A stretch of 35,450 nt of DNA from a candidate division Kazan bacterium RIFCSPLOWO2_01_FULL_48_13 (lineage in GTDB: Bacteria; Patescibacteriota; Kazan-3B-28; UBA10110): NCBI GenBank assembly GCA_001771275.1, contig METE01000004.1, positions 135,819-171,268 on the forward strand, read 5' to 3'. This document shows, in pieces, positions 1-35,450 of the stretch. The translations under genes and the position numbers were made by a program. Position 1 is the stretch's first letter, and each line of letters opens with the position of its first letter. The notes below the pieces were generated by a model. It was not told the DNA's origin. It ran no database searches and saw nothing but the letters and a program-made list of their open reading frames with translations.

Positions 1-82
1 ATTTACCCTGCCATATATATTCTATAGGTCGGGTATAAACTTCTCATCCCTCCTTCCATCCAATCAACGATCTGTCGAATCG

Positions 83-172
83 TGGCGGAGAGGGAGGGAT
101 TCGAACCCTCGATAGCATTGCTGCTATGCGCGCTTTCCAAGCGCGTACACTAGGCCTCTATGTGACCTCTCC
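83..172 (-). tRNA. tRNA-Ser (GGA), CCA encoded
   Basis: Read on the minus strand, a 7-bp acceptor stem GGAGAGG/CCTCTCC (172-166 with 93-87) encloses a D-arm, an anticodon loop CTTGGAAA with anticodon GGA (serine, UCC/UCU codons), a long variable arm typical of class II tRNA-Ser, and a T-arm GGGTTCGAATCCC. The discriminator base is G (86), as expected for serine tRNAs, and CCA is encoded at 85-83. I found no convincing promoter in the 260 bp upstream, where only a weak -10-like TATGTT (197-192) is visible. Confidence 0.95.
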
Positions 173-235
173 AACTGAAACGCTTGGCGTTAACATACAA
201 TATTCAATCTCCAATCTTCGGACATATTCATCCCC

Positions 236-253
236 ATTGGATATTGGACATTG
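236..253. repeat. 18-bp repeat copy shared with pmm
   Basis: The 18 bases at 236-253 (ATTGGATATTGGACATTG) recur exactly, in the same orientation, at 27910-27927 inside the pmm gene. The flanks are also related: an AATATTCAATCTCCAATC-type segment at about 200-216 resembles the reverse complement of the sequence that follows the pmm copy. The surrounding stretch 173-320 holds no supportable gene. Confidence 0.7.
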
Positions 254-260
254 GATATTA

Positions 261-280
261 GCCCGTAGGGCTTTTGCCCT
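261..280. other. Two mutually exclusive small hairpins
   Basis: GCCC-GTA-GGGC (261-271) and AGGGC-TTTT-GCCCT (267-280) share the same GGGC bases, so only one can form at a time. A TATAAT-like box lies on the minus strand at 294-289. There is no T-tract, so I do not call a terminator. The role is unknown. Confidence 0.3.
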
Positions 281-322
281 GACCACATATTATACCGGTT
301 TTTCCCTGTCCGCCATCGGGAC

Positions 323-351
323 TTGACTGATACCTGAGGCCCATCTATAAT
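323..351 (+). promoter_or_regulatory. Sigma-70-type promoter of rpsF operon
   Basis: TTGACT (323-328), a 17-base spacer and a perfect TATAAT (346-351). Transcription would start near 358, giving a leader of about 80 nt before rpsF. It is among the best promoter matches in the window and fits a highly expressed ribosomal protein operon. Confidence 0.85.
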
Positions 352-387
352 CCTTCTGTATTCGTTTTATACTCCATAACCTTCTCT

Positions 388-408
388 CCCCGAGCACAGC
401 CTCCGGGG
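388..408 (+). promoter_or_regulatory. GC-rich hairpin in the rpsF leader
   Basis: CCCCGAG (388-394) pairs with CTC(C)GGGG (401-408) around a CACAGC loop with a bulged C. It lies in the rpsF mRNA leader, 29 nt before the start codon. In many bacteria rpsF leaders carry an S6:S18-binding RNA with an exposed CCG that mediates autoregulation. The CTCCGG segment here could serve that role, but that is inference from position and one short motif. Confidence 0.35.
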
Positions 409-436
409 TAACCCACAGGAAAGGAACCTTTTGCTT

Positions 437-1003
437 ATGGCCGAAGTTGAAGTCAACGACAAGAAGTCTTACGAGCTGACCCTGATCATCTCTTCCGATC
501 TGTCAGAATTTGATGCCGAGAAAGCCGCCGAGAAAATCCAAGCCTCCATCGCCGCCAAGGGTGGTGAGTTAACAGGCACTAGCAATTGGGGCAAGAAGAA
601 ATTAGCCTATATCATCAAGGGTAACGAATTTGGCTTTTATTACACCTTGGTCTTCGATATTGATCCTGAGGCAATCGCCACCCTCACTCGCGAGCTGGAA
701 CTGGCGCCCGAGGTGCTCCGCCATATAGTGATCTCGTTGGAAAAAGAAGGCGTGACTGCCGATCAGTTGTTTACCCCCGAGAAGGAGGAACAGATGATAG
801 CTGCCAGCGTTAAAGAAAAGATGGCTCCAGTGGCCGAGGTTAAACCAATGGTCAAGCCGATTCCGGCCGTGGTCAAAGAAACCCCCGTCGCTACCGAACC
901 GGGCTCCGCCCCGGAGGAGACTCCGACCCGGAAGGCTGAACCGATCAGCAAAGAAGAATTGGATCAAAAGATCGAGGAGGCGCTTAAATCCGATTTAGAA
1001 TAA
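437..1003 (+). CDS. rpsF: 30S ribosomal protein S6, C-terminally extended
   Basis: Ribosomal protein S6 binds the central domain of 16S rRNA together with S18. Residues 1 to about 100 form the usual S6 fold (YELTLIISSDL near the start; GFYYTLVFDID; LELAPEVLRHIVI). Residues from about 100 to 188 are an extra Pro/Glu/Ala/Lys-rich tail, nearly doubling the usual length of about 95-100. I start at the ATG at 437; an in-frame TTG lies at 431, but AAAGGAA at 420-426 suits the ATG better. First gene of rpsF-ssb-rpsR-efp, behind the promoter at 323-351 and the leader hairpin at 388-408. Confidence 0.95.
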   Translation: MAEVEVNDKKSYELTLIISSDLSEFDAEKAAEKIQASIAAKGGELTGTSNWGKKKLAYIIKGNEFGFYYTLVFDIDPEAIATLTRELELAPEVLRHIVISLEKEGVTADQLFTPEKEEQMIAASVKEKMAPVAEVKPMVKPIPAVVKETPVATEPGSAPEETPTRKAEPISKEELDQKIEEALKSDLE

Positions 1004-1012
1004 CCTAACTCT

Positions 1013-1057
1013 CTAACCTGCTAATTAACTAACCTGCTGTTATATCACTAACCAGCT
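1013..1057 (+). repeat. Three degenerate CTAACCTGCT repeats before ssb
   Basis: CTAACCTGCT at 1013-1022 and 1029-1038 and CTAACCAGCT at 1048-1057 lie in the 60-bp rpsF-ssb gap, spaced 16 and 19 bp. The gap has no SD-like sequence, so the AT-rich, low-structure repeats may act as an unstructured initiation region. This could also be simple sequence drift. Confidence 0.5.
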
Positions 1058-1063
1058 AATAAT

Positions 1064-1564
1064 ATGCGTGATCTCAACAAAGTGATGCTGATCGGAAATC
1101 TAACCAGGGATCCGGAGCTGCGCTCCACTCCCAGTGGTCAAAGCGTGGCCTCGTTTGCTGTCGCTACCAACCGAGCCTGGAACGATGCCGCCGGCCAGCT
1201 GCAGAAAGCAGTAGAGTACACCGATATCGTGGCCTGGGGCAAATTAGCCGAAATCGCCAGTCAGATAATGAAGAAGGGGCGGCGCGTTTATGTCGAAGGT
1301 CGGTTGCAGACCCGCAACTGGGAAGGTCAGGATGGCGTTAAGCGCTACAAGACCGAAGTAATCGCTTCGGATTTAATCGTGATGGATCGTCCTCAATCGG
1401 CCGGTTGGAATAATAATCAAGCCGAGACCGAGACAGCCCCCGCAACTCCGAGCGCCCCGGCAGCCGCCGAGCCAGTTGGCGCCCTCCAGGGTGGAGCGCC
1501 CTCCGGGGCGGAATCCACCGCCGCCAAAAGTGACGAAATCGACATCGAAGACATCCCTTTTTAA
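1064..1564 (+). CDS. ssb: Single-stranded DNA-binding protein
   Basis: SSB coats single-stranded DNA in replication, repair and recombination and recruits partners through its C-terminal tip. The 166-aa protein has the OB-fold in residues 1-107 (LNKVMLIGNLTRDPELR; FAVATNRAW; DIVAWGKLAE; VYVEGRLQTRNWE), a flexible Ala/Pro/Gly/Gln linker, and the acidic tip DEIDIEDIPF that binds SSB partners. Its place between rpsF and rpsR is the conserved bacterial arrangement. The start follows the CTAACC repeats and has no SD. Length and domain order are normal. Confidence 0.96.
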   Translation: MRDLNKVMLIGNLTRDPELRSTPSGQSVASFAVATNRAWNDAAGQLQKAVEYTDIVAWGKLAEIASQIMKKGRRVYVEGRLQTRNWEGQDGVKRYKTEVIASDLIVMDRPQSAGWNNNQAETETAPATPSAPAAAEPVGALQGGAPSGAESTAAKSDEIDIEDIPF

Positions 1565-1587
1565 AGAATTACGAATTTCAAACTTGT

Positions 1588-1606
1588 CCTCGGGTTCAAC
1601 CCGGGG
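1588..1606 (+). other. Hairpin between ssb and rpsR
   Basis: CCTCGGGT and ACCCGGGG form an 8-bp stem (one G-T pair) around TCA. No T-tract follows, only an AT-rich stretch to the rpsR start at 1672. It may stabilise the ssb mRNA 3' end or act as a processing site inside the operon. Confidence 0.4.
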
Positions 1607-1671
1607 ATCCAGAAAAATAATTTTAAATTCTCCATTTTTAACTTTTCACTTGTCACCATTAACCAACTTAT

Positions 1672-1932
1672 ATGGCTCTCAGAAAAAAACCACGCAAACC
1701 AGCCACTTTCCCCAGGTACAATCTTCCCACCAAAAAGTACTGCTATTTCTGTAAGGAAGAGATCGACTACATCGATTTTAAAAACGCCAAGATGCTGGGG
1801 AAGTACATCTCCCGCTACGCCAAGATCGAACCTCGTCGCCGGAGCGGTACCTGCGCCAAACATCAACGAATGGTGGCGGCGGCCATCAAAAAAAGCCGAT
1901 TTATGGCATTGATGCCGTTCATCCCCTATTAG
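1672..1932 (+). CDS. rpsR: 30S ribosomal protein S18, zinc-ribbon form
   Basis: S18 (86 aa) pairs with S6 on the 30S platform. The S18 core is clear (DYIDFKNAKMLGKYIS; KIEPRRRSGTCAKHQR). Cysteines C24 and C27 (YCYFCKEE) plus C61 and H64 (CAKH) make a complete C-x2-C...C-x2-H set, the zinc-binding C+ form known for several ribosomal proteins. No SD is visible; the upstream 70 bases are AT-rich. It is followed after one base by efp, so translation is probably coupled. Confidence 0.96.
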   Translation: MALRKKPRKPATFPRYNLPTKKYCYFCKEEIDYIDFKNAKMLGKYISRYAKIEPRRRSGTCAKHQRMVAAAIKKSRFMALMPFIPY

Positions 1933-1933
1933 C

Positions 1934-2494
1934 ATGTTCAGCATCACCGATCTCAAAACCGGGGTCGTCATCGAATTAGAGGGCGCGCCCTATGAAGTCG
2001 TTAAGTATCAGCACTCCAAAATGGGACGAGGCGGAGCGGTTTTGCGTACTACCCTTAAGAACCTGCTCACTGGTGGTAATATCGAACGCACCTTTCATGG
2101 CGACGAAAAATTTGCAGCCGCCGATATTACTTCTGGCCAAGCCCAGTTCCTCTACCAAGACGGCGATGAATATACTTTTATGGATACCACTTCATTTGAG
2201 CAGTTCCCTATCTCCCGGGCAATCTTGGGGCAGGATGTCTACTATTTATCCGAGGGGCATAATATTGAAATCCGTTACTACCGCGGGCGCCCGATCAGCA
2301 TTTTACTGCCCGCCAAGATGAAGTTTAAGATTACCGAAGCCGATCCTGCCGTTAAGGGCGATACCGTTACTAACCCATCCAAAAATGCCACCATCGAGAC
2401 CGGGCTGACTCTCAAAGTCCCCATGTTCGTCAAAGTGGGTGATACGATCCTGATAGATACTCGCGGCGGCAGCTACATCGAGCGCGCCAACTGA
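1934..2494 (+). CDS. efp: Elongation factor P
   Basis: EF-P enters the ribosome E site and rescues synthesis of polyproline stretches. The 186-aa protein has the three beta-domains: an N-terminal KOW-like domain, a central OB domain (ISRAILGQDVYYLSEGHNIEI) and a C-terminal OB domain ending in GDTILIDTRGGSYIER. The tip loop of domain I reads SKMGRGGAVLR, with Arg32 at or next to the site where Lys34 is modified in E. coli; this is not the lysylated type. The start lies one base after the rpsR stop. efp sits where rplI (L9) often follows rpsR. Confidence 0.96.
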   Translation: MFSITDLKTGVVIELEGAPYEVVKYQHSKMGRGGAVLRTTLKNLLTGGNIERTFHGDEKFAAADITSGQAQFLYQDGDEYTFMDTTSFEQFPISRAILGQDVYYLSEGHNIEIRYYRGRPISILLPAKMKFKITEADPAVKGDTVTNPSKNATIETGLTLKVPMFVKVGDTILIDTRGGSYIERAN

Positions 2495-2533
2495 TTTCGA
2501 CTTCCTGAAATCATCCCCAACCCTTCGTCATCC

Positions 2534-2578
2534 TGGCTGTCCGCCAGCCGGCGGCGTTCACACGCCGGGCTATTGTTT
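2534..2578 (+). terminator. Tandem hairpins, probable end of efp operon
   Basis: GGCTG-TCCGC-CAGCC (2535-2549) is followed at once by CGGCGT-TCAC-ACGCCG (2552-2567), then GGCTATTGTTTTA. The T-rich stretch is weak, so this is an imperfect intrinsic terminator. The T-stretch also overlaps the -35 of the next promoter. The preceding GTCATCCTG resembles the end of the palindrome found in leuS. Confidence 0.45.
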
Positions 2579-2601
2579 TACCCCTATTAAAATAATATAA
2601 T
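2573..2601 (+). promoter_or_regulatory. Promoter of ychF
   Basis: TTGTTT (2573-2578), 17-base spacer, perfect TATAAT (2596-2601). The predicted start near 2608 leaves only about 15 nt before the ATG at 2623 and no SD, so the mRNA would be nearly leaderless. Confidence 0.6.
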
Positions 2602-2622
2602 GTGGATGCATAAAAATCTCAT

Positions 2623-3714
2623 ATGGCGCTATCAATTGGCATCGTTGGCCTACCCAATGTTGGAAAATCCACCCTCTTCAATGCCCTGCTCGGTAAGGCG
2701 ATCGCCTCCGCCAGTAATTTTCCATTCTGCACTATCGAGCCCAATGTTGGTATCGTTCCTGTGCCAGACGAAAGATTAGATGTGCTAACCAAAATGGAGT
2801 CTTCGGCCAAAACCGTACCGACTGCAATTCAGTTCGTTGATATTGCTGGATTGGTTAAAGGCGCTAACGAAGGACAAGGTTTAGGCAACAAATTTCTCGC
2901 CCACATTAGAGAGGTCGATGCCATCATCGAAGTAGTGCGATTATTCCCCGACCCCAATGTTATTCATGTTAGCGGAGCTATCTCGCCCAAAGATGATGTT
3001 GAGACTATTAATACCGAACTGATGTTAGCCGATCTTCAAATGATGGAAAAACATGTTCCTAAAGTGGAGAAGGAATCTAAAACTAATCCCAAATTAAAAC
3101 CAATTGCGGATTTTGGTGGACGAGTAAAGCAACACTTAGAACAAGGCAACAGTATCAGGAATATCATAGTAACCGACGAGGAAAAAATTTGGCTAAAAGA
3201 ACTTCAGCTAATGTCGGCCAAACCAATCCTATATGTTGCCAACATAGAAGTCTCCCAACTTAATGACGAATCCGCCCTCGCCCCGCTTCGCGCTATCGCT
3301 TCTGTTGAAGGTGCAAACTTAGTCGCTATCGATGCCAAAATCGAAGCCGAAGTGGCAGAGCTTAATCCAGCCGAACAGACAGAATATATTAAAGAATTAG
3401 GATTAGACGAACCCGGCCTTAATAAAGTAATTAAATCTGGTTATAAGCTATTAAATTTAATTACCTTCTTAACTACTGGCCCAGACGAAACCAGAGCTTG
3501 GACAATTACAACTGGCACCAAGGCTCCACAGGCCGCTGGTGTGATTCATACCGATTTCGAACGCGGATTTATCCGAGCCGAGATTGTTGGCTACGCCGAT
3601 TTAATTGCCGCCGGCTCAATGAAGCACGCCTCCGAACTTGGCTTAGTCCGGCAGGAGGGCAAAGAATATATTATGCAAGACGGTGATGTCGCCTATTTCA
3701 AGTTTAATGTTTAG
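2623..3714 (+). CDS. ychF: Redox/ribosome-associated GTPase/ATPase YchF
   Basis: YchF/OLA1 is a universally conserved OBG-family P-loop NTPase that binds ribosomes and prefers ATP in studied members. The 363-aa length is normal. The G domain shows GLPNVGKST (G1, residues 9-17), DIAGLVKGA (G3), and NIEVS in place of the NKxD guanine-specificity motif, which is the YchF signature. A central helical domain is followed by a C-terminal TGS domain ([17 protein letters not shown] to the end, VAYFKFNV). It is monocistronic, and its stop TAG overlaps the TAA of the convergent gene by bases 3711-3714. By eye it is more AT-rich than neighbouring genes. Confidence 0.97.
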
Positions 3715-5405
3715 AACCCGGCAAACAATTTAGTAATTGATCCCCACAGATCACTCACCCCCTGGGCGATCTGGCTAAACAATTTTTCTGTTCCATCCAC
3801 AAACAGCACCGCCTGATTGCTGGGCGTCCAAGTGGGCGCTCCACCCGTACTGGGGGCCTTAACGATCGCCGATTTTTTAGCGGGCTTCTTAACTACGATC
3901 TCCCACGACACCAGGTCACCCGTGATCCAAGTCTTATGCTCAGCCACTAAACCAAAATATTCTTTATAAGTTCCCACCCGGCTCGGGGCTTTGATGTTAA
4001 TTGTAAAACGCCCCACTCCCCCCGGAGGAGTGGTACTTTCCACATTCGAAGGGCGATCCTTCAACACCCAGTTCTTGCCCCGGAACCGGCTGGTGCGATC
4101 GCGCTTCTTTTCGGTCCCGATCCGCACCGGATGATTGCCGTCAGCCGTCCAGGTAATTAGGCCGGTGTTTTCAAAATCAGCCCACAAAGTCGCTTCCTGG
4201 CCCGGCGCCAATTCGATTCTGTTAAGGTTAGGTGATTGTTTAATTAATCGATCGGCATAGTATTCAATGCCACCGGTAGTTGGTGGCCGCACCGCCGATT
4301 TAACCACCACCCGCCAACTAATAGCCGGCAGATTAAGCCACTTAATATTTTCGATCACCAAGCTAAAACTATCGGTATAGTCCCCAACTTTGGCGGGGGC
4401 CTTAATATAGAATCGGAAGGTACCGGTTTGGCCGTAAGCTACTGAGCTCTCTTCCATTCGAGCTGCCTGATAGTTTAGCAGCCAACTGGCTGGATCGTAG
4501 AAAAGACTGGCCCGATCGCCGGGGGCTCGAAGTTGGATCTGATTATTCCCGTCTCCTACCCAAGTGTAGTTGCTGAGGTTTTTAACCTTAACCCATGCTT
4601 CGGACTTCTCTCCCGGCAGCAAATTAATTGGCGAAGTCGATTGATCAACCACTACCCCTTCGTAGGGATTGTCGGTTACCGTGATCAAGGTACCATAGAT
4701 ACCGGTGGCTCCGGTGGGATTGATCACTTTCAACTGGTATTGGCCAGCGCTGAATCTTAGCGGGACGGTTGCCCGCATCTCATAGCCCAGGTTAGTTGGG
4801 ACCGACAATTCCTGCGCTCCCAAATAAACCTTGGCGCCGAATTCCAAATAACTTCCCTTGATGGTCAGGGTGACCGCCGAATTGTTGCTAAAATCTCTTG
4901 GTGTCACTAAATCTATCATCGGAGCAGTAGCTACCCCGCTGCCAGGTCGATGACCGCCGCCTCCGGTGGAAGCAGCGGCAATGGTAAACACCGCGTCGCT
5001 TTGATCCGTTACCGTATCATCGCCTACTTCAGTAATTTTTATCTTGGCGGTGGTAGCGGCCGGGCTGGTTACCGTCCAAGGATGGCTGCCATCACTGGTA
5101 GTTGATGCGGTAATGGTTTCCCAACTCCCCCCCACGGTTCTCTGCAGCTCGATCTTGACATCGACCACTTCGCCAGCCGAATCCCAAGTAATATTGTAGC
5201 TGGTCCCGATCGTCCAGCTCTCACCGCCATTGGGATCGGTTACCGTCACCGTTCCACCCGCCGGGATGATGCTAAAGTTTAGCGTAGTGTTCGCGCTATC
5301 CGCTTTGGTAAATACTATCGCCAGTCCAATAAAAGATACCGCCAATATGGTGATCAGCTCCCGTTCGAGCAGCTTCCAGATAAATTTTTGTATTTGTTGT
5401 CTCAT
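3711..5405 (-). CDS. Membrane-anchored surface protein with Ig-like modules
   Basis: A 564-aa modular envelope protein. A membrane segment at about residues 16-34 (ITILAVSFIGLAIVF) anchors or exports it. Then follow a Kre9/KNH-like fibronectin-type domain (about 55-143, opening PNGGESWTIGTSYNITW), a Gly/Pro linker, an IPT/TIG-like domain (about 161-245), and two related beta-sandwich repeats (about 250-368 and 385-505). The repeats have an LLPG/LAPG-E opening, NxxxxTW, an RxS/RTS segment, and GxxGxF...IKAPxxVGxYxxxFxLVxExxxW. They resemble the Ig-like domain found in NBR1 and recur three times in the SpoIID protein at 28992-31370. No catalytic motif was seen; a role in adhesion or wall binding is inferred. 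A strong promoter lies upstream. Confidence 0.75.
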   Translation of the reverse strand: MRQQIQKFIWKLLERELITILAVSFIGLAIVFTKADSANTTLNFSIIPAGGTVTVTDPNGGESWTIGTSYNITWDSAGEVVDVKIELQRTVGGSWETITASTTSDGSHPWTVTSPAATTAKIKITEVGDDTVTDQSDAVFTIAAASTGGGGHRPGSGVATAPMIDLVTPRDFSNNSAVTLTIKGSYLEFGAKVYLGAQELSVPTNLGYEMRATVPLRFSAGQYQLKVINPTGATGIYGTLITVTDNPYEGVVVDQSTSPINLLPGEKSEAWVKVKNLSNYTWVGDGNNQIQLRAPGDRASLFYDPASWLLNYQAARMEESSVAYGQTGTFRFYIKAPAKVGDYTDSFSLVIENIKWLNLPAISWRVVVKSAVRPPTTGGIEYYADRLIKQSPNLNRIELAPGQEATLWADFENTGLITWTADGNHPVRIGTEKKRDRTSRFRGKNWVLKDRPSNVESTTPPGGVGRFTINIKAPSRVGTYKEYFGLVAEHKTWITGDLVSWEIVVKKPAKKSAIVKAPSTGGAPTWTPSNQAVLFVDGTEKLFSQIAQGVSDLWGSITKLFAGF

Positions 5406-5441
5406 CGGCTGGGTAGAATTAGCCCAATCTGATGTTCTTTA

Positions 5442-5470
5442 ATTATACCATAAAATCACCCCGAAGTCAA
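5442..5470 (-). promoter_or_regulatory. Strong promoter of the Ig-module surface protein
   Basis: On the minus strand TTGACT (5470-5465), a 17-base spacer, and TATAAT (5447-5442) preceded by TGG, giving an extended -10. The gene starts at 5405, leaving a leader of about 30 nt without an evident SD. Confidence 0.85.
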
Positions 5471-5471
5471 C

Positions 5472-5564
5472 CCCGCACTAATCCTAATCCAGATGGGTAC
5501 ACGACAAGCGCTGGCCAATCCACAGACCACAGCGCTTATACGGGTTGATGAAAGTTAATGCGGG
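5472..5564. repeat. Inverted-repeat element between surface gene and PIN-TRAM gene
   Basis: Outer arms CCCGCACTAA (5472-5481) and TTAATGCGGG (5555-5564) match at 9 of 10 positions. A nested perfect 8-bp stem, AAGCGCTG (5506-5513) with CAGCGCTT (5530-5537), lies inside. No T-tract follows on either strand. The outer arm lies just upstream of the -35 box at 5470-5465. It could be a small mobile repeat or a structured 3' end for the PIN-TRAM mRNA. Confidence 0.5.
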
Positions 5565-5570
5565 ACTCCT

Positions 5571-6530
5571 CTACCTCCGGGCTGGAGCCTCCTCCAGGCT
5601 GGCAGCCGGTACGGCAAAGATCATCTTGCCAGCGATGGTTTGAAACACCCGGGTAACCGATGCCTCAATTTCTTTGCCGATTAACCGGCTGCCCCCCTCT
5701 ACCACCACCATTGTGCCGTCATCCAAATATCCCACTCCCTGAGTTCTATCCTTCCCTGCCTGGACTAATTTGATATGCAATTTTTCTCCTGGCAGTACCA
5801 CCGGTCGGAGGGCATTATTTAATTCATTGATGTTTAATACTGTAATGTTCTGGATCTGAGCTACTCGGTTGAGATTATAATCTACCGTCATTAGCCGAGC
5901 TTTTAACTTACGAGCTAATTTAAGCAGTTTGGAGTCCACATCGACTTCGGATGGAAAATCTTCGTCGACCACTTTAATCACAATGTTCTTGTCTTTCTTT
6001 AGCTCGCTTAAGATATCTAAACCGCGCCGACCCCGGCTGCGTCTAAGGTCGTCGGCCGAATCGGCAATATTCTGCAGCTCTTCAAGGACAAATTTTGGCA
6101 GAATCAATCGAGCGCTTAGAAAGCCAGTTCGCACCACTTCTAAGATTCGCCCATCGATGATTACCGAAGTATCTACAATAATATCGGTGCCGTCGTGGGT
6201 GGGAGAGAACTCCCGCCTGATAGTGGCGCTAACCAAAGTATCAAAAAATTTACCGACGGATTTGGTAATAGCAGTACGCTGGTTGTAAGCATAGGTGGTA
6301 ACTATCGCTACGCTAAATACATTAACCAGCAGCGGCAGCCATTGACCAAATGGCCCTTCGATTCGATTTAACGGCACCGAGATCAGCGCCCCGATCGACA
6401 ATCCTACTACTACCCCTAAAGTGGCGATCACAAAATCGGCGGCCTTGATCTCGAGCGACTTTCTCGCGAACAAAAAATAGGCCACCACCAATAACAAAAC
6501 TAAGATGCCGAAAACTTGAGAAAACAACAT
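5571..6530 (-). CDS. Membrane PIN-TRAM domain protein (YacL type)
   Basis: A 319-aa probable membrane-bound ribonuclease of the PIN/TRAM family, as in Bacillus YacL. Two to three N-terminal membrane segments occupy about residues 3-20, 33-52 and 65-80. The PIN nuclease domain follows (about 115-225), with acidic metal ligands in IIVDTSVIIDGR, FVLEELQNIAD and LMTVDYNLNRVA. A C-terminal TRAM RNA-binding domain (about 245-300) reads LPGEKLHIKLVQAG...VGYLDDGTMVVVEGG. Length and order match the family. Its target here is unknown. It follows clpC after an 81-bp gap with a hairpin and may be a partly separate unit. No SD was seen. Confidence 0.92.
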   Translation of the reverse strand: MLFSQVFGILVLLLVVAYFLFARKSLEIKAADFVIATLGVVVGLSIGALISVPLNRIEGPFGQWLPLLVNVFSVAIVTTYAYNQRTAITKSVGKFFDTLVSATIRREFSPTHDGTDIIVDTSVIIDGRILEVVRTGFLSARLILPKFVLEELQNIADSADDLRRSRGRRGLDILSELKKDKNIVIKVVDEDFPSEVDVDSKLLKLARKLKARLMTVDYNLNRVAQIQNITVLNINELNNALRPVVLPGEKLHIKLVQAGKDRTQGVGYLDDGTMVVVEGGSRLIGKEIEASVTRVFQTIAGKMIFAVPAASLEEAPARR

Positions 6531-6583
6531 TGGATAAAAAATAATTAGATAAATCCCTACTGGTCTCAGGTTGTCGAAGAACT

Positions 6584-6621
6584 ACCTGCCCGAATGACCA
6601 ATACCTTTTGGTCAGGCGGGT
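6584..6621 (-). terminator. Hairpin overlapping the clpC stop codon
   Basis: Two stacked helices: GGCGGGT (6615-6621) with ACCTGCC (6584-6590), including one G-T pair, and TGGTCA (6609-6614) with TGACCA (6595-6600). The clpC TGA lies within the stem. On the minus strand only AGTTCTTC follows, so termination may be partial, allowing read-through into the PIN-TRAM gene. Confidence 0.5.
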
Positions 6622-9095
6622 CTTTTAGCAGCCTTTATTTTACCCCCAGACAGCACTAATTTGCTACCTCGCTTATCCACCTGCACCTTAGCGCCCTTGC
6701 CAAACTCTCCTTTAAGGATCGCCTCCGCCAATTGGTCCTCGATCAGATTCTGGATCACCCGCCGGACTGGCCGAGCGCCACTCTCGGGTTCAAACCCTAA
6801 AGAGGCGATCAAGTTGCGAGCGGTGGCGCTGACTTCCAAGCCAATCCGCTGACCAGCCAGCCGATCCGCCAATTGATTCAGCTGTAGATCAACTATCCGC
6901 CGGATATCTTGTTGATTTAACGGGTGAAACACTACGATCTTGTCGATCCGATTAAGCAGCTCTGGTCGAAAGGTTTTCTTTAGTTCATCCATTACCTGGG
7001 CCTGCAATCTATCGTAATCGCTCTGACTAGCTGCTTTGTTCTCCTCTCGAAAACCGATCGCGGCCTGGCGGTTGAGCAGACCGGTACCTACATTGGAGGT
7101 CAGGATCACCGTAGTATTGCGGAATGATACTTTACGGCCCTTGGCGTCGGTTAAGAATCCGTCTTCCAAAATCTGCAGTAGAATATTCATCACATCCGGG
7201 TGGGCTTTCTCAATCTCATCCAACAGCACCACAGCGTAGGGTTTGCGCCGAATCGTCTCGGTTAATTTTCCGCCCTCTTCGTAGCCCACATAACCCGCTG
7301 GCGCCCCCACCAATCGGGCCACATTGTGCTTCTCCATAAATTCGCTCATATCGATCCTGACCAGCGCCTCTTTATCTTGGAACACCTCTTCGGCCAGCAC
7401 CTTGGCCAACTCGGTTTTACCGACACCGGTTGGGCCCAAGAACATAAACGATCCCATCGGCCGATTAGGGTTGCCGATCTGCACCCGGGACCTTCTAATA
7501 GCCGAGGCGACCGCTGCTACCGCCTCATCCTGGCCAATGATCCGGCTCTTTAAAGCGCTCTCCAAATCGCTAAGATTTTTGATCTCTTCGCTAGCCAACT
7601 CCCCCACCGGGACATTGGTCCACAGCGACACCACCTTGGCGATCTCTTCGGCGGTTACTTTGGGCCAGGCATCCTTATTGTCATCGGCGCCCTCTTTTTG
7701 CGCCGCATCGATCTTTTTCTGCAGTCGCAGCTCGGCCGCTCGCAGCTTGGCCGCCTGCTCGTAATCCTGCTGCTCGACCGCCGCCTCTTTATCCTTGACT
7801 ATCCGTTCCAGTTCGGTGCGCTCCCCGGCCGTTTTGGGATGCGCCAATCCGGCAGCGATCCTCACTGCTGAGGCCGCTTCATCAATTAGATCGATCGCCT
7901 TGTCCGGCAGATACCGATCATTGATATAGCGAACCGAGAGGCCCACCGCCGCCTCGATCGCGGCAGCCGGAATAGTGACCTTGTGATGCTCTTCGTATTT
8001 TTCTTTGATCCCCATTAAAATGCCCACTGTTTCTTGCGGTGTCGGCTCTTTAACCAAAATCGGTTGGAACCGCCGCTCGAGGGCGGGGTCTTTTTCAATA
8101 TGCTTGCGATACTCGTCGGTGGTGGTGGCACCGATCATCTGCAGCTCTCCCCTAGCCAAAGCGGGTTTTAAAATATTGGCCGCATCTAAGCTGCCCTCGG
8201 CGCTGCCCGCTCCCACTAAAGTGTGCAGCTCGTCTACAAACAAAATGACATCCTTGGTTTTGCGCACTTCATCGACAATCTGATTGATGCGCTCTTCAAA
8301 TTCTCCCCGGTATTTAGTGCCGGCCACCATCGCCGATGGATTCAATACCATCAATCGTTTATTCGCTAAATTCTCCGGCACCTCACGGTTGATCATCTTG
8401 ATCGCCAGACCTTCCACGATCGCCGTTTTGCCGATTCCCGGATCGCCGATCAGTACTGGATTATTCTTGGTTCGGCGATTGAGAATCTGGATCACCCGCT
8501 GGATCTCGTTGTCCCGTCCCACGATCGGATCGATCTTCCCCTCTTTGGCCAGACTGGTTAGATCGATGCTGTAGTTATCCAGGATCGGCGTATCGGATTG
8601 TTTGCCAGTTTTGGCCTTGCCCGTTTTAGCATCACCTGCTCCTGTCATTTCAGAGGCAGAGGCGCGGATCGTTTCTAACGACAGCTTGGCGATCTCCGCC
8701 GGGTCCGCTCCCAATTCTTTAATCAAGCGATGGGCCTCGCTGTTTTTATCCTGCACCATTGCCAACAACAGATGCTCGGTACCAATATAATAGCTGCCAT
8801 GCTGAGCGGCGATTAAGACTGCCGTTTCCACCAGCCTCCGGGCCCCCGGAGTTAAACCAACTTTAGTATCCGCGCTCTGCTGAGCCAGGCTGATAATCAT
8901 ATTGGCCCGTTCGGCGCTGACGCCAAAACTATGCAAGATCTCGTAGGCCGAACCGCCCCGCACATTTAGCATCGCCAACAGCAGATGCTCGGTACCCAAG
9001 TGGGCAGCACTCAAATCCCGCGCCACTTTTTGGGCATTGGTAAGTACCTTTTTTGCGTTAGTGGTGAATTTGTCTAAATAGTTGTATCCGTCCAT
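6612..9095 (-). CDS. clpC: ATP-dependent Clp protease ATPase subunit ClpC
   Basis: ClpC is a Hsp100 AAA+ unfoldase that feeds substrates to ClpP. The 827-aa protein has two N-terminal Clp-N repeats (about 8-145), AAA module 1 with Walker A GDPGIGKT (217-224) and Walker [12 protein letters not shown], a UVR-type coiled middle domain ([16 protein letters not shown]), and AAA module 2 with Walker [10 protein letters not shown] (about 555) and [13 protein letters not shown]. The UVR segment identifies ClpC rather than ClpA or ClpB. It starts 5 bases after the nusA stop with no SD of its own, so the two are probably co-transcribed. No clpP or mcsAB is in the window. Confidence 0.97.
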
Positions 9096-9100
9096 TGAGC

Positions 9101-10267
9101 TTAAGCTTCGGTTGATCCTTCAGTTGTCTTAGGCGGCGTTATTTCAGTGGTTGGCTCGATCGGTGCTTCGGCCGATTCGACTACTTCGGAGGACTCTGCA
9201 GCTTCCTCCGCTGCGGCTACTCCCGGCAGCGGCATCCCTTCTTTATCAACTTCAATCTGCCAGCCAGTTAGTTTGCTCGCCAACCGGACATTCTGGCCTG
9301 CCTTACCGATCGTCAAAGAGAGCTGATCGCCGGCCACTTTAATTTTAGCGGTTTTAGCGGATTCGTGCAGCTCTACTTCATCAACCTTGGCTGGCGCCAA
9401 AGCATTGATGATAAACTGCTGAGCGTTCACATCCCATAGCACGATGTCGATCTTCTCTTCGCCGATCTCTGCCATTACTGCCTGCACCCGGACCCCTCGT
9501 CGACCAACCAGTGAACCCACTGGGTCAATCGCCTCCTGATGAGAGACCACCGCCACCTTCGAGCGAACCCCGGCCTCGCGGGCAATACCTTTGATCTCGA
9601 CCGTTCCCGCAGTAATCTCCGGTACCTCCATCTCAAACAGCCGCCGGATCATCTCGGGATGCGCCCGCGAGACGATCACCTGCGGATCACGGCCGCCGGA
9701 TTGAACTTCGACTACATAAACTTTAAACCGTTGTCCCACATAATACCGATCAGTCCGCGACTGTTCCGACGGGAACAGAATACCGGAAGTTTTGCCGATG
9801 TCGATCATTACCACATCACCCTCGATCCGTTGGACCACACCCTGCACCAATTGGCCGATCTTGGATTGATATTCAGTAAAGATGATGTCGCGCTCCGCCT
9901 CCCGCAATCGCTGCAGGATAACCTGTTTGGCAGTCTGGGCGGCTACCCGACCGTACTCCGCCGGTGGAAAGACCTCTTCTTTTATCTCGCCCTCCAGCTC
10001 AGCTTTCTTATCAATCTTTTTAGCGTCTTTGAGTGAGATCTCCTTCATCGGGTCTTCTACCGTTTCGACAATCTTATGCACCACAAAGATTCGGGTCTTT
10101 TCGGTTTCAGGATCGATCTGGGCCACGATCGTCTGTTCCTTCTGGCCAAAATCCTTCCGATAAGCGGCGGCTAAAGCCGCCTCAACCGTTTCTAAGACCA
10201 CCTCTTTGGGGATACCTTTCTCTTCGGCAATCTGATTGATCGCTGACATAAATTGGGATGATTCCAT
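9101..10267 (-). CDS. nusA: Transcription termination/antitermination factor NusA
   Basis: NusA binds RNA polymerase and nascent RNA, modulating pausing, termination and antitermination. The 388-aa protein has the polymerase-binding N-terminal domain (1 to about 115), an S1 domain (from about 130, GQLVQGVVQRIEGDVVMIDIG), and KH1 and KH2 with GRRG and GKAG loops. It lacks the C-terminal acidic repeats of E. coli NusA and instead ends in a short Ala/Glu/Pro/Thr tail. It has one of the clearest SDs here, AAAGGAGAG, 3-4 nt before ATG. A terminator-like hairpin sits directly upstream (10285-10308). Confidence 0.96.
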   Translation of the reverse strand: MESSQFMSAINQIAEEKGIPKEVVLETVEAALAAAYRKDFGQKEQTIVAQIDPETEKTRIFVVHKIVETVEDPMKEISLKDAKKIDKKAELEGEIKEEVFPPAEYGRVAAQTAKQVILQRLREAERDIIFTEYQSKIGQLVQGVVQRIEGDVVMIDIGKTSGILFPSEQSRTDRYYVGQRFKVYVVEVQSGGRDPQVIVSRAHPEMIRRLFEMEVPEITAGTVEIKGIAREAGVRSKVAVVSHQEAIDPVGSLVGRRGVRVQAVMAEIGEEKIDIVLWDVNAQQFIINALAPAKVDEVELHESAKTAKIKVAGDQLSLTIGKAGQNVRLASKLTGWQIEVDKEGMPLPGVAAAEEAAESSEVVESAEAPIEPTTEITPPKTTEGSTEA

Positions 10268-10284
10268 AACTCTCCTTTAGCTCT

Positions 10285-10308
10285 TAAAAAAGTGGGCTGC
10301 ACCCACTT
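10285..10308 (-). terminator. Intrinsic terminator upstream of nusA
   Basis: On the minus strand AAGTGGG-TGCAG-CCCACTT is followed by TTTTT (stem 10308-10302 with 10296-10290, T-tract to 10285). It ends eight bases before the nusA SD. It either ends the rplS-rnhB-yraN transcript or acts as an attenuator in the nusA leader, because the only room for a nusA promoter is upstream of it. Confidence 0.75.
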
Positions 10309-10327
10309 CATCCAACAAAGTCAATCT

Positions 10328-10356
10328 ATCATATCTCGGGTAAAAGTCAAATTAAA
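10328..10356 (-). promoter_or_regulatory. Candidate nusA promoter
   Basis: TTTAAT (10356-10351), 17-base spacer, TATGAT (10333-10328) on the minus strand. The start near 10321 would place the hairpin at 10285-10308 inside a leader of about 53 nt. The -35 match is only 3 of 6. Confidence 0.4.
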
Positions 10357-10358
10357 GG

Positions 10359-10712
10359 CTAAAAAGCATGGTCAATCAACCAGGCCTGATAGCGCCGGTC
10401 AGCCGGTCGATAGATGACTTCGACCACCCCAAAGTCGACCGGGCCAGGATGTCGGGCAGCTACTATATGGTAGTCAGCCAACCGCCGTAGCCGCCGCTGC
10501 TTGTCGTAAGTAACCGCCTCGCCCGGCCAGCCAAAGGATAGTCCAGCCCGGGTTTTAACTTCGATGAAATATCGTACACCCATTCGTTCGGCAATAATAT
10601 CTATCTCGCCCAGCGGGCAGACAAAATTCCGTTCAAGAATAATAAACCCTAAGGCAGCCAGCAGCTTGCCCGCCACTATTTCACCCGATTGGCCCAGGGC
10701 AGCTTCTCTCAC
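10359..10712 (-). CDS. yraN: YraN family (UPF0102) nuclease-fold protein
   Basis: A 117-aa protein of the UPF0102/YraN family, with a restriction-endonuclease-like fold and no firmly assigned cellular role. The family core is intact: GEIVAGKLLAALGF, LERNFVCPLGEIDIIAE (acidic residues of the nuclease core) and YFIEVKTRAG (the E-x-K element), then GEAVTYDKQRRLRRLADY. It overlaps the rnhB stop by 4 bases (ATGA), so the two are translationally coupled. The rplS-rnhB-yraN order is widespread in bacteria and supports the call. Confidence 0.93.
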   Translation of the reverse strand: MREAALGQSGEIVAGKLLAALGFIILERNFVCPLGEIDIIAERMGVRYFIEVKTRAGLSFGWPGEAVTYDKQRRLRRLADYHIVAARHPGPVDFGVVEVIYRPADRRYQAWLIDHAF

Positions 10713-11362
10713 TGCGACAACTGCAGATTAGCAGTAGCAGAGACAGTCTGCTTTACCGGTTTAAAACTTTGGCGATGCCAGCAGGATACACCCAGCTCCC
10801 GCAGTTTGATTTGATGGAACGCGGTACCGTAACCCTTATTAACCGATAGGCCATATCCCGGAGTTAGTTGGTCGATCTCATCCATCATTCGATCCCGTGC
10901 TACCTTGGCCACAATCGAAGCGGCAGCAATCGATAGGGACTTCTGATCGCCATCAATGATTCCCATCGATGGCGCGCCGGAGAATCCCACCCGAAACCCA
11001 TCTACCAAAATAAAATCCGGCCTGATCGAGAGATTACTCACCGCCCGACGCATGGCTAAATAGGTGGCCTGCCCCACTCCCATCTCGTCCAACTCATTGT
11101 TCTCAACGATGCCAATTCCAATGTCGGTCGCTAACCGGTAGACTTTTAATAAGATACTTTCCCGCTGCCGAGGAGTTAATAATTTCGAATCATTAATTCC
11201 ATACGAACGATTTAAAAAGGGCAGCACAACTGCTGCCGCCACTACTGGTCCAGCCCACGCTCCTCGACCAGCCTCATCCACTCCGACCACCACCAAATTA
11301 CCCTGGGATCTAAGCTCCCGTTCAAATTTGAAATTAGGCTTGACCTTCCTCTGTCTCCTCAC
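10709..11362 (-). CDS. rnhB: Ribonuclease HII
   Basis: RNase HII nicks DNA at misincorporated ribonucleotides and degrades RNA in RNA-DNA hybrids. The 217-aa protein carries the signature VVGVDEAGRGAWAGPV, with the first catalytic Asp-Glu, then INDSKLLTPRQRE, DFILVDGF and SIVAKVARDRMM. Length is normal for bacterial RNase HII. The start overlaps the end of rplS by 29 bases; I see no good later start before the catalytic motif, so the overlap is probably real. It also overlaps yraN by 4 bases. Confidence 0.95.
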   Translation of the reverse strand: MRRQRKVKPNFKFERELRSQGNLVVVGVDEAGRGAWAGPVVAAAVVLPFLNRSYGINDSKLLTPRQRESILLKVYRLATDIGIGIVENNELDEMGVGQATYLAMRRAVSNLSIRPDFILVDGFRVGFSGAPSMGIIDGDQKSLSIAAASIVAKVARDRMMDEIDQLTPGYGLSVNKGYGTAFHQIKLRELGVSCWHRQSFKPVKQTVSATANLQLSQ

Positions 11363-11870
11363 CGCTGGGCACCTCCGCCTCTACTGTATCATCAGCCGAG
11401 GGTGTGGTCGAAGGCGCATCGGAAGTTACCTGAGCACTATCTTGCGCTTTAGCGGCCTCTACCGCTTCCGCCAGCTCTGCTTCAGTTGGGACCTGTTCCT
11501 CGTCGGCCGTCGCCACTAATTCCCAAACATCGCGATCGATCTTTTTATCCTTCATTTTAAGCGCCTTGCCGGATAACTCACGCAGATAATAGAGCTTTGA
11601 CCGGCGGACTTGCGAACCTTTTTTAAATTCGATTTTAACGATATTGGGAGACTGCAGCAGGTAGACTCGCTCTACCCCCACCCCTGAGGCGATCTTTCGA
11701 ACTGTAAAAGTAGCGTTGGGGCCAACCTGCCCGTGCGTCTTGATCACAATACCCTCAAATACCTGGATCCGCTCCTTGTCGCCCTCTTTGATCTTTTGAT
11801 GGACCCGGACAATATCCCCCGGGTGAACCTCGGGTAGTTTGGACTTGGATTGAACTAAACTTTTAACCAT
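11334..11870 (-). CDS. rplS: 50S ribosomal protein L19 with acidic tail
   Basis: L19 lies at the 30S-50S interface. Residues 1 to about 115 are the normal L19 fold (VHPGDIVRVHQKIKEGDKERIQVFEGIVI; SGVGVERVYLLQSPNI; RRSKLYYLREL). Residues from about 120 to 178 form a Glu/Ala/Thr-rich acidic tail not found in typical L19 of about 115 aa. Its coding end overlaps rnhB. A promoter with -35 and extended -10 lies upstream, with a weak GAGG about 11 nt before ATG. Confidence 0.95.
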   Translation of the reverse strand: MVKSLVQSKSKLPEVHPGDIVRVHQKIKEGDKERIQVFEGIVIKTHGQVGPNATFTVRKIASGVGVERVYLLQSPNIVKIEFKKGSQVRRSKLYYLRELSGKALKMKDKKIDRDVWELVATADEEQVPTEAELAEAVEAAKAQDSAQVTSDAPSTTPSADDTVEAEVPSGEETEEGQA

Positions 11871-11888
11871 AGCTTTATATACCTCGCT

Positions 11889-11917
11889 ATGTTAGCAGAA
11901 AGGCTGACGGTAATCAA
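11889..11917 (-). promoter_or_regulatory. Promoter of rplS-rnhB-yraN
   Basis: TTGATT (11917-11912), exact 17-base spacer, TAACAT (11894-11889) preceded by TGC (extended -10), on the minus strand. It lies right after the terminator at 11923-11953, marking a clean operon border. Confidence 0.75.
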
Positions 11918-11922
11918 GAGGT

Positions 11923-11953
11923 AAAAAAATCGGGGTGGCTGGAGGCCACCCCG
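11923..11953 (-). terminator. Strong intrinsic terminator of the hydrolase lipoprotein gene
   Basis: On the minus strand a perfect 9-bp stem CGGGGTGGC-CTCCA-GCCACCCCG (11953-11931) is followed by ATTTTTTT (11930-11923). It directly follows the stop of the lipoprotein gene. Confidence 0.92.
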
Positions 11954-11956
11954 GGA

Positions 11957-13894
11957 TTACCGGGACGGTTTGATCGCCAACTGAGAGGCTCCCTCTTTCG
12001 TCAGCCAAAAGAATTCACTTAAATCTGGCTCCGCTTTGGTACAATCCAAAAACGATTGAATGTCCAGCAGATAGATGCCACTGACTCTATCCCACTCACC
12101 TACTAAATAGAGATGATTGTAGACAGGATCATAAGCGGCTTCGGAAAAATTGAACTGCCGATCAAGCGTCAATACAACATCTGTGTCATTCTGTTCAATG
12201 TTCCACTGGGCTGGATCGTATCGTACCTCAACCGACAGATGTTTGGCTAATAAACCGGTGACTACCGTGATTCGCTGGCTGTCAACTGCACTGCCTAAGC
12301 CAATCACGATCATACCGCCGATCGGTCCTTTAACCAGAAACGGCCGGGAACAATTGGATTGAATCAAGTTAGTCGCCGCTGCATTGCGTTCCCGCGGACT
12401 CACCCAGCGCAATTCATTAGAACTATCGACAATATAGAGTCGGCCCAATAGCTGATCGACCGTCCACACCGGCGGAGCGATCAATGTAATGTCGGTAGCC
12501 ACCACTGCCCGATCGTCATTCGCCAATCGATGAACTAATAGATTGCTGGCACTTTGGTAAGTTAGCCATCGATCATTCGGCGACCAAGCGGGACACCGAC
12601 TCTGCCCATCAAAACTGATCTGATGAGCCGCCACTCCCGACCAAACATAGATGTTGCTGACACCGTCATCATCAACATCAAACGCCAAGCTCTCGCCCGT
12701 ATCATCAAATTGAGGATGGCCGTGAACTCCTGCGATCGATAGCGTGTACGATCTTTCCCAATTCTCGTCCGCCAAAGTCAGTTGGCCATCCGGATTGATG
12801 TAAGCGAACCTCGCCCAAGCGAGAGCGCCATTCCCATCATTGGGAAGTTCAATAATATCCGGCGTAGCCGGCAGATCTGTCTCAACCCAATTAGACCTTA
12901 GCCTTAACACCTGATCGAGCCACTCCAGGGTCAATCGATCGAGAGCCAGATCGCCTTTGCCCGACACCAAGTCCCAATGATCGTAGCCATCGAGTATTTG
13001 ATAGAAGGGCACTTGGCCGTTGAGAATTCCGGAGGATACTGGCACCAATCCATCGCTCCGTCGGTCCATTTTGCTATCGCTGCCCCAGGCAGATTGAGCA
13101 ATGAGTGTCGCGCCCAATTCAGCAAACTGTCGATTGTCTTGAATGCCACCCATAAATCCCCGCTCCGCCAATAGCGCATCAACTAAATTAATGTTGCGCT
13201 CCCAAAAACTAACTGATGGAGTAGCGATCCGGCCGACAAAAAACTTTAACCGGCTATGGGGAGTCTTGGATTCTGGGTAGCTCACCGCCAACTGTTCTGT
13301 CCCCACTGCCAATCGATCAAACAACGGAATTAATTTAGCGTACAGCACTGGGAATGTTTTCTCTACTGCCTGATCCCGCACATTTTTGTGCGCTATCGGG
13401 GTAGATAGAATTGGACCGCCCAGCAATGCGCCGCCCGCCACATTCTGGTAGCGCTGATCCAACAGCCAACCAACCACCGCGCCTTCGCTATGGGCCACCA
13501 CAGCGATGGCACAGTTATCGCCAAAATTGCGATTACCGGCAATGGTTCGGGACAGATCGTCGGCTATTTTGGCAATATCCTGATTGGGGTAGTAACCGTA
13601 AAACCAATACTCGGCCAACGCGCTGACTTTGGCCCCAAACATCTCCGGCCCCAGCTGCTCGAAATTCCCAGTTTTGATGCTAAAGTAATCCTCCAACTCG
13701 GCTGGGTTGAGTCCATGGGGATCGGTAGTCGTTACACAACCGGGAATAAAAATGATCTTCTTGGGCGAATCAGCTGTTTGGTCCGACCAGCGCACCAATC
13801 GACCATTGCCCGGTTCGACCGCTGACTGATCGGTCGGCTTAACACATGCAGCCAGCCACATTAGCACTAACGCCAAACCCAAAATGCGCCGCAT
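11957..13894 (-). CDS. Lipoprotein with alpha/beta-hydrolase and beta-propeller-like domains
   Basis: A 645-aa surface lipoprotein. The signal peptide ends in the lipobox LAAC (Cys17). Residues about 45-330 form an alpha/beta-hydrolase: IIFIPGC strand, nucleophile elbow AHSEG with Ser136, then SDGLVPVSS (Asp281) and GYDHWDL (His306) as a plausible triad. Residues about 350-630 carry repeated beta-propeller-like units (HPQFDDTGESLAF, CPAWSPNDRWLTYQS), as in TolB/DPP-type propellers. A lipase, esterase or peptidase role is inferred; the substrate is unknown. I start at the ATG at 13894, because the GTG at 13903 is part of a perfect SD, AAGGAGGTGA, 7 nt before the ATG. It has its own terminator. 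Confidence 0.75.
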   Translation of the reverse strand: MRRILGLALVLMWLAACVKPTDQSAVEPGNGRLVRWSDQTADSPKKIIFIPGCVTTTDPHGLNPAELEDYFSIKTGNFEQLGPEMFGAKVSALAEYWFYGYYPNQDIAKIADDLSRTIAGNRNFGDNCAIAVVAHSEGAVVGWLLDQRYQNVAGGALLGGPILSTPIAHKNVRDQAVEKTFPVLYAKLIPLFDRLAVGTEQLAVSYPESKTPHSRLKFFVGRIATPSVSFWERNINLVDALLAERGFMGGIQDNRQFAELGATLIAQSAWGSDSKMDRRSDGLVPVSSGILNGQVPFYQILDGYDHWDLVSGKGDLALDRLTLEWLDQVLRLRSNWVETDLPATPDIIELPNDGNGALAWARFAYINPDGQLTLADENWERSYTLSIAGVHGHPQFDDTGESLAFDVDDDGVSNIYVWSGVAAHQISFDGQSRCPAWSPNDRWLTYQSASNLLVHRLANDDRAVVATDITLIAPPVWTVDQLLGRLYIVDSSNELRWVSPRERNAAATNLIQSNCSRPFLVKGPIGGMIVIGLGSAVDSQRITVVTGLLAKHLSVEVRYDPAQWNIEQNDTDVVLTLDRQFNFSEAAYDPVYNHLYLVGEWDRVSGIYLLDIQSFLDCTKAEPDLSEFFWLTKEGASQLAIKPSR

Positions 13895-13943
13895 AACTAT
13901 CACCTCCTTCGGCGCTCAGCCTAAATCTCAAAGTACAGCATGC

Positions 13944-16900
13944 TCAGCTGGAGAGTTCCTTAATTAAATTCTGCTCCAACTCCTTGGTTTGATTGATCTT
14001 GGTCGTAGTCTTCAGCCGCTGCCAGACATTTTTAGCCAAGACCTCGATCTCAACCCCCATCTCACCGGGGTGCTGCCCTAACATCTGTTTGAGCGATTTT
14101 AATCTATCGGCGCCAAACTCTTTCGGCAGCCTGACTACCAAATTGCCCGCCTGATATCTAAAATAACCGCGATCAGCTGGCGGCGGCGTCATAGTGGCCG
14201 AGCCGCCGTTTGGTCGAGAAAACGGCGCGTTCCGTTTTAACTCAGCCAAAGCCGTTTCGGTAACCTCAATGATAGTTTCGGCGACAATCTTGGCTTCACT
14301 GCGTACGATGATCTCGCCCTCTTCTTCGCTCACCTGATCTTTAACATTGATCCGGCCATCGATTACCACCACTCGATCAATCGTCAATAGGTCGCGTAGG
14401 GCCTGCAGCACTTTGGGAAAAACGATCACCTCCAGACTCCCGGTCAGATCTTCCAGACGCATAAACATCATTTCTTCGCCCAGCTTAGTTTTGACTCGCT
14501 GGACCGAGGCGATGATCCCGCCGACTCGCGTCTTCTTGCCGTCGCTGTTCTCGTGCAATGTATTGATCGGGGTTACCAGCCCTGCCAACTGCGGCCCTAA
14601 TTCTTTGAGTGGATGCTTGGACACAAAAGTGCCCAACAACTCTTTTTCCCAAGCCAACCGCTCTTTCTCGGTTGATAAGGGACCGGGTTTTAACTGCAAT
14701 ACGGGAGCCGTGGCCATCTCTTTGCCAAAGATCCCCATTTGATTGATATCGCTGTCGCGATGCAGTCTCACTACAAATTCGACCATCCCCTCCACATTGT
14801 CAAACAGCTGCCGCCGATCGCCGAACTCATCCAAGGCCCCCGCTTTAGCCAGCGACTCCAAGGTTTTCTTATTTAGCGCGTCTTTCGGTACCCGAGTTAA
14901 GAAATCCACCAGATTAGCATAGGCGCCGTGTTCCTGGCGCTCGTCTACGATCAAGTCGGAGACCTTGCGGCCTACATTTTTTATTACATTGAGGCCAAAT
15001 CTAATATTGCCGCCATCTTTCACCACCGCGAAATCGGTAAAGCTTTCGTTAACCGACGGGGGCATTACTTTAATATTAAGATGCTCCGCCTCGGCGATAT
15101 TTTTGGCCACCTTATCCAGATCACCTTGGTCCGATGTCATCAAAGCTGCCAAAAATTCATTGGGATAATGCGCCTTTAAGTAAGCCGTTTGATAAGCGAT
15201 CATCGCATAGCAGCTGGCGTGAGCTTTGTTAAATCCATATCGGGCAAACGGCTCGACGAACTCAAACAAATGTTCAGCGATCCTTTTGTCCACTCCGTGG
15301 GCGATACCGCCTTCGATAAACTTCTTTTTCTGCTCGAACAACAGCGATTCGATCTTTTTACCGATCGCCTTTCTTAAGACATCCGCCTCACCCATGGTAA
15401 ATCCGCACAGATCCCGGGCAATTCTTAAGACCTGCTCTTGATAGACAGCGATACCGTAGGTCTCTTTGAGGATTGGCTCCAATTTGGGATGCAGATATTC
15501 AATTTTTTTTCTGCCGTGCTTACGATCAATAAAGTCCGGGATCAGCTCGATCGGTCCCGGCCGATACAGCGCCACCATTGCGATGATGTCCGAGAAGATC
15601 GAAGGTTTTAGAGCCTGTAAATTGCGCTTCATTCCGTCGCTTTCCAGCTGGAATACACCAGTGGTCAGGCCCCGACTCAATAACTGGTAGGTCGGCTTAT
15701 CGCCCAGGGGGATCTTGGATATATCAATTTCCACCTCGCGGGTCTTTCGAATAATGCGCAGGGCGTTTTTGATAATGGTAAGGTTTTTTAATCCCAAAAA
15801 ATCAATCTTCAGCAAGCCCAGCTTTTCGATCGGGAACATCGAGTACTGGGTGACCAGAGAAATGTCTCCCTTGCTGGCTGTTTGCAGTGGAGTGTAGTTG
15901 ACTAAATCCTGGTCGGCAATCACCACCCCAGCTGCGTGAACCGAAGTGTGGCGCACTACCCCCTCTAACTTGCGCGCCAGATCGATCAGGCTTTTAATCT
16001 TGGCATCTTGATCGTACAGGCCTTTTAGCTCGTCGACCGCCTTGATCGCTTCGTCCAACCCCATCCCAAACGGCACTAATTTAGCGATGCGGTCCATTTC
16101 GGAGTAGCTGAATCCCAGCGCCCGGCCAGTATCCCGCACGGCCGCCCGCGCCGCCATCGTACCAAAGGTAACAATCTGCGCTACCCGGTCTTTGCCGTAT
16201 TTGCTTACGACATATTCGATCACTTCACCGCGCCTGTCATCGGCAAAGTCAATATCAAAATCCGGCATCGAGATGCGTTCAGGATTCAAGAATCGCTCAA
16301 AGATCAGATCGTATTCCAGCGGATCAAGATCAGTGATGTTAAGCACATAGGAGACCAGGCTAGCCGCTCCGCTCCCTCGTCCCGGACCAACTACGATTCC
16401 ATGATCCTTCGCCCAGTGGATAAAATCAGCTACCACCAAAAAATACGACTCGTAGTTCATCTGATGAATCACCGATAACTCATACTCTAACCGCTGTTTA
16501 ACGACATCCAAAGGATTATCGCCAAACCGCCACTTAGTTCCTTTTACCACCATATCGAACAGCCGGCTTTGCGGCGTCTCCCCTTCCGGCAAATCAAATC
16601 GCGGCAAGATAATCTTGCCTAATTCTAATTTAACCTCGCACTGATCAGCTATCTTGCGCGTGTTGCTGATAGCTTCCGGCACATCGCCAAACGCCGCCAT
16701 CAATTCCGCCGGATCGGTCAGATCAAAAATCTCGCCCTTCATACTAAACCGTTTTTCGTCGGTTACCTTGGCTCCAGTCTGAACACACAGCAACACATCT
16801 TGCGCCTCGGCATCTTCGGCGCACAGATAGTGAGAATCGCAGGTGACCACCAGCGGCAAACTACGCTCACGGGCGATTAGTTTTAGCCGCTCATTAACTA

Positions 16901-17468
16901 TCTGCTGATCGGCGATATGCGGATGATGCTGCATCTCTAAATAGTAATTGCCGGGAAAAACTTTCTGATGCCAGGCTAACAGTTCCTCAATTCGTTTTTC
17001 ATCACCCGCTAAGACAGCCGACGGCAGCTCCCCCCTTAAGCACCCCGATAACACCACCAACCCTTCGGCGTGCTGCTCCAAAAACTCATAATCGATCCGC
17101 GGCCGATAGTAGTAGCCATCGATATGCGCCTTGGTGCTGATCTTCATTAAATTAAGATAGCCCTGAAAGTTGCGGGCCAGCAGCGTCAGATGAAAATAAT
17201 CTTTCTTGCCGGTAGCGGTCGGCGTTTTATTCAATAAGCTGCCCCGCACAATATAGATCTCACAGCCGATGATCGGTTTGATCCCAGCCTTAAGGCAGCC
17301 TTCATAAAATTCGATCACACCGTACATCGCCCCGTGATCGGTGAGCGCCAATGCATCGCCCCCCTGCTCCTTGGCTTTGGCAATCAGATCAGGGATCTTG
17401 CTTAGGCCATCCAACAGGCTGTAGTGGCTATGAACATGCAGATGAACAAATTTTGCTTTCTCATCCAT
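13944..17468 (-). CDS. dnaE: DNA polymerase III alpha subunit
   Basis: The main replicative polymerase. The 1174-aa protein has the usual DnaE1 layout: an N-terminal PHP domain ([26 protein letters not shown]), palm with the catalytic aspartates in [12 protein letters not shown] (about residues 400-409) after [14 protein letters not shown], fingers ([27 protein letters not shown]), helix-hairpin-helix region, and a C-terminal OB domain (about 985-1060, [26 protein letters not shown]). No intein or frameshift was seen. Length is normal. An extended -10 box (17494-17502) supports its own promoter in the 42-bp gap upstream. Confidence 0.98.
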   Translation of the reverse strand: [1174 protein letters not shown]

Positions 17469-17493
17469 AGTTAAAACCCAAGGAATACCCTCT

Positions 17494-17502
17494 ATTGTAA
17501 CA
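17494..17502 (-). promoter_or_regulatory. Extended -10 promoter of dnaE
   Basis: TGTTACAAT on the minus strand (TG at 17502-17501, TACAAT 17499-17494). No good -35 was found. The start near 17487 gives a leader of about 20 nt. Confidence 0.45.
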
Positions 17503-17510
17503 GATGGTTT

Positions 17511-18143
17511 TTACCGTTTCCGGCGCTCAAAAAATATCCAGCTCACCGCCACCACCCCTAAAATAATGGCTAACAGCAAGATCAGCCACCAGACCCAGCT
17601 TAAAACAAAATGAGTAAAACCCACTGCCAGATCGACCAGCCATTGGCCTGGCGCAGTATCAGCCAAAAACCACACTCCCACCAAAAATATCAATACTCCT
17701 ACCAATAACCCGCGCAGCAGCTGCGGATGCGATTCGCCAAAATACACCCACTCGTTGATAAATCGCTGCCACCAGCCTTTGGCTTCAAAATCACGGCCCA
17801 TTAAATCCAAAATGGCTTGTAGATAGATCGCTGTGGCATGTTCAGCCGTCTTCCGATCAATCGTAAACCCCGGCACCTCCACAATATCTTCGTAAACTTT
17901 GCGCGATTCCAATACCCCTTTTAAATTAGACAGCTGCCCTGCCACATTTTGGATTGCTTCGTGCATCGTCTCGCCAAAGCTGACAATCCCTAAGACTTCA
18001 CGGAACAATTTGTCCGCCTCGATCACCGCCATCCCGTAGGCCAGGTGATGCTTCATCGACAGCAGCCGCTCAATTCGCTTCCACTCTTTCTCGATGATGA
18101 TCTCTTCCTGATCCATCGCTTTAGTGGGCTCTTGGTCGTCCAT
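17511..18143 (-). CDS. Helical protein with two C-terminal membrane segments
   Basis: A 210-aa protein of unknown function. The N-terminal 120 residues are predicted all-helical (MAVIEADKLFREVLGIV; TAEHATAIYLQAILDLMG). Two membrane segments follow at about 140-162 and 180-206, and it ends FFERRKR, a positive cytoplasmic tail. The helical part recalls HEPN-type proteins common in these genomes. The spot where HEPN nucleases have R-x4-H reads RKVYED, so any nuclease activity is doubtful; this is inference from pattern only. I choose the ATG at 18143, one base after the leuS stop, over the TTG at 18152. Coupled to leuS. Confidence 0.8.
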   Translation of the reverse strand: MDDQEPTKAMDQEEIIIEKEWKRIERLLSMKHHLAYGMAVIEADKLFREVLGIVSFGETMHEAIQNVAGQLSNLKGVLESRKVYEDIVEVPGFTIDRKTAEHATAIYLQAILDLMGRDFEAKGWWQRFINEWVYFGESHPQLLRGLLVGVLIFLVGVWFLADTAPGQWLVDLAVGFTHFVLSWVWWLILLLAIILGVVAVSWIFFERRKR

Positions 18144-18144
18144 A

Positions 18145-20949
18145 CTATTCAACTATCAAATTAATAATCCGGCCTGGGACATAGTGGCTTTTAACGATCT
18201 GTTTGCCAGATAAATGAGCGGACAAAGCGGGTAGTGCTGTCGCTGCCTCTCGGATCTTGTCTTCGCTGTCGGTTGGCGATACCGATAAGACTCCCCGCAA
18301 CCGGCCATTTACCTGAACCGCTACTTTCACTAAATCTTCGATCAGCAGCGCCGGATCAAATTGCGGCCAGGCCGCCTTAAAAATACTTTGCTCATATCCT
18401 AACTTATCATAGATCTCTTCGGCGAGATGAGGCACTATGGGGGCCAGTAGCTTAACTAATTTTTCTAATGTCGGCTTGGTAATCCCCTTGGCAAAACACC
18501 GATTAACAAACTCCATCGACGAGCTGACTATCGTATTAAATTTCATCTGATCAATATCCTCGGTCACTTTTTTGATCAACTTATGAATCGCTCGATCAGT
18601 TTCGGGAGCTTTAGCCATGGGCTTTAGGCTCCAGAGCCGGTTCAAAAACCGGCGCACCCCTTCGATCCCCGCCGTGCTCCACGGCAGCGATTGATCAAAC
18701 GGACCCATAAACATTTCATACATCCTTAAGGCATCCGCCCCAAATACCTCCACCACCTCATCCGGGTTGACCACATTACCTTTGGATTTGCTCATCTTAT
18801 CTCCGTCCGCGCCCAGGATTAGTCCCTGATGCCGCAACTTCAAGAACGGCTCATCAAAATCAAGATATCCCAATTTATGCAGGACTTTTACAATAAACCG
18901 CGCATACAATAGATGGCCATTGGTATGTTCGGATCCGCCAATATAGAGATTCACCGGCATCCAATACTTTAATGATGCAGCGCTGGCAAACTCCGAGGTA
19001 TTGTGGGGATCACAATAGCGCAAGAAGTACCACGACGAGCAGACAAAGGTGTCCATTGTATCCAATTCCCGGCGCGCTCCCCGACCATATTTTTTGGCTA
19101 CCCCGGCTTGAAATTTCTTAGACAGCGCCAACGGCGATTCTCCGGTTGGCTGAAAATCAACATCCGTCGGCAACATCACCGGCAGGTCCGCCTCGTCTAC
19201 CGACACCGTTGTGTACTGACCCGCTGACCCGCTAATTTGCTTATATACTATCGGTATCGGCGCTCCCCAATATCGCTGACGAGAAATCAGCCAGTCGTGC
19301 AGTTTATATTGTACTTTTAATTCCCCACCAAACTTTTTGGCAATTTTCGCCGCCGCCTCTTTTGAGCTTTGACCATTAAACTCTTCTGAATTAATCAAAA
19401 CGCCTGTATTTGGATGAATCAACAGCTCCCTATAGAAACCATCCGCCCCCTCAGCCAACCAGCTGTAGACGTTTTCCGAAATCTCCCCTGGCTGCTCATC
19501 ATTAAAAGTCGCTCCATATCGGTCAATCAAATCATTGGTCTCTTCCGTAAGCTCCATTTCCTCCAGTCGACCATCCTTATGCTTAAAAATAAAATAAAAG
19601 CCGGCGGGGGTGCTGAATTCATTCCAAAAACCAGGCCGGATAACACCTCTGATGAATTGCTTGTATCCATCCAGCTGGTCAAAGGGTATTTCAATTTTAA
19701 AATCACCGCCGGATGTCTTGCCAACCACTTTCGCGCTAAGCTTTTTTAAATCGCTTTCATTCACCCCCATCACAAAACTGCGACTCTCCATCGTCGATTT
19801 CAATATTACTGGAATAATCGGCAGATCAAACTTCTTCGCAAATTCAAAATCTCGTTCATCGTGGGCTGGTACCGCCATAATGGCGCCCGTTCCATAATCG
19901 GTCAGCACATAGTCAGCTATCCAAATCGGGATGTCTTTACCGGTCGCCGGATTAACCGCGAAGCTTCCCGTAAATACACCTGTTTTTTCATGGGCCATCT
20001 TCCTGTCCAGCGCACTCTTTTTTTGGGTAGCGACAATATATTTATCTACCTCCGCCTTTTGTTCTGGCGTGGTCAGTTTTTCAACCAGATCATGTTCCGG
20101 CGCCAACACTAAATAGGTCGCCCCAAACAATGTGTCCGCCCGAGTCGTAAACACCTCGATTTTCCAATCGTCATGCCGAACTTGTTTCGGCATCTCGCCG
20201 TCAGATCCTGAATCAGGTTCAGGATGACAAGCGACTTGGAATTTTAAGGAAGCGCCTTCAGAGCGCCCAATCCAGTTCCGCTGTCCCATTTTGGTCGATT
20301 CTGGCCAGTCTAATTTATCCAAACCGCCGATCAGCTCGTCGGCAAAATCGGTGATCTTAAAGAACCACTGCTTTAATTTCTTCTGCTCCACTTCGGTATC
20401 ACAGCGATAGCAGCGGCCATCGATCACCTGCTCATTGGCCAGCACTGTCTGGTCCTTCGGACACCAGTTGGCATAGGCCTCTTTCTGATAGGCATAGCCG
20501 TTATCGTACAGGGTTTTAAAAATCCACTGAGTCCATTTATAATAATTTGGATCAGCGGTGCTTATCTCCCTATCCCAATCATAGGCAAACCCTAACGCCT
20601 TAACCTGCTGACTAAACCGAGCAATATTGGCTTTGGTTAATTTGGCTGGCGGCTGTCCGACCTGAATGGCATAGTTTTCGGCCGGCAGGCCAAAGGCATC
20701 CCAACCTACTGGTCTCATTACATTGAGGCCAAGCATCCGGTGGTACCGAGCGAGTATATCCGTGGCGGTATAGCCCCTGGGGTGCCCGACATGCAAACCA
20801 TCCCCCGAAGGGTAGGCAAACATATCCAAAGCATAAAACTTGGGTCGATTATCATTATCCACCGCTTTAAAAGATTGGTTGGCAGCCCAAAACTTCTGCC
20901 ATTTCCGCTCAACCTTTTGATGATTATACTTCTTGATCGCCACTTTCAT
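18145..20949 (-). CDS. leuS: Leucyl-tRNA synthetase with two insertions
   Basis: Class I synthetase that charges tRNA-Leu. The 934-aa protein shows HVGH (residues 53-56, HIGH motif), the TTRADTLFGA motif of the CP1 editing domain, and GDKMSKSKGN (about 716-725, KMSKS loop). Two oddities: residues about 241-260 are encoded by a palindromic repeat (20169-20228) just before the editing motif, and about 100 or more extra residues (roughly 380-500, starting after LPIIPVIL) interrupt the editing region before the segment HDWLISRQRYWG. Both keep the frame and flank catalytic motifs without breaking them, so the enzyme should be active. The downstream membrane-protein gene is coupled. Confidence 0.97.
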   Translation of the reverse strand: MKVAIKKYNHQKVERKWQKFWAANQSFKAVDNDNRPKFYALDMFAYPSGDGLHVGHPRGYTATDILARYHRMLGLNVMRPVGWDAFGLPAENYAIQVGQPPAKLTKANIARFSQQVKALGFAYDWDREISTADPNYYKWTQWIFKTLYDNGYAYQKEAYANWCPKDQTVLANEQVIDGRCYRCDTEVEQKKLKQWFFKITDFADELIGGLDKLDWPESTKMGQRNWIGRSEGASLKFQVACHPEPDSGSDGEMPKQVRHDDWKIEVFTTRADTLFGATYLVLAPEHDLVEKLTTPEQKAEVDKYIVATQKKSALDRKMAHEKTGVFTGSFAVNPATGKDIPIWIADYVLTDYGTGAIMAVPAHDERDFEFAKKFDLPIIPVILKSTMESRSFVMGVNESDLKKLSAKVVGKTSGGDFKIEIPFDQLDGYKQFIRGVIRPGFWNEFSTPAGFYFIFKHKDGRLEEMELTEETNDLIDRYGATFNDEQPGEISENVYSWLAEGADGFYRELLIHPNTGVLINSEEFNGQSSKEAAAKIAKKFGGELKVQYKLHDWLISRQRYWGAPIPIVYKQISGSAGQYTTVSVDEADLPVMLPTDVDFQPTGESPLALSKKFQAGVAKKYGRGARRELDTMDTFVCSSWYFLRYCDPHNTSEFASAASLKYWMPVNLYIGGSEHTNGHLLYARFIVKVLHKLGYLDFDEPFLKLRHQGLILGADGDKMSKSKGNVVNPDEVVEVFGADALRMYEMFMGPFDQSLPWSTAGIEGVRRFLNRLWSLKPMAKAPETDRAIHKLIKKVTEDIDQMKFNTIVSSSMEFVNRCFAKGITKPTLEKLVKLLAPIVPHLAEEIYDKLGYEQSIFKAAWPQFDPALLIEDLVKVAVQVNGRLRGVLSVSPTDSEDKIREAATALPALSAHLSGKQIVKSHYVPGRIINLIVE
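20169..20228. repeat. Double-hairpin palindromic repeat inside leuS
   Basis: Two perfect 8-bp hairpins lie side by side: ATGCCGAA/TTCGGCAT (20173-20180 with 20186-20193) and ATCCTGAA/TTCAGGAT (20205-20212 with 20218-20225). The ends GTCAT (20170-20174) and ATGAC (20224-20228) are inverted. Read in leuS it encodes HPEPDSGSDGEMPKQVRHD. Related GTCATCCTGAA...TTCGGCATGAC palindromes are, to my knowledge, widespread intergenic repeats in several bacterial groups including these lineages. Confidence 0.85.
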
Positions 20950-20979
20950 ACCCAGGCTTTTTATCTGTCCAGTAGCTTA

Positions 20980-21008
20980 ATTTTAACATGGAGTCCCCAC
21001 CTATCTAA
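20980..21008 (-). promoter_or_regulatory. Candidate leuS promoter
   Basis: TTAGAT (21008-21003), 17-base spacer, TAAAAT (20985-20980) preceded by TGT (extended -10), on the minus strand. The start near 20973 gives a leader of about 24 nt before leuS. Confidence 0.45.
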
Positions 21009-21038
21009 AATATCTTGCTACGGCCCAATAGGACGAAC

Positions 21039-21100
21039 ATCCCACACTAACAGACCATAAACTAACAAAAAACACGGATTGGTCTGTTTAGTGCTGGGAT
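21039..21100. other. Long imperfect hairpin upstream of leuS
   Basis: ATCCCACACTAACAGACCA (21039-21057) pairs with the 21 bases at 21080-21100 over about 19 bp with two one-base bulges, around a 22-nt AT-rich loop. It lies in the 266-bp gap between the 98-aa ORF and leuS. I could not match it to a T-box or other known leader. If transcribed it would be a very stable stem. Confidence 0.65.
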
Positions 21101-21147
21101 AAGAAAAGCCGGGCATATCCTTGAAAATCTCAAGGTAGAGGCCCGGT
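21101..21147 (-). terminator. Probable terminator after the 98-aa gene
   Basis: On the minus strand CCGGGC (21146-21141) pairs with GCCCGG (21114-21109), and nested CCTTGA (21135-21130) pairs with TCAAGG (21124-21119). CTTTTCTT follows. It lies 69 bp past the stop of the 98-aa gene. The internal loops make it less regular than a classic terminator. Confidence 0.5.
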
Positions 21148-21215
21148 TAATCGAGATTGGGAGTTGCCCAGCTATTGATCGCGTGTCCAAATACCCTCAT
21201 TTACTCCTCCTGCAG

Positions 21216-21512
21216 CTATGGGTTGCCGGCACTAACCAGGATCTCTTGCAACACCTGCTCCATCGCCTCTCGCTTGGTAGCCTTGCCCTTCTTCACCCCC
21301 TGATCGACCTTCCGGCGAAATAGATGAGCCTGCTCTTTACTAAACACAATCTGCACCCCGGGCAGCTCTTTTAGTTCTGCTTTGGTGCAACGCTTGTGTA
21401 AAGTTGTGCGGTTCTCAACCACCGGTTCTAGGATGATCACCTCGTAATCGTCGGGTTGGTCTGGGGGGAAGATGAGGCAGGTGGGTTGATTGGGGAGAGC
21501 TTTGCCAGACAT
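21216..21512 (-). CDS. Hypothetical 98-aa protein
   Basis: I do not recognise this protein. It is small and soluble, with a Pro-rich N-terminal third (LIFPPDQPDDYEVIILEP) and a basic helical second half (FSKEQAHLFRRKVDQGVKKGKATKREAMEQVLQEIL). No signal peptide or membrane segment is seen. It is a real gene by its signals: a strong SD, AAGGAGG, 8 nt before the ATG, and a good promoter (21566-21593), with terminator-like stems downstream. It appears monocistronic. The charged second half could bind nucleic acid, but no motif proves it. Confidence 0.7.
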   Translation of the reverse strand: MSGKALPNQPTCLIFPPDQPDDYEVIILEPVVENRTTLHKRCTKAELKELPGVQIVFSKEQAHLFRRKVDQGVKKGKATKREAMEQVLQEILVSAGNP

Positions 21513-21565
21513 GGGCTTCGCCTCCTTGTCTGCGACAGACTACAAACTGAACTACAAAAACACCT

Positions 21566-21593
21566 GTTTTATCCCCGTCGTTCCTTTTGTCAA
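21566..21593 (-). promoter_or_regulatory. Promoter of the 98-aa gene
   Basis: Consensus TTGACA (21593-21588), 16-base spacer, TAAAAC (21571-21566) on the minus strand. The leader to the ATG at 21512 is about 47 nt and contains the strong SD. Confidence 0.7.
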
Positions 21594-21638
21594 AGAACAT
21601 GGTGGATAGCTGGGCAACAGTTTCAACAGGCGCTTATA

Positions 21639-22295
21639 TTATACCGCCAGATCCGCTTTAATAAACGACTCCATCTTCTCGCGATAGTCGCGAAAGAGAA
21701 CGTGGATATCATAGGTAAATTGATCCGGATTGGCTGATAGTTCCCGAGCCAGAGCATCTAAGGTATAGAGCAGAACCCCCTTAGCTTCTCGGTCAACGGT
21801 TTTAATCGCCCCACCGTACAAACCAAAGAAAAGGTGGACCTTGTTAGCAATAACAACCTTCTCGCCATTAATGACCTTTTCCGAGTTGAATATGCGTACA
21901 CCCACCTGCTTCACTAGGGCAATGGTACTAAGATGGCTCCTTAAAAGCTGATGCGTTTTACGAAAATCTTCATCAGTACGCAAAACAATCGACGGGACCT
22001 GTAGCTCTTGGACAGTTTCGACCATGACCGAGTAGTCATCCGAATCTCCATATTGGATATGCCCACCAATCGATTTGTCCATCAGCCCGGCATTATGGAA
22101 CTTGGTGTCGGATCGCTTTTGGAGATATATCTCCCCCTTTTCGTCAAACATCAAAATGGCAATAATACCAACAGCCCTAGTCGGCTCGCCCGTCTCTTTA
22201 AAAGCCTTAATCTGCTCAGCATAAAACTCGCCGCGATCCATCGGGATATCGACACCGGGGTTGTTGAGCATATAAGTAGTAACGATCTCGCTCAT
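21639..22295 (-). CDS. Divergent Nudix hydrolase-like protein
   Basis: A 218-aa protein with a Nudix-type fold. GIIAILMFDEKGEIYLQKRSDTKFHNAGLMDKSIGGHI (from residue 43) is the typical lead-in, close to IPP-isomerase-like Nudix proteins. The Nudix box (78-100) is degenerate: G78-x5-D84-x7-V92-E93-T-V-Q96-E97-L-Q99, where the consensus has E, R-E, E-E and G. Two of the three box glutamates remain, so metal binding is possible but weakened. The substrate is unknown. It starts 14 bases after the encoded CCA of tRNA-Ala and has no SD, so its mRNA is probably released by tRNA 3'-end processing or read through the tRNA. Confidence 0.75.
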   Translation of the reverse strand: MSEIVTTYMLNNPGVDIPMDRGEFYAEQIKAFKETGEPTRAVGIIAILMFDEKGEIYLQKRSDTKFHNAGLMDKSIGGHIQYGDSDDYSVMVETVQELQVPSIVLRTDEDFRKTHQLLRSHLSTIALVKQVGVRIFNSEKVINGEKVVIANKVHLFFGLYGGAIKTVDREAKGVLLYTLDALARELSANPDQFTYDIHVLFRDYREKMESFIKADLAV

Positions 22296-22309
22296 GGGAT
22301 GATATTTTC

Positions 22310-22385
22310 TGGTGGACCGTACCGGGATCGAACCGGTTACCTCCGCACTGCCAGCGCGGCGCTCTACCAGGTGAGCTAACGGCCC
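22310..22385 (-). tRNA. tRNA-Ala (GGC), CCA encoded
   Basis: On the minus strand GGGCCGT (22385-22379) pairs with ACGGTCC (22320-22314). The G3-U70 wobble pair that identifies alanine tRNAs is present. The anticodon loop CTGGCAG gives anticodon GGC (GCC/GCU codons). T-arm is CCGGTTCGATCCCGG, discriminator A, and CCA is encoded at 22312-22310. Its first base directly follows the stop codon of the HTH/LAGLIDADG-like gene (stop at 22388-22386). Confidence 0.97.
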
Positions 22386-23075
22386 TTATTGGACTATTTC
22401 AGGCAGAACCTTAGTAGCTTGGATTATATCGTTTAATATGTCTGCAGAGAAGTATGTAATCCTACAAACCCCTTTATATTCTTTCTTTAAAGTCGGTTTC
22501 CCAATAGTTCTGGGATCAATTTGAGCATTATAGAAAAGTTCTCTTCTTATGCCTGTGACTTTTCTCCAGAACTTCTCCAGAGCTTTAATATCACTGTCTG
22601 CTCTGCATTGTAGAGTAACCCGAAATTTATTTTCATCAACTGCATAGCATCCCCTTAATGCGGACAAAAACACCCTAATTACGCCTGGATCGGAATTACC
22701 GAAGTCCACAGACCCTCTCATAGTTTTACTTCCTTCCGCCCAGTAGAGACTGACCAAAAGTAGTTTATAAAAAATTGGGGAATCGCTGATTATGTTAAAA
22801 AATGTGCGATTCTTGTCCTTCAGTTCTTCAGCTTTTACGGCAGTTTGCTCTTTCTTCAGTGTGGCAGACTTTATTCTCGCTTTAGCCAGGCCTTCATTGG
22901 CAAGGACACTAATTCTACGATAATATTCATCACTCATTGGGATACTGCGCAGCCAGTAGTTTAATGTACTCTTGGGTATAGAAACCCCAAGTTCCTTGGA
23001 TATCTCTGCATAGGTCACCCCTCGTGCTCGCAGACTAATGGCACGGTCACGGATTGTAGATGAAGTTCTTTTCAC
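22386..23075 (-). CDS. HTH plus LAGLIDADG-endonuclease-like protein
   Basis: A 229-aa protein. Residues about 8-45 form a resolvase-like helix-turn-helix (RAISLRARGVTYAEISKELGV...STLNYWL). After a charged helical linker, LYWAEGSK (110-117) followed by DFGNSDPGVIRVFLSAL resembles the core of LAGLIDADG-type homing endonucleases (L-x3-Y-x-AEGS). The second catalytic repeat is not obvious. I infer a DNA-binding protein related to homing endonucleases; catalysis is unproven. It is neither an intron nor an intein protein here, and it ends flush against tRNA-Ala. The GTG start at 23075 lies 7 bases from an extended -10, so the mRNA may be leaderless. By eye it is more AT-rich than its neighbours. 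Confidence 0.65.
   Translation of the reverse strand: MKRTSSTIRDRAISLRARGVTYAEISKELGVSIPKSTLNYWLRSIPMSDEYYRRISVLANEGLAKARIKSATLKKEQTAVKAEELKDKNRTFFNIISDSPIFYKLLLVSLYWAEGSKTMRGSVDFGNSDPGVIRVFLSALRGCYAVDENKFRVTLQCRADSDIKALEKFWRKVTGIRRELFYNAQIDPRTIGKPTLKKEYKGVCRITYFSADILNDIIQATKVLPEIVQ
22423..22451 (-). promoter_or_regulatory. Promoter of tRNA-Ala inside the upstream gene
   Basis: TTCTCT (22451-22446), 17-base spacer, perfect TATAAT (22428-22423) on the minus strand, within the 3' end of the HTH/LAGLIDADG-like gene. The start near 22416 is about 30 nt before the mature tRNA end. Confidence 0.5.
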
Positions 23076-23081
23076 CCCCTA

Positions 23082-23090
23082 ATTGTACCA
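23082..23090 (-). promoter_or_regulatory. Extended -10 of the HTH/LAGLIDADG-like gene
   Basis: TGGTACAAT on the minus strand (23090-23082). Only six bases separate it from the GTG start codon at 23075, so transcription should begin at or within a base of the start codon. No -35 was found. Confidence 0.5.
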
Positions 23091-23119
23091 CAGACAGCCA
23101 CTATGGGGCGACCCTCTAA

Positions 23120-23497
23120 CTAAATCTTTAAATTCCGGGAGAAGAGATGTAGGATCGGCAATTGCTTTTCCACCCCCTTCACGGCAAAGTATACTCCCAC
23201 GCCGCTAATGCCAGCAAAGCCAAGCCAAGCCAATTTGCTCAGCCATTGCATCAGAGTTAATGCGCCAAAAGAGAACACTGAAGTCAGAAAAGCATCCACC
23301 AACCAGAGAATCACCATCACCACCACCTCGGCCAGAAATAATGTTACGCCCTGGCGGACATGGAACATTACAAATTTATCTTCCCGCTTAGCCACCCACG
23401 GTACTACGAATAGGATAGATAAGTAGCTCAACCCGGCAAAGACACGAGTGTCCAACTCCAGCGAGCTAACCGACTGATTAGGATTCTGTTCTTCCAT
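23120..23497 (-). CDS. Small membrane protein, Tic20/DUF4870-like
   Basis: A 125-aa integral membrane protein. It has three to four hydrophobic segments: FAGLSYLSILFVVPWVA, VTLFLAEVVVMVILWLVDAF, LMQWLSKLAWLGFAGISGVGVYFAV. The phrase REDKFVMFHVRQGVTLF, with its F-H-x-RQG motif, is the hallmark of the DUF4870/Tic20-like family, whose function in bacteria is not established. I choose the ATG at 23497, 7 bases after a TATAAT box; the ATG at 23506 is the alternative. The start overlaps the end of the preceding O-antigen-ligase-like gene by 20 bases. Confidence 0.75.
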   Translation of the reverse strand: MEEQNPNQSVSSLELDTRVFAGLSYLSILFVVPWVAKREDKFVMFHVRQGVTLFLAEVVVMVILWLVDAFLTSVFSFGALTLMQWLSKLAWLGFAGISGVGVYFAVKGVEKQLPILHLFSRNLKI

Positions 23498-24917
23498 ACT
23501 TTCCATTATAGTCTGAATTAACCCATAAGACACCCACCAAACTAAGCCCTAACATAAACATTAATCGACCACTTGGCAAGGTCCACCAGTAGTGATCCAC
23601 TAAACCGATCACAGCTATTGTCACCGTCGCCCATAATCCCGCCACCCCCCACAACCGGCCCCGCCGCCCCAGCCGAACAGCCAAATAAGCGGCAGCCCCC
23701 AAGATCCACATTAATAATCCCAACCCCACTGGCCCCAGCTCGGCCAAGGCCAGCAGATAGATATTATGAACTGGTTGATAGTAGTTAAGACTACGATCGG
23801 TAGAATAGCTCCACCCACCTAAATCTGATCGGTACTGCCAGCTGTCTGCCTGACCGGTCCCAACGGGATTCCCGGGGAGCTGCCCTCCGGGCAAGAGTGC
23901 CCTCCCGGCCGGCTGCCAGATATTTAAAAAGTATTGGCCGATCCCCGTCCCGGTTACCGAATAGTTGGCATATACTTTTTTAAACTCCTGCCATTGTTCC
24001 TGCCGCGAACGCACGGATATCTGCTCGATCAAATTGGAATCAGCGCTCCAGCGCGGTACGACCGCCTGCCACTGGGTCAGCGCCACAATAACTACCGCTA
24101 AAATAATCGGCCAGCCGATCCGCAGGCTCTGCCGCAACCGAGCGGAATGTTTAAGCGCCAGCCAAATTAAAACCACCAGGCCACCGCCGATCAATGCCGC
24201 CCCAGCGCTGCGGGATAAAGATAGGATTAATCCAATTAGACCGATACCAGCGACCCACCACCAACTTAATCGGTTAATTAATCGACCACGATCAAACAGC
24301 AGGGGCCACATCATCGCCAAACCCATCACCAAATACCCGCCCAATACATTAGCGTGCGGCAGCGTGCCGTGCGCCCGCAACTGCCTGGCCCCATCGATCA
24401 ACACTACCGGGATGCCGGACTGGATTGGGTCCAACACCGATTCGCCCAACCATTTTAACCCTAAAGAGTGATTGGTAAAATACTGAGCGATCGCTAATCC
24501 GCTCTGAACCACCATCCCAGCCATCAGCGGATAAAGCAGCGCTTTAATATCAGCCACTCGATTGATCAAGTAAAAATAAAATCCGACATATAATAAAAAC
24601 CTCAGCGCCGCTTGAACACCCATCCATACATCGGGTTTGGCCCAGACCAACGACAGACACATCCATCCGGCCAGCAGCAGCAAAGGCAGGGTTAGACATT
24701 TGGGTCCCCAATTAAATCGACCAGTCCGTTTAAAATCCATCGCCCACAACAGTAGCAGTCCACCGATCAGCAAATCGCTTAAGAATAAACTGGTGGAGGC
24801 ATAGTCGACAAAAACGCCCTGATGAAAAACCGGGGCGATTACTTTGCGGACAGAGAACGGAATCGCAAATATGGTCAGCCACAGCCACCACTGATTAATC
24901 TTCTGCCAAAAGTTCAC
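23478..24917 (-). CDS. O-antigen ligase/polymerase-like membrane protein
   Basis: A 479-aa polytopic membrane protein, about 10-12 segments, of the Wzy/WaaL (O-antigen ligase) superfamily, which joins or polymerises lipid-linked glycans on the outer face of the membrane. Family marks are RAHGTLPHANVLGGYL (about 183-198), SLSRSAGAALIGG, a large extracytoplasmic loop with VTGTGIGQYFLNIW, and YYQPVHNIYLLALAELGPVGL. In a cell of this type the product is probably a wall- or surface-linked polysaccharide or glycoprotein glycan. GTG start, with GAGGGAG about 7 bases upstream; it overlaps the nucleotidyltransferase gene by 23 bases. Confidence 0.85.
   Translation of the reverse strand: MNFWQKINQWWLWLTIFAIPFSVRKVIAPVFHQGVFVDYASTSLFLSDLLIGGLLLLWAMDFKRTGRFNWGPKCLTLPLLLLAGWMCLSLVWAKPDVWMGVQAALRFLLYVGFYFYLINRVADIKALLYPLMAGMVVQSGLAIAQYFTNHSLGLKWLGESVLDPIQSGIPVVLIDGARQLRAHGTLPHANVLGGYLVMGLAMMWPLLFDRGRLINRLSWWWVAGIGLIGLILSLSRSAGAALIGGGLVVLIWLALKHSARLRQSLRIGWPIILAVVIVALTQWQAVVPRWSADSNLIEQISVRSRQEQWQEFKKVYANYSVTGTGIGQYFLNIWQPAGRALLPGGQLPGNPVGTGQADSWQYRSDLGGWSYSTDRSLNYYQPVHNIYLLALAELGPVGLGLLMWILGAAAYLAVRLGRRGRLWGVAGLWATVTIAVIGLVDHYWWTLPSGRLMFMLGLSLVGVLWVNSDYNGKYGRTES
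23505..23510 (-). promoter_or_regulatory. -10 box of the Tic20-like gene
   Basis: TATAAT on the minus strand (23510-23505), inside the end of the upstream gene and seven bases before the ATG at 23497. The -35 region is poor. If used, the transcript would be leaderless. Confidence 0.4.
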
Positions 24918-25797
24918 TTAAGGCTCCCTCGATCGCGTCTCTAACCTGCGCCCTGCGATCATTAAAATGCAGCTTGATTATATTATCCTCCACCAGCACC
25001 GATGGGTTGACGCTGAGACGAGGCAGATTCCTTTTAATAATCCTCTGCTGGACTGATTTTAGTTTTTGTTCCAACCGATCGCCCCACCGGCCGCTTAATA
25101 CACTCTCAATTAGGCGGCAGCCTAAAGAAGAGTGGCCAATCGGCCATTCCTTGCTGCGTGGGCTGCGCCAAGCAATGGGGAGAGCTTGTTTTAGCCACGA
25201 GTTGGCCTGCCATAATCCTTTCGGCGCTCCCCCCGGCCAAATCTGAGTTACATCGGCCAGCCAAAACGATAGATAGTAGTCGTTATCTAAAGCAATCGGC
25301 TTAAGATCCAGCTCACTATCCCCCAGCCACAACTCTGGCGAGAATCTCCCATGCTTATTCACCCCCCGAACTCGGATCCGCAACAGGTTGAATATCAGCA
25401 GTAGAATCGCCCGGCAGGTCCACAATCGGCCCGATCTCCCCACGATCAGCAGATCAATATCGCTGCCCGGCTTAACATTATCGTAAGACAAAGTGTTGGT
25501 GACAAACGCCTCCCGCAAGAATGGCACATTGGCAAACAGCCAGCGGTAGCGTTTGGTTCTCTGCCAAAAACCGTCAGCCAACTTGGTCCGACTTAAACGA
25601 TCGCCAATCTGACTGCCATACCAGATTAAATCCTGCTCGTAGTTTATCTGAGGCAGCAATCGGATCACTTTTTTTAACTCTTCTTCCGAGAGCTCGTTCT
25701 GCCATAAGTATCGGCGCAGTTCCTTTAGTTTGAGCGGAAATTGAAAATGGCTAAAGAAAATTATCGGCACCAGAACTGATTTTTTTATTTCATCCAT
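24895..25797 (-). CDS. Nucleotidyltransferase-fold protein
   Basis: A 300-aa protein with a pol-beta-type nucleotidyltransferase core: VTNTLSYDNVKPGSDIDLLIVGRSGRLW (from about residue 99), with the metal-binding Asp pair in SDIDL (112-116). A hydrophobic segment, RAILLLIFNLLRIRV, follows. The N-terminal 90 residues look like a small helical, partly winged-helix domain (LKELRRYLWQNELSEEELKKVIRLL), and the C-terminal third is basic and helical. The GS that usually precedes the Asp motif is replaced (NTLSYDN). The substrate is unknown; its coupling to an O-antigen-ligase-like gene hints at an envelope role, but that is inference. -10 box upstream at 25817-25822. Confidence 0.7.
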   Translation of the reverse strand: MDEIKKSVLVPIIFFSHFQFPLKLKELRRYLWQNELSEEELKKVIRLLPQINYEQDLIWYGSQIGDRLSRTKLADGFWQRTKRYRWLFANVPFLREAFVTNTLSYDNVKPGSDIDLLIVGRSGRLWTCRAILLLIFNLLRIRVRGVNKHGRFSPELWLGDSELDLKPIALDNDYYLSFWLADVTQIWPGGAPKGLWQANSWLKQALPIAWRSPRSKEWPIGHSSLGCRLIESVLSGRWGDRLEQKLKSVQQRIIKRNLPRLSVNPSVLVEDNIIKLHFNDRRAQVRDAIEGALSELLAED

Positions 25798-25816
25798 CGG
25801 CCCTCTTTACAGCTAC

Positions 25817-25822
25817 ATTATA
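25817..25822 (-). promoter_or_regulatory. -10 box of the nucleotidyltransferase operon
   Basis: Perfect TATAAT on the minus strand (25822-25817), abutting the inverted-repeat element at 25826-25941. A short leader of about 13 nt contains AAGAGG. The -35 would fall inside the repeat element and does not match the consensus. Confidence 0.45.
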
Positions 25823-25825
25823 GTA

Positions 25826-25941
25826 TACCCCGTTAGAAGTCCGCCGGACTTTCGCGCATTTACTTAAAATTTGTCTCGCGGAAAACGCTCCGCTCACTAC
25901 TGCGCTAACCAATAGATATCCGGTAAACTTCTAACAGGGTA
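25826..25941. repeat. 116-bp MITE-like element with terminal inverted repeats
   Basis: TACCCCGTTAGAAGT (25826-25840) and ACTTCTAACAGGGTA (25927-25941) are inverted copies matching at 14 of 15 positions. The inside is non-coding and carries further short complementary segments (CCGCCGGAC near the left arm, ATCCGG near the right). It fills the gap between the divergent nucleotidyltransferase and trpS genes. Size and ends fit a small non-autonomous element or a structured regulatory spacer. Confidence 0.65.
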
Positions 25942-25986
25942 AAGCGACCTTATCTAAACTGACAAACTATGATAGTTTTAGCTTGT

Positions 25987-26976
25987 ATGAAAAAAGTTGT
26001 TTTATCTGGCATTAAACCGTCCGGCATCCCCCATTTAGGCAACTATGTGGGGGCGATCAGTTATTGGGTTGGGCTACAGAACCAATATGATCAGGCTATC
26101 TTCCCCGTGGTCGATCTGCATGCTATTACTGTACCGCAAACACCAAAAGTTCTTACTGAACAAACCTATCTAACCGCCGCTATTATCCTGGCTTCTGGCA
26201 TCGACCCAAAACGTTCGATCATATTTATCCAGTCGCACCTACCAGCTCACAGCGAACTCATGTGGTTGCTGACCACTATTAGCACTATGGGAGAGCTGAA
26301 TCGAATGACCCAGTACAAAGACAAGATCCAAAAAACCAGCAGCACCGAGGGTGTTGGTGTGGGTTTATTTACCTACCCCGTACTGATGGCCGCGGATATC
26401 TTTTTATATCAGGCGAATGTTGTGCCGGTAGGTGAGGATCAAAAACAACATGTCGAATTAGCCCGCAACTTAGCCGAGCGCTTTAACAAGCGGTTTGGTA
26501 AAACCTTTGTTGTTCCCGAACCCATCTTGCGTAAAGAGGGCGCCCGAATAATGGATCTATTAGATCCGACCAAAAAAATGAGTAAGAGTGATACCGACAG
26601 TGGTTGTATTTTATTGACCGACTCACCAGAAGTTATCCGCCAGAAACTGATGCGAGCAGTCACCGATTCGGGCACCAGTATTAAATTTGACCCCAACCGG
26701 AAAGGTTTGCACAACCTGCTCATTATCTATAAAGTATTATCCGGCAAAACCGAATCTCAGATTGAGAAGCATTTTGCGGGGAAGGGTTACCGCGAGCTTA
26801 AGCGAGAGCTGGCTGAATTAATCATCGCCCAACTCTCCCCCATTCAAAAACAGGTTGATCGTTATATGAAAAACAAAAAGCGGCTCGATGCGCTGTTAAA
26901 AGACGGCGCCAAACGAGCAGACAAGATCGCCCAAAAAACTCTGGCCGACGCCAAGCATAAGATCGGATTAATTTAA
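25987..26976 (+). CDS. trpS: Tryptophanyl-tRNA synthetase
   Basis: Class I synthetase charging tRNA-Trp; 329 aa, normal size. The N-terminus KKVVLSGIKPSGIPHLGNYVGAI carries the PSGxxHLGN form of the HIGH motif. VPVGEDQKQHVELARNLAERFN and the KMSKS loop (KKMSKSDTDS) follow. I start at ATG 25987 rather than the in-frame ATG 25969: the latter adds six non-family residues and lies within a TATGAT box (25968-25973). The last codons overlap the convergent pmm gene by 4 bases (TTAA shared). Confidence 0.96.
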   Translation: MKKVVLSGIKPSGIPHLGNYVGAISYWVGLQNQYDQAIFPVVDLHAITVPQTPKVLTEQTYLTAAIILASGIDPKRSIIFIQSHLPAHSELMWLLTTISTMGELNRMTQYKDKIQKTSSTEGVGVGLFTYPVLMAADIFLYQANVVPVGEDQKQHVELARNLAERFNKRFGKTFVVPEPILRKEGARIMDLLDPTKKMSKSDTDSGCILLTDSPEVIRQKLMRAVTDSGTSIKFDPNRKGLHNLLIIYKVLSGKTESQIEKHFAGKGYRELKRELAELIIAQLSPIQKQVDRYMKNKKRLDALLKDGAKRADKIAQKTLADAKHKIGLI

Positions 26977-28346
26977 GCCGGCTCTTGGATGGCAGCCGTG
27001 AGCTCGGTGGTTTTGTTGTCCAACCGTTCTTGCGACACTGCCTCAACATTCAACCGCAAGAGTGGTTCGTTGGAACTGGGTCTCACATTTAGCCACCAAT
27101 CGGAATAGGTCACCGTTAGGCCGTCCAACCAGTCGATAGCGCCATCAGCATATCTGGCAGCTAATTTCTGCATCATTAATTTGGGATCACTGACTTTAAA
27201 ATTGGTCTCGGGTATCTGATAGTATTGACGATAGGGTAATAAAATCTGGCTCAACGACTGCCCCCGCTTAGAGATTAGCGCCAGTACCATTACCGCTGCA
27301 ATTAAGCCAGAGTCGCCATTATAGTTGTCTTTAAAGAAGTAGTGGCCCGAATGCTCTCCTGCCAAAAATGCTCCATATTTTTTCATATCCGCTCGGATGT
27401 AAGCGTGTCCCACCTTGGTCCGATAAGCAGTAGCATGATGCTTGGCAATCACATCTCGCACATTCCATCCACAGATGGCGTTATGCAACACCACTCGAGT
27501 TCGATCTTGAGATAGGGTCTCATCAATTACTAACGCAGTGGTCTCCGATCCATTTACCCACTGGCCTTGGTCATCGACCAAGAACATCCGATCGGCATCA
27601 CCATCAAAAGCCAGACCCAAATCAGCCTCCATCTCCCTAACTTTGGCTTGCAGATCCAGCGTGTTCTTTGGCTCGATCGGACTTGGTAGATGATTAGGGA
27701 AATTGCCATCCGGCTCAAAATATAATTCGGTAACCTGAACAGGCAATCGCTTAAACAGCTCGTGTACGATCGGGCCCGCCACCCCATTACCAGCATCAAT
27801 CACTATCTTGAACGACCGCATAACTTGGGGATTAACAAATGATAACACATGGTTGACCCACCCAGGCAATAAATCAATCGGCGTAGTACCTTCTGGATTA
27901 ATATTAGATATTGGATATTGGACATTGAGATTGGCAACAATATTACCAATCTCTTGTAGTTCACCAGTTCCTCCTACTACTTCGCCGCCGCGCTTGAATA
28001 TCTTAAGACCGATCCACTCCTTGGGATTATGAGAGGCAGTAACATTGATAGTGATATCAAAATCCAAAGCGCCGGCTGCCCACGCCATCATATCGGTGCC
28101 AACTACTCCGCAGTCGGATACTTGGCAGCCCGCATCCATAAAACCACGACAGACTGCCCGATGAATCGCTAGGGCAGACAATCTAACATCCCTACCGATC
28201 GCTACGGTTTTACAATGAGAATACTCCTGAATTGCCTGAGCAATTAAGTAAGCGCCATCTTCGTTGAACTCCGTCGGATAAATGCCGCGAATATCATAAG
28301 CCCGAAAGATTGAACTATCTAAGCCCGGGCGATTACTATTCCCCAT
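26973..28346 (-). CDS. Phosphomannomutase/phosphoglucomutase
   Basis: Alpha-D-phosphohexomutase of the ManB/AlgC group, which interconverts hexose 1- and 6-phosphates for sugar nucleotide synthesis; 457 aa, normal length. SSIFRAYDIRGIYP opens the fold, VTASHNPKEW holds the phosphoserine (about residue 104), AFDGDADRMFLVD the metal site (about 250-260), GEHSGHYFF sugar recognition and RPSSNEPLLRLNVEA phosphate binding. At 27910-27927 the gene contains an 18-bp repeat also found near rpsF; it encodes part of LNVQYPISNIN in a loop between domains 1 and 2. It overlaps comF by 28 bases. It may act with galU to supply envelope glycans. Confidence 0.94.
   Translation of the reverse strand: MGNSNRPGLDSSIFRAYDIRGIYPTEFNEDGAYLIAQAIQEYSHCKTVAIGRDVRLSALAIHRAVCRGFMDAGCQVSDCGVVGTDMMAWAAGALDFDITINVTASHNPKEWIGLKIFKRGGEVVGGTGELQEIGNIVANLNVQYPISNINPEGTTPIDLLPGWVNHVLSFVNPQVMRSFKIVIDAGNGVAGPIVHELFKRLPVQVTELYFEPDGNFPNHLPSPIEPKNTLDLQAKVREMEADLGLAFDGDADRMFLVDDQGQWVNGSETTALVIDETLSQDRTRVVLHNAICGWNVRDVIAKHHATAYRTKVGHAYIRADMKKYGAFLAGEHSGHYFFKDNYNGDSGLIAAVMVLALISKRGQSLSQILLPYRQYYQIPETNFKVSDPKLMMQKLAARYADGAIDWLDGLTVTYSDWWLNVRPSSNEPLLRLNVEAVSQERLDNKTTELTAAIQEPA
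27910..27927. repeat. 18-bp repeat copy inside pmm
   Basis: Exact 18-base match, same orientation, to 236-253 in the rpsF upstream region. Within pmm (minus strand) it is translated in frame as part of LNVQYPISNIN. Confidence 0.7.
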
Positions 28347-29008
28347 ACTTGTTTAGCTCCTTCCTGCCTTAATATTTTAGCGCACTCTTCGACCGTTGAA
28401 CCGGTGGCCACCACATCATCTACCACCACTACGATTTTACCCTCAACCAAGCTTGATTGTCCTCTTTTTAGGCGAAAAACCCCTTGAACATTGCTTCGCC
28501 GAGCTGGCTTCACCAAGCCGAACTGGGGTCGAGTGGACCGGGTACGGATCAGCGGGTCAGCCATCGTAACCACTAACCGTTTGGCCACTCCGCGCGCCAA
28601 TAGTTCCGCCTGGTTGAACCCCCGCTGCCAGTAGCGCCCTCGGTGGAGTGGCACTGGCACAATCAGATCAATCGGGTGATCGATCAACCGCACCGACCAC
28701 ACCATTAACTCCACCAGATAATCCGCCAAAACCCGCAAGCGACGATATTTAAGATTTAGAATCAGCCGGCGCAACGGATCCTGCCAATAACCACAGAGGA
28801 TGAGCCGAGAGAGGCCATTGGCCTGCCGGCAACTGGGACAGATTTTAAAACCCGGCGATAGCCGGCCACAGCGATAACAGAGCGGAGTTCTAACTAATGC
28901 TAAATTTTGCCAACACTCTTGGCATACCCACGCGCCGGGAGCTTTGCAATTGCCGCACCGAGGCGGAAAGATAATATCCCACAGCTGTTCTTTAAGCTGC
29001 TCCCACAC
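28319..29008 (-). CDS. comF: ComF family phosphoribosyltransferase-like protein
   Basis: A 229-aa ComF/GntX-type protein, linked to DNA uptake and competence in other bacteria. The N-terminal zinc-finger part has cysteine pairs CGNC, CQEC, CYRC and CPSC. The C-terminal phosphoribosyltransferase domain has IDLIVPVPLHRGRYWQRGFNQAELLARGVA and the PRPP-binding loop IVVVVDDVVATGSTVEEC. GTG start, overlapping the spoIID gene by 17 bases; its own end overlaps pmm by 28 bases. No other competence genes are in the window, though pilin-like genes lie 5 kb away. Confidence 0.93.
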   Translation of the reverse strand: MWEQLKEQLWDIIFPPRCGNCKAPGAWVCQECWQNLALVRTPLCYRCGRLSPGFKICPSCRQANGLSRLILCGYWQDPLRRLILNLKYRRLRVLADYLVELMVWSVRLIDHPIDLIVPVPLHRGRYWQRGFNQAELLARGVAKRLVVTMADPLIRTRSTRPQFGLVKPARRSNVQGVFRLKRGQSSLVEGKIVVVVDDVVATGSTVEECAKILRQEGAKQVWGIVIARA

Positions 29009-31370
29009 TGATACCAGAATAGAAATATTTTAGAATCTGTTCGGCGCTCTGGCCATTGGCAGCCATATTATAAGAGCTCCACTGTGACAAGCCGACCCCG
29101 TGGCCATTGCCCTTACCGCTCAAAACAAAGTCAGGCGCATTACTGTCTCCGGTCACGCTAACAGTAAAGTTCATGCTCTTAACATAAGTACTATCGGTCA
29201 GATAATCGAATGTGTTAAGATCCATCGTGGCTCGCTTGCCAGTACTGGTAGCTAAAGTAACATTCCGCAACCGACCAGACGGATAGCGGTCGTCTATTGT
29301 CACCGCGATGATCGTCTCGCCCGCTCCCGCTCCCGCCTTTGCCAATTGATCGCTAAATCGATTCTGGATATAGCCTTGCGCCAAGGTCGCTTCCCAAGTA
29401 ACCGGCTTGGCGTACGGATCAATTACCCCAACAAGATACGGAATGGCCTTGGCAGAGTTGCCACTGCTCCAAACATTCTCCACACTTTCGGTTGCTCCAC
29501 CGCTGTCGGAGTGATAGTAGGTCAAAGCTGGTTGACCGTTGTACAGCGCTAACAGGCCCAGGGTGGCATCGACCGCCTGTGAAATACCCGGCCGATTAGT
29601 CTCGTGATTAAAGCCATAATAAACTTGATCGCGCGTATCATCGTAGATATCAAAAATGTCAGCCTTTGGGTCATTAATCCGCCGGACCGCAAAGGTCCGC
29701 GCCGCGATTACCTGCGCTTTGCGAGCTTCCAACGGCCAATTGTCGGGCACTTCCGCCAATCCCCTCAGATAGTCTTCCAGCTCCAACTCATTTACCAGCC
29801 AGACATTGCCACTATAACTCGACCGGCGGATAGTAACAATCCCCCGAAACCGATTATAGCTGCTGCTTACCCCATCATTGCTCACCGTAATAACAGAGTT
29901 CTTCAATGGAATAAACCTTAAATAATCCTCGACGGTTCGGGCCGCCCCATTGATATTAAGCGAATAGCCGCCATTCAGCGCCGTAGCTACCACCAGCTGA
30001 CTATCGGCAATTCTTTCCACCAGCCCCCGGCTATCGCCCCGTCTAATCACCATTCCGTTGCTGCTGCTGATCGTTATACTGCCAGTAGTCGAGCTTAGGC
30101 CCACCCGAATTGGCCGAATGAGCTTTAACTCTTCGTTAACTTTGATTTCCCAATAGATCCCCAGGTCGTCCATCCAGGCGACATTCTCTACTACCGGCCG
30201 AAAATATTCTTTATATTCACCCACCTGCTCTGGCGCTTTAATAGAAAAACTGAACCGTCCTGTCTCACCGGGGGCAATGTCCCGATCAACTTTTGCCGCT
30301 CGATTATTGCTTAACCAACTCGAATGGTAAAACAAGCTTTCGCGGTCTAAAACCCGGGCAGTTCCTAATTTGGTAGCGTTCTCTCCCGTAGCTTTCCAGA
30401 CCGTATTGCCTTTGTTGATCAGTTCGACCCAGAGCGTCGCTTCGGCCCCGGGCGTAAGTGATACCGGATCGGACTGCCGCATAAACCCCGCCGAGTAGAT
30501 CGCTGGCTGTACCGTTATCTCCACCACAAAATTAGATTTCGGCAGCCACGCCAAACCCTCTACCACTACCGCAAAGTTCTCTACATACTTACCAGGCTTA
30601 GCCGGCGCGCTAATCGTCAAATTAAACTCTCCCGTTCCCCCTGGGGCCACCGGAGATATAGTCGCGGTCGTTCGATTGTCGCTTAACCAGCTGCTCGCTT
30701 TAAAGGGACTCTTTCTATCAAATGGCTTGGCGGTACCGACTTTGACTGCATTTGGCCCGCTATTGGACCAAGTAATGTCACCCGTATTTTTGAATTTAAG
30801 ATGAAGTGATTGAACCTCACCCGCTTTAATAACAACCGGGTTCGGCGCCGCTACTATCTCACCGGTAATGGCAGCTGGGATAGCATTAACATCAACATAA
30901 AATTCAAATCCCTCAAACCACGCCACCCCCTCGGCGACCAGACCAAAATACTCTCGGTAGTTGCCCGCCGTGTTGGTTCCGAGAGTAATCTCAAACACGA
31001 ACCGCCCCACATTGCCGGGCGCAATTTCTGCTTCTGTCATACTGGCCACTCGATTGTCGCTTAACCAGCCGACCGCCCGAAGATTGCTCCCGCGGTCTCT
31101 TTTGCGTACCGTGCCGATCTTGACCGCATTATCACCAGAGTTTTTCCAAACAGCGGCTCCGGTATTTTTGATCTCTACCCAAATCTGTTTGGTCTCTCCC
31201 GTTTTTAAACTAACCCTCTCCGCCTGAGCCACCCACTGGGCGGTATAATCCGAAGCGGATATTGCCAGCTGCACCGAACCCAGCCCAAGAGTCAGGGCCA
31301 ACAAAAATATCCCCGAAAGTTGTGAATATCTTATCACCATCAATCTAATTTTCCTCTGTAAATTAATCAT
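28992..31370 (-). CDS. SpoIID/LytB domain protein with three Ig-like modules
   Basis: A 792-aa exported protein. A signal or anchor segment (about 18-40) is followed by three repeats of the NBR1-like Ig module (about 41-162, 171-287, 291-411). Each has W-x-NxG, KxGT, a DR-x-S/G segment, SWLSxNR or GWLSDNR, and APGxxGxFxF...YxExFxxVxExxxW. The SpoIID/LytB domain (about 416-792) contains AEVPDNWPLEARKAQVIAARTFAV (from 539), with the Glu (540) that is catalytic in SpoIID glycan-cleaving enzymes, plus TYYHSDSGGATESV and GHGVGLSQWSSYNMA. It probably cuts peptidoglycan glycan strands, with the Ig modules placing it in the envelope. It heads the overlapping spoIID-comF-pmm unit. Confidence 0.88.
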   Translation of the reverse strand: MINLQRKIRLMVIRYSQLSGIFLLALTLGLGSVQLAISASDYTAQWVAQAERVSLKTGETKQIWVEIKNTGAAVWKNSGDNAVKIGTVRKRDRGSNLRAVGWLSDNRVASMTEAEIAPGNVGRFVFEITLGTNTAGNYREYFGLVAEGVAWFEGFEFYVDVNAIPAAITGEIVAAPNPVVIKAGEVQSLHLKFKNTGDITWSNSGPNAVKVGTAKPFDRKSPFKASSWLSDNRTTATISPVAPGGTGEFNLTISAPAKPGKYVENFAVVVEGLAWLPKSNFVVEITVQPAIYSAGFMRQSDPVSLTPGAEATLWVELINKGNTVWKATGENATKLGTARVLDRESLFYHSSWLSNNRAAKVDRDIAPGETGRFSFSIKAPEQVGEYKEYFRPVVENVAWMDDLGIYWEIKVNEELKLIRPIRVGLSSTTGSITISSSNGMVIRRGDSRGLVERIADSQLVVATALNGGYSLNINGAARTVEDYLRFIPLKNSVITVSNDGVSSSYNRFRGIVTIRRSSYSGNVWLVNELELEDYLRGLAEVPDNWPLEARKAQVIAARTFAVRRINDPKADIFDIYDDTRDQVYYGFNHETNRPGISQAVDATLGLLALYNGQPALTYYHSDSGGATESVENVWSSGNSAKAIPYLVGVIDPYAKPVTWEATLAQGYIQNRFSDQLAKAGAGAGETIIAVTIDDRYPSGRLRNVTLATSTGKRATMDLNTFDYLTDSTYVKSMNFTVSVTGDSNAPDFVLSGKGNGHGVGLSQWSSYNMAANGQSAEQILKYFYSGISVGAA

Positions 31371-31387
31371 AGATTAATCTGCCCAAA

Positions 31388-31416
31388 TTACCAAAATATT
31401 GACCCTTATATATAAT
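31388..31416 (+). promoter_or_regulatory. Promoter of hsp20-galU operon
   Basis: TTACCA (31388-31393), 17-base spacer, perfect TATAAT (31411-31416). The start near 31423 excludes the ATG at 31415 and leaves only about 4 nt before the ATG at 31427. No CIRCE element or other heat-shock operator was seen. Confidence 0.65.
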
Positions 31417-31426
31417 GGTAGTGCAG

Positions 31427-31852
31427 ATGAAGATTAGTGACTCAGTCCAAATATTTACCCGCTCAACCAACCGTCGGCTACCGACCAGCTTGACCGACCC
31501 CGAAGATGAGCTGATAGAAACTCCAGACGAGTTAGAACTGCCGATTGATGTGGCTCGTCGTGGCCAGAACCTTATTATTATGGCTCCGATTGTTGGGGCG
31601 GATGCCTCCGACATTAGTGTTACCGTCAATCAAGACATTCTATTTATCCACAAGGGCGCTACCCCTCCTCCCAGTCGGATGGATACCTACTATACTAAAG
31701 AGTGCCACTGGGGGCCGATCGCCCGAGAAGTTCACCTGCCCCTCTCGGTGGATGCCGACAATATCCAGGCGGCGCTCAAAGACGGCATACTAACTATTAC
31801 CCTGCCAATAATTAAATCAACCAGCCGAACCAAAGTAATCAAAATCCGATGA
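31427..31852 (+). CDS. Small heat shock protein, Hsp20 family
   Basis: A 141-aa alpha-crystallin-type chaperone that holds unfolding proteins. The alpha-crystallin domain covers about residues 40-135: LPIDVARRGQNLIIMAPIVGADASDISVTV, YTKECHWGPIAREVHLPLSVDADNIQAALKDGILTITLPI. The A-x-x-x-x-G-x-L signature appears as AALKDGILTITLP. I use ATG 31427 because the earlier ATG (31415) falls inside the -10 box. The stop overlaps the galU start (ATGA), so the chaperone leads the operon hsp20-galU-SBP. Confidence 0.9.
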   Translation: MKISDSVQIFTRSTNRRLPTSLTDPEDELIETPDELELPIDVARRGQNLIIMAPIVGADASDISVTVNQDILFIHKGATPPPSRMDTYYTKECHWGPIAREVHLPLSVDADNIQAALKDGILTITLPIIKSTSRTKVIKIR

Positions 31853-32712
31853 GAAAGATTACCAAAGGAGTTATCGCCATCGCCGGATTCGGCACCCGGT
31901 TCCTTCCGGCCACCAAGACCGTACCCAAAGAGATGCTGCCGATTATCGATAAACCGATCATCCAGTACATCGTGGAAGAGATGGTGGAAGCCGGGGTCAA
32001 AGACATCATCTTAGTTACCAGCTGGCAGAAACGGGCGGTAGAAGATCACTTTGATCGGGCTCACGAAGTCGAAGAGCATCTCCAAAGCACCGGCAAGGCC
32101 GCTCTGCTCAACCAACTGCGCCGAATTGATAAACTGGCTAATTTTATATATATAAGGCAGAAAGGCGGCCGCGGCAATGGGGCGGCCATCCTCTCCGCTC
32201 AAAGCGTGGTTGGCGAAGAGCCATTTTTAGCAGCTTTCGGTGACGACTTAATCAAAACTAAGTCGGGTTACCCCTCGTTCAGCAAACAGCTGGTCGAAGA
32301 GTACACTCAGCATGGAACCGCTGTGCTGGGTGCTCAGCCAGTCGCCGCCGATCAAGCTCACAAGTACGGTATTATCGAAACCGATCCCCAAACGGGCTTA
32401 GTTAGCAAGCTAATCGAGAAACCAACTCGAGAGCAAACCAAATCTACTCTGGCCAGTTTTGGCCGCTATCTGCTGACCCCCGAGATTTTTGGCTATCTTA
32501 AAAAAACCGGCGCGGGCAAGAGTGGTGAGATTTGGCTGGCTGATGGTATTGCCGATATGTTAAAAAAATATCCGGTGCGTGTGTGCCAGATCAAGGGCGG
32601 CCAATGGTATACTACAGGTGATCCCGTTAGCTACTTCCGGACACTCCTCGCTTACAGTATGGATCATCCGGAACTGAAAAAGGAATTGAAGGAGTTTGTT
32701 AAAAAACTATGA
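31849..32712 (+). CDS. galU: UTP-glucose-1-phosphate uridylyltransferase
   Basis: Makes UDP-glucose from UTP and glucose-1-phosphate; 287 aa. The nucleotide-binding N-terminus IAGFGTRFLPATKTVPKEMLPI is the GalU signature; the usual AAGLGTRF is varied to IAGFGTRF. KPIIQYIVEEMVEAG, FGDDLI, LGAQPV and the C-terminal KGGQWYTTGDPVSYF complete the family pattern. It overlaps hsp20 upstream and the solute-binding protein gene downstream by 4 bases each (ATGA), indicating tight coupling. It supplies sugar nucleotides for envelope glycans, with pmm on the opposite strand. Confidence 0.95.
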   Translation: MRKITKGVIAIAGFGTRFLPATKTVPKEMLPIIDKPIIQYIVEEMVEAGVKDIILVTSWQKRAVEDHFDRAHEVEEHLQSTGKAALLNQLRRIDKLANFIYIRQKGGRGNGAAILSAQSVVGEEPFLAAFGDDLIKTKSGYPSFSKQLVEEYTQHGTAVLGAQPVAADQAHKYGIIETDPQTGLVSKLIEKPTREQTKSTLASFGRYLLTPEIFGYLKKTGAGKSGEIWLADGIADMLKKYPVRVCQIKGGQWYTTGDPVSYFRTLLAYSMDHPELKKELKEFVKKL

Positions 32713-34046
32713 AAAAACTGACCTCCATTCTATCGCTGTCATTGATTTCTGTGCTGATTCTCACGGCCGCGGGTTGCGCCACTCGCTCAACCGGCAGCCA
32801 AGTAAAGATCGACGACACCACCCCGATCGTGCTGCAATACGACCGGCTGTTTGACGATAGCACGGTCTTAGATGAAACGATCAAACGCTACCAGGAAGAT
32901 CATCCCAATATTACAGTAGTAGTTCGCAAGGTAAATCTGCAGCCCGGCGAAACCATCTACGACTATCAAGCCGACCTGATCAAGCAGATCGCGGATGGCA
33001 ATGGCCCGGATATGTTTATGATTCATAACGACTGGCTACCGTACAACAAAAACCACATCAGCCCGATGCCCGCCGAAATGATGAACACCCAAACCTACAG
33101 CGACACCTTCTACCAGGTGGCAATAGATGATTTCGTGGATGCTAATCGCATCTATGCCGTTCCCTACTACCTGGATAATCTCATGCTGTTTTACAACTCC
33201 GACATCTTTGACGAGGCAGGTATCCGCCGTCCGCCTCAAACCTGGCAGGAGCTGGTGGATATGGTGCCCAAACTAACCCAATACGGCACAGGCGATACCA
33301 TAAAGCAATCAGCGATCCCGCTCGGGGTAGCCGATAGCATCCCTCGCTTTGCCGAGATATTAGCCGCTCTAATTATGCAGTACGGCGGCGAGATGACCAC
33401 CGCCGATCACACTAAATCCACCTTCGATCTGCCGGCGCCCAATTCCAACCCCCCGTATTTCTCCGGCCGGGAGGCATTGCAGTTCTATACCGATTTCGCT
33501 AATCCCAAATCGGCTGTCTACACTTACACCGACGCTAAAAACAGCGACGGATCGTTTAAGTTCCCCATTGATGTTCAGGCATTTATGGAGGGCAAGGCCG
33601 CTATGATGATCGGTTATGCCTATCAGGTAGCCAACATCAAGAAGTTTGCTCCCAACCTAACTTTCGAGACTACTGCTCTGCCGCAGCTGCGACCGGGTGA
33701 GCCGCTGACTGTTGCTAACTATTGGGGTGAAACAGTTTCTAAAAACTCTAAACACCCCAACGAAGCCTGGGACTTTATCAATTTCGTAGTAAAAAACCAA
33801 TACAATTACGCTTGGGCCAGCCAGCGGGTACCCGCCACTAAAGACAGCCGCGATTCATATATCGATCGGCAATATTACGGCCCGGTGGCCCAACAGGCCA
33901 ATAATAGCAAGTCGTGGTATCGCCACAACTCGCCGGCAGTAGAAGAGATCTTTGGTCAAATGGTCAACAGCGTCCTGCACAGCGGGGTCGCTGTATCAAC
34001 CGCGATCGACACAGCCGCCCGCGACATTAATAAACTATCCTCCTAA
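32709..34046 (+). CDS. Extracellular solute-binding lipoprotein (ABC sugar type)
   Basis: A 445-aa periplasmic-binding-fold protein (family 1, MalE-like) with a lipoprotein signal: KKLTSILSLSLISVLILTAAGC, lipobox Cys23. Family features are IVLQYDRLFDD, a PNITVVVRKV segment, DGNGPDMFMIHNDWL, NRIYAVPYYLDNLMLFYNSDIFDEAGIRRPPQTWQELVDMV, FMEGKAAMMIGY and AWDFINFVV. Such proteins normally hand sugars to an ABC permease, but no permease or ATPase gene is nearby; instead two pilin-like genes follow directly. The ligand is unknown. It overlaps galU by 4 bases, and the next gene starts 2 bases after its stop. Confidence 0.92.
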   Translation: MKKLTSILSLSLISVLILTAAGCATRSTGSQVKIDDTTPIVLQYDRLFDDSTVLDETIKRYQEDHPNITVVVRKVNLQPGETIYDYQADLIKQIADGNGPDMFMIHNDWLPYNKNHISPMPAEMMNTQTYSDTFYQVAIDDFVDANRIYAVPYYLDNLMLFYNSDIFDEAGIRRPPQTWQELVDMVPKLTQYGTGDTIKQSAIPLGVADSIPRFAEILAALIMQYGGEMTTADHTKSTFDLPAPNSNPPYFSGREALQFYTDFANPKSAVYTYTDAKNSDGSFKFPIDVQAFMEGKAAMMIGYAYQVANIKKFAPNLTFETTALPQLRPGEPLTVANYWGETVSKNSKHPNEAWDFINFVVKNQYNYAWASQRVPATKDSRDSYIDRQYYGPVAQQANNSKSWYRHNSPAVEEIFGQMVNSVLHSGVAVSTAIDTAARDINKLSS

Positions 34047-34048
34047 CT

Positions 34049-34282
34049 ATGCCGGCTCTGTGGGATTTGATCGATAAGCTAACCAAATCGGCCAACCACA
34101 TTGGCGGCGGGATCTTGTCAATTAGTGGAGCCGTAATAGTGGTGGCTTTGATTTGGGGTGGCATTCAGTATATGAACAACCCGGAGGCTGGCAAAAAAAC
34201 ACTCATCGGCGCGATTATCGGTCTACTAGTGGTTACTCTGTCATACTGGTTATTCGCGATGATTGTTAGCGTGCTAAAATAG
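34049..34282 (+). CDS. Short VirB2/TrbC-like pilin protein
   Basis: A 77-aa protein with two hydrophobic segments (about 17-37, IGGGILSISGAVIVVALIWGGIQY; 49-73, TLIGAIIGLLVVTLSYWLFAMIV) joined by the short polar turn MNNPEAGKK. This two-helix plan, with GGIQYM...GKK-x-x-IGAIIGLLVV, is that of the T4SS_pilin/VirB2 family. It is shorter than its neighbour at 34365 and lacks a clear signal peptide. It sits 2 bases after the solute-binding protein stop, so it is in the same operon. Confidence 0.8.
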   Translation: MPALWDLIDKLTKSANHIGGGILSISGAVIVVALIWGGIQYMNNPEAGKKTLIGAIIGLLVVTLSYWLFAMIVSVLK

Positions 34283-34315
34283 CCAGCTGGAGCACTTTTA
34301 GCTAAAGCGGTTTAC

Positions 34316-34324
34316 TGCTATAAT
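34316..34324 (+). promoter_or_regulatory. Extended -10 promoter of the pilin-like gene
   Basis: TGCTATAAT (34316-34324), with a perfect TATAAT. No good -35. The start near 34331 gives a leader of about 34 nt that contains AAAGGGG before the ATG at 34365, allowing independent expression. Confidence 0.6.
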
Positions 34325-34364
34325 ATCAATGATTTAATTAGTCTTATTAAGAAAGGGGAAGTCT

Positions 34365-34718
34365 ATGAGCAAGTTCCAAAAGATCGGCAGCGTTGTGGGT
34401 ACGATAGTTGCCGCCATTGGGCAAGCCGGAGTGGTTTTCGCCCAAAGTGATATAAGAGTAGTAAACCCAACGCAAGTAGGGGGGAGCAGTTTCTCGGCAA
34501 TCATCACCATCATCAAAACAGTCGGCGGATGGATGATGACTTTGGCCGGCGCTTTGGCAGTTATCTATCTTATCTACGGTGGCATTATGTATATTACTGG
34601 TGGAGAGAAGGGCGCTGAGAAGGCCAAGACTATGATCATCAACTCCATTACCGGTTTAGTGATCGTGGCATTGTCCTACTTAATAGCCAACATGGTGTTA
34701 AACGCTATCGGCGCTTAA
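34365..34718 (+). CDS. T4SS_pilin-type (VirB2-like) pilin protein
   Basis: A 117-aa pilin-like protein. The signal peptide ends VVFA-QS (about residue 26-27). Two membrane helices follow (about 44-70, IITIIKTVGGWMMTLAGALAVIYLIYGGIMYI; 88-112, IINSITGLVIVALSYLIANMVL), joined by a polar loop TGGEKGAEKAK. This matches VirB2/TrbC-like major pilins common in Patescibacteria, often thought to feed type IV secretion or pilus machinery. It has its own extended -10 promoter, a visible SD (AAAGGGG) and a strong terminator, so it may be expressed above the rest of the operon. No VirB4, VirB6 or ATPase gene is in the window. Confidence 0.85.
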   Translation: MSKFQKIGSVVGTIVAAIGQAGVVFAQSDIRVVNPTQVGGSSFSAIITIIKTVGGWMMTLAGALAVIYLIYGGIMYITGGEKGAEKAKTMIINSITGLVIVALSYLIANMVLNAIGA

Positions 34719-34743
34719 CCCCATACTGCTACGCATTCAATTC

Positions 34744-34773
34744 AAAAGCTCCGGCCAACCGGAGCTTTTGTTT
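34744..34773. terminator. Strong terminator after the pilin-like gene
   Basis: A perfect 11-bp stem AAAAGCTCCGG (34744-34754) and CCGGAGCTTTT (34759-34769) with loop CCAA, followed by GTTT. A-rich and T-rich flanks let it work on both strands. Confidence 0.9.
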
Positions 34774-34799
34774 AACACCAAATCCCCTCGACCCCTTTC

Positions 34800-34825
34800 C
34801 CAGGGTTCGAATCCCTCCGACAACC
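34800..34825 (+). pseudogene. Truncated tRNA-like 3' fragment
   Basis: CAGGGTTCGAATCCCTCCG followed by ACAACCA looks like a tRNA T-arm plus an acceptor strand ending in CCA. The T-loop TTCGAAT is canonical, but only 14 rather than 16 bases follow it and no 5' half with a matching TTGTCGG exists upstream. It cannot be a functional tRNA. It may be a relic of a tRNA or an integration scar. Confidence 0.4.
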
Positions 34826-34827
34826 AA

Positions 34828-34861
34828 ATAAAAAATACCACCCACCAATGCGGGTGTTATT
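34828..34861 (-). terminator. Terminator of tRNA-Arg
   Basis: On the minus strand AATAACACCC (34861-34852) pairs with GGGTGGTATT (34843-34834), one mismatch, followed by TTTTATTT. It begins about five bases after the encoded CCA of tRNA-Arg. Confidence 0.8.
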
Positions 34862-34865
34862 TTTT

Positions 34866-34942
34866 TGGCGCGCCCGGAGGGATTCGAACCCCCGACCTGT
34901 CGGTCCGTAGCCGACCGCTCTGATCCCCTGAGCTACGGGCGC
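34866..34942 (-). tRNA. tRNA-Arg (ACG), CCA encoded
   Basis: On the minus strand GCGCCCG (34942-34936) pairs with CGGGCGC (34876-34870). The D-arm is AGCTCAGGGGATCAGAGC, and the anticodon arm GTCGG-CTACGGA-CCGAC gives ACG (A34 usually deaminated to inosine; reads CGU/CGC/CGA). T-arm is GGGGGTTCGAATCCCTC, discriminator G, and CCA is encoded at 34868-34866. TGGTACATT (extended -10, 34956-34948) ends only five bases before the mature 5' end, so transcription might begin almost at base 1. Its first 12 bases are repeated at 35126-35115. Confidence 0.96.
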
Positions 34943-35127
34943 ACATAAATGTACCAGATGTCTGCCTAATTTTCCGGTCTCATCACTGTCGCTGAACGCA
35001 CTTCGTCTCGTCCCTCGTAGTCCAATCTATATCGGAATCCTCCTTCGCTCTTTGAGCTTCGGGCGGACAGGGAGGATAGACATCATAATTCCGATGAGAC
35101 TGGACGAAGTGGGAAGCTACGGGCGCA
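34931..35127. repeat. Structured element flanked by a 13-bp repeat of the tRNA-Arg 5' end
   Basis: AGCTACGGGCGCA occurs at 34931-34943 (tRNA-Arg 5' end) and again, same orientation, at 35115-35127. The 171 bp between are non-coding and rich in complementary segments: GTCTCATC (34977-34984) with GATGAGAC (35093-35100); CACTTCGTC (34999-35007) with GACGAAGTG (35103-35111); ATCGGAAT (35031-35038) with ATTCCGAT (35088-35095); ATCCTCC (35037-35043) with GGAGGAT (35071-35077). The first two helices cross each other, so they form a pseudoknot or alternate. Confidence 0.6.
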
Positions 35128-35133
35128 TAAGAT

Positions 35134-35450
35134 TCAGATTTTCAGGAATCGATTGATCCTATCAATCAAGTCTTCCTGCTGATTCTTGGATTCCGGGATC
35201 TGATTACCTAATGCTCCCCGAACCTGCTCAATCAACTCCGGGAGGATAACCAATGAGATTACCGGCATAAACCTTTGGGTAGAAATTAGATTCAACTTAA
35301 TCGCCCCATCTGACTGCGATATCCAGAAAGTTTTCAGCTGATCGTAAGCCAAGGCCCGCTTGCCAATCGTTACTCCCTGGCTATCAATTCGACAGCCCAC
35401 TTTCTCCGGTGACATTCTACCCGATAAGTATAGTGCCACTCCCACCATAA
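35134..35450 (-). CDS. Partial gene, probable PH-like membrane protein (C-terminal part)
   Basis: The minus-strand frame is open to the window edge, so the gene is cut off at its 5' side; the ATG at 35448 is probably internal. The 104 visible residues start with the end of a hydrophobic segment (MVGVALYLSG). They continue with a small beta-rich domain (CRIDSQGVTIGKRALAYDQLKTFWI; IKLNLISTQRFMPVISLVIL) and an ending helix (EDLIDRINRFLKI). The G-V-x-I-G...YDQLKxFWI pattern resembles short two-TM, PH-like proteins of these bacteria. Function unknown. Confidence 0.6.
   Translation of the reverse strand, partial: MVGVALYLSGRMSPEKVGCRIDSQGVTIGKRALAYDQLKTFWISQSDGAIKLNLISTQRFMPVISLVILPELIEQVRGALGNQIPESKNQQEDLIDRINRFLKI

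Follow-up and report, generated by a model that had tools for sequence, protein, structure and literature searches.

A palindromic repeat at a probably split tRNA-Arg gene, and displaced tRNA fragments across the genome, of a Kazan bacterium

Transfer RNA genes are classic integration sites. In tDNA islands, as described with Islander, the hallmark is a displaced end fragment of the tRNA gene that stands on the proper side and in the same orientation; 5′ fragments occur in 159 of 3919 islands, and the crossover sites fall in the anticodon loop, the T loop and the T/acceptor junction (PMC4383910). REP sequences are palindromes tagged with GTAG and CGTC that are often found near RAYT transposases (PMC3733652). 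The locus described here lies in the window, a stretch of 35,450 nucleotides of DNA from a candidate division Kazan bacterium, where an intact tRNA-Arg(ACG) is preceded by a small palindromic repeat (family B) and by a second copy of its own first 12 bases. As in tDNA islands, a tRNA gene appears to be split, an intact gene is left and the displaced fragment keeps the proper side and orientation. Unlike tDNA islands, the segment carries neither island nor integrase and the insert is 171 bp. The fragment in the window is a 5′ fragment with its junction between nt 12 and 13 in the D-arm, outside the three Islander sites. Elsewhere the intact tRNA can differ in type, and about half of the tRNA genes are affected. 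The features of the locus are the following.

34365 to 34718, forward strand: T4SS pilin-like gene (PF18895, by Pfam), the other syntenic neighbour
34784 to 34825, reverse strand: truncated copy of a second repeat family (A), an inverted copy of the tRNA-Arg T-arm (34801-34825) and then GGAAAGGGGTCGAGGGG
34830 to 34865, reverse strand: inverted repeat (I2) directly 3′ of the intact tRNA, then a T run; likely the terminator of tRNA-Arg
34866 to 34942, reverse strand: intact tRNA-Arg(ACG), the copy now used (ARAGORN; Rfam tRNA, 63.2 bits)
34943 to 35002, reverse strand: 60-nt spacer between the element and the intact tRNA, fast-evolving (36/60 identical to the congener G001)
34998 to 35116, reverse strand: family B palindromic element (R1 model match, 73.6 bits; covariation), with arms at about 35094-35115 and 35003-35031 and a variable loop at about 35032-35093
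35115 to 35126, reverse strand: most likely the displaced 5′ end (nt 1-12) of a split ancestral tRNA-Arg, from empty-site synteny; base 35127 also matches
35134 to 35448, reverse strand: upstream gene used for synteny, with no Pfam match

The sequence AGCTACGGGCGCA, which comprises 12 tRNA bases and one flanking base, stands at 34931-34943 and again at 35115-35127 with 100% identity, just as a first-pass annotation of this DNA had reported, and the gap between the two copies is 171 bp (34944-35114). A third match at 35055 (85%), inside the variable loop, is probably a coincidence. GCGCCCGTAGCT and B stand ahead of the tRNA-Arg, and the first two bases of the B match overlap the displaced tRNA fragment. 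The same annotation had called the intervening segment non-coding and rich in complementary blocks. Both statements hold: no ORF of at least 80 aa covers the segment, integrase and transposase are absent from it, and the blocks are backed by comparison with relatives. An excised form was not seen, and the segment matched nothing in Rfam 15, either above the gathering score or, when it was compared alone, under permissive settings.

The nature of the 12-nt copy can be read from relatives. Four of them (G003, G004, G005 and G007) have an uninterrupted tRNA-Arg(ACG) that starts 6-12 nt after the end of the upstream ORF's ortholog; the distance is 30 nt in G002, as against 158 nt for G001 and 191 nt for the window. 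In the relatives with these empty sites a homolog of the T4SS-pilin gene is on the other side of tRNA-Arg, as in the window. The displaced 12 nt lie 7 nt past the stop of the upstream ORF, at the place where the old tRNA started, and the intact one starts 184 nt further; the 12-nt copy is therefore most likely the left end of the old tRNA-Arg, still in place and split after nt 12. The first-pass annotation had suggested an element inserted at the tRNA with a target duplication. Insertion is borne out by the empty orthologous sites, the copies at other tRNAs and covariation, but a simple target-site duplication is contradicted by synteny and by a tRNA-Ala locus of G008 (L073), and the left end of the split gene is the best reading of the repeat. 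At L073, GGGCCCGTAGTT on one side of B and CATCTGGTAGAACACTGCATTT on the other correspond to nt 1-12 and nt 13-34 of an ancestral tRNA-Ala; identity beyond the junction is 20/22, which none of 200 shuffles equalled. The intact tRNA-Ala of this locus is of a different type, starting GGGGATGTAGCTC, the ancestral type is still used by the Kazan genome of the window (G000) and by G007, and G007, a congener of G008, has kept it beside the same tRNA-Ile. At L061 in G001, B lies inside displaced tRNA-Val sequence of the type found in G000, and the intact tRNA-Val is of another type. At the level of sequence comparison, these two sister loci put the reading of a split old tRNA on a firm footing. In the window the right-hand remainder of the old tRNA-Arg (nt 13 onwards) is not recognisable with confidence; a candidate to the right of B was rejected as not significant, 89 of 200 shuffles being as good, and no direct 3′ fragment of the old gene survives there.

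Chance resemblance or an assembly artefact is highly improbable. A 12-nt repeat is weak by itself and the assemblies are drafts, but the same arrangement is present in the independent genome G001, and B lies beside tRNAs in the single-contig genomes G007 and G008 as well. The repeat is not due to chance because at a second B copy in the same genome (L002) the duplicated 5′ end is that of the tRNA beside it, Arg(CCG), which is a different one.

The segment is probably the left half of a nested tRNA replacement, in which B lies in the split old tRNA-Arg and an intact copy is nested further in. The ancestral tRNA-Arg(ACG) would have stood about 7 nt past the upstream gene. To judge from its position and from the empty sites, B now occupies the D-arm of this gene, directly after nt 12; its arrival may have split the gene, or it may have entered a gene that was already split. 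The complete tRNA-Arg further in, which is intact and has its own 60-nt leader and terminator, supplies the tRNA; it may have entered the old gene through insertion or recombination. Of that gene, nothing but the outer end, nt 1-12, is still recognisable. Such replacement appears to have recurred at many tRNA genes of the lineage, the newcomer sometimes being a different tRNA of the same specificity. The loci themselves display a split gene, displaced ends, an intact copy beyond, different alleles in some cases and B at recurring tRNA positions.

Similar scars are common in this genome. Sequence stretches around every tRNA gene reported, 46 in the genome, were searched for displaced tRNA fragments, with a swap control in which each tRNA was tested against the flanks of other tRNAs. 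Displaced 5′ fragments were found at 9/46 genes and 3′ fragments at 17/46, where the control gives about one of each, and 21 of the 46 have a displaced fragment of either kind. Nearly all of them start at nt 1 or finish at the CCA end, most 3′ fragments begin at nt 55-58 (the T-loop class) or near the anticodon, and the inserts are mostly about 30-210 bp. At five loci one intact tRNA stands between a 5′ piece on its upstream side and a later 3′ piece on its downstream side. Part of this picture could be mimicked by tandem duplication with later decay. That the locus arose by plain tandem duplication of the tRNA, with one copy decaying and gathering palindromic repeats, agrees with the partial copies that stand repeatedly in tandem at Pro, Met and Lys and with other palindromes (TCCGTCAGCTGACGGA, CCCCGAAGGGG and others) inside decayed copies, but it is quite unlikely. 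The fragments start at nt 1 or finish at the CCA end with little sign of duplicated flanks, the intact tRNA differs in type from the fragments at L073 and L061, and the five both-sided loci are predicted by nested replacement and not by simple tandem duplication.

An ordinary tDNA island offers another account of these scars. In that case a tyrosine-integrase element would have entered the tRNA, restored it and lost all but its end, B being part of the attachment region. This is possible, if doubtful. The displaced end fragments show the side and orientation that are the hallmark of tDNA islands (PMC4383910), many other loci of the genome fit the Islander site classes (nt 55-58), with most 3′ fragments beginning there or near the anticodon, and at tRNA-Asn two displaced fragments enclose a 1.8-kb cargo region, which has B at its end. 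Against it stand the size of the inserts, mostly only about 30-210 bp, the D-arm site at nt 12, which is not among the three Islander crossover sites (PMC4383910), and the presence of B far from tRNAs. The supply of recombinases is also small, with one Xer-like recombinase in each genome of the order except G004, and the single gene of the genome studied here is away from the segment (C4:82599-84377). This only Xer-like recombinase is a 737-aa frame (L098, 1123-3336, forward strand; C4, 82.6-84.4 kb in G000); its integrase domain is interrupted by an insert that resembles an intein and contains a LAGLIDADG-like stretch.

Family B is about 84 bp long and shows strong compensatory changes. In the Kazan genome a DNA search found the second, diverged copy (L002) ahead of tRNA-Arg(CCG), together with the first 12 bases of that tRNA (GTCCCCGTGGTT), and the neighbourhoods of all 46 tRNA genes hold further relatives at Met, Ala, Leu and Asp. 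The congener G001 has a copy ahead of tRNA-Arg(ACG) in the same arrangement as in the window. With a covariance model built from seven sequences, B was found in 7 of the 9 genomes of the order at 24 distinct loci. Twenty-two of these adjoin a tRNA gene, an apparent 5S gene or a fragment of such a gene (19 by an intact tRNA, one abutting a displaced tRNA-Asn fragment and two by an apparent 5S rRNA gene, identified by reading of the sequence), and two are elsewhere. In a sample of the phylum, 8 further genomes among 380 contain B, mostly as intergenic palindromes, and outside the order it is again found at nt 12 of a tRNA-Lys (G112) and a tRNA-Ala (G056). A gapped B signature gave one match over named genome contigs, in Kazan bacterium RBG_13_50_9, and none was found in viral contigs. 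Compensatory changes in relatives and the same block beside other tRNAs, both of which the first-pass annotation had proposed to look for, have thus been found. In the open-licence literature neither these repeats nor tRNA scars of this kind were found to be described for the group.

The position of B within tRNA sequence is recurrent. Where its end can be assigned, the 5′ end of B directly adjoins nt 12 of a 5′ fragment; the displaced fragments concerned are those of Arg(ACG) twice, Arg(CCG), Met, Ala, a Phe- or Thr-like tRNA, Lys and another Ala. In antisense copies the 5′ end adjoins a displaced 3′ fragment at nt 56-67, numbered separately for each tRNA (Leu and Ala twice each, Asn, Val, Met and Asp). 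B is most plausibly a DNA palindrome, mobile now or in the past, that may tolerate or prefer the loops of structured-RNA genes. The 3′-side copies at Ala, Leu and Asp (L054, L056, L065, L069, L076 and L058) have an extra conserved stretch, GGACGAGAAGCAAGG, in common and partly share a terminator hairpin, across four genomes. At L057 and L060 B adjoins apparent 5S rRNA genes, the latter with apparent displaced 5S pieces.

The supported fold of B is one nested, interrupted palindrome. Folded alone, the segment of the window is modestly better than shuffles (z -1.8), and its G001 ortholog has a z of -3.9. An alignment of 7 sequences that was not fitted to any model contains a structure with strong compensatory change. 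Among 36 aligned copies, 93.4% of the cells pair, 13 pairs have changes in both partners and there are 138 doubly compensated cells, as against 38-48% pairing and 2-10 doubly changed cells in slid controls, this alignment being fitted to the model and so biased towards it. The crossing, pseudoknot-like pairing seen in the first-pass annotation (CACUUCGUC with GACGARGUG) is present in the three Arg copies but is lacking elsewhere and is not part of the family-wide structure. A pseudoknotted ribozyme of HDV-like topology was rejected since the crossing pairing is absent beyond the Arg copies and there is no Rfam match; nor did any covariance model of Rfam 15 match B. The element strand has 13 G-T and 20 A-C cells with one doubtful pair left out (p 0.30, no strand preference), while the acceptor stems of tRNAs in these genomes give 30 G-U and 1 A-C. 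Because B occurs in both orientations relative to tRNAs, shows no wobble-strand preference and folds more stably on the opposite strand in 30 of the 36 copies, it appears, as far as its sequence tells, to fit a DNA palindrome better than a sense RNA.

The Arg copies nevertheless raise the case for an RNA, the other suggestion of the first-pass annotation being an unknown structured RNA transcribed just ahead of the tRNA. B could be a functional structured RNA, a leader or cis element ahead of tRNA-Arg genes in the genus, with the duplicated 5′ end as part of a switch, for example one in which it and the true 5′ strand compete to pair with the 3′ acceptor strand. Between the window locus and G001 the B arms are identical at 51/51 positions and the 12-nt copy at 12/12, compared with 36/60 in the spacer; the tRNA-Arg(ACG) is 100% and the upstream protein about 78% identical. 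The Arg-tRNA copies also share an extra pairing of 8-10 bp, kept through a change from U-A to U-G, and the covariation of B is strong. Conservation of the arms exceeds what is expected for a dead scar, and a function is possible. In the two species compared, the identity of the arms could be explained by selection for function or by gene conversion with the Arg(CCG) copy, from which the arms of the window differ at one position (50/51). A functional RNA is unlikely all the same. B is found antisense and 3′ of Ala, Leu, Asn and Asp tRNAs, by apparent 5S genes and in intergenic regions in other families. The counts of G-T and A-C cells (13 and 20) and the more stable opposite strand (30/36) also speak against it, as do the missing Rfam match and the gene conversion between Arg copies that could equally hold the arms alike.

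As a DNA palindrome, B invites comparison with three kinds of short elements. Like REP sequences it is short, dispersed and has compensated stems, but it is longer (about 75-120 bp), its dispersed copies outside tRNAs have no constant GTAG/CGTC tag and no cognate Y1_Tnp is encoded in its own genome. PF01797 has no match in G000, G001, G003 and G006-G008, and within the order a Y1 transposase occurs in G002 and G004 only. Outside the order, Y1_Tnp is encoded by each of the 8 genomes that bear B, as against 178/380 overall, a comparison uncorrected for kinship, and the stretches around 12 Y1_Tnp genes contain no B. A RAYT-driven REP in the Kazan genome was rejected, since it has no PF01797 gene and B is absent around those 12 genes. 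With MITEs, B shares its small size, its non-coding character and imperfect terminal inverted repeats (CCCGCCnnnGTTCAATCT / CCCGCCAAAGTGAAATCT); the one clean junction (L073) has no target-site duplication, the other junctions being too decayed, and no partner transposase was identified. Rickettsia palindromic elements and similar hairpins are, in the form in which PMC3733652 cites them, likewise palindromes lodged inside genes. Here, unlike in the Rickettsia elements as cited there, the host gene is lost and replaced and the insert is not tolerated.

Family A is represented in the window by a truncated copy on the 3′ side of the same tRNA-Arg. The full order is an intact target, a spacer, an inverted copy of the target junction, the core GAAAGGGGTCGGGGAAAC..GTTTCCCC and the displaced target end. 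The core is conserved, non-coding and about 75-150 nt long, with the inverted local target copy on its left and the displaced end on its right. The family is found phylum-wide (L163, L171, L018, L009, L002, L164-L169 and L175). Full members are at Trp, Gly, Asn, Ile and Arg(CCG), and at Asp in G001; other Patescibacteria have it at Gln, Leu, Pro and Ile tRNAs, and in G092 and G247 it is at dnaX and lepA starts, by reading of translations. In a swap test, which is strict because T-arms resemble each other, the inverted copy fits its own target above every other in 9/18 cases. For the two protein-gene targets the own score is 16 and that of the others at most 8. That B generally carries an inverted copy of its target was rejected, with the own tRNA on top in only 4/17; for family A such a copy holds well. 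No Rfam family matches family A.

In this streamlined bacterium about half of the tRNA genes are scarred on a 0.1-kb scale without integrases, and some tRNAs were swapped for different ones during scarring. Such scars are a readable record of the breakage and replacement of essential RNA genes. The two repeat families are spread through Patescibacteria and absent from Rfam. A tentative generalisation, for which the chances are modest, is that Patescibacteria carry tiny non-coding mobile elements (families B and A) that enter structured-RNA genes and drive serial replacement of tRNAs by nested intact copies, sometimes different ones, through a new trans-acting or RNA/ssDNA-guided mechanism.

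Several smaller features were noted beside the tRNA genes. Between the two displaced tRNA-Asn fragments, with B at one end, lies a template/variable repeat pair of the diversity-generating retroelement kind (L079, 1434-2782, reverse strand; about 128.9-130.3 kb of C4 in G000), whose mismatches are mostly on template adenines; no reverse transcriptase is among the ORFs there. A complete tRNA is nested between the halves of an older tRNA at the anticodon loop in L014 (near 1501-1575), L013 (2837-2911), L061 and L075, and these nested tRNAs are flanked by inverted repeats such as CCCCGTTAGAAAT...ATTTCTAACGGGG. Another small repeat of the 3′ side, GATGAGAAGTTTATACCCGAC...CAGGGTAAATCC, ends in a displaced 19-nt tRNA 3′ end at Ser(cga) (L040), Ser(gga) (L049) and Gln (L051), and at Ser(gga) it is in tandem, with a masked stretch. 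Short palindromes, TCCGTCAGCTGACGGA and CCCCGAAGGGGCCCCTTTGGGG-like hairpins, are located in the D-arm part of decayed tRNA pieces at Lys(ctt) (L002), Pro(cgg) (L030), L013, L014, L015 and L017.
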